Under the pieces are notes generated by a model that was given only the letters and a program-made list of their open reading frames with translations, was not told where the DNA came from and searched no databases. 64,000 nt of DNA, from the NCBI GenBank assembly GCA_903875575.1, contig CAIQWJ010000020.1, forward strand, positions 62,001-126,000, read 5' to 3'. Shown here piece by piece: positions 1-64,000 of this stretch; positions within the stretch are counted from its first letter, which is position 1, and each line of letters starts with the position of its first letter. This DNA comes from an uncultured Acidobacteriia bacterium. GTDB taxonomy: Bacteria; Acidobacteriota; Terriglobia; Bryobacterales; Bryobacteraceae. A program made the position numbers and the translations under genes.

Positions 1-86
1 TGCGCCGGCGCGGAAGCTGCTGACGCGGTAAGGGTGCGGCGGCACGGACGATGCTGACGCTGTAAGGGTGCCGCGGTCGTTGGGGG
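1..86. repeat. End of a degenerate 34-bp tandem repeat array
   Basis: The unit GCTGACGCGGTAAGGGTG at 19-36 recurs with one mismatch at 53-70, giving a 34-bp period. Bases 1-18 match the second half of the unit (35-52) at 14 of 18 positions, so at least 2.5 units are present and the array continues off the left edge. The second unit decays into unique sequence after about base 75. It overlaps no convincing gene. Whether it is an intergenic repeat family or a local array cannot be told from this window. Confidence 0.6.
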
Positions 87-193
87 TGGCGGCTGGGTGC
101 GCCATGATCGCTGAGCTTCGTTCGACTGTGGTTCCGCCAGGACTGGGTGTGCGGGAGTGGCACAGGTGGGTTAGCAGCGTGGCACCTATCCGG

Positions 194-544
194 TCAATAG
201 CGCGGTACGCCCAGGTCGACTTCGATACTCCAGCGGTCGATGCCGCCGGCCATGCTCTGACAATTGTCGATGCCCTGCTTTCGGAGCCAGTCGACAACGC
301 TCAGGCTCCTGACGCCATGGTGGCAGAAGACGCAGATCAGTTGACCGGAATCGGCCGCGGCTTCCAGTTCCTGGACGTTTTGGGGGATGGTGCGCATGGG
401 GATCAGGGTTGCACCATCGATATGGCAAATGGCGTGCTCTTCGGGTTCACGGACATCCAGCAGCAGGATTTGGTCGCGGCGATCGAGTGCGGATTTTACT
501 TCGACGGGCGTGGTCTCATAGGTGAGCGGCGGGGTGTCCGGCAT
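194..544 (-). CDS. Rhodanese-like domain protein
   Basis: A single rhodanese domain of 116 residues fills the protein, as in stand-alone GlpE/PspE-type sulfurtransferases. It shows the LLDVREPEEH motif near residue 30 and an active-site loop CHHGVRS with the candidate catalytic cysteine around residue 73. Such proteins carry sulfane sulfur as a cysteine persulfide; the physiological acceptor is unknown. There is no signal peptide, so it is probably cytoplasmic. The start is supported by a TAAACT box ending 6 nt before the ATG. It stands alone, divergent from the NHL-repeat gene. A longer ORF on the opposite strand (68-679) is a shadow. Confidence 0.85.
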   Translation of the reverse strand: MPDTPPLTYETTPVEVKSALDRRDQILLLDVREPEEHAICHIDGATLIPMRTIPQNVQELEAAADSGQLICVFCHHGVRSLSVVDWLRKQGIDNCQSMAGGIDRWSIEVDLGVPRY

Positions 545-550
545 GAGGGG

Positions 551-556
551 AGTTTA
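551..556 (-). promoter_or_regulatory. -10-like box of the rhodanese gene, leaderless arrangement
   Basis: TAAACT on the minus strand lies 6 nt upstream of the rhodanese ATG. No Shine-Dalgarno sequence fits in between. A transcript starting about 7 nt after the box would begin at the start codon. No clear -35 element was seen. Confidence 0.4.
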
Positions 557-630
557 GCAGATGCAGAAACTGCGCCAGCGCGCTTATCTCGACGAAACCA
601 AAGGGCATACACGATGCGTCTGAAGCCCTT

Positions 631-638
631 GCTATACT
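631..638 (+). promoter_or_regulatory. Extended -10 promoter of the NHL-repeat gene
   Basis: TGCTATACT (TG at 630-631, TATACT at 633-638) fits an extended -10 element. A start near 645 would give a leader of about 37 nt before the ATG at 682. The -35 region is weak. Confidence 0.4.
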
Positions 639-681
639 CAACAGAGATTCTACCGTTCGTTCTCATGGATTCCTTTTAAAG

Positions 682-3600
682 ATGAAGTCGTTTATTGTCC
701 TAACTTTGCAGGCCCTTGCGGCGTGCGTGTGTGTTGCCATGTCGGCCAACGCTCAGACTCCGGTATTTAACACGGGGCAGGGAGCTCATCTGGTGATCGG
801 CCAGACCAGCTTCACCAGTGGCAACTACGGTGCTTCGAACCTGTTGCTGGGTTCACCGAGCGGAGTCGCGTATGCGAACGGAGTGCTGTGGGTGGTGGAT
901 TCCAATCGCCTGGGTGCCACTCCGAATAACAACCGCATTCTGCGGTTTAACGACGTCAGCAGCTACCCCTCGCTGACAGATTTGCCAGACATTCCGGGAA
1001 GCAATTGCGGCGTTTGCCGTGGCCAGGCGAGTCTGGTACTGGGACAGTCCGACTTCAACACGTTTACTTCCGGCCTTACGGCCAGTTCGGTACGAAATCC
1101 TACGGGGATTGCGACCGACGGCACGGTGCTGGCGGTTGCGGACACGGATAACAACCGGGTGCTGCTCTGGCTGAAACTGCCGACCGTGAACGGACAACCG
1201 GCGGACGTTGTGCTGGGACAGGCGAATTTTACATCCAACGCCGCGCTTTCGCCTACGCAGACGTCATTGCGGGCGCCTTCCGGAGTTTGGATCTTCGGCG
1301 GGAAGCTTTATGTTGCGGACACTTTTGATAATCGCGTCCTGATCTATAATCAGATCCCGACGAAGAACAACGCGCCGGCGGATCTGGTGCTGGGGCAGAC
1401 GAGCTTCACGTCATTCGTGCAGCCGGATCTGACGAAGAATTCCGGGATTGCCAACGCGGTGAACATGCAGACGCCGGTTTCAGTAACGACCGATGGCACG
1501 CGACTGTTTGTGGCGGACCTGGCCGAGAACCGGGTCATGGTGTGGAACAAGATTCCGACTACGAACGGGGCGCCGTGCGACTACGTGATTGGGCAGAAAG
1601 ATCTGGTTACAGCGCAGACGAATAACAGCTATACCGTCAATTCAACGGCTGCGGACGCGGACGGGAATCCGACGGATGTGACGCCGGTGATGTGCCAATC
1701 GAACAAGAACGACGCGGTGACGGGGACGAAACTGTATCCGGCGCGCTGCGCGTCGACGCTATCGTTTCCGAGATTTGCTTATTCGGACGGGAAACGGCTT
1801 TTTGTGGCTGACGGCGGGAATGACCGGGTTCTGATTTTTAACAGTTTTCCGACGACGAACGGTGCCCGAGCGGACATTATTCTGGGTCAGCCGGATGAAT
1901 TCAGCGACAACACGGGCGACAATCCGGACGGCACGAACGCGTTCGAGAATCCGTCCGCGATCGCTTACGACGGCACGAACCTGTACGTGACGGACACGTA
2001 TAACAGGCGCGTACTGGTGCATACGCCGGGCGTTGCGAACATTCCATTGTCCGCGGTGCGGAACGCGGCCAGTCTGGCGATCTACGCCACTGGAAGCATG
2101 ACTTTTGTGGGTTCGATTACGGCGAATAACATACTGACAGTAAAGATCGGCTGCACCGGCAGCGCACCGGATTGTACTGTGACCTCGGCAACGTATACGC
2201 ACACAATGGTTTCGTCCGATACGCTGACTACGGTGCTGAACGATTTCGTGAAGCAGATCAACACGAAGGATACGAACGTTATCGCTTCCGTGAATCTGGC
2301 TGCTGGCGAGATTGTGTTGTCGGCACGGGTGTCGGGTGCGAATGGCGGCAACGTGACTTATTCGGTGACCGCTTCGACCGGATCGACGATTCTGGGCACG
2401 GCGAGCGGTACGACACTGAACGTTTATCTGGAGAACCCGACGGAAGTGGCACCGGGAACATTGATTCAGATTTCCGGCACGAATCTCTGCGACACAACCG
2501 GGGCGGCGGATTTTTCGCAGACGTATCTGCCCAACACGATGAACAACTGCATCCTATACATGGATGGCATCCGGACACCGCTGTTGTATGTTTCGCCGAC
2601 GCAGATTAACGCGCAGGTGCCGCTGACCTTCGGGGACAGGACGAGTTCGAGCCTTTATCTTCGAACGACGCACGCGAACGGGACGATTACGGCAACGACT
2701 CCGATTGCGGTAACGATTGTGCCCCAGAATCCCGGATTGTTCGCCTATCCGGGCAACGATCCGCGGCCGGGCATTGTCTATCACGCTTCATCGACGGCGT
2801 ACGACATTGTGGATATCAACGGGCTGCCGCAGGTGGGCGATACGGCGACGCTGACGATTGGTCCCTATGCGACACAGTACAGCAGCGGCAATGTGAATGT
2901 GGTGAAGGACACGAATGCTGTGGTGGGCGTTGGCACCAACTGGACGAACGACATGGTGGGCGGTCTGATTTCGATTTCGGCCGGGTTGTATTACATCCAG
3001 AGCGTGAACAGCCCGACGAGTATCACGCTGACGGCGAATTACGTGGGCGTGACGGGCAACGGATTCACGCACTTCATTTACTATGGCGGAAAAAGCTACT
3101 CTTACACGGAAGTGGCCAACGACACTATGGCGACGGTGACGGCGGGGCTGGTGGCGGCGATTAACAATGGACCGGATCCGTATGTCTACGCGGTGGTGAA
3201 TAACGAATATAACCGAATTATTCTGTATTCTTACGTGGACGGTCCCGCGGGCGAGGGGATCAACGTGCTCGAATCCACCCAGACAACTACAGCGAATTTG
3301 CAGGGTTCGAATATCAATATTACGGTTTACAATCCGACGACCTGTTGCGACGGGACGGCGAATGTGCCGGTCACGCTGGCCAATCCGGCCGCACCTGGCG
3401 AGGCGCTTTACACGTTTGCGACGGGCCTGGGTCCGACGAATCCGGGGAATATCGATTCGGGCTTCATTTATCGCGGCGGGAATTCCAATCCTCCGGCGGT
3501 ATTTGTGGACTCGATTCTGGTGAACGGCGTGACGGCGACACCGATGACGGTGACGCTGGTGCCGAATACGGTGGGCGTGTATTATGTCGAGTTTGCGATC

Positions 3601-4212
3601 AATACAGGTCTGGTTACCAATACGGCCTCAAAGATGACGATCGCGCAGCAATTGTTCGTCAGCAATGCGGTGACGTTTCCAATCGTGGTACCGGGGGACC
3701 AGGTTCTGCCTCCGACGGTTACGGGAGTGAGCCCGAATACAGGTTCAGTGGATGGCGGAAACCAGATCACTGTTTCCGGCACGAATTTCAATATTTCGGC
3801 ACAGGTATCAGTGGGTGGCGTACCGTCCACGAATTATACGGTGAACAGCTCGACGTCGATTACCGTTACTGTGCCGCCGGCAACAGCTCCGGGTACGGCC
3901 AGCGTGGTGGTATCGACCACTGCCGGGAGCAGTCAGCCGAATACTCTTTACACTTATGTGGCGGTGCCAACCTTAACCGCTATTTCGCCTTCGTCAGGAC
4001 CGATTGCGGGTGGCACGACGGTGACGATCACGGGTTCCGGGTTTACCGGAGCCTCGCAGGTCACCTTTGCCGGGACCAACGCGAAGAGCTACACAATTGT
4101 GAACGATACGACCATTACCGCCGTGACGCCGGTGGCGTTTATCGCGGGCACGGCGCAGGTGGCAGTGACGACACCGGGTGGTGTTGTGACCGGTACGTAT
4201 ACCTACAAGTAG
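682..4212 (+). CDS. Large secreted NHL-repeat / TIGR03437 / IPT-domain protein
   Basis: This 1176-residue protein begins with a Sec signal peptide (about 1-25, ending SANAQ). Residues 30-450 hold NHL-type beta-propeller repeats with a recurring PTxNGxPADxVLGQ signature followed by VLxxN strands. Residues 455-990 carry a TIGR03437-type domain (RNAASLA start, then PGTLIQISGTNL and YVSPTQINAQVP) interrupted by two inserted beta-rich modules. Two IPT/TIG immunoglobulin-like domains follow (about 1005-1090 and 1092-1176), each starting with a GVSPNTG or AISPSSG motif. Proteins of this type are abundant in Solibacter-like genomes and are thought to be surface or secreted binding proteins; the ligand is unknown. 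It is monocistronic and ends at a strong terminator. Confidence 0.85.
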   Translation: MKSFIVLTLQALAACVCVAMSANAQTPVFNTGQGAHLVIGQTSFTSGNYGASNLLLGSPSGVAYANGVLWVVDSNRLGATPNNNRILRFNDVSSYPSLTDLPDIPGSNCGVCRGQASLVLGQSDFNTFTSGLTASSVRNPTGIATDGTVLAVADTDNNRVLLWLKLPTVNGQPADVVLGQANFTSNAALSPTQTSLRAPSGVWIFGGKLYVADTFDNRVLIYNQIPTKNNAPADLVLGQTSFTSFVQPDLTKNSGIANAVNMQTPVSVTTDGTRLFVADLAENRVMVWNKIPTTNGAPCDYVIGQKDLVTAQTNNSYTVNSTAADADGNPTDVTPVMCQSNKNDAVTGTKLYPARCASTLSFPRFAYSDGKRLFVADGGNDRVLIFNSFPTTNGARADIILGQPDEFSDNTGDNPDGTNAFENPSAIAYDGTNLYVTDTYNRRVLVHTPGVANIPLSAVRNAASLAIYATGSMTFVGSITANNILTVKIGCTGSAPDCTVTSATYTHTMVSSDTLTTVLNDFVKQINTKDTNVIASVNLAAGEIVLSARVSGANGGNVTYSVTASTGSTILGTASGTTLNVYLENPTEVAPGTLIQISGTNLCDTTGAADFSQTYLPNTMNNCILYMDGIRTPLLYVSPTQINAQVPLTFGDRTSSSLYLRTTHANGTITATTPIAVTIVPQNPGLFAYPGNDPRPGIVYHASSTAYDIVDINGLPQVGDTATLTIGPYATQYSSGNVNVVKDTNAVVGVGTNWTNDMVGGLISISAGLYYIQSVNSPTSITLTANYVGVTGNGFTHFIYYGGKSYSYTEVANDTMATVTAGLVAAINNGPDPYVYAVVNNEYNRIILYSYVDGPAGEGINVLESTQTTTANLQGSNINITVYNPTTCCDGTANVPVTLANPAAPGEALYTFATGLGPTNPGNIDSGFIYRGGNSNPPAVFVDSILVNGVTATPMTVTLVPNTVGVYYVEFAINTGLVTNTASKMTIAQQLFVSNAVTFPIVVPGDQVLPPTVTGVSPNTGSVDGGNQITVSGTNFNISAQVSVGGVPSTNYTVNSSTSITVTVPPATAPGTASVVVSTTAGSSQPNTLYTYVAVPTLTAISPSSGPIAGGTTVTITGSGFTGASQVTFAGTNAKSYTIVNDTTITAVTPVAFIAGTAQVAVTTPGGVVTGTYTYK

Positions 4213-4249
4213 TGAGCAGCGCAGGTCGCGAGGAATCGAAGACAAAACA

Positions 4250-4288
4250 AGCCAACGGCCCCGGACGACGAGTTCGGGGCCGTTGGCT
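4250..4288 (+). terminator. Rho-independent-type hairpin after the NHL-repeat gene
   Basis: A 14-bp perfect stem (4250-4263 with 4275-4288) with an 11-nt loop lies 38 nt after the stop codon. The downstream tract is T-rich but not a pure T run. A-rich sequence on the other side could allow weak bidirectional action. Confidence 0.7.
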
Positions 4289-4358
4289 GTATGTGGTTGT
4301 TCTGAAAGGGTTGCAGGTGACTGAACCCGGTGTTTTTCCGGTCGTCTCCTGGGGTCTG

Positions 4359-4365
4359 ATAAACT
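4359..4365 (+). promoter_or_regulatory. Extended -10-like box before the sdh operon
   Basis: TGATAAACT (TAAACT at 4360-4365) ends 9 nt before the ATG at 4375. No Shine-Dalgarno sequence is visible, so the sdh transcript is probably leaderless or nearly so. Confidence 0.4.
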
Positions 4366-4374
4366 CCAGTTTTT

Positions 4375-5163
4375 ATGCCACATATTGATGTTCCGCTCAA
4401 ACGCGGACGGTTTGGGGAAACTTCACGCCCCGATAACTGGTGGATACAGCCACTGGTCGTGTTTCTGGGCTTCTCCGCCTTCATTTGTTATTCGACATGG
4501 GCGGCCCTGCAGGGTAATAATTACGCATCCGGCCCCCTGCTATCGCCCTTCTATTCACCACTGTTGTACGGGCCGGAACCGTATGCATGGTTTGGCGGCG
4601 GTCCTCCCTCCTGGTTTCCCTCCTTCCTTCCTTTCTCCTCGGCATTTCTGATTCTCTGGATACCTGGCGGCTTCCGGTTCACCTGCTATTACTACCGCGG
4701 GGCATACTACAAGGCGTTCTGGCAGGATCCACCAAACTGCGCGGTGGGCGAACCACGGAAGAAGTACTGGGGCGAGCGGACATTCCCGCTGATCATTCAG
4801 AACGTTCATCGCTACTTCATGTATCTGGCTGTGGCGTTCATCTTCCTGCTGGGACATGACGCGTGGGAAGCGACGAAGTTCGAAAACGGTCGTGGGGTCA
4901 GCGTGGGCACGCTGGTGCTGACGCTGAATACGGTGCTGCTCGGTTGCTACACGTTCGGGTGCCATTCTTTCCGTCATCTGGTGGGCGGGATGAAGGACAT
5001 CCTCTCGGCGTCACCGGTGCGGAAGAAAGCGTACGACTGCGTGGGTTGCCTGAATACGCGGCATATGCGGTTTGCGTGGTTCAGTTTGTTCTGCGTAGGT
5101 TTCTCGGACCTTTATGTGCGGATGTGCGCGATGGGCATCTGGACGGACTACAGGATCTTCTAA
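4375..5163 (+). CDS. sdhC: Succinate dehydrogenase membrane anchor subunit
   Basis: This 262-residue membrane protein has about five hydrophobic segments (near 25-45, 85-102, 143-161, 176-196 and 232-250). It sits directly upstream of sdhA and sdhB, which is the main basis for calling it the quinone-reducing anchor. It does not resemble the classical SdhC/SdhD pair; the single long anchor recalls mycobacterial Sdh1. Conserved-looking Cys and His residues cluster in two places: C191, C196, H197, H201 and C222, C225, H230. Additional histidines H145 and H161 lie in or near the third helix. These could bind heme or an Fe-S cluster. The gene is separated from sdhA by 14 nt. Confidence 0.75.
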   Translation: MPHIDVPLKRGRFGETSRPDNWWIQPLVVFLGFSAFICYSTWAALQGNNYASGPLLSPFYSPLLYGPEPYAWFGGGPPSWFPSFLPFSSAFLILWIPGGFRFTCYYYRGAYYKAFWQDPPNCAVGEPRKKYWGERTFPLIIQNVHRYFMYLAVAFIFLLGHDAWEATKFENGRGVSVGTLVLTLNTVLLGCYTFGCHSFRHLVGGMKDILSASPVRKKAYDCVGCLNTRHMRFAWFSLFCVGFSDLYVRMCAMGIWTDYRIF

Positions 5164-5177
5164 ACAGGCTTTGTAAC

Positions 5178-6992
5178 ATGGCGGAATATAAAACATTCGA
5201 ATACGACGTGCTGGTTATCGGCGCGGGCGGCGCAGGGTTGCGTGCCGCGATTGAAGCATCCTCCGCCGGGCTGAAGGTTGGCCTTGTGTGCAAGTCACTG
5301 CTGGGCAAGGCGCACACGGTGATGGCGGAAGGCGGCATGGCTGCCTCCATGGGTAATGTGGACGACCGCGACAGCTGGCGCGTTCACTTTGCCGACACGA
5401 TGCGAGGCGGACAGTATCTGAACAATCCGCGTATGGCGGAACTGCACGCGAGGGAAGCGGGCGACCGGGTGCGGGAGCTTGAGGCCTGGGGTGCGGTTTT
5501 CGATCGTACCAAGGACGGCAAGATTCTCCAGCGGAATTTCGGGGGCCATCGATATCCACGGCTGGCGCACGTGGGTGATCGGACAGGACTCGAGATGATC
5601 CGCACGCTCCAGGACCATGGGATTCATACCGGCATGGAAGTGCACATGGAATGCACGGTGCTGGATCTGCTGACGGACGGCGGGCGCATTGCGGGCGCGT
5701 TCGGCTATGGGCGCGAACTGGGTCGCTTCATGCTGTGGAAGGCCAAGGCCGTGGTGATGGCGACGGGCGGCGTGGGCCGGGCGTTCAAGATCACGAGTAA
5801 CAGCTGGGAGTACACGGGCGATGGGCAGGCACTTTGCTATCGCGCTGGCGCCCGGCTGATGGACATGGAGTTTGTGCAGTTCCATCCGACGGGGATGGTG
5901 TGGCCGCCCAGCGTGCGCGGAATTCTTGTGACCGAGGGTGTGCGCGGCGAAGGCGGCGTGCTGCGGAACAAGGACGGCAAGCGGTTCATGTTCGACGATA
6001 TTCCGGACAACTACAAGCCGCAGACGGCCGATAACGAAGAAGAAGGCTGGCGGTATGTGACGGGCGATAAGAACGCGCGCAGGCCACCGGAATTGCTGAC
6101 TCGGGATCACGTGGCGCGGTGTATCAATCGCGAAGTGCGCGAAGGGCGGGGAAGCCCGCATGGCGGTGTGTTCCTGGATATTGCGTGGATCAAGTCCAAG
6201 GTGCCGAATGGCGCGGAACATATCAAACGCAAACTGCCGAGCATGTATCACCAGTTCAAGCAACTGGCGGATCTGGACATTACCGAGACGCCGATGGAAA
6301 TCGGCCCGACGACGCACTACATCATGGGCGGCGTGAAGGTAGATGCGGATTCGCAGATGACGGACGTGCCCGGGTTGTTTGCGGCCGGCGAGTGCGCGGC
6401 TGGTCTGCACGGAGCGAATCGGCTGGGCGGAAATTCATTGTCGGATCTGGTGGTGTTCGGGATGCGCGCCGGGGCTTCGGCCGCGGCGTACGCGAAGGCG
6501 AACGGCTCGGTCACGGTGAATGCGGCTCAGGTGGATGCGATTGCGGCCGAGGCAGTGGCTCCGCTGAATCGCGAGGGTGGGCCGAGACCTTACGACATCC
6601 AGTTCGAACTGCAGGATTTCATGCAGGATCTGGTGGGTATTGTGCGCGTCGAGAAGGAAATGGCGCTGGCGATCGAGAAGCTGCAGGATATGAAGAAGCG
6701 GGCGGCGGGCGTATCGGCCGGCGGCAATCGCGAATACAATCCGGGTTGGCATACGGCGATCGATCTGCGGAATCTGCTGACGGTGTCGGAAGCGATTGCG
6801 CTTTCGGCGATCGACAGGAAAGAGAGCCGCGGGGCGCATTTCCGGGACGACTATCCGGAGAAGAGCGCAGAAGAAGGAACGTACAACCACACGATTAAGC
6901 GCGGTGCGGACGGGAGTATGCAGTTATCCCGCGAGCCGCTGCCGCCCATGACGGATGAGATGAAGCAGATCATTGAGGAGATGAAGTCATGA
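5178..6992 (+). CDS. sdhA: Succinate dehydrogenase / fumarate reductase flavoprotein subunit
   Basis: SdhA oxidises succinate to fumarate and passes electrons through SdhB to the anchor. The protein is 604 residues, normal for the family. It has an N-terminal FAD-binding GAGGAG (15-20), the flavin-attachment histidine in KAHT (H46) followed by MAEGG, the substrate-site HPTG, THYIMGGV and GLHGANRLGGNSL motifs, and the C-terminal Fum_red_C region. I chose the ATG at 5178, which gives the canonical family start; a much longer upstream extension in the same frame would overlap the anchor gene and shows no homology. It overlaps sdhB by 4 nt. Confidence 0.95.
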   Translation: MAEYKTFEYDVLVIGAGGAGLRAAIEASSAGLKVGLVCKSLLGKAHTVMAEGGMAASMGNVDDRDSWRVHFADTMRGGQYLNNPRMAELHAREAGDRVRELEAWGAVFDRTKDGKILQRNFGGHRYPRLAHVGDRTGLEMIRTLQDHGIHTGMEVHMECTVLDLLTDGGRIAGAFGYGRELGRFMLWKAKAVVMATGGVGRAFKITSNSWEYTGDGQALCYRAGARLMDMEFVQFHPTGMVWPPSVRGILVTEGVRGEGGVLRNKDGKRFMFDDIPDNYKPQTADNEEEGWRYVTGDKNARRPPELLTRDHVARCINREVREGRGSPHGGVFLDIAWIKSKVPNGAEHIKRKLPSMYHQFKQLADLDITETPMEIGPTTHYIMGGVKVDADSQMTDVPGLFAAGECAAGLHGANRLGGNSLSDLVVFGMRAGASAAAYAKANGSVTVNAAQVDAIAAEAVAPLNREGGPRPYDIQFELQDFMQDLVGIVRVEKEMALAIEKLQDMKKRAAGVSAGGNREYNPGWHTAIDLRNLLTVSEAIALSAIDRKESRGAHFRDDYPEKSAEEGTYNHTIKRGADGSMQLSREPLPPMTDEMKQIIEEMKS

Positions 6993-7726
6993 GCGAGGTG
7001 ACATTCCAGATCTGGCGTGGCGACCGGAATCAGGGCGCATTTCAGGAGTATAAAGCGGAAGTCACCGAAGGCATGGTGGTGCTGGATGTGGTTCACAAGA
7101 TCCAGGCCGAGCAAGCCAACGACATGGCTGTGCGGTGGAATTGTAAGGCGGGGAAGTGCGGGTCATGCTCGGCTGAGATTAATGGTATGCCGAAGCTGAT
7201 GTGCATGACTCGCATGAACACGCTGCCGGTGGATAAGCCGATCGTGATTGAGCCGATGAAGACGTTCCCGCTGATTCGCGATCTGGTGACGGACGTGAGC
7301 TGGAATTTCGAGGTCAAGAAGACGATCAAGAAGTTCAAGCCGCGGAAGGCGGATGCGCCGGACGGGACTTGGCGGGTGCAGCAGGCGGATGTGGACAGGC
7401 CGCAGGAGTTTCGGAAGTGCATTGAGTGCTTCCTGTGTCAGGACGTTTGCCATGTGCTGAGGGATCACCATATGCATTCGGAGTTCATCGGGCCGCGATT
7501 CCTTGTGTATACGGCGGCGCTGGAGATGAATCCGCTGGATACGGAAGACCGGCTGAAGGATTTGAAGGATCAGCACGGGATTGGGTTGTGTAATATCACG
7601 AAGTGCTGCACGAAAGTTTGTCCGGAACATATTACGATTACGGACAATGCGATTATCCCGCTGAAGGAACGCGTGGTGGACGAGTTTTTCGATCCGCTGG
7701 GTGGGCTGTTTAAGATGTTTCGGTAG
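6989..7726 (+). CDS. sdhB: Succinate dehydrogenase iron-sulfur subunit
   Basis: This 245-residue protein relays electrons from FAD to quinone. The plant-ferredoxin-type [2Fe-2S] ligands are C52, C57, C60 and C72. Two further cysteine groups, CIECFLCQDVC and CNITKCCTKVC, supply the [4Fe-4S] and [3Fe-4S] clusters. It starts within the sdhA stop (ATGA overlap), so translation is coupled. It ends the operon; no clear terminator follows before the next gene 57 nt downstream. Confidence 0.95.
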   Translation: MSEVTFQIWRGDRNQGAFQEYKAEVTEGMVVLDVVHKIQAEQANDMAVRWNCKAGKCGSCSAEINGMPKLMCMTRMNTLPVDKPIVIEPMKTFPLIRDLVTDVSWNFEVKKTIKKFKPRKADAPDGTWRVQQADVDRPQEFRKCIECFLCQDVCHVLRDHHMHSEFIGPRFLVYTAALEMNPLDTEDRLKDLKDQHGIGLCNITKCCTKVCPEHITITDNAIIPLKERVVDEFFDPLGGLFKMFR

Positions 7727-7770
7727 GGGGGTAGTTAGGATGCTCCCGCCTGAAAACGCTGTCGGCGGTT

Positions 7771-7776
7771 GATAAT
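7771..7776 (+). promoter_or_regulatory. -10-like box before the gene at 7784
   Basis: GATAAT lies 7 nt upstream of the ATG at 7784 and matches TATAAT at 5 of 6 positions. There is no convincing ribosome binding site. It supports the ATG at 7784 over an in-frame TTG at 7769, which lies upstream of this box. Confidence 0.4.
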
Positions 7777-7783
7777 CGAGTTG

Positions 7784-8722
7784 ATGATCAAACGCAGCTT
7801 CGCGCTCGCGGTATTTTGTTTCGTCCTTGCGATCATCGCCGGATTGGCCCGGACGATGTTGCCTGCCGACCCAACGAGGTCTGTTCGGATTGAAGGTCGG
7901 CTTCTCTATCCAGACGGGCGGCCCTCAATGAATCAAGAGCAGATCCGCGTGGCGCAGGTTGAGAATGACGGCCTCAGCGACGAGACGACAGTTTTGACCG
8001 GGCGGGTGAGCTGTGTTTTTACGTATTTTGGCCGCCCAGGAACAAAGTATCGAATCTACATGGGCGCCTATAGCGGATATGGTACGCCTCCAAAGACAGC
8101 GGACACAGCTACCGGCAGAAATGTAGACGTTGGCGACACGGTGATGGACCGTTGCCCCCCAATTGCTCCGGTTCAGGTGAGCGTGCCAGCACCGAGTGAA
8201 GCGACTCGCGGGCTACTCGATGCGATGGTCATTGAGCCACAGGTCCTGCAACGGCCGGGGAACGGCACTACCACGCCTCTCTTTGGCGTGGTGCCTGACC
8301 AACTATCCTTGCCACTGTCCCGATACCAGAAGTCAGACCATATCGCGGAACTCCCACCATGCTGGGCAGGACCGTCGCTCGACAAGCCCGGGGAGTGGGA
8401 ACTGTTGCCGACGGTATATTTCCGGCCCTTCAGACTTGAGTCCTTTGTTGGCGGGAATGTGAAGTCGATCCGCGTTGTACGCCATCTGCCGTACCTGACG
8501 GAATCGCAGATCCGGGACTATGTGCGGAGGGTCTGGCTCGGTGTCGTCCGGGACGTATACAGTTCGATACCCTGGTCAGAGGCCAATTCGTGGATTATTG
8601 AAGTGGCCGTCGAACACACGGACTGGAAGAGTACCGGGTTTCTCACGGATGGGGTTCACGTTCAGATTGAGGACCGTCTGGGCAAGTACTGGTTTACGAG
8701 AATCTCACCGTCCGACCATTAG
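7784..8722 (+). CDS. Exported or membrane-anchored protein of unknown function
   Basis: I do not recognise the family. The protein has 312 residues, with an N-terminal hydrophobic segment after MIKRS that could be an uncleaved anchor or signal peptide. A short beta-sandwich-like stretch (VRIEGRLLYPDGRP, about 35-110) resembles carboxypeptidase-regulatory or Cna-B-type domains seen in many acidobacterial surface proteins. The C-terminal half is mixed alpha/beta with many aromatic residues and no catalytic motif I can name. Base composition is slightly less GC-biased than the neighbouring sdh genes. It stands between the sdh operon and convergent minus-strand genes. Confidence 0.55.
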   Translation: MIKRSFALAVFCFVLAIIAGLARTMLPADPTRSVRIEGRLLYPDGRPSMNQEQIRVAQVENDGLSDETTVLTGRVSCVFTYFGRPGTKYRIYMGAYSGYGTPPKTADTATGRNVDVGDTVMDRCPPIAPVQVSVPAPSEATRGLLDAMVIEPQVLQRPGNGTTTPLFGVVPDQLSLPLSRYQKSDHIAELPPCWAGPSLDKPGEWELLPTVYFRPFRLESFVGGNVKSIRVVRHLPYLTESQIRDYVRRVWLGVVRDVYSSIPWSEANSWIIEVAVEHTDWKSTGFLTDGVHVQIEDRLGKYWFTRISPSDH

Positions 8723-8879
8723 CCTGGTACGAGATGGGTAATGACGATTGATCCTGGCGAGCATGGTTCAGGTCTGCGAGTCGCCGGATACGGTACTGAA
8801 GTTTGCCAGCGCCGTATAAGCGTTGACGGATGCGATCCTTGCGGGGAATAAGTAGCTGCGGGCGGCAGGCCCGCCACCG

Positions 8880-9941
8880 TCACGCGAGCGTTGGGTAGTC
8901 GGTGTAGCCTTTGGCACCGGGGGTGTAGAAGGTCGACTTGTCGGCTTCGTTGAGGGGCGCGTCGAGTTGGAAGCGCTTGACGAGATCCGGATTGGCCAGG
9001 TAGGGCGTGCCGAAGACGATGGCGTCGGCACCGCCGTTTTCGAGAAGCTGATTGCCTTCGGCCTTTAGATAGCCGCCACCCACGAGATAGGTTCCCTTGT
9101 AAGCTTCGCGCAGGGTTGTCTCGGCACCGATCCCGGCGCGCATCACGTGCAGGTAGGCGAGGCCGAATGGGGCGATGGCATTGGCGAGAGCGACGTACGT
9201 GGGCAGCGAGTCAGGGAACTGGATGTCGTTGAAGTTCATGCCAGGACTCACCTTGATACCGACCTTGCCGGCGGAACCGGCGGCGGCGATCATTGCCTGA
9301 AGAGCTTCGACCACGAAGCGGATACGATTTTCGATGGAGCCGCCGTAAGCGTCGGTACGCTGGTTCGCTCCGGAGCTGAGGAACTGGTTGGGGAGGTAGC
9401 CGGAAGCAGCGTGGAGTTCGACGCCGTCGAAGCCGGCTGTCAACGCGTTGCGGGTGGCCTGGGCGAACTCTTCGATGACGGCTGGGATTTCGGAAAGTTC
9501 CAGCGCACGCGGGAGATCATTGGGCTGTAGACCCTGGGCGTCGGTCCACATCTGGCCTGCGGCACGGATGGCCGAGGGGGCGACGGGAGCGTCGGGGATG
9601 GTGCGGTTGGCGGAGTGCGCGATGCGGCCAACGTGCATGATTTGGGCGAAGATTCTGCCGCCTTTGGCGTGGACGGCGTCGGTGACCCCGCGCCAGGCGG
9701 CGATCTGGTCGGGCGAATAGAGGCCCGGTGTGCGAGCGTAGCCCAGGCCCGAGGCGCTTGGTGCAACGCCTTCGGTGATGAGGAGGCCGGCATCGGAACG
9801 GCTCGAGTAGTACTCAGCCGCGAGCGGGGAGGGAACACCCTGGTAGTCGGAACGCGAGCGTGTCATGGGAGCCATGACGATACGGTTCGGGAGGGGATAG
9901 TTGCCGAGGGTGAGCGGGGAGAAGAGATCCATCGGTTTCAT
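8880..9941 (-). CDS. Old yellow enzyme family FMN-dependent alkene reductase
   Basis: A single TIM-barrel flavoprotein of 353 residues that uses NAD(P)H to reduce activated C=C bonds. It starts with LFSPLTLGNYPLPNRIVMAPMT and carries the FDGVEL-H177 active-site segment and the RTDAYGGSIENRIRF phosphate-binding stretch, both diagnostic. The substrate-binding pair normally written H-x-x-N or H-x-x-H reads HAAS here, with Ser at 180. It lies 28 nt downstream of the LytTR regulator and probably shares its transcript. The true substrate is unknown; NemA or xenobiotic-reductase names would be guesses. Confidence 0.9.
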   Translation of the reverse strand: MKPMDLFSPLTLGNYPLPNRIVMAPMTRSRSDYQGVPSPLAAEYYSSRSDAGLLITEGVAPSASGLGYARTPGLYSPDQIAAWRGVTDAVHAKGGRIFAQIMHVGRIAHSANRTIPDAPVAPSAIRAAGQMWTDAQGLQPNDLPRALELSEIPAVIEEFAQATRNALTAGFDGVELHAASGYLPNQFLSSGANQRTDAYGGSIENRIRFVVEALQAMIAAAGSAGKVGIKVSPGMNFNDIQFPDSLPTYVALANAIAPFGLAYLHVMRAGIGAETTLREAYKGTYLVGGGYLKAEGNQLLENGGADAIVFGTPYLANPDLVKRFQLDAPLNEADKSTFYTPGAKGYTDYPTLA

Positions 9942-9969
9942 TGGATGCGCGCCCGGAGCGGAAGGATGC

Positions 9970-10803
9970 CTACAGATTCAGCATTTCGCGCAGGCGGCGG
10001 CTTTGCAGGCGGCTGACGGGGATCTCGCTGGACTTCTTGTCATCCATTCGTAACTGGTAGGTGGACTTGAACCACGGCACTACCTCGCGGATGCGGTTGA
10101 TGTTGACCAGGAATGAACGGTGGGCGCGCCAGAACATGTCAGGATCGAGCGCGGCCTGGAGTTCTTCAATGGTCCGGAAATTGGATTGGCCTTCGCACTG
10201 CGCCGCAACGAGCGTGATGATGCCGTTGGCAATGGTGGCGTAGACCAGTTCCTCCGGGCCGATGACAAGGTTGCGTGCACCCGCGCGGAGCAGGAGTTTC
10301 GTGAAGGCGGGGCGTTGAGCCGCAGTCTGGGCGAAAGCCGACGGGGCAGGGGAGGGTGGTGGTTCTGTGAGTCGGTCGGCCACGGCGCGGCGGGCGCGGG
10401 CGAGGGTGGCGGCGAGGCGTTCGCGATCGATGGGCTTGAGGAGATAGTCCATCGCTTCAAGTTTGAAGGCCTCCACGGCGAATTGTTCGAACGCGGTGGA
10501 GAAGACGATGTGAGGCGGCTCGATCTGGTTGTCGCGCAACCGGCGAACGACGCCGAGACCGTCGAGGCCGGGCATTTGGATATCGAGGAAGGCGATGGCG
10601 GGGTCGAGCCTTTCGATGAGGTCGACGGCTTCAAGGCCGTTGGTCGCAACGCCGACGACTTCGACTTCGCCGGTTGCTTCCAACAGAAAGCGGAGTTCCT
10701 GGCGCGCGAGTTGTTCGTCGTCGGCAATGACGACGGACATGGGGGAGGCGGAACGAGCGGCAGTACCCGGAATCGCATCAGCAGGGGACGCGCGGAAGGG
10801 CAT
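9970..10803 (-). CDS. LytTR-type two-component response regulator
   Basis: The protein has an N-terminal receiver domain (SVVIADDEQLAR, phospho-acceptor Asp in AFLDIQMPG, TAFEQ and LLKPI motifs) and a C-terminal LytTR DNA-binding domain (about 180-277, with AHRSFLVNINRI). No sensor kinase gene lies next to it. A TATAAT box ends 8 nt before the ATG at 10803; an alternative start at 10740 (MSVVIADDE) would match the usual receiver start more closely, but no Shine-Dalgarno supports it. The 21 extra residues are Ala/Pro-rich and unconserved in look. It is followed by the OYE gene. Confidence 0.88.
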   Translation of the reverse strand: MPFRASPADAIPGTAARSASPMSVVIADDEQLARQELRFLLEATGEVEVVGVATNGLEAVDLIERLDPAIAFLDIQMPGLDGLGVVRRLRDNQIEPPHIVFSTAFEQFAVEAFKLEAMDYLLKPIDRERLAATLARARRAVADRLTEPPPSPAPSAFAQTAAQRPAFTKLLLRAGARNLVIGPEELVYATIANGIITLVAAQCEGQSNFRTIEELQAALDPDMFWRAHRSFLVNINRIREVVPWFKSTYQLRMDDKKSSEIPVSRLQSRRLREMLNL

Positions 10804-10811
10804 CAACTGGT

Positions 10812-10817
10812 ATTATA
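10812..10817 (-). promoter_or_regulatory. Perfect TATAAT box before the LytTR gene
   Basis: TATAAT on the minus strand lies 8 nt upstream of the ATG at 10803. A weak TTCAGG could serve as -35 with a 15-nt spacer. Transcription would begin at or next to the start codon. Confidence 0.5.
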
Positions 10818-10931
10818 GCGGATTGCAGCAAGCCTGAACTTCCGTGGGTCCGACCGCACATGGCGAAGTTTGCCCTGGCGGCGCGGATTTGACACGCCAG
10901 CATGGGGCCAATCATACAAGGAGCAGAACTT

Positions 10932-12269
10932 TTGTCCAATACTCAAGACGCCGGAACTAAGCCTACGCCGAAGATCGAACCCGCCGAGGGGAAACTTGGC
11001 ATCCTGATTCCCGGTATGGGCGCGGTGGCGACGACCTTAATTGCGGGCGTCGAGGCCGTTAAGCAGAATCTGGCAAAACCGATCGGTTCACTGACTCAGC
11101 TGGGTACGATCCGGCTGGGCAAGCGCACCGACAACAACACACCGAAGATCAACGACTTTGTGCCGCTGGCGCAATTGGACGATCTGGTTTTTGGCGGTTG
11201 GGATATTTTCGAAGAAAACTGCTATGACGCCGCGGTGAACGCGGCGGTGCTGGACCGGCCCTTGCTGGACAAACTGAAGGAGCCGCTTTCGGCCCTGAAG
11301 CCGATGCCGGCCGTGTTCGATCCGGAGTACGTCAAGCGGATTAATGGACCGAACCAGAAGCCGAAGGGTTCGAAGATGGAACACGCCGAGATGCTGATGG
11401 ACGACATCCGGCAGTTCAAGGCACGCACGGGCGCGAGCCGACTGGCGATGATCTGGTGTGGGTCGACCGAAGTATTCCATCGGGCGGCTGCGGTGCACCA
11501 GAACGTGGAGACCTTTGAAAAGGGTCTGGTGGAGAGCGATCCGGAGATTTCGCCCAGCCAGATTTATGCGTATGCGGCGATCAAGTCGGGTGTTTCTTAC
11601 ACCAATGGCGCACCGCATCTGACGGTGGACGCGCCGGCGCTGATGCAGATGGCGCGCGACCACAGCGTGCCGATTGCGGGTAAGGATTACAAGACGGGCC
11701 AGACGTTCATGAAGACGCTGCTGGCGCCGGGCTTCAAGTCGCGCATGCTGGGCGTTTCGGGCTGGTTCTCGACCAACATTCTGGGCAATCGCGATGGCGA
11801 AGTGCTGGACGATCCGGGTTCTTTCCGGTCGAAGGAAGAGACGAAGCTTTCGGCGCTGGAACAGATTCTGCAGCCGGAACTTTATCCGGATCTGTACAAG
11901 GACATTTACCACAAGGTCAGGATCAACTACTATCCGCCGCGTGGCGATAACAAAGAAGGCTGGGACAACATCGACATCTTCGGGTGGCTCGGCTATCCGA
12001 TGCAGATCAAGGTGGATTTCCTTTGCCGCGATTCGATTCTGGCCGCGCCGCTGGCGCTTGATCTGGTGTTGTTTATGGATCTGGCGCAGCGGGCCGGTAT
12101 GCGGGGCGTGCAGGAGTGGCTTTCGTTCTACTTCAAGGGTCCGATGACGGCACCCGGGCTGTATCCGGAGCACGATATTTTCATCCAGCTGATGAAGCTG
12201 AAGAACACGTTGCGCTGGATGAAGGGCGAGTCTTTGATCACGCATCTTGGTCTTGAGTATTACGACTAG
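10932..12269 (+). CDS. ino1: Inositol-3-phosphate synthase
   Basis: The enzyme converts glucose 6-phosphate to inositol 3-phosphate using bound NAD+, the first step towards inositol lipids and related solutes. The Rossmann start GILIPGMGAVATT, the central MIWCGSTEV segment and the region from AGKDYKTGQT to GVSGWFSTNILGNRDG (the conserved catalytic stretch) identify it. I chose the TTG at 10932 because AAGGAG at 10918-10923 sits 8 nt upstream of it; the in-frame ATG at 10902 precedes that site and would place the Shine-Dalgarno inside the gene. With the TTG the protein has 445 residues. A strong terminator follows, so it is probably monocistronic. Confidence 0.93.
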   Translation: MSNTQDAGTKPTPKIEPAEGKLGILIPGMGAVATTLIAGVEAVKQNLAKPIGSLTQLGTIRLGKRTDNNTPKINDFVPLAQLDDLVFGGWDIFEENCYDAAVNAAVLDRPLLDKLKEPLSALKPMPAVFDPEYVKRINGPNQKPKGSKMEHAEMLMDDIRQFKARTGASRLAMIWCGSTEVFHRAAAVHQNVETFEKGLVESDPEISPSQIYAYAAIKSGVSYTNGAPHLTVDAPALMQMARDHSVPIAGKDYKTGQTFMKTLLAPGFKSRMLGVSGWFSTNILGNRDGEVLDDPGSFRSKEETKLSALEQILQPELYPDLYKDIYHKVRINYYPPRGDNKEGWDNIDIFGWLGYPMQIKVDFLCRDSILAAPLALDLVLFMDLAQRAGMRGVQEWLSFYFKGPMTAPGLYPEHDIFIQLMKLKNTLRWMKGESLITHLGLEYYD

Positions 12270-12295
12270 GCTGCGGCGTAAGTCAGGTTACATAG

Positions 12296-12330
12296 AGAGG
12301 GGCAGGCGGAAACGTTTGCCCCTCTTTTTC
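12296..12330 (+). terminator. Intrinsic terminator after ino1
   Basis: A 13-bp stem (12296-12308 with 12313-12325, including two G-U pairs) closes a GAAA loop and runs into TTTTT at 12325-12329. Confidence 0.85.
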
Positions 12331-12425
12331 GTTGCGCGAAATGCCGCAGGATTTGTAATAATCGGTAGCGTCGCTGGTAACTTCAATGAGTTCCATGCGT
12401 CCATCAATAGAGGCGAGAGATAACG

Positions 12426-13424
12426 ATGCGGGTACTGGTCATTGGCGGGACGCTGTTCATTGGCAAGTTACTCGTAAAGCAGTTGCTGGCGGCTGACCAC
12501 GAGGTGACGTTGCTGCATCGGCGTGCGGAGCATCCTTTCGGGAAGCGGGTGCGGAATGCGGTGGCGGATCGCAATGATGCGGCTACCGTGCGTGCCGCGC
12601 TGGCCGGGCAGAAGTTCGATGCGGTTTACGACATCGCTTATGACTGGGAACGTGGGACTACCGGGCAACAGGTAGAGGCGTGCGCGAAAGCGATTCCGGG
12701 ACCACTATCGCGGTATGTGTTCATGTCAAGCGTGGCCGCGTATGGCGACGGGCTGAATCATGCCGAGGACGAACCCCTGGCGTCGGAAGCCCATGCGGAT
12801 ACCTACGTACGGAACAAGGCGTCGAGCGAACGGGCCCTGTTTCGCATGTTTCACGAATCTAAGTTTCCGGTAGTGACGATGCGGCCGCCGTTTGTGTATG
12901 GGCCGGACAACCCGTTCTATCGCGAGGCATTCTTTTGGGATCGCCTTCAGGCTGGGCGGCCGATTATTATTCCGGGCGATGGGAATCGGTTGATGCAATT
13001 CGTTTACGTGAATGACCTGGTGGAAGCTTGTATGCACGCGCTCGATAAGAACACGGCACCGGGGCGGGCTTTTAACGTTGCGGATGAGAAGCCGCTGACG
13101 CAGGTGGAGGTAGTCAACGCGATGGCGAAGGCCGCGGGAAGGGAAGCGGAGATCGTGAGAGTTCCCCGCGCTCTGATTGCGCGTGCCGGGGGGCAGGCGT
13201 TTACCGAACCCTTCTATTTTGGACAGTACTACGATTTGCCGCCGATCACGATGGTGATTGGACGCGTGAAACGGGTTTTCAATATGAGTCTGACGCCGTT
13301 TGCCGAAGGGCTGCGGGAGACTTACAAGGTGTATTTGAAGCACGGTGCCGGGCGGAAGACTGACTTCCGACTGGAGGATGATTTGATCCGGCAGGTGCGG
13401 GCAGTTTCGTCCATAGGAGCCTGA
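12426..13424 (+). CDS. NAD(P)-dependent epimerase/dehydratase (extended SDR)
   Basis: The 332-residue protein starts with MRVLVIGGTLFIG, a Rossmann GGTxFIG motif. An FMSSVAAYGDG stretch and YVRNK (Y-x3-K) provide the catalytic Ser/Thr, Tyr and Lys of the SDR family. MRPPFVYGPDNPFY and the C-terminal half match the sugar-nucleotide epimerase group, particularly the CSP41-like branch. The substrate is not predictable. The msrB-like gene starts 2 nt after its stop, so the two are one operon. Confidence 0.85.
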   Translation: MRVLVIGGTLFIGKLLVKQLLAADHEVTLLHRRAEHPFGKRVRNAVADRNDAATVRAALAGQKFDAVYDIAYDWERGTTGQQVEACAKAIPGPLSRYVFMSSVAAYGDGLNHAEDEPLASEAHADTYVRNKASSERALFRMFHESKFPVVTMRPPFVYGPDNPFYREAFFWDRLQAGRPIIIPGDGNRLMQFVYVNDLVEACMHALDKNTAPGRAFNVADEKPLTQVEVVNAMAKAAGREAEIVRVPRALIARAGGQAFTEPFYFGQYYDLPPITMVIGRVKRVFNMSLTPFAEGLRETYKVYLKHGAGRKTDFRLEDDLIRQVRAVSSIGA

Positions 13425-13426
13425 GG

Positions 13427-14023
13427 GTGTTCGAGGCAGAGGGTGAAGCCGGGGGCGACCGACGGTACCAACGGCGGGCGTTTGCGGGTTTAGTGGCCGT
13501 GGGGGCGGCTGGGTATCTGGTTTTCGACCGTCAAGGCAGGGAATTGGAACGTGCGGCTTCCCTTCCGGTGATGGTGAAGGTGGCGACCTTTGACGATGCC
13601 GGACGGCCTACTGGTGTGGTGCGGCGGTTGCGTATTCACCGGTCGGATGATGAGTGGCGAGCGCGGCTGGCGGTGGATGAGTTCCAGATGACGCGGCGGG
13701 CGGATACGGAACTGGCTTACACCGGAGCGTTTTGGAACTTCCATGGCGATGGGGTTTATCGCTGCGTATGTTGCGTGACGGCGCTGTTCGATTCGCGGGT
13801 GAAGTTTGACTCCGGGACGGGTTGGCCGAGCTTCTCCGAGCCAATGGCGCGGGAGAATGTGACGGAGGCACCGGATGCTACGTTTGGGATCAGCCGGACG
13901 GCGATTGCCTGTAAGCTCTGTGAGGCGCATCTGGGGCATGTGTTTGACGATGGGCCGCCGCCGGCCGGGAGGCGGTATTGCGCGAATTCTGTGGCACTGA
14001 AGTTTGTGGGGCGGGCGGAATAG
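13427..14023 (+). CDS. msrB: Membrane-anchored or exported peptide-methionine (R)-S-oxide reductase
   Basis: The C-terminal 120 residues are an MsrB domain: two zinc CxxC pairs (CVCC near 109 and CKLC near 160), SGTGWPSF, HLGHVFDDGPPP and the catalytic Cys in RRYCANS. The usual resolving position in GCGWPSF is Thr here, as in MsrB forms that use another thiol for recycling. The N-terminus has a hydrophobic segment after RRYQRRAF, suggesting an anchor or Tat-like signal, so repair is likely periplasmic. It starts with GTG 2 nt after the SDR gene and reduces methionine-R-sulfoxide in oxidised proteins. Confidence 0.88.
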   Translation: MFEAEGEAGGDRRYQRRAFAGLVAVGAAGYLVFDRQGRELERAASLPVMVKVATFDDAGRPTGVVRRLRIHRSDDEWRARLAVDEFQMTRRADTELAYTGAFWNFHGDGVYRCVCCVTALFDSRVKFDSGTGWPSFSEPMARENVTEAPDATFGISRTAIACKLCEAHLGHVFDDGPPPAGRRYCANSVALKFVGRAE

Positions 14024-14082
14024 GTGCGCCTCAGATTGCATTTGACATAATATACGTTATCAGAAGTTCCATATGGTACGCG

Positions 14083-14130
14083 ACCCGGGAGGAGATGTCC
14101 GACATCCTGCCGGTATCTCCCAACCCGGGT
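14083..14130. other. Two-part inverted repeat in the intergenic region
   Basis: ACCCGGG at 14083-14089 pairs with CCCGGGT at 14124-14130, and the inner GGAGAT at 14091-14096 pairs with ATCTCC at 14115-14120, separated by a small asymmetric bulge and an 18-nt loop. It lies between msrB and the minus-strand small ORF, just after that ORF's stop. It lacks a T run, so a terminator role is uncertain. Confidence 0.45.
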
Positions 14131-14146
14131 CCGTTCGTTGTATCCG

Positions 14147-14281
14147 CTATGCCGAGTTACGTTGTTCGAGGTCCGAAACCCGGTCTTCCAGGGTTTGTAC
14201 CCGGATGTCCAGACCGCCCGTGATCGCCTGACTCTGGCGATACCGGCCATCCAAAGAGTACCACGATTGCGAGCCAACCAC
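14147..14281 (-). CDS. Candidate 44-residue coiled-coil protein
   Basis: A short reading frame from GTG at 14281 to TAG at 14149 encodes a protein ending in a heptad-like stretch, VQTLEDRVSDLEQRNSA, typical of a coiled coil. The frame is open upstream to about 14380 but with less protein-like composition. No Shine-Dalgarno or -10 box was identified, and overlapping longer frames on the same strand look like noise. It may be a real small gene or the last part of a decayed one. The region 14024-14461 otherwise holds only the inverted repeat and the ilvE promoter. Confidence 0.35.
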   Translation of the reverse strand: MVGSQSWYSLDGRYRQSQAITGGLDIRVQTLEDRVSDLEQRNSA

Positions 14282-14426
14282 TCGACGGAGCGGGCGCAAA
14301 AGCGGGAGGCAAGCGCAAAGCGAAAGATGCGCGGGCGATGCGTCTCCACCAACGCTTCGAAACCGACTCCTTCAATCAGTTTGCCCTCTTTCATTCAGCA
14401 GTGTAGACGAGCATTTCGGGCGATTG

Positions 14427-14455
14427 TTAACAGAAGACTTGCCCCCGTTTATACT
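14427..14455 (+). promoter_or_regulatory. ilvE promoter with leaderless start
   Basis: TTAACA (14427-14432) and TATACT (14450-14455) are separated by 17 nt. The predicted start falls on the A of the ATG at 14462, 6 nt after the -10 box. This is the clearest leaderless promoter in the window. Confidence 0.65.
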
Positions 14456-14461
14456 AGTTGA

Positions 14462-15400
14462 ATGAAAGCCACCGAGAAGATCTGGCGCAACGGCGAGTTT
14501 ATTGCGTGGGACGACGCAAAGATTCACGTTTTGTCGCATGTCGTCAGCTACGGGAGCTCTGTTTTCGAAGGCATACGATGCTACGAGACCACGAGCGGCC
14601 CGGCTGTTTTCCGGCTTCGTGAGCACATTCGCCGCATGATTGATTCGGCGAAAATTTACCGGATGGACGATTTCCGTTTCACCCAGGCAGAGCTCGCCGA
14701 AGCTATCCTGGAACTGGTTCGCCTTAACCACCTTCAATCCTGCTATATCCGGCCGATCGTGATGCGCGGCTATGGACTCATGGGTGTGAACGGTACCAAG
14801 AACCCCGTCGACGTCTACCTTGCCTGCTGGGAATGGGGCCGGTACCTCGGCGAAGAAGCTCTGGCGGAGGGCGTGGATGTCTGCATCTCCAGCTGGACGC
14901 GAATCGCGCCCAATACCCTGCCCGCTTTGGCTAAAGCAGGCGCGAACTACATGAACTCGCAGCTGATCAATATGGAAGCTGTGGCGAATGGGTACTCCGA
15001 AGGGATTGCACTGGATAAGGCAGGTTACGTCAGCGAAGGCGCCGGCGAGAATGTGTTTGTGGTGCGGGATGGCAAGATTGTGACGCCTCCGCTCGGCACG
15101 TCTGTTTTGCCCGGTATCACTCGCGACGCGGTGCTGACCCTGGCCGCCGATCTTGGAATCCCGATTGTGGAACAGGTGATACCTCGCGAACTGCTTTACA
15201 TTGCGGATGAGGTCTTCTTCTCCGGCACTGCGGCGGAGATTTCGCCGATACGTTCGATTGACCGGATTACGATCGGGTCGGGTCGTCGTGGTCCGATTAC
15301 GGAAAAGCTGCAGAATGAGTTTTTCGGAATTGTGAACGGGACGAAGCCGGATCGGTATGGCTGGTTGACACCGGTCGGGGTTGTGGCTCCGGCTGCGTAG
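14462..15400 (+). CDS. ilvE: Branched-chain amino acid aminotransferase
   Basis: A fold-type IV PLP enzyme of 312 residues that transfers the amino group between glutamate and the keto acids of Leu, Ile and Val. Family landmarks are the [12 protein letters not shown] segment, the PLP-binding Lys at about 158 in [25 protein letters not shown], and the phosphate-binding GTAAEISPI near the end. It reads as a single-gene unit between its own promoter and a terminator. Confidence 0.94.
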
Positions 15401-15425
15401 GTTCAGTTCACGGTTGAAATGAAAG

Positions 15426-15465
15426 AGGCTGTCGGTGGAGCATTTGCTCAACTGACAGCCTTTTG
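15426..15465. terminator. Terminator between ilvE and the convergent PepSY gene
   Basis: AGGCTGTC (15426-15433) pairs with GACAGCCT (15454-15461), and the stem continues inward through GGAGC/GCTC to an ATTT loop. TTTT follows on the plus strand. On the minus strand the following tract is only T-rich, so it may serve both genes but best fits ilvE. Confidence 0.8.
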
Positions 15466-15467
15466 TA

Positions 15468-16133
15468 TTACGGGACCCAGATCAGGTAGACGATGTAGCA
15501 GAGTATGGTGCCGATGATCAGGGCGTAGATACCGGCGCGGAGTTTCTTCTGGAGGAAGAAGATGAGGATCAGCCCCGTCACGGAGACCAGCGTCATCAGA
15601 ATGCCGGAGATATCGATGATGCCTGACCAGGCCTTGCCGGTGTCACGACCCTTATGGAGATCGTTGATCACCGCGACCAGGCCGAGGCGCGTTTCCATGA
15701 GTTCGTACTTACCGGACTTGCGATCCACAAAGCCGTCGGCCGCGTAGCCGGGGCCTTTGAAAGAGATCTGGACCTGGTCGTCATCCACGCGGAAGTCGCT
15801 GAGATCGGCCTTGACGCCGTGGCGGCTGCGAAGGAGAGCGACGATGTCGTCCTTCTTCGCGTCCGGAGATTTGAGCCAGCCTGCGTCGACCGTTCCCGTG
15901 TAGCGATGGGGCTTCGTCTCTCCCGTCAGCGCGGCCTGATGGTTCAGGGTCACCCCTGTCACCGCGAAGAAGAGCAGGATGGTGAAACTCACCATCGAGA
16001 GATACGTATGCAGCCAGCGCGACCACTGGGCGGTCTTGCGCTTCCAGAGCGGATTGTGCTGAACCGGCGCTTTGGGTGGCTTGCCTGCTGAGGGTGTGGC
16101 CGGTTTATTTTCCAGCGAGCTTGTGGTAGTCAA
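15468..16133 (-). CDS. PepSY-associated transmembrane protein
   Basis: This 221-residue protein has a cytoplasmic Pro/Lys-rich N-terminus, a helix after WSRWLHTYLSMVSF, a periplasmic middle part that looks like a PepSY domain (about 85-145), and two C-terminal helices from WSGIIDISGILMTLVSVTGL to the end. The WLHTYLS and DLHKGRD histidines resemble those of PepSY_TM proteins, which are thought to move electrons across the membrane, for example to periplasmic flavoproteins. Its first 29 nt overlap the 3' end of the ApbE-DUF2271 gene, which suggests co-translation and joint function. Confidence 0.8.
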   Translation of the reverse strand: MTTTSSLENKPATPSAGKPPKAPVQHNPLWKRKTAQWSRWLHTYLSMVSFTILLFFAVTGVTLNHQAALTGETKPHRYTGTVDAGWLKSPDAKKDDIVALLRSRHGVKADLSDFRVDDDQVQISFKGPGYAADGFVDRKSGKYELMETRLGLVAVINDLHKGRDTGKAWSGIIDISGILMTLVSVTGLILIFFLQKKLRAGIYALIIGTILCYIVYLIWVP

Positions 16134-17655
16134 AGGACGACGCCGCGACCTCCGTATTGGCGGGGAACTGGACCTGCTTCGGTGTGCCCGAGAAGTCCAT
16201 CTCCTGTTTTACCAGTTGATAAGTGCCGTGTTCGCGGTCCACTTCCAGGTAGACGGTGTACTTCCCTGCCTTGACCGGCTTGCCGTCGTTGTCTTTGCCA
16301 TCCCATTTGAGCGAGTACTTCCCGGGTCCACGGGTGGCACCGGAAATGGTGCGGACGATTTCCTTGCCTTCGGCCATAGCGCGAACGCGATCGGAACGAT
16401 ACCAGGCCTTCATTTCGGTGAGGTAGCGATCTTCGTGGTACCAGAGGGCGATGGTCTTCACCTGGAAGTGATCGGAATCTTCCACCCAGGCGGCGACAAA
16501 GGGGCGCTTGGCCATGCCGCGGGGGGCGGCGATTTCGAAGTCAATGCTGAGTTCCATGGAGGGATCCCAGGCCGGACCGGCGGCGGGTGCAGCTGCCATG
16601 TTGAGGCGGGCCGAAACGGGTTTGGTGACGGCGGCCATCTGGACGGGCGGCGCGGCCTTTTCGAGCCCCTGCCAGTTCGAGCTTCTCACCTGGCTGCCAT
16701 CCTTCTTCACGAGGAGGTAGGAGACACCCGGCATGGAGGCGGCGAGCTTGGCGCTCTCTTCCGGAGTAAGGATAGAGAATGCGGTAGCGAGGGCGCCGGC
16801 ATCGGCCGGGTTCGGAGCGACCACAGTGGAGCTGATGATGTTGTCTGCCGGCATACCTGTGCGCGGGTCAACAATGTGCGAATAATGATTGCCTGCGATC
16901 TCGACGCCGCGGCGATAGTCGCCGCTGGTGGCGACGGCCAGGTTGTGAACCAGGATGCGGGCGATGGGGTCGGCATTTTCCTGCGCGGCGCGGGGATCGG
17001 CAATCTCGACAGGTTCGGCAAGCGTGCCGCGAATGGCCATGTCGCCGCCGATGTTCACGAGGATGCCGTGAACGCCGGTACGAAGGGCGGCGTCTGCCGC
17101 GCGATCAATGATGTAGCTCTTGGTGAAGGACGCCAGCACGAGCGGCGCATTGCCGACGTGGGTGGCTGTGTGGGTTGTCGCGTCGAGCGTCCACTGTGCG
17201 GTTCCGGTTTTGGCGACGGCGGCAGAGAGCTCGGCCTCAGCCGGCATGTGGTTGGCTTTGGCAGCGGCCTTCCAGACCTCGATCACGGCTTCGGCGGAGG
17301 GATCAAGAGCGCCGTTGGTACGGGCGCGCCATTGATCGTACATGCCGAGGACCTGGAAGAGCTCCTCAGAAACGTGAACCGGCTGGCCTTGGGTGCGGAA
17401 CCAGCGGCTGAATTCGCTCTGCTGGTCCCAGGAGCTGAGGATCTTCGATTCGCGCGCGATCTCATTGAGCACCGCAGTCTCGGCCTTCTGCGCCTGACGG
17501 CTGGAGGGTGCGACGACTTTAAGATCGAGCGAAGTGCCGAGGACGTTGTCCCAGGCAAAGTAATAAGTGTGGTCCAGGTTGCTGACGGACGAGCTGCCGG
17601 CGGTAGCCAGAGCGAGTGCCAGAGCGGCTGCGGACACAGTGGACAGTATTCTCAT
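16105..17655 (-). CDS. Exported ApbE-type FMN transferase fused to DUF2271
   Basis: Residues 1-25 form a signal peptide. Residues 30-325 are an ApbE domain, which attaches FMN from FAD to a Thr/Ser of target proteins outside the cytoplasm; IGGDMAIRG, SGDYRRG, HIVDPRTGMP and the ATAFSILT stretch are its landmarks. Residues 360-500 form a DUF2271 domain (ELSIDFEIA, RPFVAAWVED, GPGKYSLKWDG). DUF2271 proteins often neighbour ApbE and PepSY genes; here the two are one chain. AGGAG-like GGAG lies 8 nt before the ATG at 17655. It is in an operon with the EF-hand gene upstream and the PepSY gene downstream. Confidence 0.87.
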   Translation of the reverse strand: MRILSTVSAAALALALATAGSSSVSNLDHTYYFAWDNVLGTSLDLKVVAPSSRQAQKAETAVLNEIARESKILSSWDQQSEFSRWFRTQGQPVHVSEELFQVLGMYDQWRARTNGALDPSAEAVIEVWKAAAKANHMPAEAELSAAVAKTGTAQWTLDATTHTATHVGNAPLVLASFTKSYIIDRAADAALRTGVHGILVNIGGDMAIRGTLAEPVEIADPRAAQENADPIARILVHNLAVATSGDYRRGVEIAGNHYSHIVDPRTGMPADNIISSTVVAPNPADAGALATAFSILTPEESAKLAASMPGVSYLLVKKDGSQVRSSNWQGLEKAAPPVQMAAVTKPVSARLNMAAAPAAGPAWDPSMELSIDFEIAAPRGMAKRPFVAAWVEDSDHFQVKTIALWYHEDRYLTEMKAWYRSDRVRAMAEGKEIVRTISGATRGPGKYSLKWDGKDNDGKPVKAGKYTVYLEVDREHGTYQLVKQEMDFSGTPKQVQFPANTEVAASSFDYHKLAGK

Positions 17656-17704
17656 GCTGTTTTCTCCAGTAGTATGTAATTCGTTCGTTTAAGAATGAGG
17701 CTGA

Positions 17705-18466
17705 CTACTCGCCGCGGCGGCCACCTGGGCCACCGGGACCGCCGAACTGCGGTGTCACTTCATCCTGAGTGATCTGGCCATCGCCGTTCTTGTCGAGCGT
17801 CTTCAGGGACGCAGGTGCATTGTTGATCTCGTCGGCGGAGATTTCGCCGTTGTGGTCGGTATCGAGAGCGCTGAAGGCCAGGTCGAACTGGTTGCCGCCG
17901 CGGCCGCCGGGCCCGCGTCCGCCGCCAGGACCACCGGGTCCGCGGCCTTCACCGCCACCGAAGCCAGGGTTGGCCTGCTGGCGGTTCGCTTCGGCAAGTT
18001 TTACGATTTCGTCTTTGGTCAGGATGCCATCGTGATTTGCGTCGCCACGATCGAACATGCCCTGCATGCGCTCGGGTAGTTCGGATTTTTCGAGTTGGCC
18101 GTTCTTGTTGGCATCGAACATCATGAGGGTTGCAGTGAGTTCGGCGGCACTGGGTGCCGGTGCCGGGGCTTCCTCGCCACCGCCTTCACCTTCTCCGCGG
18201 CCACCACGGCCACCGCCGCGGCCCATCTGCATCTGCATGCCGGCTTCATCCTGAGTCAGCCTGCCGTCGCCGTTCTTATCGAGAGTACGGAGGCGCGCAG
18301 GTGAATTGGTGATCTCACCGGCGGAGAGCGCTCCGTCCTGGTTCACATCCACGGTGTTCAGGATGGGGCTCATGCGGAAGAAATTCATTCCACCGCCGCC
18401 GGGGCCCTGGGCGTATGCGCCGACAGCCCAACCTATGGATAAGGCAAGAATCAGAGTTAGTTTCAT
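17705..18466 (-). CDS. Secreted EF-hand calcium-binding protein
   Basis: A signal peptide (1-19, ending AYAQ) precedes a 253-residue protein with about six EF-hand loops: DVNQDGALSAGE, DKNGDGRLTQDE, DANKNGQLEKSE, DANHDGILTKDE, DTDHNGEISADE and DKNGDGQITQDE. Two Gly/Arg/Pro-rich linkers (about 82-105 and 177-200) separate the pairs. The partner is unknown. It is the first gene of the operon with the ApbE-DUF2271 and PepSY genes, so it may be a calcium-binding accessory of that system. Confidence 0.88.
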   Translation of the reverse strand: MKLTLILALSIGWAVGAYAQGPGGGGMNFFRMSPILNTVDVNQDGALSAGEITNSPARLRTLDKNGDGRLTQDEAGMQMQMGRGGGRGGRGEGEGGGEEAPAPAPSAAELTATLMMFDANKNGQLEKSELPERMQGMFDRGDANHDGILTKDEIVKLAEANRQQANPGFGGGEGRGPGGPGGGRGPGGRGGNQFDLAFSALDTDHNGEISADEINNAPASLKTLDKNGDGQITQDEVTPQFGGPGGPGGRRGE

Positions 18467-18643
18467 GAGTGCGTCGATACTCCTACTTCGAACAGGATAG
18501 CCGAATGGCAGGAGTAACGGTAGCGGAATGAGCGGCCAAATTTGTCAGAAATCGTCACGTGTGGGTCGGAGAGCGTGGCGTGAGTAGTGGTTCAAAGTGG
18601 GTCCCAAAACGGCCGATATGCCATTATGGCTCAGATTTATGGG

Positions 18644-20146
18644 ATGCGGCGCCCCGCGGGGTGGCGCTGGCGGATGCGCGCTCTCGCATTTGCCGTGCTC
18701 GCGACCGGGGCCTTCGAGGTACCGGGTTACGGTATTGGTAACGGTTACGGGCACGGTACTTCGGGGGCTGTGATCACCTCAGCAGGAGCTATTGTTGCAG
18801 CGATTGACAGCAAGGAAGTGAATCGGGAGTATCTGAGTGATGGGTCATCGGCTACGGATGACCGGATCTCGTGCAAAGTGCGGCAGGCGGGGCCTTTCTA
18901 TGTGATGCTGGCAGGCATTTCGCGGTCGACTGACGGGTTTGACGCGCTGGAACTGGTGGAGGGGCTGTACCGTCCAGGCGACAGCGTGGACTTGTTCGCG
19001 GAACGTTTGGCAGCGGATTTTCCGTCGAGGCTGGGAGCGCTGCTCGATGGGGTTCGGGGGGCAGATCGGGCGGCGTTTGAAGAGTCATTCCTGGGGCAGG
19101 ATGTGCTGCAACTGAGCCTGCTGGGGAATGATCACGGCACGTTATGGAATGGGCCGCGAGTCGTTATGATCGGGTTCCGTGCTTCGTGGGATGCGGAAAA
19201 TGGGCGGGTGCGGGTGGTCGCGCATCGCAGCAGTTGCCCCGGGGATTGTGACAACTCCAATACGGTTTATCTGCTGGGTCTCCATGATGAAGCAGAGCAA
19301 TACGTAGCTCAGCATCGGGAATTGGCAGGGGACACGCGTTCGGTTCGGGCGCTGCAACTGATCCATCTGGAATATGCCAGCCATCCCGAGACGGTGGGCG
19401 GACCTTCGACCGTGATCCGGGTGACACCGGCGGGAGCAGTGATGGAGCAGGCGGGAGCTTGCGGGGCGGCTGCGTGGATGCCGCGCGTGGAACGGGAACT
19501 GGATGACACGATCGCCGCAGTGGAGAACGTGGTGGTACGGGAGGATATTGCGCAGTTTTCGAAGCGGGGATCGGAGGTGCGCACGGACGCGATCCATGCA
19601 ACTGTACGTGTGGTGGCGGGAAACGAAGCCTATGAGTGGAGCGATGGCTTCGAGGGGCTGCCGCAACCGTGGTGCAGCGGGGAGCTTTCGACGATGCTGC
19701 GGGTGACACGGCATATCCTCGCAGAAGGGCTGGGCACGCCTTCGCAGGGGGCGGCGATGAGCGGGGGCGCGACCGTAATGCTGAGTTTTCACGGGTCCAC
19801 GGCGCAGCATTTCTGGCAACTGGTGGTGGATTCACGGACCTATCCGCTGGCGTTTGACGGGCGCGCCTGGTTCTCGCAGGAGACAGGGAAACTGTTGCGT
19901 CTGCAGTGGCAGACCACAGATCTGAATCTGCCCGCCTCGGCGGGGATTGCACGGATCGAGTGGGATGAATCGTTCGGCACCAGCGAGATCGCAGGCCGGA
20001 CATTCCTGACACCGGATAAGGCGACCTATCGGGTGAGTTACGTGCGGAGAGCAGACCGGACGGACTGGACCGAGACCCGCTTTTCGGACTTCCGCCGGTA
20101 TGGAGCGACCGAGAACGTACGGTACGAAGAGGCGGCGATCCGATAG
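18644..20146 (+). CDS. Exported protein with a proteasome-like Ntn-hydrolase domain
   Basis: Not a family I can name. With the ATG at 18644 the protein has 500 residues: an Arg/Trp-rich N-region, a hydrophobic signal stretch, a short Gly-rich segment ending HG, then TSGAVITSAGAIVAAIDSK. If cleaved before T39 this matches the first strands of proteasome beta/HslV subunits, with Gly at -1, Thr at +1 and Asp at +17; a Lys at 78 (ISCKVRQAG, before FYVMLAG) fits the Lys33 position after a small insert. A later SVRALQLIHLEYA and GGPSTVIRVTPAG resemble the last helix and strand. Residues 245-500 are a separate unrecognised domain. The start is uncertain (18626 and 18674 are alternatives). Confidence 0.6.
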   Translation: MRRPAGWRWRMRALAFAVLATGAFEVPGYGIGNGYGHGTSGAVITSAGAIVAAIDSKEVNREYLSDGSSATDDRISCKVRQAGPFYVMLAGISRSTDGFDALELVEGLYRPGDSVDLFAERLAADFPSRLGALLDGVRGADRAAFEESFLGQDVLQLSLLGNDHGTLWNGPRVVMIGFRASWDAENGRVRVVAHRSSCPGDCDNSNTVYLLGLHDEAEQYVAQHRELAGDTRSVRALQLIHLEYASHPETVGGPSTVIRVTPAGAVMEQAGACGAAAWMPRVERELDDTIAAVENVVVREDIAQFSKRGSEVRTDAIHATVRVVAGNEAYEWSDGFEGLPQPWCSGELSTMLRVTRHILAEGLGTPSQGAAMSGGATVMLSFHGSTAQHFWQLVVDSRTYPLAFDGRAWFSQETGKLLRLQWQTTDLNLPASAGIARIEWDESFGTSEIAGRTFLTPDKATYRVSYVRRADRTDWTETRFSDFRRYGATENVRYEEAAIR

Positions 20147-20272
20147 ACCACCTTTGAGTGATTTGACGCTGCGGTGCGTCTGGCTACTCAGGGCGACAGT
20201 GGATTGGGGCCCCAAAGGGCGTATCTGACGCAGGATTCCGCCTTCGTACATTGGTCATCGAAATGCCGTACT

Positions 20273-20337
20273 ACTTGCCTTCGGCAAGTTGAAGACGGCA
20301 ATTCCAGACTAATTGTCAGTGACGCGTTTGCGTCACT
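20273..20337 (+). promoter_or_regulatory. Two hairpins in the cupredoxin leader
   Basis: ACTTGCC/GGCAAGT (20273-20289, 3-nt loop) and AGTGACGC/GCGTCACT (20318-20337, GTTT loop) lie in a row just upstream of the GAGGAG ribosome binding site at 20342-20347. They could be a terminator for the gene upstream, or a leader structure controlling the electron-transfer operon. Neither has a clean T run. Confidence 0.4.
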
Positions 20338-20353
20338 ATTCGAGGAGATGACT

Positions 20354-20950
20354 GTGCGCAGAACTCAGACCGTAGTGCGTTGGGTTGTGCTGCCCGCCGC
20401 GCTGCTCATGGCGGTGCGTGGCGTTCATGGGGCGACAATCACCGGGACAGTGAGCCCGGCGAAGGCGGATTCGGTGGTTTATGTGGAGGCGATTCCGGGC
20501 AAGAAGTTCCCTGCCCCGGCGAAGAGCTTCGATATGAACCAGAAGAACCTGCAATTCCTGCCGCACGTGCTTGTGGTGCCGGTGGGTGCAACGGTGGACT
20601 TTCTGAACAGCGATCCTCGACGGCACAACATCTTCTGGCCGTCGATCAACGGCGATGAGAAACAGAGCCACAATCTGGGGACCTGGCCGCAGGGACAGAA
20701 ACGGCCGTTCAAATTCACGACGGCAGGAATTGTACCGCTGGGGTGCAATGTGCATCCCGACATGTCGGCTTACATCATTGTGACTCCGACGCCTTACTTT
20801 GCGGTGACCGACGCCACGGGTGCCTTTAAGATTAACGGCGTGCCTGACGGGAGTTACAAAGTGTCGGCATGGCAGGAAGGGCTGAAGATGCAGACGAAGC
20901 CCGCGACTGTTACGGGAACCGCGAAGGTCTCCTTCACGCTGACGAAGTAG
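20354..20950 (+). CDS. Secreted cupredoxin (plastocyanin-like) with C-terminal regulatory-like domain
   Basis: After a signal peptide (cleavage near GVHGA) the protein has a type-1 copper fold: His in RRHNIFW, then C-N-V-H-P-D-M, which supplies the Cys, second His and Met ligands. The last 55 residues (FAVTDATGAFKINGVPDGSYKV) form a carboxypeptidase-regulatory-like beta domain. It likely carries electrons in the periplasm. I chose GTG 20354 because GGAG lies 6 nt upstream; an ATG at 20348 directly abuts the GAGGAG site. It heads the Rieske/cytochrome b locus, 8 nt before the flavoprotein gene, so it is a candidate electron partner of that complex. Confidence 0.85.
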   Translation: MRRTQTVVRWVVLPAALLMAVRGVHGATITGTVSPAKADSVVYVEAIPGKKFPAPAKSFDMNQKNLQFLPHVLVVPVGATVDFLNSDPRRHNIFWPSINGDEKQSHNLGTWPQGQKRPFKFTTAGIVPLGCNVHPDMSAYIIVTPTPYFAVTDATGAFKINGVPDGSYKVSAWQEGLKMQTKPATVTGTAKVSFTLTK

Positions 20951-20958
20951 GCGGGCGA

Positions 20959-22800
20959 GTGCCTGCGAAAGCCATGCGCGAGCGTTTCCAGCAGGACAAG
21001 AGAGTCGACAGCGAGTGGTTGCGGACGAACTTTCCGTGCATGATGGCATGCCCGGCGGGTACCGATGCGGGACGCTATGTGGCGCTCATTGCAGAGGGCA
21101 GGTATGAGGAGGCCTACCGATATGCGCGGGACCCCAATCCTTTGGCGAGTGTATGCGGGCGGGTATGCGCGCATCCCTGCGAGACGGCTTGCCGCCGCGG
21201 TGCAATTGATCGTCCGGTTGCGATCCGGGCGCTGAAGCGTTTTCTGACGGAACGGTACGGGCCGGAATCGCGCAATCCCCTGCCCGCCAATACCTGTAAG
21301 GTGCCGAAACAGGCGGGAAAGATAGCGATCGTCGGCAGCGGGCCTGTTGGGTTGACGGCGGCGCACGATCTCGCGCTGCTCGGCTATTCGGTCACCATAT
21401 TTGAAGCTGCGCCTGTGGCCGGGGGCATGCTGAATCTGGGGATACCGGAGTACCGGCTTCCCCGCTCCGTGGTAGAGGCACAGCTACGAGAGATCCTTGC
21501 GGCGGGCGATGTCACGCTGCGGCTGAATTGTGCCGCAGGGCGCGATTTCACGATTGCTCAGTTGCGGGAACAGGGCTTCGCTGCCATGGTGATTGCGGTG
21601 GGCGCGCACCAGAGCCGGGATCTTGCCATACCGGGTGCGGATCTGGACGGCGTTCACAAGGGTATCGACTTTCTGCTGAACGTGAATCTGGGATATCGAT
21701 TCGAGATTGGTGGGAAGGTAGCGGTTATTGGCGGCGGGAGTGTCGCGATGGACGTAGCGCGTTCCGCGCTGCGGGCATCGGCACTGGCGGCGCGCGAGAT
21801 GGCGGACGTATCGCTCTCGGCGCTGCGCCTGGGTGCGCGTGAGGTGACCATCATCTATCGCCGCCGGCGCGATCAGATGCGCGCGGCACGCGAGGAGATC
21901 CAGGAACTGGAGGTAGAGGGAGTCAGCGTTCTGGAAGGAAGAACTCCCGTACGGGTGTTGGGTCGCGCCGGTAAAGTGGTCGGCCTGGAGACGACTGACG
22001 CGAGTGGTGAGACGCAGATCATTACCTGCGACACCGTGATCCTTGCGATCGGGCAGGAAGCGAGGCTCGACTTTCTGAAGCCGGAAGATGGAGTTGGCGT
22101 GAATCCGGGTGGTCTGATCGCGGTTAACCCTGAGAGCCTGATGACGAGTGCTCCGGGTGTGTTCGCGGGTGGCGATTGCGTTTTCGGACCGCGGCTGATA
22201 ATCGACTCGGTAGGTGACGGGAAGCGGATCGCGCTGGGGATTGATGCGTATCTTTCGGGGCGTGTGCCTGCGGAGCCGGAGATTGAGGTGGAGATTCTTT
22301 CGCGGCATCGGATGTTTTCCAGTTACATGGAGATTCCGCGGCAGACGATTCCCACGCTGGCGCTGGAACGGCGCACAGGAATCACGGAAGTGGAACTGGT
22401 GTTTGATGAGGAGACCGCGCGCCTCGAAGCGCAGCGTTGCCTGCACTGCTGGGTGAATACGGTGTTCGAAGGCAGTGAAGAAGACGGTTCGCGCTGCACC
22501 TTGTGCGGCGGGTGCGCGGATGTTTGCCCGGAGAGTTGCATCCAACTGGTGCCGCTGGAGCGTATTGAGTTTCCCCTGGAGGCGCTGGGTGCGATGCAGA
22601 GTGAGAGTAGCCTGTTCCGCGTGGAACTTGACGATGTGGCGACATCGGAGTTGGGCACAATCACTGGCACGGCGCTATTGAAAGACGAAACGCGCTGCAT
22701 CCGGTGCGGGCTTTGTGCGGAGCGGTGCCCGGTGGGTGTGATCACGATGGAAGCGTGGTCGCTGCGTCCTGCTGCGGTGCTGGCGGGAGCGAGGAACTGA
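20959..22800 (+). CDS. Fe-S / FAD pyridine-nucleotide oxidoreductase (GltD-like) in the bc-complex operon
   Basis: A 613-residue protein with an N-terminal GltD-like helical Fe-S domain (CMMAC, then CGRVCAHPCETAC), a two-dinucleotide-binding flavoprotein core (GSGPVGLTAAHDLA near 117 for FAD and a second VIGGGSVAMDVARSA for NAD(P)H), and a C-terminal part with two ferredoxin-type cysteine clusters (CTLCGGCADVCPESC and CIRCGLCAERCP). Such proteins pass electrons between NAD(P)H, FAD and Fe-S clusters. No signal peptide is present, so it should face the cytoplasm. The GTG at 20959 lies 8 nt after the cupredoxin stop; ATG 20974 is an alternative. It precedes the Rieske gene by 1 nt. Confidence 0.85.
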   Translation: MPAKAMRERFQQDKRVDSEWLRTNFPCMMACPAGTDAGRYVALIAEGRYEEAYRYARDPNPLASVCGRVCAHPCETACRRGAIDRPVAIRALKRFLTERYGPESRNPLPANTCKVPKQAGKIAIVGSGPVGLTAAHDLALLGYSVTIFEAAPVAGGMLNLGIPEYRLPRSVVEAQLREILAAGDVTLRLNCAAGRDFTIAQLREQGFAAMVIAVGAHQSRDLAIPGADLDGVHKGIDFLLNVNLGYRFEIGGKVAVIGGGSVAMDVARSALRASALAAREMADVSLSALRLGAREVTIIYRRRRDQMRAAREEIQELEVEGVSVLEGRTPVRVLGRAGKVVGLETTDASGETQIITCDTVILAIGQEARLDFLKPEDGVGVNPGGLIAVNPESLMTSAPGVFAGGDCVFGPRLIIDSVGDGKRIALGIDAYLSGRVPAEPEIEVEILSRHRMFSSYMEIPRQTIPTLALERRTGITEVELVFDEETARLEAQRCLHCWVNTVFEGSEEDGSRCTLCGGCADVCPESCIQLVPLERIEFPLEALGAMQSESSLFRVELDDVATSELGTITGTALLKDETRCIRCGLCAERCPVGVITMEAWSLRPAAVLAGARN

Positions 22801-22801
22801 G

Positions 22802-23293
22802 ATGCCGGACCAGACACCCCACGTAGAGCGCGCATGTCCGGGGTGCAACCGGCGGCGATTCACTACTGCGGGGGTAGGGTCGCTGGCGATCGCGGGAATC
22901 GGCTCGGCCGTGTTTGGTTATGAGTTCCTGTCGCCGAATGCGCTCTATGAGCCTTCGCCGATTGTGGATGCAGGCAAGCCGGAGCGGTATCCGCCTGGCT
23001 CAGTCACGCCGGATGCGCAGAGCGGGCTGTACGTGGTGCACGGGCCGGAAGGTATTTATGCTCTCTCGGCAGTTTGCACCCATCTGGGCTGCGTGACGGC
23101 ATGGCGACCGGAACTGGATATGGTGGCGTGCCCCTGCCATGGCAGTAAGTTTCACATCGACGGCGTGAAGATTGAAGGGCCGGCACCGCGTCCCCTGCCC
23201 TGGCTGAAGGCGTGGCTGAACGATGAGGGCAATCTGATGATTGATCGTTCGGAGGCCCTGACGCGGAAGCAGTACGTGAGGGTGCAGGCGTGA
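22802..23293 (+). CDS. Rieske [2Fe-2S] protein of a cytochrome bc complex
   Basis: A 163-residue protein with a Tat-type N-terminus (NRRRFTTAG) followed by one membrane helix, and a Rieske fold with CTHLGC and CPCHGSKF as the Cys/His cluster ligands. The cluster normally takes electrons from quinol at the Qo site. It overlaps the cytochrome b gene by 4 nt and sits between the flavoprotein and cytochrome b genes, so it is very probably part of the same membrane complex. Confidence 0.93.
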
Positions 23294-24021
23294 ATTCGCT
23301 TTATTCAAGGCTGCGGGGTACGGCGGTGTGGCGCTCGGTCTTTCGATCAGGCACCGGGGACACCAACCTGCATCGGTCGCTTACGGTACAGCAGAACATC
23401 TTTCTGCATCTGGCATCCGTGAAGATCCGGCGGCGCGCGCTGGAGTTCGGCGTGACGTGGTATCTGGGGACGCTCAGCATGGCGTCCTTCGTGATCCTGG
23501 TGGTGACGGGCGTGCTGCTGATGCTCTATTACCATCCTTCCGTGCCGCAGGCTTATGCGGATATGAAAGATCTGCAGTTCGTGGTATCCGCCGGCGTGTT
23601 TCTGCGAAATCTGCACCGTTGGGCGGCGCACGCCATGGTGGTGCTGGTGTTCGCTCACATGTTCAAGGTGTTTTACCGGGGAGCATATCGGCCGCCGCGG
23701 GAGTTCAACTGGGTGGTGGGGGTGATGCTGTTGCTGCTCACGTTATTTCTGAGCTATACGGGTTATCTGCTGCCCTGGGATCAATTGGCGTTCTGGGCGA
23801 TTACGGTGGGTTCCAACATCATTTCCGCGGTGCCTGCGATGGGCGCGAAGATTCGCTTCCTGATGCTCGGCGGGCATACCGTGAATGCCAATGCCCTGCT
23901 CCGCTTCTATGTGTTGCACTGCGTGATTCTGCCGTTGATTGCGGCGGTATTTCTGGCTGTTCACTTCTGGCGGATTCGCAAAGATGGTGGACTGTATACG
24001 GGGGACAAGCCCCGTGAGTGA
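23290..24021 (+). CDS. Cytochrome b6-type subunit (N-terminal half of cytochrome b)
   Basis: Four-helix cytochrome b of 243 residues with both bis-His heme pairs. One pair is H-x13-H in [17 protein letters not shown]; the other is H-x14-H in [17 protein letters not shown], the b6f-like spacing. Matching segments are [17 protein letters not shown] and [11 protein letters not shown]. The position of the b6 cysteine that binds heme ci (FYCLGG in plants) reads WYLGT, so covalent heme ci is not expected. GTG start, overlapping the Rieske stop; the next gene overlaps it by 8 nt. Confidence 0.93.
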
Positions 24022-24718
24022 GCCGAAGGATTTCCGGGCGTCATTTGACAGCGACAGTCAGCGCACTCCGGTGCGGGTGGCATTCGTCACTCGCCGTACG
24101 ACACCGCATGTAACAAAGGCGGGCGACGACAGGGTGATGACGAATCCAGACGCACTGCTGCGGGTGGCAGTGGCCGTGATGGCGTTGCTGATTGTGCTTG
24201 TGGTGGTCTCGCTGCTGTTCGATGCGCCGCTCGAAGGTCTGGCGAATCCACTGCAGACGCCGAATCCCGCTAAGGCACCCTGGTACTTCCTGGGTCTGCA
24301 GGAACTGTTGCATTATTTCCCGCCGGTGGTGGCGGGCGTGGTGATTCCCTCGCTCGTGGTGCTGGCGCTGGTGGTGATTCCGTACTTCAACGTGAATGTG
24401 GAGGCGGAGGGTTTCTGGAACAGGAACGGGGAGCGGAAGTCTATCCTCGTCTGGGTAGCCGTAGCCGCGCTGAGCGCGTTCCTGGTGTGGTTCAGTGTGT
24501 ATGCTGTGCTGGTGCCTACGCTCGTGAGTGGCGGCGCACTGATCGTAACGGCGGCGGCACCGCCTCAGGATAAAGGCTTCGGCGGCTGGCTGCGCAGCAA
24601 GCCATTGCCCTTCTGGATCATGACCTGGTTCCTTGTGGTGGCCATCACGCTGACGGTGATCGGGACGTGTTTCCGCGGTGCCGGGTGGTCGTGGGTCTGG
24701 CCCTGGGGCGAGCTATGA
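24014..24718 (+). CDS. Cytochrome b subunit IV-type protein
   Basis: About 234 residues with an N-terminal soluble stretch and four or so membrane helices, matching the C-terminal half of cytochrome b/subunit IV. The Qo motif normally PEWY reads APWY in [16 protein letters not shown], so the catalytic Glu position is Pro. The start is GTG 24014, giving an 8-nt overlap with the b6 gene. The protein ends with an extra hydrophobic helix and a Trp-rich tail. Confidence 0.87.
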
Positions 24719-26754
24719 GTTTTCGTGTTCGTGGACGCAGGGTAAGGAAATGGTTCTTCGGCGACAGCGCCCGGGCATTTGGGACGCTGGGCGTGCTACT
24801 GCTGGCGCTGCTGGCAATCGTGCCCGCGAAGGATCGTTTTCGCGAGTGGCTCGGGTATCAGAAAGAGTACGAAATTCTGATTCGGGGTCGGACGGATGGC
24901 GTTGCTCTGGCCAAACGCTTCCAGAGCGGCGTGCAACAGATCTGGCTGCCGGAACGGGATGTCACGGATCGATGCATGACCTGCCATACGAGACTGAAAG
25001 AGACTTCGCTGGCCGGGGTTGGCCAGCCGTTCCGCCCGCATCCTCCCATTCCGCATTCGCTGACCGAATTTGGGTGCACGATTTGCCATCGAGGGCAAGG
25101 CGTTGCGACCACGGTGGAAGAGGCACATCGTAGCACGAAGGCATGGGAGGAACCGATCCTGCCCGCTCAGTACTCAGAAGCAGGTTGCGGGCAGTGCCAC
25201 CGGGACGGACTGAAAGGGACGCCGCAGCTCAATGCCGGGCGGGTGCTGCTCGCGCGGTACGGTTGCGTGAATTGCCACAGGCTGGTTTCTCCGGAAGGCG
25301 GGGCATCGCAGGGGACGGACCGGCCTCCCTCATTGAAACGGATCGCGGAGAAGACGACGCGGGAGTGGATTTACTTCTGGATCAAAGATCCGCAAGCTTG
25401 GGCGGCAACCGCAACGATGCCGAATTTCGGATTGAGCGACGCTGATGCACGGGATGTTTCAGCGTTTGTGATCAGCCAGAGTTCGCCTGGTTCCATTGCG
25501 CCGGCTGTGGCGACGAATGATGCAGGTGCAGCGGCGGGGGCTGAACTCTACGGGGAATCATTCTGCGCGTCCTGTCACGCAATGCAGAACGCAGCGGGTA
25601 AGATCACGGGCGGAGATCTGGCACCGGACTTGACGCGCGTGGGATCAAAAGTGCGTCCCGAGTGGCTCGCGGCCTGGGTGAAGAATCCTGCTGCGTATCT
25701 GCCCGGCACTATGATGCCGCATTTCCGGTTCGACGAGAAGCAAATTGGGTTGCTGGTGAGTTATCTCGGGCGCAAACAGGATTCTTATTTTCCGGCGAAC
25801 ATTCGCCTGGAACCGGCCACAGCAGCACAGATCGCTCACGGTCAGAAGTTGGTGTTGGAAAAGGGCTGCGCGGCATGCCATGAGATGAATGGCGTGGCGC
25901 GCCCAGACAACTTTGCGCCGGACCTGACGGCCGTCGGGAGTCTACCTCCTGCGAGAGTGCTGCTGGCTCCCGGGGTGCCTCGCACGCTGCCGGACTATTT
26001 GGCGGCGAAGATCCGCGAGCCTCATGCGTTCGGCAGGGAGATGAAGATGCCGCGGAACCAGTTCACCGATGCGCAGGTGGAGCAACTGGTGACTGCCCTG
26101 TTGGCCCAGACAAGCCGGTCTCAGACGTTCCCTGCCGCATTGCGGCGCCCGACGCCAGTGAACGTGACGTATCAGCCCGCAGGGCGAGCGGGACAACTGA
26201 TGAAGGATCTGCGCTGTCTTAGTTGTCATTCGATCAATGGGACGGGCGGCAGTATGGCTCCGGATCTCACCTGGGAAGGGAGTTCGGTGCAGCGCGCGTG
26301 GCTGCTGGACTTCCTGAAGAATCCGAATACGCTGCGGCCCGTGCTGATTCGCCGCATGCCACGGTTCAATCTGAGCAATGACGACGCGAGTACGCTGGCG
26401 GATTACATCATGACGGCTTATCAGACACCGGCGTTCGACCGTGAAGAAGTGGACGCGACCAAGCTGACGCCAACGGAGGCTTCGCGCGGGAAGAGTCTGT
26501 TTTACGGCAAGTACGCGTGCAATTCCTGCCACATTGTGGATCCGGATAACGACAAGGGGTACATCGGACCGACTCTGACACAAGCCGGCACCCGGCTGAA
26601 CGCTCCGTGGATCTTCCACTGGCTGAAGAATGCGCAGGCGTTGCGGCCCGGGTCACTGGAACTGAACTGGAATATGAATGACGAGGACGCATGGGCGATC
26701 ACGGCGTTCCTTATGCAGCAGAAGAACACGCGGAAACCGGGCGGTGAGCGATGA
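24715..26754 (+). CDS. Octaheme membrane-anchored cytochrome c
   Basis: A 679-residue protein with an N-terminal membrane helix (about 20-37) and eight CxxCH heme sites: residues 87-91, 121-125, 158-162, 184-188, 284-288, 385-389, 501-505 and 602-606. The last four or five sit in repeated class-I cytochrome c-like domains with distal-type Met segments (for example MPNFGLSD, MMPHFRFDE and MPRNQFTD). It starts within the subunit IV stop (ATGA). In this locus it most likely replaces cytochrome c1/f as the electron acceptor of the Rieske protein; direct transfer to a cupredoxin or terminal oxidase is inference. Confidence 0.92.
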   Translation: MSFRVRGRRVRKWFFGDSARAFGTLGVLLLALLAIVPAKDRFREWLGYQKEYEILIRGRTDGVALAKRFQSGVQQIWLPERDVTDRCMTCHTRLKETSLAGVGQPFRPHPPIPHSLTEFGCTICHRGQGVATTVEEAHRSTKAWEEPILPAQYSEAGCGQCHRDGLKGTPQLNAGRVLLARYGCVNCHRLVSPEGGASQGTDRPPSLKRIAEKTTREWIYFWIKDPQAWAATATMPNFGLSDADARDVSAFVISQSSPGSIAPAVATNDAGAAAGAELYGESFCASCHAMQNAAGKITGGDLAPDLTRVGSKVRPEWLAAWVKNPAAYLPGTMMPHFRFDEKQIGLLVSYLGRKQDSYFPANIRLEPATAAQIAHGQKLVLEKGCAACHEMNGVARPDNFAPDLTAVGSLPPARVLLAPGVPRTLPDYLAAKIREPHAFGREMKMPRNQFTDAQVEQLVTALLAQTSRSQTFPAALRRPTPVNVTYQPAGRAGQLMKDLRCLSCHSINGTGGSMAPDLTWEGSSVQRAWLLDFLKNPNTLRPVLIRRMPRFNLSNDDASTLADYIMTAYQTPAFDREEVDATKLTPTEASRGKSLFYGKYACNSCHIVDPDNDKGYIGPTLTQAGTRLNAPWIFHWLKNAQALRPGSLELNWNMNDEDAWAITAFLMQQKNTRKPGGER

Positions 26755-27455
26755 GGTTGCGGTTCGTAGCTGCGCTGATAGCATTGCTCGCAATTGCGGG
26801 TTGTCATCGCCCGGGTGCACCGGCAGCAATTGCGGCGATCGCATACGGGAACGCAATCGTGATGGTGTCTGGAGATCACCAGGCCGCACCTGCGGGTGCG
26901 ACGCTCGAGCAACCGCTGGTGGTTCAGGTCAACGATGCCGACGGGAACGGTTTGGCGGGGGCGAGGGTTGAGTTCCGAGGCTCAGGCGGTGCGTCGTTTT
27001 ACCCGGCAACCGGGCTTACCGGCAGTGACGGACAACTTGCAGTGAAGGTCCAACTGGGCAGCATGGCGGGGCGGAATTCGCTGCTTGCTATGAGCAGGGA
27101 CAAGACCGGGGGAAGGTTCGATTTGAACGGAGCGGCTACTGCGCTTGGTTACCAGCAGGTGCTCGGCCGGGAACTCGCGGAGCAGCACTGTGCTCGCTGC
27201 CACGATTCCCGCTCCACTGCCGAGCGTGTGTCGAATCACGACAACCTGGGCGTTACGCCGCATTCGCTTGACGACGGCCTGGCGACAAATTCACTGGGCA
27301 CCGCGGATCTGGTGGCAATCATTGCGCACGGTGGAGCAGCGATCGGACGTTCGCCGGAGATGCCGCCCTATTCCCCGACTCTTTCGGTGTCGGAGATTGA
27401 TGCGCTGGCCGCGTGGATACGGATTGTGGCTGTCCCGGCGTATGGGAAGCCATGA
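26751..27455 (+). CDS. Lipoprotein with Ig-like and mono-heme cytochrome c domains
   Basis: The 234-residue protein has a lipoprotein signal peptide with lipobox LAIAGC, a bacterial Ig-like (Big_1-type) domain at about 40-120, and a C-terminal class-I cytochrome c with CARCH near residue 146. The heme region lacks a clearly identified distal Met; MPPYSPTLS may serve. It begins within the preceding stop (ATGA), so it is the last gene of the locus and probably a periplasm-facing lipid-anchored carrier or extra cytochrome subunit. Confidence 0.87.
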   Translation: MRLRFVAALIALLAIAGCHRPGAPAAIAAIAYGNAIVMVSGDHQAAPAGATLEQPLVVQVNDADGNGLAGARVEFRGSGGASFYPATGLTGSDGQLAVKVQLGSMAGRNSLLAMSRDKTGGRFDLNGAATALGYQQVLGRELAEQHCARCHDSRSTAERVSNHDNLGVTPHSLDDGLATNSLGTADLVAIIAHGGAAIGRSPEMPPYSPTLSVSEIDALAAWIRIVAVPAYGKP

Positions 27456-27535
27456 AGTTGGGGTACTTTTCTGGAACCCTGCATGCATGAAATGACGTCA
27501 ATACTGTATGCTCTCCGTCGACTCATCAGACGACA

Positions 27536-27562
27536 ATGAGCGATAAGGACACAGCCGGTTGA
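27536..27562 (+). promoter_or_regulatory. Candidate leader peptide overlapping the aminotransferase start
   Basis: ATG at 27536 opens an 8-codon frame, MSDKDTAG, whose TGA at 27560-27562 overlaps the TTG start at 27559. AAGGA at 27545-27549 serves the TTG. A weak -10, TATGCT, lies at 27507-27512. Coupling between the two frames is possible but untested. Confidence 0.3.
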
Positions 27563-28917
27563 CAGACTCCGCCATTTCAGCGTTTCTTCAGGATTACACC
27601 GATCGCGTCAATCCCCAATGGGTGCGACTTCTTGATTTATTACAAATGAATTCGGAGTACACGCGTTGTGAAGGCGTGGAACTCACGACGAGTGATGGTC
27701 GCGTCATTTTGGACTATCTATCCGGCTATTGCGTCCACAACGCGGGGCACAATCATCCGGGGATCATCGAACAGCTACAGAAAGAACTCACGAGACGCGG
27801 TCCGGCGATGCTCCAGAGTCATGTGCCGGATCTGGCTGGCGAACTTGCAAAGCGGCTGTGCGACCTTGCGGGTGGCAAGATGGCGAAAGCGTTCTTCGCC
27901 TGTTCGGGTAGCGAAGGCGTAGAGAGCGCGATCAAGTTTTCACGCGCAGCGACAGGACGGGCTGGATTGCTCTATTGCGACGGGGCATTTCACGGGCTGA
28001 CCTGCGGCGCGCTTTCGCTGATGGGCGACGATTTCTGGCGTGGGAAGTTCGGCAATATGCTGGCGGATACAACCGCGATTCCGTTCAATGACCTCGCAGC
28101 GCTGGGGCGTCAGTTAGCCTCAAAGCAGATCGCCGCGTTCTTCGTGGAACCGATTCAATCGGAAGCCGGGATTCGCCTGCCGGATGCCGATTACCTGCGG
28201 GAAGCGCAGAAGCTTTGTGCGCGGTACGGAACGCTGTTCGTGCTGGATGAAGTCCAGACGGGGATGTACCGGACAGGCCGTATTCTGGCGGCGCACCACT
28301 ATGGTGTGGAGGCCGACATCGTGATCATGGCCAAGGCGCTGAGTGGCGGATTGATCCCGTGCAGCGCGGTGCTGATGTCGGACAAGGTTTACGAAGCGGT
28401 TTACGATTCGCTGAAGCGCTCGATTGTGCACACTTCGACGTTCAGTGAGAATTCCATGTCGATGCGGGCGGGCCTTGCCACGCTGGACGTGCTGGAGGGT
28501 GAGAATCTGGGCGAGCGGGCGCTCGTGATGGGAGAAGTGCTGCGCGAACGTCTGCGGGAGGCACTGGGCGGCTACGAGATGGTGCGGGAAGTTCGCGGCA
28601 TGGGCATGATGTCCGGGATTGAATTCCAGACGCCAAAATCGTTGACGCTGCGCGCGCCTTTTGAAGCGTTCCGGCATATTCACAGTGGCATGTTCGGGCA
28701 GATCATTGTCATGCGGCTCTACCGCGACCACAAACTTCTCACGCAGATCTGCGGTAACAACTTCATGGTGCTGAAAGTTGCGCCGCCCCTGGTGGTGACG
28801 GAGGAGCAACTGGATCGCTTTGTTGTTGCCATTCGCGAGGTGGTGGAGCTCATGCATCACTCGCCACAGTTCTGGACCGAAGCGCTGGGTCTTGCGCGAA
28901 GGGCCATGAACGTTTAA
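27559..28917 (+). CDS. Class III PLP-dependent aminotransferase
   Basis: A fold-type I, class III (omega) aminotransferase of 452 residues. Landmarks are GYCVHNAGHNHP, FACSGSEGVESAIKFSR, FFVEPIQSEAG, LDEVQTGMYRTG and the PLP Lys in IVIMAKALSGGLIP. The amino donor could be putrescine, ornithine, GABA or a similar amine; I cannot tell which. The start is TTG at 27559, supported by AAGGA 9 nt upstream. It is followed 2 nt later by an FAD oxidoreductase and then a YceI gene in one operon. Confidence 0.9.
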   Translation: MTDSAISAFLQDYTDRVNPQWVRLLDLLQMNSEYTRCEGVELTTSDGRVILDYLSGYCVHNAGHNHPGIIEQLQKELTRRGPAMLQSHVPDLAGELAKRLCDLAGGKMAKAFFACSGSEGVESAIKFSRAATGRAGLLYCDGAFHGLTCGALSLMGDDFWRGKFGNMLADTTAIPFNDLAALGRQLASKQIAAFFVEPIQSEAGIRLPDADYLREAQKLCARYGTLFVLDEVQTGMYRTGRILAAHHYGVEADIVIMAKALSGGLIPCSAVLMSDKVYEAVYDSLKRSIVHTSTFSENSMSMRAGLATLDVLEGENLGERALVMGEVLRERLREALGGYEMVREVRGMGMMSGIEFQTPKSLTLRAPFEAFRHIHSGMFGQIIVMRLYRDHKLLTQICGNNFMVLKVAPPLVVTEEQLDRFVVAIREVVELMHHSPQFWTEALGLARRAMNV

Positions 28918-28919
28918 TC

Positions 28920-29936
28920 ATGCCGAATATCGATGTATTCGTAATCGGCGGGGGGCCGGCCGGCCTGGCCGCAGCGATCGCCGCCCGCCGCAAGGGAATG
29001 AAGGTAGTGGTCGCCGACGGGGATCGTCCGCCCATCGACAAGCCGTGCGGCGAGGGCCTGATGCCGGATTCGCGCTCGCTGGCGGAGAAGCTTGGGGTGC
29101 ATCTGCCGGATAGCGTTGGGTACGGCTTTCGCGGCATTCGCTTTCACGGGAAGACACAGTCGGTGGCAGCGGACTTCTCTGGCGGTGTCGGAATCGGAGT
29201 GCGTCGGACCGTGCTGCATCTGGCACTGGTGGAAGCGGCAGAGCGGGCAGGCGTGGAGTTTCGCTGGGCTTCGCCGGTCAATAGCTTTGACAAAATCAAT
29301 GCCCGCTGGATTGTCGCGGCCGATGGATCGGGATCGCGGGCGCGCAAGTGGGCCGGTCTCGATGCGGTGAAATCGGCGTCACGGCGGTTTGCTTACCGCC
29401 AGCATTTCGCCGTGGCACCGTGGACAAACTACATGGAAATCTATTGGGGCGAGGGCTGTCAGGTCTATGTGACCCCGGTGGATGCGAACGAAGTCTGCGT
29501 GGCGCTGGTTTCGCGGCAACCGGGGCTGCGCCTGGACGAGGCGTTGCAGCTTCACTTCCCCGCCCTGCGGGTACGTCTGCCGCTGGGAACGGAGACTGCG
29601 CGGGAGCGCGGTGCGGTGACGGGCAATGTAAGTCTGCGGGCCGTTACGCGTGGAAATATAGCTTTGCTGGGGGATGCGTCAGGATCCGTGGACGCCATTG
29701 CGGGCGAGGGGATTTGTCTGAGTTTTCGCCAGGCGGAAGTCCTGGCGAAGGCGATGGCAGCGGGAGATCTTTCCATCTATGAACGCGCGCACCCGCGCCT
29801 GGCCTTTCGGCCGCAACTCATGGCGAAGACGATGCTGCAACTGGATCGGAACCAGTTGGTGCAGAGTTGGGCGATGAGCGCTCTGGCCGCGCGGCCCTGG
29901 ATATTCCGAAAACTGCTGGAGGTTCACGTCGCATGA
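28920..29936 (+). CDS. FAD-dependent oxidoreductase (geranylgeranyl reductase-like)
   Basis: The 338-residue protein starts with a dinucleotide fold, VFVIGGGPAGLAAAIAARRKG, and has KPCGEGLMPD and GNIALLGDASGSVDAIAGEGICLSFR (the second FAD-binding GD motif). This is the geranylgeranyl reductase/aromatic-ring hydroxylase/halogenase-like group. It is co-transcribed with the aminotransferase before it and overlaps the YceI gene by 4 nt. The substrate is unknown; products of similar genes near type III polyketide synthases modify lipids, but no synthase gene is present here. Confidence 0.82.
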   Translation: MPNIDVFVIGGGPAGLAAAIAARRKGMKVVVADGDRPPIDKPCGEGLMPDSRSLAEKLGVHLPDSVGYGFRGIRFHGKTQSVAADFSGGVGIGVRRTVLHLALVEAAERAGVEFRWASPVNSFDKINARWIVAADGSGSRARKWAGLDAVKSASRRFAYRQHFAVAPWTNYMEIYWGEGCQVYVTPVDANEVCVALVSRQPGLRLDEALQLHFPALRVRLPLGTETARERGAVTGNVSLRAVTRGNIALLGDASGSVDAIAGEGICLSFRQAEVLAKAMAAGDLSIYERAHPRLAFRPQLMAKTMLQLDRNQLVQSWAMSALAARPWIFRKLLEVHVA

Positions 29937-30514
29937 GAATCGGAAGTTTGTTATTGACGCTGCTGGCAGGGACATTTGTGTTTGCGGCGATGCCTGCTTT
30001 GGCGGCCGATTACAGCCTGGAGCTGAAGAAGGAGAACACGAAAGTTCAGTTCACATTGACTGATCCTCTGCATACCGTCCACGGGAGTTTTGGCCTCAGG
30101 AGTGGCAACATCAGCTTCAATACCGATACGGGCAAGGCGTCGGGACAAGTGGTGGTGGACGTGGCCAGCGGCAACAGCGGGAGCGACGCCCGCGATTCGC
30201 GCATGCATGCGAATGTGCTGGAGTCAAAAAAGTATCCGGACGCGACATTCGTGCCGGATCGCCTGGATGGGCAGGTGGCGGTACAGGGCAACTCGACAGT
30301 GAAGGTACACGGGACGTTCACGATTCACGGCGCACCGCACGAGTTGACCATGGACGTGCAGACTGCCGGCAGTGGGGATCAACTTCACGCGACGATGACC
30401 TTTGACCTTCCCTATGTGGCCTGGGGCATGAAGGATCCGAGCAACTTCATTCTCAAAGTTGGCAAGGTGGTGCAGATGTCGATCGACACCACGGGCACCC
30501 TGCAGAAGCGCTGA
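29933..30514 (+). CDS. Secreted YceI-family protein
   Basis: A 193-residue protein with a signal peptide (ending ALAAD) and a YceI lipocalin-like beta-barrel, recognisable from FTLTDPLHTVHGSFGLRSGNI, DARDSRMHANVLESKKYPDATF and VHGTFTIHGAPHEL. YceI proteins bind isoprenoid or long-chain lipids in the periplasm. It starts in the stop of the FAD oxidoreductase (ATGA) and so probably handles the same lipid substrate or product; this is inference from context. Confidence 0.9.
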   Translation: MRIGSLLLTLLAGTFVFAAMPALAADYSLELKKENTKVQFTLTDPLHTVHGSFGLRSGNISFNTDTGKASGQVVVDVASGNSGSDARDSRMHANVLESKKYPDATFVPDRLDGQVAVQGNSTVKVHGTFTIHGAPHELTMDVQTAGSGDQLHATMTFDLPYVAWGMKDPSNFILKVGKVVQMSIDTTGTLQKR

Positions 30515-30522
30515 CCAGCCGG

Positions 30523-30528
30523 TAAAAT
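30523..30528 (+). promoter_or_regulatory. -10-like box before the ROK kinase gene
   Basis: TAAAAT ends 10 nt upstream of the ATG at 30539. No Shine-Dalgarno sequence lies in between and no -35 was recognised. Confidence 0.4.
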
Positions 30529-30538
30529 CGGCTGAACT

Positions 30539-31411
30539 ATGGGAAGTGTGTTTGCGGCGATTGAGGCTGGGGGTACGAAGTTTGTCTGCGGGATTGGGAC
30601 CGGGCCGGACGATCTGGAGACGATCCAGATTCCAACCGGAGAACCTCAGGTGACCCTTGACGCGGTGATCCACTTCTTCCGAAACTCAAAACGCAGGCCG
30701 GATGCGGTTGGCATTGGGTCGTTCGGTCCAATCTGCACCGACCGGAGTTCCACGCTCTGGGGCTATATCACTTCCACTCCCAAAGCTGGCTGGCGGGATT
30801 GCGACCTTGCTGGACCTCTTGGCGCAGCGCTTGGCGTGCCCGTTGGCTTTGATACCGACGTGAATGCCGCGGCGCTGGGAGAAGCCGAGTGGGGCGCTGC
30901 ACGCGACGTGAAGGATTTCCTCTATCTCACTGTTGGTACGGGGATTGGCGGAGGCGCGGTGGCATCCGGGAAGCTCATCCACGGGATGTCGCACCCGGAG
31001 ATGGGGCACATACGGGTACCGCACGATATCCTGACCGACCCATTTCCTGGTTGCTGTCCATTTCATGGAGACTGCCTGGAGGGACTGGCTTCCGGGACGG
31101 CGATGCGGGCTCGATGGGGCGTAGCGGGAGATCAGTTGCCACCGGAACATCCCGCGTGGGCGTTGGAGGCCCGTTATCTGGCGCTGGCGGTGGTGAACTT
31201 CGGGCTGACGCTCTCCACGAGGCGTGTGATTTTGGGCGGAGGCGTCATGCACCAGGCGCATTTGCTGCCAATTGTCCGGCAAGAGGTAGAGCGATTGCTG
31301 AACGGTTACGTAGAACCGCCGGAGCTTGTGGCTCCGGCGCTGGGGGATATGGCGGGGGTTTGCGGTGCTTTGGTACTCGCCCGGCGGGCACTAAATTACG
31401 AAGCGGTGTAG
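30539..31411 (+). CDS. ROK-family sugar kinase (fructokinase-like)
   Basis: A 290-residue ROK protein starting with FAAIEAGGTKF (phosphate-1) and with GFDTDVNAAALGEAEWGAA, YLTVGTGIGGGAV and a zinc-type segment HPEMGHIRVP...GCCPFHGDCLEGLASG with His/Cys ligands. This matches the GmuE/YdhR fructokinase group, which phosphorylates fructose or related hexoses. There is no DNA-binding domain, so it is an enzyme rather than a repressor. Its last 16 nt overlap the convergent secreted gene. Confidence 0.87.
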   Translation: MGSVFAAIEAGGTKFVCGIGTGPDDLETIQIPTGEPQVTLDAVIHFFRNSKRRPDAVGIGSFGPICTDRSSTLWGYITSTPKAGWRDCDLAGPLGAALGVPVGFDTDVNAAALGEAEWGAARDVKDFLYLTVGTGIGGGAVASGKLIHGMSHPEMGHIRVPHDILTDPFPGCCPFHGDCLEGLASGTAMRARWGVAGDQLPPEHPAWALEARYLALAVVNFGLTLSTRRVILGGGVMHQAHLLPIVRQEVERLLNGYVEPPELVAPALGDMAGVCGALVLARRALNYEAV

Positions 31412-31896
31412 CCCTGCACGTAAATCGTCTTGACGCCGTTGACCGTGGTGGTCAGGCCGGTCACGGTGATGACCTTCGCGAAGTTGTCGGCAGCGGCCTT
31501 GCGGAAAGTTGTTTTGCCGTCGCGGCGGAGATCGTGCTCTTCGGCGATCGCGAGGTAGATCTGGCCGGTCTTCGTCAGCAGGCCGATCGATTCACCGGCG
31601 GCGATGCACTTGGTGCCGCAGGGCGAGTGTGCCGCGCCGTGCTTGCCCAACTGGAGATAGCAGGAGAGATCAATCACTTCGCCAACGATTGTGGCAGGCT
31701 TGCCAGTCAGCGGCGTCTTGGCGACACCCGCGGCAACGGTGGTATCAGTCCAGGCACCTGCCTTGCCGAGATTGGCCGCGGACACCCAGCCTCCGGTCGG
31801 TTCCATGGTGGGCTGGAGCAGTTCGTCCTGCTGCGCCACGACGATTCCTGCGGCGAAGGCCGCGACGATGAAAGTGAGTGCGATTTTGTGCGACAT
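31396..31896 (-). CDS. Small secreted protein with Cys/His motif, function unknown
   Basis: A 166-residue protein with a clean signal peptide (ending GIVVAQQ). The middle holds DLSCYLQLGKHGAAHSPCGTKCIAAG, a compact cluster of three Cys and two His that could bind a metal or cofactor, followed by LLTKTGQIYLAI and a beta-rich end. I do not know its function. It converges on the ROK kinase gene and overlaps its 3' end by 16 nt. It has a TAGAAT box about 21 nt before the ATG. Confidence 0.7.
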   Translation of the reverse strand: MSHKIALTFIVAAFAAGIVVAQQDELLQPTMEPTGGWVSAANLGKAGAWTDTTVAAGVAKTPLTGKPATIVGEVIDLSCYLQLGKHGAAHSPCGTKCIAAGESIGLLTKTGQIYLAIAEEHDLRRDGKTTFRKAAADNFAKVITVTGLTTTVNGVKTIYVQGYTAS

Positions 31897-31996
31897 GAAA
31901 TTTGGACCCTCGAAGAGATTCTACCAGCAACGCACGGACCAGTTGTGTGCGGGGACGAGGCTTCCCGGGTGAAACATAATCGAGGTAAAATGTTGT

Positions 31997-32104
31997 TGTG
32001 GATAATCGGCTGTTCGCTGTGAGGATTTCGACCGTTGACGCGCGTGGCGACCGCGCTGCTATTGACGCGCGCGAAAAAGAAGAAATCCACAAAACTCTTC
32101 CACA
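31997..32104. promoter_or_regulatory. DnaA-box cluster upstream of dnaB
   Basis: TGTGGATAA at 31997-32005 is the exact complement of the consensus DnaA box TTATCCACA. Two weaker 9-mers, AAATCCACA (32083-32091) and TCTTCCACA (32096-32104), match 7 of 9 and point the other way. The stretch is A-rich in part. It may be DnaA control of dnaB or an incidental site; origin activity is not supported by other features here. Confidence 0.45.
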
Positions 32105-32116
32105 GAGAAGACGGCT

Positions 32117-33508
32117 ATGCTGAATTCCGGCCCCATGTCGTCGTCCCTGAGTATCGCCTCCGAAAAAGGTCTTCCCGCCAATATAGACGCCGAGAAATTC
32201 ATCCTCGGCTCGCTGTTGCTGGACGACGCCCGTTTTATCGAAATCGCAGGTGTGCTGCGGGACGAGGATTTCGCGCTGGAGAAGCATCGTCGCATCTTCC
32301 AGCGGATGTCCGAACTGCACGAACGCGGCGAGAAGATCGATCGCGTCACGGTAGCCAACGAACTGCTGCGGCGGAACGAACTGGAGTCGATCGACGGGCT
32401 GAGCTACCTGGTTTCACTGGACGATGGCCTGCCCCAGATTTCCAATCTGGACAGCTACGTTCGCATTATTCGGGACAAGGCGACGTTGCGGCGCATCGCA
32501 ATGGCCTCGCAGCACCTGATGAATCGGGCGCTGCTGGCGGAGGAAGACCCCGCCACCATCCTGGCCGGTGCCGAAGAGACCCTGCTGCGGCTGGGCGAGG
32601 CGCGTGGCGAGAAGGGCCTGATGACCCCGCTGGAGGTCATTCAGGCGTATGAAGGCGGCCTGAACGCGTTTCTGGACCCCAGCAAGCGCATCAAGGGCAT
32701 CAGCACCGGTTTTACGAAGCTGGATGAAATGACGAGCGGCCTGCACGGCGGCGAACTGTTCATTCTGGCGGCCCGCCCCTCCATGGGTAAGACAGCGCTG
32801 GCGCTGAACATGGCCTGGTACGTGGCGTCAAAGCTGTTCGCTCCGGTTGCAATTTTCTCGCTCGAAATGTCGCAGGAGTCCCTGCTGACTCGTATGTTGT
32901 GCGCCGCTGCACGTGTGGACAGCCAGCGGTTTCGCGCTGGTTATCTGAACGAAGGCGAGCGCCAGAAACTTCGCGCCGCGGCCAGCCAGATGGTGGAAGC
33001 CCCAATTTATATCGACGATACCGCCGGTGCCAACCTGATGGACATGCATGCCAAGCTGCGGAAGCTGAAGCAGCAGCAGGGCAGCATCGGGATGGTGGTG
33101 GTCGACTACCTGCAGCTGATGAGTATTCGCGGGCGAACGGAGAATCGCAATCAGGAAGTCAGTCAGCTCTCGCGAGGCATGAAGCTGATGGCGAAGGAGC
33201 TGGATTGTCCATTTCTGGTGCTTTCACAGCTGAGCCGCGCGACGGAAACCCGCCAGGGCGACCACAGGCCGCAGTTGAGCGATCTTCGCGAATCGGGTTC
33301 CATCGAGCAGGATGCCGATCTGGTGGGCTTCATCTTCCGGCCGGAAGTTTACCAGCGGGATCGCGAAGATCTGAAGGGACTCGCCGAACTGATCCTGGCC
33401 AAGCAGCGTAACGGACCCATCGGCAAGATCGACCTCGTGTTCCTGCACTCGCAGACACGGTTTGAGAACCGTGCGGAAGATCTGGGCGATGTTCCGTCGG
33501 AAGAATAA
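32117..33508 (+). CDS. dnaB: Replicative DNA helicase
   Basis: DnaB unwinds the parental strands at the replication fork as a hexamer. The 463-residue protein has the N-terminal helical collar (about 20-125) and a RecA-type C-terminal domain with Walker A in ARPSMGKT (219-226), Walker B in VVVDYLQLM (about 330), and the SQLSRATETR and LSDLRESGSIEQDADLV motifs. It has a long, unusual leader with DnaA-box-like sites. The ATG at 32117 has only a weak ribosome site; ATG 32135 is possible. Confidence 0.96.
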   Translation: MLNSGPMSSSLSIASEKGLPANIDAEKFILGSLLLDDARFIEIAGVLRDEDFALEKHRRIFQRMSELHERGEKIDRVTVANELLRRNELESIDGLSYLVSLDDGLPQISNLDSYVRIIRDKATLRRIAMASQHLMNRALLAEEDPATILAGAEETLLRLGEARGEKGLMTPLEVIQAYEGGLNAFLDPSKRIKGISTGFTKLDEMTSGLHGGELFILAARPSMGKTALALNMAWYVASKLFAPVAIFSLEMSQESLLTRMLCAAARVDSQRFRAGYLNEGERQKLRAAASQMVEAPIYIDDTAGANLMDMHAKLRKLKQQQGSIGMVVVDYLQLMSIRGRTENRNQEVSQLSRGMKLMAKELDCPFLVLSQLSRATETRQGDHRPQLSDLRESGSIEQDADLVGFIFRPEVYQRDREDLKGLAELILAKQRNGPIGKIDLVFLHSQTRFENRAEDLGDVPSEE

Positions 33509-33527
33509 TTTCCTGCGCAAACCACGA

Positions 33528-33533
33528 TAGAAT
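33528..33533 (+). promoter_or_regulatory. -10-like box before the VWFA gene at 33542
   Basis: TAGAAT lies 8 nt before the ATG at 33542, with no Shine-Dalgarno sequence in between. It sits 19 nt after the dnaB stop. Confidence 0.4.
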
Positions 33534-33541
33534 AGATTCTT

Positions 33542-34507
33542 ATGCGTTCTTTTCTGTCGCGTGTTCCCCGGCCTGCGATATTGTGGCCTGTTACGTTTGG
33601 CGTCGCTCTTTGCCTGGGTTTTGGACTCTGGGCACAGAAAGCGCCCGCACCGGCTGCTGAGAACCCAGCTGATGCGAAATTTAGCGCCAGCGCGGATCTG
33701 GTGAACGTCCTCTTCACCGTCAGCGACAAGAAAGGCCGCTTTGTCACGGACCTGGCGCAGAGCGACTTCGACGTTCTCGAAAACAAGAAGCCGCAATTCA
33801 TCAAGCAGTTCACGGCGGAGACGGATCTGCCGTTGCGGCTCGCGCTGTTGGTGGATACGAGCAACAGTATCCGGGACAAGTTTCGTTTCGAGCAGCAGGC
33901 GGCTATTCGTTTCATGCGCGACGTGATGCGGCCCCGGGAAGACCGCATGATGCTGATCGCTTTCGACACGCAGCCGCAACTGGTATCGGATCTGTCGGGC
34001 GATATGACGGCCCTCGAAAAGGGCATCAACAATATGCGTCCAGGCGGCGGGACTTCGCTTTACGATGCGATTTGTTATGCATCGAAAGAGAAACTGATGG
34101 TGGATCAACCGCGCGAGAAGTTTCGTCGCGCCATGATTCTGATCAGCGACGGCGACGACACGCAGAGTCACTTCACGCGCGATCAGGCGCTCGAAATGGC
34201 GCAAAAAGCAGACACCGTGATTTACGCGATTTCAACGAATACGACGCGCTCGGAGCAGGAAGGCGACCTGGTGCTGAAGTATCTGACGGAAGAGACCGGC
34301 GGCCAGGCCTTCTTCCCATTTAAGGTGGAAGACCTGGACCAATCGTTTGAGAATATCGCCAACGAACTGCGACACCAATACAATCTCTTTTACCGCCCGG
34401 ATCCTTTGAGGAACGATGGCCTGTATCACCCGATTTCAGTGCGGGTGAAAACGCGGAAAGATCTGGTAGTGCGGGCTCGCAAAGGCTACTACGCGAACGT
34501 GCAGTAG
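33542..34507 (+). CDS. VWFA-related secreted protein (acidobacterial type)
   Basis: The 321-residue protein has a signal/anchor segment (about 14-35, ending LWAQ) and a von Willebrand A-like domain. The first strand of the fold reads NVLFTVSDKKGRFVTDLAQSDFDVLENKK, the acidobacterial-type N-module, followed by the metal site in DTSNS and later FDTQPQLVSDL. Such proteins are numerous in Acidobacteriota and of unknown role. It is shorter than its relatives at 41997 and 48761, ending soon after the VWA domain. Confidence 0.88.
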   Translation: MRSFLSRVPRPAILWPVTFGVALCLGFGLWAQKAPAPAAENPADAKFSASADLVNVLFTVSDKKGRFVTDLAQSDFDVLENKKPQFIKQFTAETDLPLRLALLVDTSNSIRDKFRFEQQAAIRFMRDVMRPREDRMMLIAFDTQPQLVSDLSGDMTALEKGINNMRPGGGTSLYDAICYASKEKLMVDQPREKFRRAMILISDGDDTQSHFTRDQALEMAQKADTVIYAISTNTTRSEQEGDLVLKYLTEETGGQAFFPFKVEDLDQSFENIANELRHQYNLFYRPDPLRNDGLYHPISVRVKTRKDLVVRARKGYYANVQ

Positions 34508-34516
34508 CGCAGACGC

Positions 34517-34747
34517 CTAAGCCTTGGGTGCCGGGACTGGCAGATCGCGCGCCACTACCGTGTCGGCGAAGCCATTGCGATGGGAACCATCGCAGAACGG
34601 CTTGTTCTGCGACAGGCCGCAGCGGCAGAGGCCGATGGCTTTGCGTCCGCCCAGGCCGAAAGCCTGACCCTGCGGATCGCAGATTTCAAAATCGCCTTCA
34701 ATCTTAATGGAACCGTTGTTGTTGATCGTAATCTTTGTTTCGGGCAT
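34517..34747 (-). CDS. CDGSH iron-sulfur domain protein
   Basis: A 76-residue cytoplasmic protein with the CDGSH motif: CRCGLSQNKPFCDGSH supplies three Cys and one His that bind a [2Fe-2S] cluster (mitoNEET-type). The role is redox or cluster transfer. A TAGGAT box ends 9 nt before the ATG, suggesting a short or absent leader. It is convergent with the VWFA gene on the plus strand. Confidence 0.9.
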   Translation of the reverse strand: MPETKITINNNGSIKIEGDFEICDPQGQAFGLGGRKAIGLCRCGLSQNKPFCDGSHRNGFADTVVARDLPVPAPKA

Positions 34748-34756
34748 GAAGTCACG

Positions 34757-34762
34757 ATCCTA
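34757..34762 (-). promoter_or_regulatory. -10-like box of the CDGSH gene
   Basis: TAGGAT on the minus strand is 9 nt before the ATG at 34747. No -35 was recognised. Confidence 0.35.
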
Positions 34763-34770
34763 GCACGGCG

Positions 34771-35565
34771 TTACTTCTTCGCCGGGCTGTCGGGCACCGT
34801 TTCGCCGTAGGTGATAGTTTCCGAAGCGCCGAAACGTTTGTAGTTCTGGTAGCGAACCACCATGCGGATACGTTGCGACATGTTGGAGAATTTCAGGACG
34901 TCGTCCGCGTGGGTGTAGGTGGGGAACCAGTATTTGCCGTCGATCTGCTCGCGATAGGTTTCGAAATTTGGAAACTGGTGGTCTTTGGACGTGATGCCGA
35001 CGCCTTTGCCGAAGGTTTTGACGATCTGGAAGTCGCGGTCGTCCACCCAGATGGTGCCCTGAAAGTAACGCTCGTTCTTCACCATTTTCTTCGGCTTAAC
35101 GGTGAAGGAGTAGCAGGGAATTTCGTCGACGTTCTGCTTGCCGATGTAGGCAATGTCGTATTTATCGACGTCTTCACTGGTGAGGACGAAGGGCTGGACG
35201 CTGCGGAGATCCTGCTCGTCCTGCGGGTCCAGACTAATGTGCTGGAGCGACACGACCGGGGCGTAGATGACCTTTTCCGAGCGTTGTTTGTTCGGGCCGA
35301 AGATGATGTCGGAGGTGATTTCCCAGCTGCCTTCAGGGCGACCGGAGGCGTCGAGTTCTTCCATCTTGACTACCTGGCGGTAAGTGTACTGCTCGCGGGC
35401 TTTGCGGAATTCGGATTCCTTAGCGGCGAACTTCCGGATGATCTCGTCCGGGTTGGGGGCCGGTTCGGAGGCCTTAGGGGTGCTTTGAGCCAGGCCAATG
35501 CCCTGCCCAGTTAGCAATACGGTCACGCCAAGAATCGCGCTGAGAGAAAGAGATCGCACCGTCAT
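34771..35565 (-). CDS. Secreted LolA-like outer-membrane-lipoprotein-sorting-type protein
   Basis: The 264-residue protein has a signal peptide (1-27, ending GLAQ). The mature part (about 45-255) has the beta-rich layout of the LolA/LolB-like fold (EQYTYRQVVKMEEL, GTIWVDDRDFQIVKTFGKGVG, FPTYTHADDVLKF), as in many acidobacterial proteins annotated only by fold. Lipid or lipoprotein handling is inference. It starts 6 nt after a CATAAT box. Confidence 0.65.
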   Translation of the reverse strand: MTVRSLSLSAILGVTVLLTGQGIGLAQSTPKASEPAPNPDEIIRKFAAKESEFRKAREQYTYRQVVKMEELDASGRPEGSWEITSDIIFGPNKQRSEKVIYAPVVSLQHISLDPQDEQDLRSVQPFVLTSEDVDKYDIAYIGKQNVDEIPCYSFTVKPKKMVKNERYFQGTIWVDDRDFQIVKTFGKGVGITSKDHQFPNFETYREQIDGKYWFPTYTHADDVLKFSNMSQRIRMVVRYQNYKRFGASETITYGETVPDSPAKK

Positions 35566-35571
35566 ATTCCT

Positions 35572-35577
35572 ATTATG
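35572..35577 (-). promoter_or_regulatory. -10-like box of the LolA-like gene
   Basis: CATAAT on the minus strand ends 6 nt before the ATG at 35565. It matches TATAAT at 5 of 6 positions. Confidence 0.4.
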
Positions 35578-35612
35578 CGACGTTTGGGATGGGTTTGTGG
35601 TTCCGGGGGCGG

Positions 35613-36167
35613 CTACTGCGGCAGTGCCGGCAGCTCCGGCTGGCTGGTCGACTGAGATGCCGGCGACACCGTCGCGGGCAGCGCCGCCGCTTCCGGAGCG
35701 CCTGCGGACTTCGCGCCCAACCCCAACCCGATCAGCGACGGCGCATTGATCTTGCCGTTTGGGGTCATCTTCTGGGCCATCTGGAAACGCTGCATGGCAC
35801 CGATCGAATCGGCATCCCAGGTACCCGTTGGCTCGCCCTTCAGATAGCCTTTGTCGATCAGGGCCTGCTGGATCTCGCGGTAGCGGTCGGCCGTGGGTGC
35901 CAACTGGCGGGAACGCCAGGAAGCTGCTGCGGGAGCCTTTTTCCCACCCTTGCCTTTGGCGGAAGAAGCGGCAACTTTACCCGCTGGTTTCTTCGCGCCG
36001 GCTTTTGGCGAAGCCTTCACAGCGCTCTTTGCCGGGTTGGCCGAAACGCCCGCTTTCTTCTTCACCGCCGATTTCTTCGTAGTCGGCTTCGTGGCCGCCG
36101 CCGCGCCTGAAATACCGGCGAACGCGCAGATGACGCACAGAACGAGCGTGGCTGGAATGGATCTCAT
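35613..36167 (-). CDS. Secreted peptidoglycan-binding protein with Lys/Ala-rich linker
   Basis: The ATG at 36167 opens a 184-residue protein with a signal peptide, a Lys/Ala/Pro-rich low-complexity stretch (about 25-85) and a peptidoglycan-binding-1 domain (about 95-145, with YREIQQALIDKGYLKGEPTGTWDADSIGAMQRFQ). It probably binds the cell wall in the periplasm; no enzymatic domain is present. It follows the degQ gene on the same strand, but a hairpin and T-run lie in between. Confidence 0.83.
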   Translation of the reverse strand: MRSIPATLVLCVICAFAGISGAAAATKPTTKKSAVKKKAGVSANPAKSAVKASPKAGAKKPAGKVAASSAKGKGGKKAPAAASWRSRQLAPTADRYREIQQALIDKGYLKGEPTGTWDADSIGAMQRFQMAQKMTPNGKINAPSLIGLGLGAKSAGAPEAAALPATVSPASQSTSQPELPALPQ

Positions 36168-36173
36168 GGTCGC

Positions 36174-36202
36174 AAAAAAGAAGGGGACGGTAAACCGCCC
36201 CC
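36174..36202 (-). terminator. Intrinsic terminator after degQ
   Basis: On the minus strand GGGGGCGG (36202-36195) pairs with CCGTCCCC (36190-36183) around a TTTA loop and runs into TTCTTTTTT. It lies between the degQ stop and the peptidoglycan-binding gene. A TACAAT box at 36211-36216 sits just upstream of the hairpin, so transcripts from it would start with this structure. Confidence 0.75.
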
Positions 36203-36233
36203 TCCCTGTCATTGTACGCGTTGGAAACGCCGC

Positions 36234-37907
36234 CTAGTTGGCGTCCGCCGGCAGACGGCCCGCCGGGAACAACGGGAGCCAGTTGCCGCCGCCACGTGCG
36301 CTGTTACCAGCCTGCCGGGCGATATGGAACACCACCGCCGCACCGGGCTTCAATGAAGCCTGGATTCGCTTCACGTCTTCCGGTGAATTAATGGCCTCGC
36401 GGTTGAGTTCGAGCAGGATATCGCCCTTCTCGATGCCGATGGAATCGGCGAACGAATCGGGGTCCACGGACTGGATTTCCACGCTGCCCGTGCCGGTGTA
36501 ACCCATGCTCTGCTTCATCGACGAAGTCAGCGGAGTCAGCGTGATACCGAACTTCATCTTCACGCCTTCCGGGGACTTCTCATCAACAGTGCTGGAAACC
36601 ACCGCGTTCTCGGCGAAGGTCTTGGCGCGATCCGCCACCGAAACCGTCAACGTCATTGGTTTCTTGTCGCGTATGACGCCGATCTTCAGCGGCGTGCCGA
36701 TTTCACTATCGGCAACCGTGTCGATAAGTTCCTGTCCCTTGTTGATGTTCTTCCCGTTGATGGAGACGATGATGTCCTGTGGCTTCATGCCAGCCTTCTC
36801 CGCCGGGCCATCCTTCACCACTTCTCCCACGAAAACGCCATTCTTCGCGCCGTAGACTTCGAGCAGCGCGGGAGTACGGGAATCTTCGGGCTGGAACTTG
36901 ATGCCGATGGATCCGCGGGTCACCTTACCCTCGCGAATGATGTTGTTGTAAACCTTCACGGCCATGTTGCTGGGCAGTGCGAAACCGATACCCTGATAAC
37001 CGCCGCTTTCGCTGGCGATCATCGTATTGATACCGATCACTTCGCCGTTGATATTGATCAGCGGCCCGCCGCTGTTGCCAGGGTTGATGGCTGCGTCGGT
37101 CTGGATGAAGTGTTTGAAGCTGCTCTTGGTCTGGGTGGCGCTCTCTCTCGGCTCTTCCACGTCGCGCGCCAGCGCGCTGATGATGCCAGCGGTCACTGTC
37201 GCCTGAAAGCCGAGCGGCGAGCCGATAGCCACGGCCCAATCGCCCACCTGCATGGAATCGGAATTCCCCATCTTCGCGACGGCCAGGTCCTTGCGATCAA
37301 TCTTTATGACGGCGAGATCGGTATCGGGATCCTGGCCGATGATCTTCGCCGGGTATTCGGTATCGTCGCCGGTGAAGCGAACCGTGATCTTCGTGGATTT
37401 ATCCACCACGTGATTGTTCGTCATGATGTAGCCGTTCCTGTCGACGACCACACCGGAGCCAGTCGCACGCGAAGGCATCTGTTCGCCGCCGAACGGGTTG
37501 ATCTGCATACCTCCGCCACCGCCACCGAAGAAGCGGCGGAACAGATCCTGCGGATCGGTGCTGTTCGGATCGCCGTTATCGTCAGGCTGCGACGGCTGGA
37601 TTCGCTGATTGCCGCCGCGGCGACCGTTGCCATTGCGGGCCTGTGGGCTTGGTTTAACGCCGAACTCCACGGAAATATTGACCACCGTGGGTTCCAGCTT
37701 CTTGGCGATACCCGCGAAAGAACTCTGCATCTGGCTCGGGCTCGGAACGGTTAGCGGCGTAGCGTCCGGCGCGGCACTTCCCTGTGCGCGGGCCGCCTTC
37801 ACGCCGGTCTGCGCCACCGTGCCGATGAGGACACCCATCGCCAGAGTGAAAACGATCATTGTGAATGAAAGGAACTTCTGGTTCCGTGCCTTTTCGTAAA
37901 AGCTCAT
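36234..37907 (-). CDS. degQ: DegQ/HtrA-type periplasmic serine protease
   Basis: This 557-residue protein has an N-terminal membrane anchor/signal (about 12-34), a trypsin-like domain with the catalytic triad His166 (NNHVVD), Asp197 (DTDLAVIKI) and Ser279 (GNSGGPL), and two PDZ domains. HtrA proteases digest or refold damaged periplasmic proteins. A Gly/Asn-rich insertion (90-140) before the catalytic domain is somewhat long. It has its own terminator downstream. The divergent or upstream EamA gene starts elsewhere and is not clearly linked. Confidence 0.94.
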   Translation of the reverse strand: MSFYEKARNQKFLSFTMIVFTLAMGVLIGTVAQTGVKAARAQGSAAPDATPLTVPSPSQMQSSFAGIAKKLEPTVVNISVEFGVKPSPQARNGNGRRGGNQRIQPSQPDDNGDPNSTDPQDLFRRFFGGGGGGMQINPFGGEQMPSRATGSGVVVDRNGYIMTNNHVVDKSTKITVRFTGDDTEYPAKIIGQDPDTDLAVIKIDRKDLAVAKMGNSDSMQVGDWAVAIGSPLGFQATVTAGIISALARDVEEPRESATQTKSSFKHFIQTDAAINPGNSGGPLININGEVIGINTMIASESGGYQGIGFALPSNMAVKVYNNIIREGKVTRGSIGIKFQPEDSRTPALLEVYGAKNGVFVGEVVKDGPAEKAGMKPQDIIVSINGKNINKGQELIDTVADSEIGTPLKIGVIRDKKPMTLTVSVADRAKTFAENAVVSSTVDEKSPEGVKMKFGITLTPLTSSMKQSMGYTGTGSVEIQSVDPDSFADSIGIEKGDILLELNREAINSPEDVKRIQASLKPGAAVVFHIARQAGNSARGGGNWLPLFPAGRLPADAN

Positions 37908-37932
37908 ATCGTGTAAATTCTCCGGTTTTGCT

Positions 37933-38802
37933 TCAGTTCGATTTTGCCGATTTCATTTCTACCAGCAGAACGCCTGCGAGGATCAAGCCCGCTCCTATTT
38001 TACCGCGATCAGTCAGGATTTCTCCTGTTACCAGGTAAGCCGTCACCCAGGCGAATGCCGGTTCCAGCGCCATAATGAGCGCTGTCCGAGCCGCCGTAGT
38101 GTATTGCTGGGCCCACGCCACCGTGGTAAAAGCCACCGCCGTTGCGAGGACTCCGGTTCCCAGGATCGCCCCACCCAGTGCCGGGGTGGCATGCAGATGT
38201 ACTGGCAGTTCGAAAACCACAGCCGAAAGAACCGCCAGCAACGCGGCGACTGTTATCTGGACCACAGCCACAGTTTCAAACCCGGACGCTGGAGAAATAT
38301 GACCCACCACAACAAGATGCAGAGCGAATGCTAGCGCGCAAAGCAGACTCAGCAGATCTCCGGTACTCATTCCGAATCCATCGGCAGGCAACGTCATCAT
38401 CGCCATGCCGAAAGACGCGATCATAATCCCGACGACCTCGAATTTCCGCAGTCTGATTCTGTAGACGAGCGAGTTTGCCAAAGGTACCATCGGGATGGCC
38501 AGACCTGTCAGAAAGGCGGCTTTTGAGGGCGTGGTGAGGGACAAACCCTCGGTTTGCAGGGCGAAACCCAGAAAAAGCAGGGCACCGGCGAGAGCCGCCG
38601 ATCCCACCCGGGCCAATTTGACCCGCCTGCCGTAAATAGCCCACAGGATAGCTGCAGCAATGGTGAACCGGGAGACCAAAAAGAGAAACGGGGAAACATT
38701 CGCCAGTGCCCCTTTGACGATGACGAACGTGGTGCCCCAGATTGCCACGACTCCGAAAAGGGCCAGTTCCGCCGTTGCGCGCCTTGCGGGCGGTGCCGTC
38801 AT
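37933..38802 (-). CDS. EamA-family (DMT) transporter
   Basis: An approximately ten-helix membrane protein of 289 residues (MTAPPARRATAELALFGVVAIWGTTF start; EamA repeats around 15-140 and 150-285). DMT proteins export small metabolites; the substrate is unknown. I chose ATG 38802 because it overlaps the stop of the M20 peptidase by 4 nt (ATGA), giving translational coupling; the longer frame upstream has no transporter-like residues. So a peptidase and a transporter form one unit. Confidence 0.85.
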   Translation of the reverse strand: MTAPPARRATAELALFGVVAIWGTTFVIVKGALANVSPFLFLVSRFTIAAAILWAIYGRRVKLARVGSAALAGALLFLGFALQTEGLSLTTPSKAAFLTGLAIPMVPLANSLVYRIRLRKFEVVGIMIASFGMAMMTLPADGFGMSTGDLLSLLCALAFALHLVVVGHISPASGFETVAVVQITVAALLAVLSAVVFELPVHLHATPALGGAILGTGVLATAVAFTTVAWAQQYTTAARTALIMALEPAFAWVTAYLVTGEILTDRGKIGAGLILAGVLLVEMKSAKSN

Positions 38803-40058
38803 TGGCTTTCGGCCGTGGCGAGCAGGGCGGCCGCGGTAAGCAGAGCCCGCTTCAGACCGAGATCCCTGCCTGACGGACGATACCATTCCGACGTGGTATG
38901 AGCGCCGCCGCCGTGACCGCCGGCACCGATGGAAACTGCGGGAATTCCCATCGCAAGCGGAATGTTGGCATCGGTGGAAGCACAATCGGAACGGGCGCGA
39001 ATGCCGAGGTGGGCGTCCACGGAGCGAAGCGTTCGGAGCAACGGAGCGGCGTCATCCAGTTTACCTGCCGGGCGACGGCCAATTTCGCGTATTTTCGCTG
39101 TTATTTTCGCACCGATGGCCCGGGCGTTTTCCTGCTCTTCCGCCCGGAAAACAGCAGCCTGAAGGGCATCTGACAGCGCCTCAATCTTCAGGTTATCCTC
39201 TGACCGGATATCCACCTTCACGCGGGCCAGGGCGGGAATGGCATTAACGCTGGAGCCGCCCTCAATCAGACCGGCATTGATGGAGGCGCGCGGGCTGGCA
39301 CGAGGATCGAGCGGGTTGGAATCCACAAAATCCGCCACGGCACGAGTGAGAGCGTGAACGGGATTTCCGATGCCAAAATCGGCCCAACTGTGGCCGCCAG
39401 GCCCTGTAAAGCTGATCTCAAAGCGTCGACTCCCCAATGCCTGGGTAGTGATGTGATCAAGCGCGGCTCCGTCCAGCACCAGGAAAGCGGCGATTTGGGC
39501 TATGAGTGAAGGCTGACCGCAGATGTGCCTCATGCCGCGCAGGTTACCCTCACCCTCTTCACCCACGTTCGCGACCAGCAGAAGCCGCCGCCAAAGCGGT
39601 TCCTCGCTCGTCGGTGTGGACGTTTGACGTATAGCTCGGGCAATAGCCAGCAGACCAGCCAAACCCGCGCCATTATCAGAAACACCGGGACCGAGAAGCA
39701 CGCCTTCGGGATCCACTGAGATGTCCTCTTTGATCCGTGGGGCCAGGACCGTATCCAGATGGGCCGTGAGCGCCACCATCATGCCCACCGGGTGCGGATC
39801 GAGTGACGCCAGGACATTGCCCTCGGCATCGATACCAGCATGCCAGCCCAGAACTCGGAACTGCGCGGCCATCCATTCGGCGCGCGGAAGTTCATGAAAA
39901 GTGGGTGCGGCGACGCGGCAAAGCTGGAGGTGAATGTCGTTCACCCAGGGCTTATCCTTCGTGAAGAACTGGAGTGCGTCGCGGACGGTGCTGCGCTCGG
40001 CAAGATCGCCGATACTACCGATCAGGCTGGAAGCGACGGTCGCGGATGGGGTTGCCAC
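38799..40058 (-). CDS. M20/M42-type zinc peptidase
   Basis: A 419-residue metallopeptidase of the M20 family (PepT/ArgE/DapE/M42-like). Candidate metal ligands lie in ALTAHLDTV, GPGVSDNGAGLAG, GEEGEGN and the final GAGGHGGGAHTTSEW. A lid domain (about 200-310) is present. The start is GTG 40058, just after a TACACT box 6 nt upstream; the longer frame starting 40142 includes no conserved residues. Coupled to the EamA transporter, it may cleave a peptide or N-acyl compound whose product is exported. Confidence 0.85.
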   Translation of the reverse strand: MATPSATVASSLIGSIGDLAERSTVRDALQFFTKDKPWVNDIHLQLCRVAAPTFHELPRAEWMAAQFRVLGWHAGIDAEGNVLASLDPHPVGMMVALTAHLDTVLAPRIKEDISVDPEGVLLGPGVSDNGAGLAGLLAIARAIRQTSTPTSEEPLWRRLLLVANVGEEGEGNLRGMRHICGQPSLIAQIAAFLVLDGAALDHITTQALGSRRFEISFTGPGGHSWADFGIGNPVHALTRAVADFVDSNPLDPRASPRASINAGLIEGGSSVNAIPALARVKVDIRSEDNLKIEALSDALQAAVFRAEEQENARAIGAKITAKIREIGRRPAGKLDDAAPLLRTLRSVDAHLGIRARSDCASTDANIPLAMGIPAVSIGAGGHGGGAHTTSEWYRPSGRDLGLKRALLTAAALLATAESQ

Positions 40059-40064
40059 CAAACT

Positions 40065-40070
40065 AGTGTA
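40065..40070 (-). promoter_or_regulatory. -10-like box of the M20 peptidase
   Basis: TACACT on the minus strand lies 6 nt before the GTG at 40058. It supports that start and a leaderless transcript. Confidence 0.4.
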
Positions 40071-40149
40071 GCGGCCCGTGACTTCGCGACGGGCAAAGAC
40101 ACACCAAAATGTGCTATCTCTGTGAGAGACGCCTTTAGACAAACCTTAC

Positions 40150-41874
40150 ATGCCGAACACGCTTCGACTGGTTCTGATTAAGCCCTCCCACTACGACAAT
40201 GACGGTTATGTCATCCAGTGGTTCCGGTCCGCCATGCCTTCAAATACGCTGGCGGTGCTGTATGGCCTCGCGCTCGATTGCAAAGAGCGAAAGGTTCTGG
40301 GGCCGGATGTCGATATCGACATCACCGCGATCGACGAAACGAATACACGCGTCCACGTGGACCGGCTGATTCGGGAATTGCGCGGACGTCGCGCCCTGGT
40401 GGCGCTGGTGGGAGTGCAATCCAATCAGTACCCGCGTTCCATGGACATGGCGAAGCAATTCCGCGCCGCCGGAATTCCCGTCTGTATGGGCGGTTTTCAC
40501 GTTTCCGGGACGCTTTCCATGCTGCCGGGGATTCAGCCGGAAGTGCAGGAGGCGATGGATCTCGGCATCTCTTTGTTTGCGGGAGAGGCCGAGGGACGCT
40601 TCGAACAGGTACTGCTCGATTTGTGGAACGGCACCATGAAGCCGCTCTACAATTTCATGGACGATCTGCCGGGGCTCGATGGCGTCCCCTACCCTCTTCT
40701 GCCTGCCTCGCGCGTGAAGCGGACTGGCGGGACAATTACGAGCTTCGACGCCGGGCGCGGCTGTCCGTTCCAGTGCTCCTTCTGCACCATCATCAATGTC
40801 CAGGGCCGCAAGTCGCGCCGCAGGAGTCCGGACGAGATTGAAAAGATTGTCCGCACGAATCTTTCGCAGGGGATCAACCGGTTCTTCATTACGGATGATA
40901 ACTTCGCCCGGAATACGGACTGGGAACGAATTTTCGATCGGCTGATCGAAATGCGCGAAAACGAAAAGGCGAACATCAAGTTCATCATCCAGGTGGACAC
41001 GATGTGCCACCGATTGCCGCGCTTTATCGAAAAGGCCGGACGCGCAGGAGTGGCGCGGGTCTTCATCGGGCTGGAGAGCATAAACCCGGCCAGCCTGAAA
41101 TCGGCCAATAAGAAGCAGAACAAGATCGCCGAATACCGGAAGATGCTGCTCGAGTGGAAAAAGGCGCGCGTGACGGTTTTCGCGGGTTATATTCTGGGCT
41201 TCCCGGGCGAGACGCAGGAAACGATTCGGCGCGATATCGAAGTCATACGCCGCGAATTGCCCATCGATCTACTGGAATTCCATTGCCTGACTCCTCTGCC
41301 CGGCTCGGAAGATCACCAGAAGCTTTTTAAGAACGGCACGTATCTGGATCCGGATCTCAACAAGTACGATCTGGAGCACGTGACCACTACCCATGACACG
41401 ATGAGCATGGAGCAGTGGCGGCAGGCTTATGACGAAGCGTGGGATATCTTCTATGCGCCGGAGCACATCCGTACGATTATGCGTCGCGCGGCGGCGACGG
41501 GGATCAATGCCGGGAACATGATGTTTCTGCTGCTCTGGTACTGGACCTGCGAAAAACTGGAGAAGGTGCATCCGCTTCAGGGCGGCTACCTGCGGCGCAA
41601 GTACCGTAAAGACCGGCGACCCACCATGCCGGTAGAGAGCGTTTTCACTTTCTATCCGAAGTATGTCTATGAACTGGTCTACAAGCACGTCGTGCTGGCG
41701 GGCCAGATCATTCGCTTTGGGAAATTCCGCTATGAACTAAAGCGCGACCCCGAAGCCAAGAACTTCCGCGATGTGGCACTGACGCCGGTGCTGGAAGAAG
41801 ATACGTCCACGCTGGATCTGCTGCGGGTGCTGGAGAATCCGAAACCGCAGCACGCCACCCTCAGCGCGGGATAG
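40150..41874 (+). CDS. B12-binding-type radical SAM protein
   Basis: A 574-residue protein with a cobalamin-binding-like N-domain (about 10-180, VALVGVQSNQYPRSMDMAKQFRAAGIPVCMGGFHVSG) and a radical SAM domain with the CPFQCSFC cluster motif (C205, C209, C212), followed by an ELP3/MiaB-type TIM-barrel end and a long C-terminal region. This fits the large group that methylates or otherwise modifies unactivated carbons, for example in hopanoid or natural-product synthesis. The canonical DxHxxG of base-off B12 enzymes was not seen. No obvious partner gene adjoins, so the substrate is unknown. Confidence 0.85.
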   Translation: MPNTLRLVLIKPSHYDNDGYVIQWFRSAMPSNTLAVLYGLALDCKERKVLGPDVDIDITAIDETNTRVHVDRLIRELRGRRALVALVGVQSNQYPRSMDMAKQFRAAGIPVCMGGFHVSGTLSMLPGIQPEVQEAMDLGISLFAGEAEGRFEQVLLDLWNGTMKPLYNFMDDLPGLDGVPYPLLPASRVKRTGGTITSFDAGRGCPFQCSFCTIINVQGRKSRRRSPDEIEKIVRTNLSQGINRFFITDDNFARNTDWERIFDRLIEMRENEKANIKFIIQVDTMCHRLPRFIEKAGRAGVARVFIGLESINPASLKSANKKQNKIAEYRKMLLEWKKARVTVFAGYILGFPGETQETIRRDIEVIRRELPIDLLEFHCLTPLPGSEDHQKLFKNGTYLDPDLNKYDLEHVTTTHDTMSMEQWRQAYDEAWDIFYAPEHIRTIMRRAAATGINAGNMMFLLLWYWTCEKLEKVHPLQGGYLRRKYRKDRRPTMPVESVFTFYPKYVYELVYKHVVLAGQIIRFGKFRYELKRDPEAKNFRDVALTPVLEEDTSTLDLLRVLENPKPQHATLSAG

Positions 41875-41996
41875 TATCAACATTCCGCAAACTCAATGGA
41901 ATTGATCGGAAGTTTTCCGCCGTCGTTTCATTGGAAGCCCCTCCTAACCCAGGCAAAGCGGTGTATGATTTCTCAGGAGAGTGAGGCTCCAACGTT

Positions 41997-43817
41997 ATGA
42001 AAGTTTTCCTGACCGCATCGATCATTCTTGCCGGCTCTTTGAGCGCGTACGCCCAGTCAGTTCCGGACCAGACCACGCTGGATGTGGTTGCCACAGACAA
42101 GGCGGGGTTTGTGAAGGGACTCACCGCCAAAGACATCAAAGTCTGGGTAGATAGCAAGGAGCAATCGGTCACCTCCGCCGCCATTCGCTCCGCTGAGAAG
42201 CACGCGGTTGTACTCCTGTTTGACGCCACTTCGATTTCCGTACAGCAACAGGCCGACATACGAGGCTACGTTGCGAAGTTCATCGATGCCGCGGTCACTC
42301 CCAATACGTATATGGAAGTTGTCACCTATTCCACAGGCATGACCGTGCTACAGCCGTTCACCACGAACCCGGCGCTCCTGAAAACGGCGCTCAACGGTAC
42401 CGCGGCCAGTACTGTCGCCAGTAGTGCCGCAGGCGGTGGCGGCGGCGGGGCCACTCTGGGTGGCCGCGCCACGGGCCAGACGTCACTGGGCGATTCATCC
42501 GCCTCCGGGAACGATGTCATGAAGAGCCAGCAGATGATGGAGTCACTGCGGGCATTCCTCGATTCGCTGGCACCTGTCAGGGGGCGAAAGGCAGTGATTT
42601 TCTTCACCGGCGGACAGGCTTTTTCGTCGGACGCGACGGTACAGGTCAACAACGCGCTCGATGCCGCCAACAGGGCTAACGTTGCCATTTACGGAGTCTC
42701 CGATAATACCGCGTATGCCAAAACGTTTTCCGACGCAACCGGCGGAACGTCGCTCAAGGTAACAGGGTCAATGCCGGCCGCTTTGCAGCAGATCATTCAG
42801 GAGCAGGACGCCGCTTACGCGGTCGCGTTTTCAGATCCGGGCGGCACCGGTTGTCACCAATTGCGTGTCAAGGCCGATCCAGCCGGGGTGGACCTCCGTG
42901 CGGCCAAGTCATTCTGCTCGCCCAACAAGACTGACGCACTGGCCGGGACCGCTGCCGGTAAGGATCTGGATGCCCGCCTCGGCGGCACCGCAGCCGGCAA
43001 CCTGGGCGTATCGGTGCAGGCCCCGTGGTTCGCCGGCAAAGGTCCTCAGACCCGCGTTGCAGTTGCAATTGACGCTGCCAGTTCCGGCATGAAGTTCCAG
43101 AAAGTGAAAGGTGGCGTCCACGCCGAACTCAATGCGGCCGGAGCGGCGTATCATAAGGATGGCACCGTGGCCGCTCATTTCAGCGAAACTCTGCCCTTCG
43201 ATTTTGCCGACCAGAAACAGGCAGATGCGTTTCTTAAACTGCCCTTCCACTATGAGAACCAGTTGATGCTGTCTCCGGGCGACTACAGCATCAAAGCCGC
43301 TATCAGCCCCGGCGGCGACGTCTTCGGCAAGGCTGAAGTGCCCATCTCCATTGAAGGTGCCGACCTGGCAAAATTCAGCGCGGGCGGCATCGCGTTGAGC
43401 CGCGAGCTGCGCAACCTCAGCAGCGGCGCTTCGGGCCTTCCCACCGACATGCTGGAAGGTGTCACGCCTCTGGTGGCCAGCGGTAAGCAGATCGTGCCCA
43501 CCGGCAATGCGAAATTCCAGAAGGGGGAGCGCGCCTTGTTCTACGTGGAAATCTACGAGCCCGCGCTGGCGTCCGGCGCGACCGCCCAGGTTTCCATGCG
43601 CTTTCGCGTGCTGGAACGCGCCTCCGGAGCCATGAAGTCCGATAGCGGCGATGCCAGTGTTGCGGGCTACATCAAGGCGGGCAATTCCGTAATTGGGGCG
43701 GCGTCTACCGTTCCCACCGCTGCGTTGACGCCGGGTGCTTATCGACTGGAGATCACAGCGACCCACGCCAGCGGCCCGGAAAAGGTCGTGCGCACGGTGG
43801 ATTTCGAACTGAACTAG
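41997..43817 (+). CDS. VWFA-related secreted protein with Gly-rich insert
   Basis: A 606-residue protein with a signal peptide (ending SAYAQ) and a VWA-like domain. The N-module DVVATDKAGFVKGLTAKDIKVW and strands LFDATSIS and GRKAVIFFTGG define the acidobacterial VWFA type. A Gly/Ala/Ser-rich insert (about 138-170) lies in the domain. The C-terminal half has beta-rich modules. It is a clear paralogue of the gene at 48761, with the same order and a related last strand. Divergent from nothing; it converges with the SGNH gene and shares a terminator. Confidence 0.86.
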   Translation: MKVFLTASIILAGSLSAYAQSVPDQTTLDVVATDKAGFVKGLTAKDIKVWVDSKEQSVTSAAIRSAEKHAVVLLFDATSISVQQQADIRGYVAKFIDAAVTPNTYMEVVTYSTGMTVLQPFTTNPALLKTALNGTAASTVASSAAGGGGGGATLGGRATGQTSLGDSSASGNDVMKSQQMMESLRAFLDSLAPVRGRKAVIFFTGGQAFSSDATVQVNNALDAANRANVAIYGVSDNTAYAKTFSDATGGTSLKVTGSMPAALQQIIQEQDAAYAVAFSDPGGTGCHQLRVKADPAGVDLRAAKSFCSPNKTDALAGTAAGKDLDARLGGTAAGNLGVSVQAPWFAGKGPQTRVAVAIDAASSGMKFQKVKGGVHAELNAAGAAYHKDGTVAAHFSETLPFDFADQKQADAFLKLPFHYENQLMLSPGDYSIKAAISPGGDVFGKAEVPISIEGADLAKFSAGGIALSRELRNLSSGASGLPTDMLEGVTPLVASGKQIVPTGNAKFQKGERALFYVEIYEPALASGATAQVSMRFRVLERASGAMKSDSGDASVAGYIKAGNSVIGAASTVPTAALTPGAYRLEITATHASGPEKVVRTVDFELN

Positions 43818-43856
43818 TGGTGCGTTATCGGGCAGCGGGACACGCTGCCCCACCAC
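43817..43856. terminator. Bidirectional terminator between the VWFA and SGNH genes
   Basis: GGGCAGCG (43830-43837) pairs with CGCTGCCC (43843-43850), and the outer GTGGTG/CACCAC (43817-43822 with 43851-43856) extends the stem across a bulge. It lies between two convergent genes and could stop both. Confidence 0.7.
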
Positions 43857-45182
43857 CTATTTCTTCGCCGCGAAGATCGCCAGATCCACCGCGTCCGCCA
43901 TCACCTGATAACCGGCGTCGCTCGGGTGCAGATTGTCGCCGGAATGCATATCGGCCCGGAAGTGCTTCGGGTCTTTCGGGTCGCGCACGGCGGCGTCGAA
44001 ATCAACAACCGCATCGAAGACTCCGCTGTTGCGAATGAAATCATTCTCCGCCTCGCGCATGGCTTCGCCGGCATCCGAGTAGTATCCGGCACCGGCATAG
44101 GGAGTCAGCGTGCAGCCAACAACCTTCATGCCCCGCGTGTGGGCGCGTTCCGCGATCTGTCGCAGCGCGGTAATCAGATCGGCTGAAGTGAGGCCCGTAT
44201 TCACGCGGGTCTGGTTGCCGATATCGTTAATGCCCTCCAGAATCATCAGCCATTTAGCCCCGGCCTGGATCAGCACATCGTGATCGAGGCGCGCCACCGC
44301 GGCGACCCCGGAGCCATCCATCAGGATTCGGTTGCCCGAAATGCCTTCGTTCACAACGGCGACGTTCGCTGTCGCCTTGTTGGCCTGCAGGCGAGCGGCA
44401 AGGCGCGCAGGCCACATGCGGTCAGCATTGGCAGTGGAGGCGGCACCGTCAGTAATGGAATCGCCAAGGGTGACGATAGCTGCGGCATCTGCCGGAGCCA
44501 TCACGTCGATGGCTGAGATCCAATAATAAGCCGTAGTGGTTATGGGTTCGGCGATTGCCGCCTGGCTGGTAAAATCACCATCGCCGGAGATATAAGTTGT
44601 GTGCAGGCCCAGGGAGTGAGTGGCGAGCGGCCCGGTAGATGTGGGGAAATACAGGCTCACCGCGAGATCGGAAAGCGGAACGAATTCGAGGTCAACGGGA
44701 TCCGTGATCACCGTCTGGCCGGGAATCATTCGAAAAGTCCTGCTGCCACCAACCGTGAGGGTGCGGTCGCTTGCGGGAACGATCGCCGAATCTTTCTCGC
44801 GCAGCGCAACATGGGCAGAACCTACATCTACCGCCGTCCCGCCAAACGGATTCGTCAGCTGCAGGCGCAGCCGTTTACCCCCCAGACTGGTGTGAACCAC
44901 CATGCGGACTGTCTGGTTGTTGAAAGCCTGCGGCGCGCGCGGCCGCGCCGGAGTGGCGGGCGCGGCGGGCTTTGGCGATGCTGGCGCAGGGGCAGTTTGT
45001 GCCGTGGGTGCTGACGCTTGTGGCGCGGGCGGAGCCGGTGCGCGATAGATCTGGGCCGCCGTCGCCCAGGTAGCCACCCAATGGTCGCTCTGCGCCAGGC
45101 CCGGCTGCGCCAGCGCCAGGCCGAACGCCAATGCCAAAATTCCAGCCGAAACCACTCCCTTGAAACGATGCGTTGTCTGCAT
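43857..45182 (-). CDS. Secreted SGNH/GDSL hydrolase
   Basis: The ATG at 45182 gives a 441-residue protein with a signal peptide, a Pro/Ala-rich linker (about 45-95), a beta-sandwich-like N-part and an SGNH hydrolase domain (about 245-440). The block I Ser is in GDSITDG, the oxyanion Gly/Asn in NEGISGNR and EGINDIG, and the catalytic Asp/His in DNLHPSDAG. It cleaves an ester, probably on a polysaccharide or lipid outside the cytoplasm; the substrate is not known. It is convergent with the VWFA gene. Confidence 0.87.
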   Translation of the reverse strand: MQTTHRFKGVVSAGILALAFGLALAQPGLAQSDHWVATWATAAQIYRAPAPPAPQASAPTAQTAPAPASPKPAAPATPARPRAPQAFNNQTVRMVVHTSLGGKRLRLQLTNPFGGTAVDVGSAHVALREKDSAIVPASDRTLTVGGSRTFRMIPGQTVITDPVDLEFVPLSDLAVSLYFPTSTGPLATHSLGLHTTYISGDGDFTSQAAIAEPITTTAYYWISAIDVMAPADAAAIVTLGDSITDGAASTANADRMWPARLAARLQANKATANVAVVNEGISGNRILMDGSGVAAVARLDHDVLIQAGAKWLMILEGINDIGNQTRVNTGLTSADLITALRQIAERAHTRGMKVVGCTLTPYAGAGYYSDAGEAMREAENDFIRNSGVFDAVVDFDAAVRDPKDPKHFRADMHSGDNLHPSDAGYQVMADAVDLAIFAAKK

Positions 45183-45317
45183 AAACCTCTGTCCTCTGTC
45201 TTCGTCCATTGGCTCTCACAGAAGGAGCCCAGTTCATGATTCTATACGAAGCCAATGGACCAACCATTTCAACGGTTTCCGCGCGAAATGGACGGCTCTT
45301 CGCGCGATGCGTTGCGA

Positions 45318-45323
45318 TACATT
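45318..45323 (+). promoter_or_regulatory. -10-like box within the lutA start region
   Basis: TACATT ends 5 nt before the TTG at 45329. It competes with an upstream start (ATG 45236 with AAGGAG at 45222-45227) for the true translation start of lutA. Confidence 0.3.
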
Positions 45324-45328
45324 GGAGT

Positions 45329-46081
45329 TTGCGCATTTCTCTATTCATCACCTGCTACAACGACGTGCTCTTCCCGAAAACCGGGCAGGCCGTGGTTACC
45401 GTTCTGGAGCGGCTCGGGCACACGGTTGAGTTTCGGCCCACACAAACCTGTTGCGGCCAGATGCACTACAACAGCGGCTACCATATGGACGCGTTGCCCT
45501 TAATGGAGAAGTTCCTCGAAGATTTTCACGATGCCGAAGTGATCTGCATTCCTTCCGCTTCCTGCGTCTCCACCATTCGCGATCATTACCCGGTTATGGC
45601 CGAAAAGTCGGGCAGTAAGGATTTGATTCGCCAGGTGAATGAAATCCTGCCCCGGGTTTTTGAATTCTCCGAACTCCTCATTGACAAGCTGGGTGTGGAA
45701 GATACAGGCGCTTATTTTCCCCATGTGGTAACGCTGCACTGTTCCTGCCACTCGTTGCGGTCGCTTGGCGTAGGTGATAAGCCGGAACGACTTCTCCGAA
45801 ATGTGAAGGGGCTGACCTTCGTGCCGCTGGAAGACTATGACCAGTGCTGTGGTTTCGGCGGCACGTTTGCGGTGAAGAATGCGGAAGTTTCCTCCGCCAT
45901 GGCTGCCGACAAAGTGAAGTGCATCCTGAACACGAAGGCCGAAGTCTGCGCGGCGCTGGACAATTCCTGCCTGATGCAGATTGGCGGCACTCTGGGCCGG
46001 GATCATGCAGTGACCTGCACCATGCACCTCGCCGAAATTCTCGCTTCCACACAGTCCGCAAACGGGGGCACACTCGCTTGA
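45329..46081 (+). CDS. lutA: Lactate utilization protein A (Fe-S oxidoreductase subunit)
   Basis: LutA is the CCG-domain subunit of the lactate oxidation complex and binds Fe-S clusters through two CCG motifs, TCCGQMH and CCGFGGTF. With the TTG at 45329 the protein is 250 residues and begins MRISLFITCYND, matching family N-termini. An ATG at 45236 has a strong AAGGAG site and would add 31 residues unlike any LutA; it may instead mark a real upstream start or a short extra peptide. The three lut genes are overlapped: TTGA into lutB and GTGA into lutC. Confidence 0.88.
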   Translation: MRISLFITCYNDVLFPKTGQAVVTVLERLGHTVEFRPTQTCCGQMHYNSGYHMDALPLMEKFLEDFHDAEVICIPSASCVSTIRDHYPVMAEKSGSKDLIRQVNEILPRVFEFSELLIDKLGVEDTGAYFPHVVTLHCSCHSLRSLGVGDKPERLLRNVKGLTFVPLEDYDQCCGFGGTFAVKNAEVSSAMAADKVKCILNTKAEVCAALDNSCLMQIGGTLGRDHAVTCTMHLAEILASTQSANGGTLA

Positions 46082-47550
46082 GCATCCGCGTTGGTGAAGC
46101 TGCCGAAGCACCGAGTTTCGCGGTTGCCTCAAAGGAACTGCTGAAGAACGACCAGCTTCGCCGTAACGTTCGCAACGCGACCGGCATCATCCGCGGCAAA
46201 CGTGCCAACGTAGTGGGCGAGACGCCGGACTGGCAGCAACTGCGCGATGCGGGCCACGCGATCAAAGAACACACCCTTCGGCATCTGGGTGACTACCTGG
46301 CGCGCTTTGAAGAGAACTGCATCCGCGCCGGCGGTAAAGTCCATTGGGCACGCGATGCGGATGAAGCCAATGCCATCTCAATAGAGCTGATTCACCGATA
46401 CACTCCGGATGGCAAACGCGCCGAAGTCATCAAGGTCAAGTCGATGACCACCGATGAGATCGGGATGAACAAGGCTCTGGTCACTGCAGGCATTACGCCG
46501 TATGAAACCGATCTCGCAGACCTGATCGTGCAACTCGGTGACGACAAACCGTCGCACATCGTGGTCCCCGCTCTTCACCGCAACCGGATGGAGATTCGGG
46601 AGCTCTTCATGCGGACCATGAAGCTGGACGAACTCGGCACAAGTCCGGAAGATATCGCCGGTGCAGCCAGGGTTTATCTTCGCGAGAAATTCCTCAGGGT
46701 ACCAATTGCCATCAGCGGTGCAAACTTCGCCGTCGCGGAAACCGGTTCCGTCTGCGTGGTGGAATCGGAAGGCAACGGCCGCATGTGCGTCTCGCTGCCG
46801 CGTGTCCTGATCAGTGTGGTCGGGATCGAGAAGATCATTCCCACATTTCAGGATCTGGAAGTCTTCCTGCAATTGCTGTCGCGGTCTGCCACCGGCGAAC
46901 GCATGAACCCGTACAACTCCATCTGGACCGGTGTCGTTCCCGGCGATGGACCGCGCGAGTTTCACGTCATCCTGCTGGACAACGGTCGCACAAAAGTTTT
47001 GGCGGATTCGGCGTCGAGCGAAACGCTCGACTGCATCCGCTGCGGTGCCTGCCTGAACGCGTGCCCCGTTTACCGCCAGACCGGCGGGCACGCCTATGGC
47101 TCCATTTATGCGGGTCCGATTGGCGCCATTCTGACCCCGCAGTTACAGTCGATGGAGCATTCGACAAGCCTCCCTTACGCATCATCGCTGTGCGGTGCCT
47201 GCTATGAAGTTTGCCCGGTGAAGATCAATATTCCGGAGATTCTGATCCATCTGCGCGAAAAGATTGTGGATGGCCAGGATCACCACGGCGGCATGGGCAC
47301 CGATTTCGCGGAGAAGGCAGGCATGAAGGTCGCAGCCTGGGCAATGTCGGATGCGGCCAATCTCTCGACTGTGCGGGCGGCGGGACGGCTGGCGCAGATT
47401 CCTTTCGCTCGTAACGGCGTCATCCATAGCCTGCCCGGAATGCTGGGCCAGTGGACCAACACCCGGGACATGCCTGCCATACCGGCGGAATCGTTCCGGC
47501 AGTGGTGGGCCAGGCGACGGCAGAACGTGGTACCAGGAGGCACGAAGTGA
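46078..47550 (+). CDS. lutB: Lactate utilization protein B (4Fe-4S, LUD domain)
   Basis: A 490-residue protein starting at TTG 46078 inside the lutA stop. The LUD/DUF162 part (about 20-310) is followed by two ferredoxin-type clusters, CIRCGACLNACP and CGACYEVCP, that transfer electrons, and a C-terminal DUF3390-like stretch. It is the larger partner in lactate oxidation to pyruvate, feeding electrons to the quinone pool. The long ORF that starts at 45844 is not the real start. Confidence 0.92.
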   Translation: MSIRVGEAAEAPSFAVASKELLKNDQLRRNVRNATGIIRGKRANVVGETPDWQQLRDAGHAIKEHTLRHLGDYLARFEENCIRAGGKVHWARDADEANAISIELIHRYTPDGKRAEVIKVKSMTTDEIGMNKALVTAGITPYETDLADLIVQLGDDKPSHIVVPALHRNRMEIRELFMRTMKLDELGTSPEDIAGAARVYLREKFLRVPIAISGANFAVAETGSVCVVESEGNGRMCVSLPRVLISVVGIEKIIPTFQDLEVFLQLLSRSATGERMNPYNSIWTGVVPGDGPREFHVILLDNGRTKVLADSASSETLDCIRCGACLNACPVYRQTGGHAYGSIYAGPIGAILTPQLQSMEHSTSLPYASSLCGACYEVCPVKINIPEILIHLREKIVDGQDHHGGMGTDFAEKAGMKVAAWAMSDAANLSTVRAAGRLAQIPFARNGVIHSLPGMLGQWTNTRDMPAIPAESFRQWWARRRQNVVPGGTK

Positions 47551-48224
47551 TCAGTGACTCCACGGCGCGTGCCGATATTCTGCTCAAGATCCGGTTGGCG
47601 GCCGGCAGCCATTCCGACGCGCTCGAAACCGAATACGCGGCACTTCCACGCACCTACCGGCAACAAGGTACGTCCGACCGGGCGGCTGTGCTGACCATGT
47701 TCACGAATCGACTGCGCGATTACGATGCCGGTGTGTATCGTTGCAACGCAGCGGAGATTGCGGAGACTGTGGCGGCTGCGATGGACGCACGTGGCAAGAC
47801 GAGCCTGCTCAGGACCGGGAAACTCCCGCAGGAATGGCTTCCCGCAAAATTCCGCTTCTTCGCTTCGGATGTCAGGAATGCCAACCCTTCACGCGATGAC
47901 CTGGCCTGGTTCGCAGAGGTCGATCAGAGTGAAGGCGTCATTACCGGGTGTTTCGCGGCGGTGGCGTTCACTGGAACGATCATCCTGCGCCACGAAGACG
48001 GTAATGGCAGCCGTGCGCTCACACTGATACCGGACTATCATCTGTGCGTCGTCCTGGCCGATCAGATTGTGGAGACGGTACCGGAGGGTCTGGCGCGGCT
48101 CAAGGGCTTTGAGACGATGCCGATTACCACCATCTCCGGGCCGTCGGCAACGGCCGATATTGAGATGACGCGGGTCAAAGGTGTACACGGACCGCGCTTT
48201 CTTGATGTGATTATCGTCGGGTAG
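47547..48224 (+). CDS. lutC: Lactate utilization protein C (LUD domain)
   Basis: A 225-residue LUD-domain protein (ISDSTARADILLKIRLAA start, ending with VKGVHGPRFLDVIIVG). GTG at 47547 is fixed by AGGAGG 6 nt upstream and by GTGA overlap with lutB. It is the third subunit of the lactate oxidation complex; catalytic residues of the family are not well defined. A carboxymuconolactone decarboxylase-type gene follows 6 nt later. Confidence 0.9.
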   Translation: MISDSTARADILLKIRLAAGSHSDALETEYAALPRTYRQQGTSDRAAVLTMFTNRLRDYDAGVYRCNAAEIAETVAAAMDARGKTSLLRTGKLPQEWLPAKFRFFASDVRNANPSRDDLAWFAEVDQSEGVITGCFAAVAFTGTIILRHEDGNGSRALTLIPDYHLCVVLADQIVETVPEGLARLKGFETMPITTISGPSATADIEMTRVKGVHGPRFLDVIIVG

Positions 48225-48230
48225 CAATTT

Positions 48231-48563
48231 ATGAATAACACTGATAAACAACCGACAGCAGCGGAGAAGATGTTCGGCGATTTCGCACCCAAACTGGCGG
48301 AACTCACTGACCGTGTGCTTTTCGACGACGTATGGGAACGCAGGGAGCTGTCAAAGCGAGATCGCAGCCTCATTACCGTAGCCGCACTGACTGCTACGAA
48401 CCGTCCGGACCAATTGCGATTCCATCTCGCGAAAGCGATTGAAAACGGAGTCACGGAGCAGGAACTGATCGAGACAATCACACATCTGGCTTTCTATTCC
48501 GGCTGGCCCGGTTCCGTGACGGCCATCATGATTGCCAGGGAACTATTCTCGGTGTCGAAGTAA
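48231..48563 (+). CDS. Carboxymuconolactone decarboxylase (AhpD-like) family protein
   Basis: The 110-residue helical protein has the CMD fold (FAPKLAELTDRVLFDDVW, RDRSLITVAALTA and HLAFYSGWPGS). The CxxC of peroxidase-active AhpD is absent, so it is not obviously a peroxidase. It is 6 nt after lutC and probably in the same operon. The role in lactate metabolism is unclear. It could also be a small-molecule binding protein. Confidence 0.85.
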   Translation: MNNTDKQPTAAEKMFGDFAPKLAELTDRVLFDDVWERRELSKRDRSLITVAALTATNRPDQLRFHLAKAIENGVTEQELIETITHLAFYSGWPGSVTAIMIARELFSVSK

Positions 48564-48760
48564 GAGGTCGCAGCGCAGTGATGGCAGCCGCAATCCTATA
48601 AGCCGCAGGCCTTCTTTTTACGGCGACCACAGGTCCGTGCCGACACGCCCGCGGTACGGATACGACCATGCGACAGGTACCGCACGGGGAATCCCCAACG
48701 GATCTGTCGCGTCCGGCGATTGACCCGCCCCCCGTGCCTGCGGTGCGATCATTAAGGAAC

Positions 48761-50764
48761 ATGCGTAGTCGCTTCAGGTCGCCCCGACGCCATCTTCTTG
48801 CTTTGACGATACTCCTTCTGCAGGCGTGTAACCTGTCGGCCCAAACCCCCGACGGCCCCGAGACCGTCATCCGCGCTGAAACCCGCGTCGTCCTTGTAGA
48901 CGCCGTCGTCCTCGACCGCAAACAGCAATTCGTCCGCGACCTCCGCCCGCAGGATTTCCGTCTCTGGGAAGACGGCAAAGAGCAGAAACTCACCAGCTTC
49001 TCGCTCGAAAGCGCGGGCGTTTCTCAGGAGCGTTCCAACAAACACTACATCGCTCTGTTTTTCGACAATTCCACCGGCGGACAAACCAGTCAGGTCGCCA
49101 TGCGCCGCGAAGCCAGCCATTTTGTCGACGGCTTTGCCAGCCCGGATCGCTACATGGCCGTGATCAACTACGGCCAGGGCCTTTCGATCACACAGAACTT
49201 CACCGCCGACGCGGACCGACTGCGCAAAGCGCTCAATGTGGTGCAGAGCAGTGCTGCCAGTAACGCTGGCCTGGTACGCGACGTTCCCCGCCCTACCGTC
49301 GGAGGTGCCAATAACACCACCAGCTTCGGCATGGATGTGGACACTTCCCCCTATAGAAACCTGTTGGCCTCCGTCCGTGCGCTGACAGCCTCCCTGGCAA
49401 CCATCAAAGGACGGAAGGCGCTGGTCCTGTTCACGGGCGGTGCCGCCATGACGGGCGACCTCACTCCCGACGTCAAGGCCACGATCGACGCCGCGAACAA
49501 GGCCAACGTGGCGCTCTACACCGTAGGCTCCAGCGTATCGGGCGGTGCCGACGCCATGCCCCAGGCGGCACCCAACCAGCGCCTCACCGTGGCGGACATC
49601 AGGAAAGCCATGTCCACCACTCCTGACGCCACCCTGCTGCAGGCGCTGTCGGACGGAACTGGCGGCATCGCCTACGCCACCACGAACGATCTTGCAGCGT
49701 CCCTGGGTAAAGTCGCTATTGAACAGGATCAGTACTACCTGCTCGGTTACACACCGTCGGTGGAAGCGGCCGAAGGAACATGCCATGAGTTAAACGTCAA
49801 AGTGGCGCGCAGCGATCTGGAGATCCGCGCACGGCAGGGATATTGCACCTCCAAGCCGGCGGATCCCCTCTCAGGCAAGGTGGTGGGGCAGGATCTGGAA
49901 GCGCGCGCTGCCACCGGCGCCGCAGGCAACATTACTGCGGCCATGCAATTGCCGTGGTTCTATTCACAGCCCGGCGTGGCGCAGGTCAACCTGGCCATGG
50001 AAATCAACCCGTCCGCAATGAAGTTCCACAAGGACAAGGGCAAGCTGCGCGGCGAATTCGACCTCGCCGGTGTCGCCTACCGGGCCGACAACTCCGTGGC
50101 CGCGCGCTTCAGCGATACCGTAAAGCTGGATTTCGATACTCAGCAACAGGCCGATGCCTTCCTGAAGTCCATCTATCACTACGAAAACCAATTCCGCATT
50201 GGTGCGGGCCAGTACAATTTCCGGGTCGCCTTCACCTCTCGCGACCAGAGCTTCGGCAAAGCGGAGATGCCACTGAAGATCGATCCCTGGAATGGGCAAA
50301 CGCTCTCGCTGGGCGGCCTTGCTCTCAGTCGCGATACGCACCCGAGCGCCGATATCGCGGCTGGTCTCGATGCTGCTTTACTCGAAGGACCGCGGCCGCT
50401 CGCGGCGAAGGGCAGCGAACTGGTGCCGACGGGCAACAACCACTTCCGCACTGGTGAACGGGGTTTCTTTTACACCGAGATCTACGAACCTTTGCTGGCC
50501 GCTGCAACCGACACCAATCCGGACGCGAAGTTGCCTTTGGTTGGGATGCGAATCCGCGTGCTGGACCGCGCAACTCAAGCAGCTAAAGACGATACCGGGG
50601 TGAAAGCAGCCACCAGTTTCATGCGGCCGGGGAATCCCGTGGCCCCGATGATCATGCCGCTGCCCACCGCGACCCTGCCCGCGGGTCAATACACACTCGA
50701 AGTCACCGCGATGCGGGAAACCGGGGCACCCGTTGTGCGAACCGCCGACTTCGACGTGAATTAG
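48761..50764 (+). CDS. VWFA-related secreted protein, paralogue of the 41997 gene
   Basis: From ATG 48761 (after TTAAGGA) the protein is 667 residues with a signal peptide (ending NLSAQ). The order is the same as in the 41997 protein: N-module VLVDAVVLDRKQQFVRDLRPQDFRLWEDGKEQ, VWA-like fold (LFFDN, KALVLFTGGAAM), beta-rich C-terminal modules and a terminal GQYTLEVTAMRET strand. The shared pattern of the C-terminal half suggests gene duplication, with a lut operon between the two copies. It converges on the kinase gene. Confidence 0.84.
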   Translation: MRSRFRSPRRHLLALTILLLQACNLSAQTPDGPETVIRAETRVVLVDAVVLDRKQQFVRDLRPQDFRLWEDGKEQKLTSFSLESAGVSQERSNKHYIALFFDNSTGGQTSQVAMRREASHFVDGFASPDRYMAVINYGQGLSITQNFTADADRLRKALNVVQSSAASNAGLVRDVPRPTVGGANNTTSFGMDVDTSPYRNLLASVRALTASLATIKGRKALVLFTGGAAMTGDLTPDVKATIDAANKANVALYTVGSSVSGGADAMPQAAPNQRLTVADIRKAMSTTPDATLLQALSDGTGGIAYATTNDLAASLGKVAIEQDQYYLLGYTPSVEAAEGTCHELNVKVARSDLEIRARQGYCTSKPADPLSGKVVGQDLEARAATGAAGNITAAMQLPWFYSQPGVAQVNLAMEINPSAMKFHKDKGKLRGEFDLAGVAYRADNSVAARFSDTVKLDFDTQQQADAFLKSIYHYENQFRIGAGQYNFRVAFTSRDQSFGKAEMPLKIDPWNGQTLSLGGLALSRDTHPSADIAAGLDAALLEGPRPLAAKGSELVPTGNNHFRTGERGFFYTEIYEPLLAAATDTNPDAKLPLVGMRIRVLDRATQAAKDDTGVKAATSFMRPGNPVAPMIMPLPTATLPAGQYTLEVTAMRETGAPVVRTADFDVN

Positions 50765-50773
50765 CCTTCGCGG

Positions 50774-53119
50774 CTATTCCAGTTGCATCTTCTTGAGCAG
50801 GGCATGATACCGTTCGTCCTCGCGGAGCGCATCGAAGATCGGATTCGACTTGAGTCCCAGAATGTTGGGATCGCGGTCGTGAATCGCCTGATCCAGATGT
50901 TTAAACGCCGCGTCGTGGTCGCCCAGCGCCGTGCAGATGTACGCGATACTCACCGGAGAAATATATTCATGAGTTGCACGCTGCAGAATCGCCGCCAGCA
51001 TTTCGCGCGCCTTCGCGCGATGCCCCGCAGCCGCCTGCGTCATTGCTTCCAGGGAATCCACGAACTTGCTGTTGACGTCGGCCGCGCGCGCCTTTTCGTA
51101 ACATTCCAGAGCTTCCTTGAAGTGGCAGGTCTGCATATAGACCGGCCCCATCATGGCGTGCGCCAGATAATACTGCGGATTCATATCCAGCACCTTACGG
51201 AACTGCGCGATCGAGTGATCAAAGTTGCGCTGTACATAGTACAGGAAGCCGAGATGCACGCGGAAGAGAATCGACAGCGGATCGAGCGAGAGCGCATTCT
51301 GCACTTCCGCCACGGCTTCATCAATCCGGCCCACCGGGCGCAGGAAATAGAACGCGTGAACATCGCGCGCACCGGGCGAGGCGCCGTTGAGCTCAATGGA
51401 GCGCATCATTTCGCGTTCGGCACCGGGCCAATCCCAGTCGTAGAGCGCCAGGATCACTCCGAGCGTGGCATGCGCGTCGGCAACCGATTCATCCAGTTCG
51501 ATGGCACGCCGAACTGCGGCCTTCGCCTTTGGCATGGCCTCTTTCGGCGCCACAAAGCCAAGGAAGCCTTCCGAATACCAGCAATACGCCAAACCATCAT
51601 GCGCCGGAGCGTAACGCGGATCAAGCCTTATCGCCTCTTCAAACAGGTGCTTGCTCGCGTCCAGACCCTCGCGGGTCATCTTGTACAGTTCGTATCGGCC
51701 TCGCAAGTAGAGATCGTAGGCTTCCAGGTTCTCCGTGTAGCGCTTGACAGTGGGAACCCCGGCCGCGACTTCGCCTCCCTCGCCAGCCAGCTGAACTTTC
51801 AGCTTGGCCACGATCGCCGCTGAAATCTCGTCCTGGATCTCGAACACATCCGTCATTTCCCGGTCATAGCGTTCGGACCACAGGTTATTCCCATCCGCCA
51901 CGCCAATCAGTTGCACGCTGATACGGACGCGATTCCCGGATTTTCGGACGCTGCCTTCCAGCACGCTGGCCACGCTCAGCGCCTCGCCGATCTTGCGGAC
52001 ATCCTCCTGTGCGCCGCGAAAGACGAACGCGGAAGTTCGTGCGGTCACTCGCAGGTTGGGGATCCGTGTGAGGGCATTAATGATTTCCTCCGCCAACCCG
52101 TCACTGAAGTACTCATTCTCCTTATCGGAACTCAGATTCAGAAACGGCAATACCGCGATGGACGGCAGCGCCTTCGAAACCGGCTTCTTCCACATGCCGG
52201 ACTGCGCCTGCAGAATGCCGGAGCGGCTGGCAAAATAGATCTGCTCGAGCGCGGCCTTCACGTCGGTCAACGACTGAAACCGCTGGTCCGGATCCTTGCG
52301 CAGGCACTTTAGAATCACGTCGCGCAGATCTTCCGGGGCGTCCGGGCCGTCAGGAAAAGGTTTGGGATCGTCCCGCAGAATCGCAGTGAGGGTTTCAAGG
52401 CCGGTCTTCCCGTGGAATGCCTTCTGTCGGGTCAGTAGTTCGTAAAACACTGAGCCATACGAGAATATGTCCGAGCGCGCGTCCACCTTGCCACCCTGCG
52501 CCTGCTCGGGTGACATGTAAGACAGCGTCCCAATGATTGCACCTTCCATGGTGCGCGGCGAAGACCCCATCGCGCCTGGCGAGGTGATGGAAACCGTGGC
52601 GTCAGAATCGCCGAGATCGATCGCTCCGGAACTGGAACTCTCTGGACCGCCGGCCAGCTTGGCGAGGCCGAAATCGAGCACCTTTGCCAATCCTTCCGGC
52701 GTCACCATCACGTTGGCTGGCTTGAGGTCGCGATGAACGATGCCAATACCATGTGCCGCAGCCAGAGCATCCGCAATCTGGATGGCATACTTGAGGGCGT
52801 CCACCGTGGGCAATTTGCCCGCCAAAATCATGTCTCCCAAGGTCTGGCCGCGGACGAATTCCATGACAATGCAGTCACCAGAATCGGTGCCAACAATATC
52901 GTGGATCGTGATGATATTGGGATGGTTAAGCGACGACGCCGCTCGTGCTTCCTGGAGAAACCGTGCCCGTCTGTCGGATGATTCGCCCGACACCGGAATC
53001 AGAACTTTGATCGCAACAAAGCGGCCGAGTTGGGTATCTTTGGCCTTGTAGACCATGCCCATCCCGCCCTCCCCGAGCTTTTCGAGGACCTCATAATGCG
53101 AAATGGTAGTTCCGACCAT
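50774..53119 (-). CDS. Ser/Thr protein kinase with TolB-like and TPR regions
   Basis: A 781-residue protein. Residues 8-275 are a Hanks-type kinase: P-loop GEGGMG (16-21), ATP-binding Lys38, catalytic HRDLKPAN with Asp131, and DFG around 149. A FlgO/TolB-like domain follows (IAVLPFLNLSSDKENEYFSDGLAEEI, about 310-440), then seven or so TPR-like repeats to the end. I saw no transmembrane helix. This arrangement is common in Acidobacteriota and suggests a signalling or scaffold protein; substrates are unknown. Confidence 0.92.
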   Translation of the reverse strand: MVGTTISHYEVLEKLGEGGMGMVYKAKDTQLGRFVAIKVLIPVSGESSDRRARFLQEARAASSLNHPNIITIHDIVGTDSGDCIVMEFVRGQTLGDMILAGKLPTVDALKYAIQIADALAAAHGIGIVHRDLKPANVMVTPEGLAKVLDFGLAKLAGGPESSSSGAIDLGDSDATVSITSPGAMGSSPRTMEGAIIGTLSYMSPEQAQGGKVDARSDIFSYGSVFYELLTRQKAFHGKTGLETLTAILRDDPKPFPDGPDAPEDLRDVILKCLRKDPDQRFQSLTDVKAALEQIYFASRSGILQAQSGMWKKPVSKALPSIAVLPFLNLSSDKENEYFSDGLAEEIINALTRIPNLRVTARTSAFVFRGAQEDVRKIGEALSVASVLEGSVRKSGNRVRISVQLIGVADGNNLWSERYDREMTDVFEIQDEISAAIVAKLKVQLAGEGGEVAAGVPTVKRYTENLEAYDLYLRGRYELYKMTREGLDASKHLFEEAIRLDPRYAPAHDGLAYCWYSEGFLGFVAPKEAMPKAKAAVRRAIELDESVADAHATLGVILALYDWDWPGAEREMMRSIELNGASPGARDVHAFYFLRPVGRIDEAVAEVQNALSLDPLSILFRVHLGFLYYVQRNFDHSIAQFRKVLDMNPQYYLAHAMMGPVYMQTCHFKEALECYEKARAADVNSKFVDSLEAMTQAAAGHRAKAREMLAAILQRATHEYISPVSIAYICTALGDHDAAFKHLDQAIHDRDPNILGLKSNPIFDALREDERYHALLKKMQLE

Positions 53120-53130
53120 AGAGTCAGGGG

Positions 53131-53136
53131 AATATA
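53131..53136 (-). promoter_or_regulatory. -10-like box of the kinase gene
   Basis: TATATT on the minus strand lies 11 nt before the ATG at 53119. A transcript would have a leader of about 4 nt. Confidence 0.3.
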
Positions 53137-53239
53137 CGAGTTTGGCACACCGTATCCGCTGGAGCAGACACAGGCCAATTCAGCGTCTCGCGCGTTTCCA
53201 ATGGTGCCAGTACAGGTAGTACTTTAATCCGGTGGGCCG

Positions 53240-56200
53240 TCAAAACTCCAGCCGGAGCAGCAACTGAATCTGCCTCGCCGTTTCGTTCAGTGGGGCGACA
53301 GCGGGAAAGCCGGAGGATGCGCCCTGGCGCCCGTAAGTTGCCAGACCAAAGTTGGAGGTACCAAATATGTTGCCGGGATTGTTCAGGTTCGCGTGGTTCA
53401 GAACGTTAAAGAAATCCGCCCGCAGAGTCAGCTTGAAACCCTCATGCGATCGCGACAATCCAAACGTACGTACCACCGAGATATCGGAATTATAAAGGCC
53501 AGGGCCGCGGAAGGCATTCCGTCCACCGGTTCCCACCACGCTCGGGCTGGCCGGTTGCGCGAAGGCCGCCGCGTTCAGCAGAATCACGCCTCCCGGTACC
53601 GCGGTCGGAGTCGACATCACGGCGGTGGCCGGATTCAGCAGGTTCGCCCTCTGGTCTTCAATCAGACCCTGACCGTTGATGGGCGCGATCGTCGTAATAG
53701 ACAGAACAGAATAGGGGAAACCGGAGCGGAAGGCTGCAATACCGGATAACTTCCAGCCGCCCAGGATTCGGGACCGGCCAGGAGAGCGCCATGTTCCCGC
53801 CAGAAACACATTGTGCCGCTGGTCAAAATCGGAGTTTCCCCGGTCGCCCCGGCTATTGCCCTGCTGCGCGAAGGAAGAGGGTGTCTGGACGCCTCCGCCG
53901 CCGGTGACCGTAGTGAAATTCAGGTTAAAGAAGTCCCCAATCAAGGGGTCGCTCTGATTGTCGATGGAGTGACTCAGCGTGTAGACTGCCTGGAAGTCAA
54001 GCGAATCGAGATGATACTTCAACAGCGAAGAGAGCCCGTAGTAGTTCGAAATTCCCTGCCCCGAACGCCAGGCGATGTCTGGAAATCCCGCATTGGGTCG
54101 CCCTGTACCCGCCAACACGGTGTACTGACGGTTGACGATATCCGTGGTGATCAAACGCCGGCCCAGAGCACCGGTGGCAGTGACTTCCAGCGTCAGATTA
54201 TTGCGCAGCGAACGCTGAGTACCCAGAAAGAAATCCTGTGCGTAGCCGTTGCGGAGCTTTGGATCAATGAGCGTCAGCGAAGGGAAATTGGAATTCGGGA
54301 ACACCGTCGCCACGCTCGGCACCACGTTGGAAAGCGGCTGCAGATAGTTGAACGAATTCGTGCCGATGGAAATGAAGGGCAGCTGAAAGTTGTTGTTCCG
54401 CACATTCTGCCAGAGGTTGTCGAAGGGCGAATCGAAGAAAATCCCGTACCCACCACGGATTGCAGTGCGACCGTGGCCTGTCGGATCCCAGGAGAAACCG
54501 ACGCGTGGGGCGAAATCGAAGTTATCCGCGCCATACAGATTCTGGTTGCCGCTGGACGGGCGAACCAGCGTCGCAGCCGCCACGCGCGCATTAAAATCCG
54601 CCTCGGAACCCAGCGTCACGATCGGATCCTTCACCGCCCCCGTATTCTGCGGCGCGCCAAAACGTTCGTAGCGGAACCCATAGTTCAGCGTCAGGCGGGG
54701 CGTCACGCGATAGCTGTCCTGGGCGAAGAAATAGCTCTGTGCGTACTGGTAAGCGCGATTGGCATTGGGGAGTCCGCCCGACAAACGGTCCACGGAGGCG
54801 AACACGCCGGAAGGCTGATCGAACGCGAAACTCACCAGAGAATTGAAGAAATACTCTCCGTTCTGTCCGGCTGTCAAATAGCCGCTGTTGTAGCGCAGCA
54901 ACATGCCGGCACCGAACGTCATGACGTGCTTCCGGCGCGTCCATACCGCGCTGTAGATCGCTTCCCCGGACTTGTTCTGATTTTTGTACGAATAGAACAA
55001 CGGACTTCCGGGCAGCGTCGCTCCATCACCCGAAACCAGCGTCGGAATTTCCGGATGAGCCCGATTCCAGTACAGGTTGTCGTTGCTGTAACTTCCTTTG
55101 AGTTCTGTGGTCAGGCGAGGAGTCAGAGATCGGGTCCAGTTGCCGGCAATTCCGGTAGTGTTCTGAAACAGCGGCGTAATAAACGCGGAATACGGACTCC
55201 AGCTGAAATACGGCTCGTGGAAACGATCCAGCACTGCGCGCGCCATAACACGATCGCGCCCGGACTTCGACGTATAGTCCACGCGCTCCAGCGCCAGAGT
55301 GCGCTCCACCACGACCGGCGAGGAAACCGTCCAGGGTGCATACAACGACAACGAAGTAATCACCGGGCCCGAATACTGGTTTAACAACTGCGAGGCCAGA
55401 CGCGTGGTCGGTACACCAAGAGCGGGCAGAAAATTCGTGGTTGGAAGAATATAGGTCTGCGGATCGAGTTTGCTGTGGCTCGTGTACCGTTCCAGCGCAC
55501 TGGAAAAGAACAACCGGTTGCGTCGAACCGGGCCGCCTGCCTGATAGCCGATGCGATTCTCTTTGTCCGGACGCCGACCCAGACCGTTCAGATTGTCCTG
55601 GAAATCGGCAGCGTTCAGCGCCTCATTCTTCAGGTAGAAATATCCGTTGCCATGGAAACTATTATTGCCCGCGCGGGTCACTGCGTTGGCCACAAAACCG
55701 CCAGTGTGACCGTATTCCGCCGAATAGTTATTGGTCGAAATTCGGTATTCCTGAATAGCTTCGGGCGAAACCGGATTCAGCGGACCGGTGACCAGGTAAT
55801 TCACATTTGCCACGCCATCCAGCAGATAGCTGGACGCGGAAGGCCGCGCACCGGAAACGCTGACACCCAGACCGCGACCTGTGCCGCTGTCCGAAGTAAC
55901 GCCCGGCAGACTGACCAGCAGAGTGTAAACGTCGCGGCCTCCCAGCGGCAGATCTTCAATCTGTTGCGGTTCCACCACAAAGGACTGCGACGTATCCAGC
56001 ACCCCGCGTTCACCCTGCTGCGCGGTGAAAGAGCCCGAACGACTGGTATCCACATCCGGGCCGAAGAACGTCACCACGGTTTTCGTGCCCGGCAGAAAAA
56101 CGCTGCGATACTGCCCCGCTTCCCAAACGTCGTTCAAAGGGCGCAGTCGAAAATCCAGCGTTACAATGCCCGCAACCGGCAGTTCCAGTTGCTGGAGTTC

Positions 56201-56467
56201 CTGCGGCTGATGGGCATCGGACTGCGCACGGAGCGTGTAAGTGCCGGCGGAAAGCAGCGGCAAAAAGTAGTAACCGGCCGCGTCGCTCTTCTGCGAACCG
56301 GAAGCAGCGAGAGTCGTGCTGGTCCAGTTGACGGTGGCACCTGCCACTGCCCGGCCTGTAACTGAGTTGACAATTCGTCCGGCAATCAACCCCTGTGTGG
56401 TCTGGGCGCAAAGCTGGATTGTCGCTCCCAGAAAGACAACAGCCAGCAGTTGCAGCGGGTGGCGCAT
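53240..56467 (-). CDS. TonB-dependent receptor with carboxypeptidase-regulatory domain (Oar-like)
   Basis: A 1075-residue outer-membrane protein with a signal peptide (ending QLCAQT), a CarboxypepD_reg beta domain (about 22-105), a plug-type region (about 115-230) and a long 22-stranded-type barrel ending in an aromatic C-terminus (LLLRLEF). Such receptors take up large or bulky ligands; the substrate is unknown. The TANNNT box at 56476-56481 lies 8 nt before the start, inside the 3' end of the upstream glycoside-hydrolase gene, so it may have its own promoter. Confidence 0.9.
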   Translation of the reverse strand: MRHPLQLLAVVFLGATIQLCAQTTQGLIAGRIVNSVTGRAVAGATVNWTSTTLAASGSQKSDAAGYYFLPLLSAGTYTLRAQSDAHQPQELQQLELPVAGIVTLDFRLRPLNDVWEAGQYRSVFLPGTKTVVTFFGPDVDTSRSGSFTAQQGERGVLDTSQSFVVEPQQIEDLPLGGRDVYTLLVSLPGVTSDSGTGRGLGVSVSGARPSASSYLLDGVANVNYLVTGPLNPVSPEAIQEYRISTNNYSAEYGHTGGFVANAVTRAGNNSFHGNGYFYLKNEALNAADFQDNLNGLGRRPDKENRIGYQAGGPVRRNRLFFSSALERYTSHSKLDPQTYILPTTNFLPALGVPTTRLASQLLNQYSGPVITSLSLYAPWTVSSPVVVERTLALERVDYTSKSGRDRVMARAVLDRFHEPYFSWSPYSAFITPLFQNTTGIAGNWTRSLTPRLTTELKGSYSNDNLYWNRAHPEIPTLVSGDGATLPGSPLFYSYKNQNKSGEAIYSAVWTRRKHVMTFGAGMLLRYNSGYLTAGQNGEYFFNSLVSFAFDQPSGVFASVDRLSGGLPNANRAYQYAQSYFFAQDSYRVTPRLTLNYGFRYERFGAPQNTGAVKDPIVTLGSEADFNARVAAATLVRPSSGNQNLYGADNFDFAPRVGFSWDPTGHGRTAIRGGYGIFFDSPFDNLWQNVRNNNFQLPFISIGTNSFNYLQPLSNVVPSVATVFPNSNFPSLTLIDPKLRNGYAQDFFLGTQRSLRNNLTLEVTATGALGRRLITTDIVNRQYTVLAGTGRPNAGFPDIAWRSGQGISNYYGLSSLLKYHLDSLDFQAVYTLSHSIDNQSDPLIGDFFNLNFTTVTGGGGVQTPSSFAQQGNSRGDRGNSDFDQRHNVFLAGTWRSPGRSRILGGWKLSGIAAFRSGFPYSVLSITTIAPINGQGLIEDQRANLLNPATAVMSTPTAVPGGVILLNAAAFAQPASPSVVGTGGRNAFRGPGLYNSDISVVRTFGLSRSHEGFKLTLRADFFNVLNHANLNNPGNIFGTSNFGLATYGRQGASSGFPAVAPLNETARQIQLLLRLEF

Positions 56468-56475
56468 GTCTTTAC

Positions 56476-56481
56476 AGTGTA
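56476..56481 (-). promoter_or_regulatory. -10-like box of the TonB receptor gene
   Basis: TACACT on the minus strand is 8 nt before the ATG at 56467. It lies between the receptor start and the stop of the gene before it. Confidence 0.35.
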
Positions 56482-56485
56482 CTGT

Positions 56486-58720
56486 CTACGCCCAGTCGAT
56501 AGCCACCGCTTCGTTCAATTCAAACGGCGGCACTTCCACTTCCACTGCGCCATTCAGCACGCTCGATCTCGGCACCGCAGCACTCACCAGGAACTTCACC
56601 CCCCTGACGCTCTTTCCCTTCGGAATCCGTACCCGCACCTTCTGCGGCGGCGAGGGAACCAGTTCCCGTATCGGTCCTTTCATCATCATCGGATTCGTGA
56701 GGTTCACCAGATGCGCCGTCACAGACCCCTGCTGCTCCCAGAGCGACACATCGACCATCCCCTTCCCCGTCACTGTGAGAGGCTGCTCCCCTTTGAAAGC
56801 CCAGGCCACCGCGTTCTTCAGCACGGTTCCATGATCGTTCGAAAGAACTTCCCAGAAAGTGCGGTCGATATCGAACGGGAAGTACACTACTCTGCCCTTG
56901 CCCACTTCACGCACGAAAACCCCGGGCGTATCGGTATGCGGCACCGTCGCGTAAACTTCTTCCATCGGCAGATCGGGATACTGCGGCACCAGCGTCAGCG
57001 GCGAATACCTTTGTGCCGTGGTGGTCTTCACATGCACCCAGTTCACGCCATTGATAATACGCGTGGCATTTTCAAGGCCCTTCACAAGGGGATGATACGT
57101 CCCCTCGCGCGGGTCTTTCTCCACGTTGAGATACGAATTGTGAACCCCGGTATCGACCTTGCCGTCATAAGATACGCCAAACAGCTCAGACAGCCCGAAG
57201 TCTTTTCGCCGCTTGCCCCACTCGTCATAAAGCGACGTCTCATGCGTCGCCACCAGACTCCCGCCACGAGCCACAAACTCGGTAAGTTGCTTGATCTGCC
57301 GGTCAGAAAGCGCCGCAATATTGGGCAGAATCAGGACCTTGTACCGATCCACGTGCTCATCATCGAGCAGCAGATCATGCACCATGTCGAACGGAATCCG
57401 CGCCTCCACCAGTGCCTCGTAATATCCGAGGGTATGGTTTTCCACCTTCCCAGCCGCCTGCGCCGCACCATAGTAAGCCGCCGTCTGCTGGGAATAGACA
57501 ATCGCAACCTCCGCCAGCGACTTCTCGTTCCGCAGATATTTCTGGTTGCGGTAATGCCACCCGTAAAATTTCTCCACCACCGGCATCCAGCGTTTATCGA
57601 TCGGCTTGGCGTTGAACTTCACTACCCACGGCCGAAGATTATGCGCCACGCCATCTGCCAGCCAAAGGCGGATCTCATCGCCGCTCTGCACCGAATCCTT
57701 CCAGCGATATGTCTCCTCCACGCCGACGCTCGTGATCCCGGCAATCGCTTTCGTCCCCATTGTTGCCGCGTATTCCTTGGCGTTCTTGCCGTTGCTCCAC
57801 GGAGGCATCACCCCGCTCCGCGCCTGCCGGTCGGCAAAGATCGTCGGGGCCACCAGGCCGATCTCCGCCATATCGAGATCGCTCAGCGCGCCCCCGCCGG
57901 AATTCGCCAGAAACGCGGCATCCTCATTGCGCTTCTTGATTTCCGTATCCCACAACCGCCACAGGTCAAACAACCGGCTCTCTCGCCACAGCAGATACTG
58001 ACGGCGAACCGGATCCTGCGGGTCGGTGGTGCGCGGCAGATCGTGACTCGAATAATCCCGGAACAGGCTCTGGCACGACTTGCAATAGCACATCCCGCTG
58101 CCGGTCCAGCGGTTGGCGAAGATCCCATCCACCGGATAGGTCTCCATGATCTCGATGATCACGTCCAGCATGAAATGGAAGTTGTACATGCCCAACGCGC
58201 AGGTCACCCAAAGCGAGGGATCGGCCCAATGTCGGCGCGGCGTGCCGTCAGCCTGCACGGCGATCACTTCGGGATGTACGTCCGCCAGGTCCTGATGCAT
58301 GGCGTGGGGATCCACGCGGGCGATCACGTTCATCCCCATATCGCGGCAACCCTTGTACATTTCGCCGAAGGGATCGCTGTTGCCGAGGAACCTGCTCCGG
58401 TGATGGAACTGAACCTTTGTGGGATAGAACGCCACGACGCCACCGGCCGATATGCAGGCAGCGTCGGCATGGCAGCGTCGGAAATAGTCGAGCCAGAATT
58501 TCGGATCGTACTGGCCGGGGTCGTCTTCCACGAAGGCCAGTTGCATCCATCGCATGGGACGGTCGTACCAGTCTTTGGGCACGGGGCCGGCCTTCGCCGC
58601 CTGGCCAATGCGCACCGCAGCAGGGCGTCGTGCCGCAACCTGCGCCAACGCGTTACCCGCAAGCATGGTTGCCCCGGTAACCGCACCGGACTTCTGAAGG
58701 AATTCACGCCGCGTGTTCAT
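56486..58720 (-). CDS. Tat-exported glycoside-hydrolase-like protein with GH42-type trimerisation domain
   Basis: A 744-residue protein with a Tat signal (TRREFLQKSG). The central part (about 55-420) looks like a TIM-barrel hydrolase related to GH42/hypothetical GH families; the order of GIFANRWTGSGMCYCKSC and FLANSGGG is suggestive, but catalytic acids cannot be assigned. Residues 440-640 match the GH42 trimerisation/Rossmann-like domain (VLILPNIAALSDRQIKQL, GGSLVATHETSLYDEWG). It sits 18 nt upstream of the TonB receptor, consistent with a polysaccharide-use locus. Confidence 0.75.
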   Translation of the reverse strand: MNTRREFLQKSGAVTGATMLAGNALAQVAARRPAAVRIGQAAKAGPVPKDWYDRPMRWMQLAFVEDDPGQYDPKFWLDYFRRCHADAACISAGGVVAFYPTKVQFHHRSRFLGNSDPFGEMYKGCRDMGMNVIARVDPHAMHQDLADVHPEVIAVQADGTPRRHWADPSLWVTCALGMYNFHFMLDVIIEIMETYPVDGIFANRWTGSGMCYCKSCQSLFRDYSSHDLPRTTDPQDPVRRQYLLWRESRLFDLWRLWDTEIKKRNEDAAFLANSGGGALSDLDMAEIGLVAPTIFADRQARSGVMPPWSNGKNAKEYAATMGTKAIAGITSVGVEETYRWKDSVQSGDEIRLWLADGVAHNLRPWVVKFNAKPIDKRWMPVVEKFYGWHYRNQKYLRNEKSLAEVAIVYSQQTAAYYGAAQAAGKVENHTLGYYEALVEARIPFDMVHDLLLDDEHVDRYKVLILPNIAALSDRQIKQLTEFVARGGSLVATHETSLYDEWGKRRKDFGLSELFGVSYDGKVDTGVHNSYLNVEKDPREGTYHPLVKGLENATRIINGVNWVHVKTTTAQRYSPLTLVPQYPDLPMEEVYATVPHTDTPGVFVREVGKGRVVYFPFDIDRTFWEVLSNDHGTVLKNAVAWAFKGEQPLTVTGKGMVDVSLWEQQGSVTAHLVNLTNPMMMKGPIRELVPSPPQKVRVRIPKGKSVRGVKFLVSAAVPRSSVLNGAVEVEVPPFELNEAVAIDWA

Positions 58721-59045
58721 GTTGTTACCCCCGACGCATCAGATTATCAGAGTCAGCCTGGGCGGCAGATGCTGTGCTGGGCGGTCGAATGGACGGTCAA
58801 ACCACAAACCTGAACTCAAGGCACTCATGACTCATCGCCCGAAGGTTGCAAGGCGCTGTACTCCGCGATCTCATTGGGCCCCTTGACGAATGGCCTGAGG
58901 ACTGCACACTGATAAGACGGCCGTCGTACACTTCTCGGACCCCGATGTCGCCCCTGCCGCGACAACACCGTCCAATTACGGTCGTCGTTCAGATCATGCG
59001 TTTATGGAGGCCATGTTGCTGCATTCTCTTGTACCCAAATAAAAC

Positions 59046-59074
59046 TTGCCCCATCGCCGGTTTCAGGCGATACT
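59046..59074 (+). promoter_or_regulatory. Promoter of the collagen-like gene
   Basis: TTGCCC (59046-59051) and GATACT (59069-59074) with a 17-nt spacer. The leader of about 61 nt includes GGAGG before the ATG at 59142. The rest of 58721-59141 shows no gene or repeat I could recognise. Confidence 0.5.
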
Positions 59075-59141
59075 ACCTCAAGGTCCAAAATGGCGTCCGA
59101 GTCTTGTTCTGAGCCATGTCCCACGGAGGAAACTTTTCACA

Positions 59142-60443
59142 ATGAGAACCAACCAGCGCCCGTACACCCTGAGTAAGCTGATTTTTTTCATCGCGCTTCT
59201 ACCCCTCGTCGCCGTCGCCCAGACCGTCCCCCTGACGCAGGATGCGTACGTGGTGCCGGGCAACGGCAGCAACTTCGGCGGCACGGCCTCCATGAATGTG
59301 AACGGCGTCAACAATTCGCAGTCGCTCGCGCAGTTTGACCTGTCCTCTCTCTCCGGCATCACTGCCGCCAACGTTTCCAGAGCCACCTTCACCTTCTTCG
59401 TCAACAAAGTCACCGCTGCCGGCAATGTCAACATCTCCGTTGCCAACGGAAGCTGGACCGAATCGACCGTGAACGGAACGAACGCCCCCGTGGCGGCAGC
59501 CGCAGTCTCCAGCGGCCTCAACATTCCCTCCGCCGGTGTTTACGTCTCCATCGATGCCACTAACGCCGTCAAATCCTGGTTGACGGCGACCACCAACAAT
59601 GGCTTCCTCATCGCCCCGGCCGATGGCACCGTCAATATCGCTATCGACACTAAAGAAAGTTCCACCACCAGCCATCCCGCCACCCTGACTGTCCTCCTCA
59701 CCGCGACAGGACCGACAGGTACTCAGGGTCCTACTGGCGTGACCGGTGCCACTGGCGTGACCGGCGCGGGAACAACCGGGGCAACTGGCGCAACAGGTAG
59801 TCAGGGCTCCACCGGAGCCACAGGCGCGACCGGTGCTACGGGTAACAACGGAGCGGCGGGTGCAACCGGAGCGACAGGTTTCGCTGGTGCCACAGGTATT
59901 AACGGCACGGTTGGAGCCACCGGCGCGACCGGTGCTACGGGCAACAACGGCGCCACTGGTGTAACCGGAGCAGCCTCCGCCGTACCCGGACCTCAGGGCG
60001 CGACAGGCAGCACCGGCCCCACTGGCTCCGGAGGGGCATTCTTCTCCGCCAATGTGAACTACCCTCAGACGGCGACTTCGTCGAGTCCCTTCTACTTCTC
60101 ACCAAACGCAAGTGGCGACCCCACCTCCGGCGGAAACTTCACTGCCTTCAATCAGGTAGCTGTTCCCATGGTGAAGGCTTGCACTTTTGATGCCCTTTAC
60201 GTGTCCGCAAACCCGGTTCCCGGTGGTCTTGGTTCCGGCGGGCCGTTTTCCGTCGCATTGGTGGTAAACGGAACGCCAACAGCTCTCAGCGTCTCCCTCA
60301 ACAACAGCGGCGCTTCAACGGTTAAGAACTCCGCAACGGGCTCCATTTCGGTCAATGCGGGTGATTTGGTTGGATTGCAGGGAGTCGGCTCTGGTCTGAC
60401 GTTGGGGAGCTCCACCATCGGTACGATGCTGCACTGTCAGTAG
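59142..60443 (+). CDS. Secreted collagen-like protein with DNRLRE-type domain
   Basis: From ATG 59142 the protein is 433 residues: a signal peptide (ending VAVAQT), a DNRLRE/NPCBM-like beta domain (about 28-185) and a Gly-x-Thr/Gly-x-Asn collagen-like stretch (about 190-295, rich in GATG repeats), then a C-terminal beta-rich domain (about 300-433). Collagen-like proteins often form surface fibres. The GATG repeats are coded by varied codons, so the DNA repeat is imperfect. A GGAGG lies 12 nt before the ATG. A remnant of a related gene follows. Confidence 0.85.
59700..60030 (+). repeat. Collagen-like Gly-x-x repeat tract
   Basis: Imperfect repeats of GGTGCAACCGG-type 9-mers code for Gly-Ala-Thr and related triplets. 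The repeat is at the protein level; codons vary. Confidence 0.8.
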
Positions 60444-60500
60444 CACATCCGGATTGGGGCGCTGCACATGGTCGCGGTCGGCTGAATCCGTCGAAGTCAA

Positions 60501-60525
60501 CTCCGGCGGTGTTCCAACGCCGGAG
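60501..60525 (+). terminator. Possible terminator after the collagen-like gene
   Basis: CTCCGGCG (60501-60508) pairs with CGCCGGAG (60518-60525) around a 9-nt loop. There is no T run, so the assignment is weak. Confidence 0.4.
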
Positions 60526-60620
60526 AGCCATACACTACTTAAGCAACAGCGGCACTTCAACGCTCTACTACGGCACCGCCTGCACCGTTTCAGTTCAGCG
60601 ACCAGAGATGTCGCCTTCTC
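60526..60620 (+). pseudogene. Remnant of a collagen-like protein gene C-terminus
   Basis: AACAGCGGCACTTCAACG at 60545-60562 differs by one base from AACAGCGGCGCTTCAACG at 60304-60321 in the gene before it. In the matching frame the remnant reads SNSGTSTLYYGTACTVSV, close to [19 protein letters not shown] of the intact protein. It has no start and drifts out of frame later, so it is probably a decayed duplicate. The rest of the gap 60444-60768 has nothing else recognisable apart from the hairpin. Confidence 0.4.
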
Positions 60621-60768
60621 GAGTCCGGTTTCGTGGCCTATTCGGAGAACTCCCCGGCATCGCTCGCGATACTTCTTTAGCATCTGGCATGATGTCCTCG
60701 TGTTCCATCTCTTGTCCCGGCCCCCCCTATGACATAAGATGTTATTCACCCTGGGGAACCTGTCCGAC

Positions 60769-63700
60769 ATGAAAGCGGCATTATTCGCCATCACTGCATT
60801 TTTCCTGATTTGTGCGACCCTGCCATCGCAACCGCCCGCCGCTGACAGGAACACGCCAGACTTCCCCACCAAAATCCTTCCCATCCTTCAGACGTCCTGC
60901 TACGGCTGCCACAGCGGCAATCGCCCGGTTGGCGGTCTCCGCCTTGATGCTCGCTCCTTCGCCATGCGGGCCATCATTCCAGGCAACAGCAAGGAGAGCC
61001 GTCTCCTGCATCGCATGGAAGGCCTCAACGGCGAACCGCAAATGCCCCTCGGCATGACGCCGCTCACTAAAGAACAGATCGAGACAGTCAGAACCTGGAT
61101 TGATCGCGGGGCCACCTGGCCCGAAGCAAACGCGGGCGAAGAACATTGGGCCTATATCAAGCCCGTCAAACCCGCACCGCCCGCCGTGACCGACAGCAAG
61201 TGGCCGCGCAATCCCATCGACGCCTTTGTGCTCGCCAGACTGGAGAAAGAAGGACTGCGCCCAGCGCCGGAAGCGTCCAAAGAAACCCTGATCCGCCGCC
61301 TGAGCCTGGATCTCGTCGGCCTGCCACCCACTCCCGCCGAAGTCTCGGCCTTCCTCGCCGACAAACGCCCCGACGCCTACAACCGCCTCGTAGACAAGTT
61401 ACTCGCTTCACCGCATTACGGCGAACGCTGGGCCAGGCTCTGGCTCGATCTCGCCCGCTACGCCGATTCTAACGGCTACGAGAAAGACGAGCGTCGCTCC
61501 ATGTGGCCGTATCGCGACTGGGTCATCAAAGCTCTCAACGACAACATGCACTTCGACCAGTTCACCATCGAACAGGTCGCTGGAGACATGCTGCCGAACG
61601 CCACCAAAGAACAGAAAATCGCCACCGGCTTCCTGCGCAACTCCATGTTCAACGGCGAAGGCGGCGTGGACCCCGAAGAGAACAACTGGAACATCCAACT
61701 GGACCGCGCCACTACAGTGAGCAATGCCTTCCTCGGTTCCACCATGGGCTGCGCCGAGTGCCACGACCACAAGTTCGATCCCTTCACCCAGAAGCAGTTC
61801 TATTCCATGGTGGCCTTCTTCAACAATGCCGATTTCGGCAAAGATGCCGCCAGTCTCACTGAACCCGTGCTCGATCTGCCGGACCCCGCCCAGCAAGCCC
61901 GGCGCGACGTGTTGAACGCGGAAGTGAAGAAATGGCAGGCACAGCTGAACGACGATTCCGATACCGCGAAAGCGCTCCAGAAGGTTTGGGAGCAAAGCAT
62001 TCGCGACGCTGAAGCCGACTGGCAGCCGCTGCACCCGACTCGTGCGCAGTCCGCCGGCGGTTCCACGCTCTCCACCTACGCCGACGGCACCATACTGGCA
62101 CTCGGCCCGAATCCTGAAACGGACACCTACGCACTGGAAGCGAAGTCCCCAATTCGCGAAATCACCGGGATCCGCCTCGAAGCCCTTCCGGACCCCAGCC
62201 TCCCTCGCGGTGGACCCGGCCGCGACTACTACGGCAACTTCATGCTTCAGGACATGAAGATTGAGGCTGGCACCACACCTGTCGCGATCAGGGAATCCGC
62301 CATGGACGATAGCAACGGCGCGGGACAACAGGGTCCCGGCAAAAAGTTCCCGCAGATCTGGGTAGTGGACGTGTCGAAGGAAGAGAACAACCAGCGCCTG
62401 CCGCGCCAAATGGTGATGGTTCCCACCAAACCAATCGCTCTGGATGCCGATGGCGTTCTGCGCATCCGCATCATCCAGGCCACCGAGAATGGCCACCAGG
62501 GGCTCGGCCGCTTCCGTCTCTCCGTCACTGGTTCAGCCGCGCCCAAACGCATCGTGGAGATTACCGCAGCCCTCCGCCCCGTTCTCAACATCGCGCCCGA
62601 CCAGCGCACGAAGACACAGGCCACGCAAATGTCGGCCCGCTATCGCTCGCAGGCACAGGAACTGTTGCCAGTCCGCAACACCATTAAAGATCTCCAGGCA
62701 CAGGTGCAGGCACTCGGAATTCCCACCACCCTCGTGATGTCCGAAAACACAGCCGTCACACACCCTGGCACTACCATTCGCATTCGCGGCAGTTTCACCA
62801 GCAAGGGCGCGGACGTCGAGGCCGGCATTCCGGCGTTCCTCGGTAAACTCCCAGCCGATCAACCACAGAATCGCCTCGCTCTCGCGAAGTGGCTTGTCAG
62901 CCGCGACAACCCGCTCACCGCCCGCGTTGTCGTCAATCACATCTGGGAGACGTACTTCGGACGTGGCCTGGTGGAGACAGCCGAAGACTTCGGCACGCAG
63001 GGTTCCCGCCCATCTCACCCCGAGTTGCTCGACTTCCTCGCCACTCAGTTCATGGATAGCGGCTGGGATCTCAAAGCCATGCACCGCCTCATCATCACCT
63101 CGGCCACATACCGCCAGTCTTCAAAAGCTTCTCCGGAGGTCTTGTCGAAGGACCCCGCGAATATCCTGCTTTCCCGCGGTGCCCGCTACCGCGTGGAAGC
63201 CGAAATGGTTCGTGACATCACGCTCTCCGCCAGCGGCCTCCTCAGCCAGAAGATGGGCGGCCCCAGCGTGTTCCCCTACCAACCCAACGGCGTCTGGGAA
63301 CTCCCGTATGAAAAAGATTCCGACACCTGGAATATGAGCGAGGGCGAAGACCGCTTTCGCCGCGGCCTCTACACTTTCATTCGCCGCGCCGCGCCTTACC
63401 CCGCCATGACGGTCTTCGATGCCACCAGCCGTGAATACTGCACGCCGCGCCGCAATCACACCGATACACCGCTCCAGGCGCTCACCACGCTCAACGATCC
63501 TGCGTTCTTCGAAGCCGCGAAAGCCATGGGCACGCGAATGATGAAAGAAGGCGGATCCACCACACCCTCACGCATTGACTACGGCTTTCGACTCGCCACC
63601 TCAAGACATCCGCTGCCCGCGGAACTCAACCTCCTCCGCACCGCCTTCGACACCGAACGCAGCTACTTCGCTGCCCACGCCGAGGAAGCCAAAACCATCG

Positions 63701-63786
63701 CGGGCAAACCCGTCCCCGATCTCGCCGCCTGGATCATGCTTGCGCGCGGCCTCCTGAACCTCGACGAAACCCTGACAAGGCACTAA
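60769..63786 (+). CDS. Planctomycete-type cytochrome c / DUF1549-DUF1553 protein
   Basis: From ATG 60769 the protein is about 1005 residues with a signal peptide (ending LPSQ). A single CxxCH (CYGCH, 44-48) begins the PSCyt1 region, followed by PSCyt2 (DUF1549, about 130-330, from [32 protein letters not shown] to the [11 protein letters not shown] stretch) and PSD1 (DUF1553, about 690-960, from [26 protein letters not shown] to [12 protein letters not shown]). These proteins pair with DUF1501 proteins and may help degrade polysaccharides or other substrates outside the cell. An upstream ATG at 60739 is less likely because it precedes the signal peptide. Confidence 0.88.
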
Positions 63787-63790
63787 CACC

Positions 63791-64000
63791 ATGAATCCTC
63801 TACAGGACCTCACTCGCCGCCAGTTCTTCGGTCGCACCGCCGGCCTCGGTGTCGGTGCGGCCGCGCTCGCGTCCATCATGCAGGGGCAGACTTCCGCGTA
63901 CACCGGCCTGCACTTCCCGGCCAAAGCCAAACGCGTCATCTACCTCTACATGGCTGGCGGCCCATCGCAGGTAGACCTCTTCGATCACAAACCGAAACTC
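63791..64000 (+). CDS. DUF1501 protein, truncated by the window edge
   Basis: The first 70 residues include a Tat-type signal ([12 protein letters not shown]) and the DUF1501 start, [28 protein letters not shown]1501 proteins are exported and resemble sulfatase-fold enzymes by sequence; function is unknown. It starts 4 nt after the PSD1 gene, the usual pairing. The rest lies beyond the right edge. Confidence 0.88.

Follow-up and report, generated by a model that had tools for sequence, protein, structure and literature searches.

A distant, apparently exported relative of the proteasome cutting subunit in a soil bacterium

The analysed stretch of DNA, here called the window, comprises 64,000 nucleotides of an uncultured acidobacterial genome. 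Its forward strand carries a gene that begins with an ATG at position 18644, ends with a stop codon at 20146 and encodes 500 residues, as the original prediction had it. Possible start codons lie upstream of the hydrophobic part of the N-terminal segment, the best nine-residue mean Kyte-Doolittle value of which is 2.34. The features of the gene are as follows, with mature residues counted from Thr39.

18644..20146, + strand: whole gene (open reading frame), 500 residues, with export signal, propeptide, proteasome-like domain and LolA-like domain
18644..18715, + strand: signal-peptide-like segment, residues 1-24, with a basic start and hydrophobic ALAFAVLATGAF, identified from hydropathy; the cleavage site is putative
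18716..18757, + strand: putative propeptide, residues 25-38, ending Tyr-Gly-His-Gly
18758..18760, + strand: Thr39, corresponding to Thr1, the predicted nucleophile; 30 of 30 family members; residue 1 of the model
18806..18808, + strand: Asp55, equivalent of Asp17; 30 of 30 members
18875..18877, + strand: Lys78 (mature residue 40), equivalent of Lys33 by sequence alignment; 29 of 30 members
18914..18916, + strand: Gly91 (mature residue 53), equivalent of the oxyanion residue Gly47; 30 of 30 members; placed by sequence position within the ..LAG motif rather than by structural superposition
18758..19459, + strand: proteasome-like Ntn-hydrolase domain, mature residues 1-234; AlphaFold2 model, VIA-align and PDB profile matches
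19478..20098, + strand: LolA-like C-terminal domain, mature residues 241-447; Foldseek, with relatives that are encoded separately

The protein contains the residues to which the original prediction had drawn attention: His37-Gly38-Thr39, an aspartate at exactly +17 (residue 55) and a lysine ahead of FYVMLAG (residue 78, mature 40). The second domain, which the prediction had noticed without recognising it, exists and looks LolA-like according to Foldseek. No Pfam or NCBIfam model matches the window protein at E<=10, including Pfam PF00227 (Proteasome) and the NCBIfam HslV models. The N- and C-terminal domains are encoded by one gene in some relatives and by two adjoining genes in others (L041, L044, L045 and L046), and we therefore describe the window protein as two modules.

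Downstream of the gene, positions 20174-26754 of the + strand contain respiratory-chain genes. Judging from their translations, we take these to encode a cupredoxin-like protein, a NAD(P)-oxidoreductase/ferredoxin fusion, a Rieske protein, parts of cytochrome b and a multihaem cytochrome c, presumably forming an alternative bc-type complex. Two of the genes have relatives near the closest copy of the window gene (L042), in a different arrangement; among the respiratory genes, Pfam was run on the cytochrome c relative at L042 only. A divergent gene on the - strand (17705-18466) encodes a small exported-looking protein with Gly-rich linkers and repeated DxNxDG motifs, which we assume to be EF-hand-like.

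The structure of the protein was predicted with AlphaFold2 from six sequences, those of the window, L064, L065, two from L066, and L067. The resulting model has a mean pLDDT of 78.2; the ten-residue blocks of the first domain range from 75 to 93 except for two (58 and 66), and those of the C-terminal domain from 59 to 87. A single-sequence model of the whole protein reached a pLDDT of 32 and was discarded. VIA-align places residues 1..234 of the model on proteasome and Anbu chains, the first residue of the model being aligned with the first of the chain. The best structural match is Anbu, the ancestral beta subunit (5nyw, Z 18.8, 184 residues, 2.4 A), which differs from the window protein in its lack of a LolA-like domain and shares 16% identity with it. 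Yeast beta5 (5d0v) is aligned with Z 18.4 over 177 residues at 2.6 A, and the best 50 entries listed, with Z between 17.5 and 18.8, are all proteasome or Anbu. The original prediction had staked its claim on an alpha-beta-beta-alpha fold. For the model of residues 39-272, Z indeed reaches about 18 against both proteasome beta and Anbu, and the core sandwich of the superfamily, strands with flanking helix pairs, is present in the predicted domain. The top PDB match of Foldseek is also a proteasome subunit (5fmg_J, E 1.5e-6), in a loose alignment with an rmsd of 6.7 and a TM score of 0.60 by target length and 0.28 by the length of the query, which comprises two domains.

Relatives of the window protein occur in 39 of 61 related genomes, its own included, and among the matches listed they mostly cover the C-terminal half only. 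Intact N-terminal domains are present in twelve copies, counting that of the window, in nine of the 19 genomes of the genus. A profile of the genus N-terminal domains matches nine of 396 genomes of the phylum, again including the genome of the window, and in the eight other genomes the nine loci share 19-27% identity with the window copy. The widened profile A4 finds matches in 10 of 147 genomes of one other class and 10 of 193 genomes of another, sets that overlap the 396 genomes of the phylum. Since few genomes of each set match, the family is patchy in occurrence. Residues were counted in an acidobacterial alignment of 30 members (A7), comprising twelve sequences from the genus, the window included, and 18 from outside it, at 18-57% identity to the window copy. 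Frame-broken or partial sequences at G017:C12 (L104/L136/L138, Ser before Thr) and G492:C113 (L124/L126, Ala before Thr), the fragments L121, L122, L147, L148 and L125, and duplicates of used loci were dropped before counting. One extra Ala in L143 shifts its aspartate to +18 before alignment. Profile scans of viral contigs with A3 and A5, carried out with a virus origin in mind, gave no relatives, and plasmids contained no match to the window protein or to L056.

The wider family connects to the proteasome superfamily in sequence as well. Of the 49 PDB sequences that the A7 profile matches at E<=10, 42 are proteasome, HslV or BPH; the other seven are three IRSp53 entries and four helical designed or binder proteins. 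The only two matches with E<0.001 are BPH structures (5ovu, 6.1e-4; 5ovs, 8.2e-4), and positions 1-49 of A7 fall on 1-50 of 5ovu, threonine on threonine and lysine on lysine. PF00227 matches six of the 30 members weakly (best E 0.0023), and the NCBIfam HslV models match one, at E 0.014-0.019. With hhalign, A7 aligned to 29 HslV sequences of related genomes scores 30.6, and the 18 non-genus members alone score 41.6 (E 7.3e-6, probability 84%); no score above 21.7 arose when the columns of A7 were shuffled 100 times. A profile comparison with nearby Anbu-like proteins scores 30.8 (E 8.2e-4). The genus-only profile A1 shows no significant match to the HslV or Anbu-like sets (E 0.13 and 0.06) and no proteasome among PDB sequences, where it finds only two designed helical proteins. 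The case that the window copy is homologous to the proteasome therefore depends on the wider family and on the model.

The active-site residues are nearly invariant. Thr1, Asp17, Gly53 and Gly174 are present in all 30 members and Lys40 in 29, and the window copy has all four of Thr1, Asp17 and the Lys33 and Gly47 equivalents, the last two assigned by sequence alignment. With this conservation across 30 members, the combination of Thr1, Asp17, Gly53 and Lys40 is more than a chance resemblance; relatives without Thr and Asp17, which would have spoken against the original prediction, do not occur in the alignment. The twelve domains of the genus have in common Thr1, Asp17, Ser18, Gly53, Leu92, Cys160, Gly162, Cys164, Leu173, Gly174 and His176. 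In the proteasome, the Ser129-Asp166-Ser169 set serves the amine of Thr1, according to passages of PMC4792962. This auxiliary set is not kept across the family, in agreement with the original prediction: the column after Gly174 (175), taken as the Ser129 site, has Ser in one of 30 members, and columns 210-214, the region of Asp166 and Ser169, read P-[D 13, E 6, A 5, others]-x-V-G, all three positions being assigned by sequence alignment instead of superposed coordinates. In the exception to the conserved lysine, L040:4442-5155, Asn replaces the residue. The locus (G012:C200) has two fused copies in tandem, 4250-5875 and 5863-7488; the first, which carries the Asn, is perhaps an inactive partner subunit. 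The alignment and the model support the predicted fold, the intact triad and the second domain, and we regard a proteasome-like fold with a complete triad as nearly certain.

Export was judged from hydropathy and from residue counts at positions -3 and -1. To count as export-type, an N-terminus had to contain a nine-residue stretch with a mean Kyte-Doolittle value of at least 2.0 among the 45 residues ahead of Thr1, and a possible start codon no later than this stretch. The original prediction had called the protein secreted; what stood is the hydrophobic N-terminal segment with a possible start codon, found in 25 of the 30 members, from which it is very likely that the protein is exported. 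Thr1 is preceded by Ala in 16 members, by Gly in twelve, and by Gln and Met in one each. Signal peptidase I favours Ala, Val, Leu or Ser at -3, and all 16 members with Ala before Thr1 have A, V, L or S there, with a hydrophobic nine-residue window close by that starts at -13 to -20. For comparison, Ala stands before 37 of 371 internal threonines, and 60 of the 371 satisfy a less strict rule for -3 and -1. Export itself would therefore uncover the nucleophile in the 16 members with this signal-peptidase-I-like site.

A different arrangement is found in seven of the twelve genus members, the window copy among them, which have [Y/A]-[G/S]-H-G directly before the threonine. Tyr occupies -4 in six of the seven, the preceding stretch varies, and the hydrophobic stretch is mostly further off, at -19 to -31. 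Passages of PMC4792962 describe that eukaryotic beta5 propeptides carry His(-2) and Gly(-1), and that Thr1 attacks the carbonyl of Gly(-1). By analogy, self-cleavage at His-Gly|Thr is fairly likely in the branch of the window. The self-processing proposed in the original prediction can thus be retained, conditionally, for this branch, but the 16 members in which signal peptidase would expose the threonine would not need it, which the prediction had not foreseen. Eight rows are of the His-Gly type if L063 with KHG is counted, and the tree explains them with three changes. Six fused-type copies, that of the window among them, group together (97/90), separately from L041 and L063. How often the His-Gly and Ala types were exchanged can be estimated only roughly, since much of the deep branching is poorly supported and long branches come together.

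Members with and without a signal-like segment also differ in their cysteines. Four cysteines are present within the aligned domain of 23 of the 30 members. Cys39 occurs in 25 of 25 members with a signal-like segment and in two of five without, so that the three members lacking it are all signal-less, and the Cys160-Cys164 pair occurs in 21 of 25 versus two of five. This pattern fits an oxidising compartment, with the signal and cysteine counts not independent on the tree. The five members without a signal-like segment are L048, L057, L061, L063 and L120, one of which begins Met-Thr. Three of them, L061 (G399), L120 (G463) and L048 (G015), also lack Cys39, one starting Met-Thr, and may be similar to the cytoplasmic forms from which the apparently exported members descend.

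The window protein could be a cytoplasmic homolog with a hydrophobic N-terminal tail that only looks like a signal. The five signal-less members and the start codon of the window gene, which is only predicted, are in line with this reading. We nevertheless consider it quite improbable, given the signal-like segment in 25 members, the -3/-1 site exactly at Thr1 in 16, the distribution of Cys39 and the Cys160-Cys164 pair, and a C-terminal domain with the predicted fold of periplasmic LolA and RseB. Penicillin G acylase, gamma-glutamyltranspeptidase and choloylglycine hydrolase types are exported and self-processing enzymes, and a protein of such an Ntn family might merely resemble the proteasome. 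The sequence profiles lead to BPH, HslV and PF00227 instead, and make this origin very improbable; the best 50 VIA-align entries are all proteasome or Anbu, although the absence of the other families there is no test against them.

The exported proteasome-like fold might also have lost its activity and serve as a structural or binding protein, with Thr1 buried behind the propeptide. In favour of this reading are the absence of the second proton-relay set and, in one tandem copy, of Lys40, as well as the existence of catalytically inactive relatives, the proteasome alpha subunits, stated in section 3.3 of PMC8665760. The retention of Thr1, Asp17 and Gly53 in all members and of Lys40 in all but one, despite identities to the window copy as low as 18%, and the restriction of the residue before Thr1 to Ala or Gly in all but two members, argue against this loss and render it unlikely. 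We conclude that the window protein is probably an exported member of the proteasome-like Ntn-hydrolase superfamily. Peptidase-type activity is somewhat favoured; a peptidase of narrow specificity, or a ligase like connectase, fits best.

The C-terminal half accounts for the Foldseek matches to the LolA superfamily protein 3buu (E 4.5e-6) and the DUF1329 protein 4z48 (6.3e-6), at moderate model confidence, and for weaker ones to RseB (2v43, 7.2e-4) and LolB (9tpm, 2.2e-3). The likeness to LolA, LolB and RseB is one of fold, at 8-10% identity and with no Pfam match for the window protein. Relatives of the domain are found in separate downstream genes or within other proteins. Many (L005, L006, L007, L008, L009 and L020-L039) are exported-looking acidobacterial proteins of about 280-610 residues, several of which end in FRNYRKF-type motifs. 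Pfam names a LolA-like domain in none of seven tested relatives; five have no match at all, L022 has a sub-threshold DUF5666 in another part, and L005 has one chance match.

Four pairs of separate N- and C-domain genes, the paralog in the genome of the window (L041, G000:C17) and L044, L045 and L046, adjoin exopolysaccharide genes, namely those for Wza-like export (PF02563), Wzc-like (GNVR) and Wzy_C proteins and a TPR gene; some context genes were identified with Pfam and others matched to them by tblastn. The C-terminal domain alone (L051) lies beside a TPR-Wza-Wzc-Wzy module, and the fused copy L047 has only the TPR gene in the stretch examined. Names of genes at L041 and L150 include NCBIfam XrtA/PEP-CTERM-system models, below cut-off. 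The link to exopolysaccharides is partial, because contigs that lack an N-domain gene can have TPR-Wza pairs too (G012:C4, G007:C336, G000:C91 and G010:C29) and independent events are few. A role of the enzyme as exosortase replacement was rejected: all 19 genomes of the genus have an exosortase match, so it is not a genome-wide substitute, and those with N- and C-domain pairs have it on other contigs.

Among known proteins, BPH and HslV, group I of Fuchs et al., are the best sequence-profile matches in the PDB. HslV is cytoplasmic and acts with its partner HslU. In related genomes, KQRIRS-type residues instead of a signal precede its threonine, and where it has an IGSGG stretch, the family described here has LGxH or IGxT, as we read the alignment. 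Proteins of related genomes that begin Met-Thr are, we assume, Anbu-like. The 20S beta5 subunit shares with the window protein His(-2)Gly(-1)Thr1 and the Asp17, Lys33 and Gly47 equivalents; the window protein differs in the loss of Ser129/Asp166/Ser169, its apparent export and its fusion to a LolA-like domain. According to the main text of Fuchs et al. 2021 (PMC8665760), 22 new proteasome homologs exist, and propeptides are found in proteasome beta and HslV and in no other homolog. Like the window protein, these homologs are bacterial members of the superfamily of unknown function, some with unassigned C-terminal domains, and one of their clusters may include the proteins described here. The same main text does not mention signal peptides or secreted, periplasmic, extracellular or acidobacterial homologs, and no periplasmic, exported or acidobacterial proteasome homolog, nor an Ntn hydrolase with an N-terminal threonine uncovered by signal peptidase, was found in the open-licence literature, represented mostly by titles and abstract openings. 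Two features look new: the export-type N-termini of 25 members and the signal-peptidase-I-like end at Ala|Thr1 of 16.

Based on the sequences and the predicted structure, we infer how the protein may be exported, freed of its propeptide and active outside the cytoplasm, and what its LolA-like domain may do. A Sec-type signal would direct the protein across the inner membrane, and signal peptidase would remove the signal. In the branch of the window, a short propeptide ending His-Gly would remain. In the folded protein, the Ogamma of Thr39, activated by Lys78 and Asp55, would attack Gly38 and free itself, by analogy with beta5. Export and activation would be a single step in the many relatives whose Thr1 is expected to be laid bare by signal peptidase I. 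Once mature, Thr1 would act on an amide bond outside the cytoplasm, by cleavage or transfer, with no ATPase involved. The C-terminal domain may either bind and present a hydrophobic or envelope-bound substrate or dock the enzyme; as an assignment of its function, this is a possibility with the odds against it. We speculate that an exported branch in the Acidobacteriota has in many members replaced the propeptide by a signal peptide cut directly before Thr1, so that the enzyme is active only outside the cytoplasm, that the branch of the window cleaves off its own His-Gly propeptide, and that these ATPase-free enzymes, paired with or fused to the LolA-like domain in the genus of the window, partly serve exopolysaccharide export loci. 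This combined scenario is tentative and may well fail as a whole.

Textbooks describe proteasome-type proteases as machinery of the cytoplasm. If the proposed export and activity are correct, the proteasome fold can operate beyond the compartment that contains ATP, with no need of an unfoldase. The superfamily would have a second route to an N-terminal threonine nucleophile, by signal peptidase as opposed to self-cleavage, and a target of the proteasome-inhibitor type would be placed in the cell envelope. Such exported enzymes may include ligases, following the example of connectase. Besides the paralog L041, the genome of the window encodes a proteasome-like protein of about 290 residues that starts MTIAAGFLCSDGVLLCADTE (L098:1553-2431, - strand, G000:C74; PF00227 E 1.9e-6), and, at G000:C70, the product of a separate gene of the HslV type with a strong PF00227 match.
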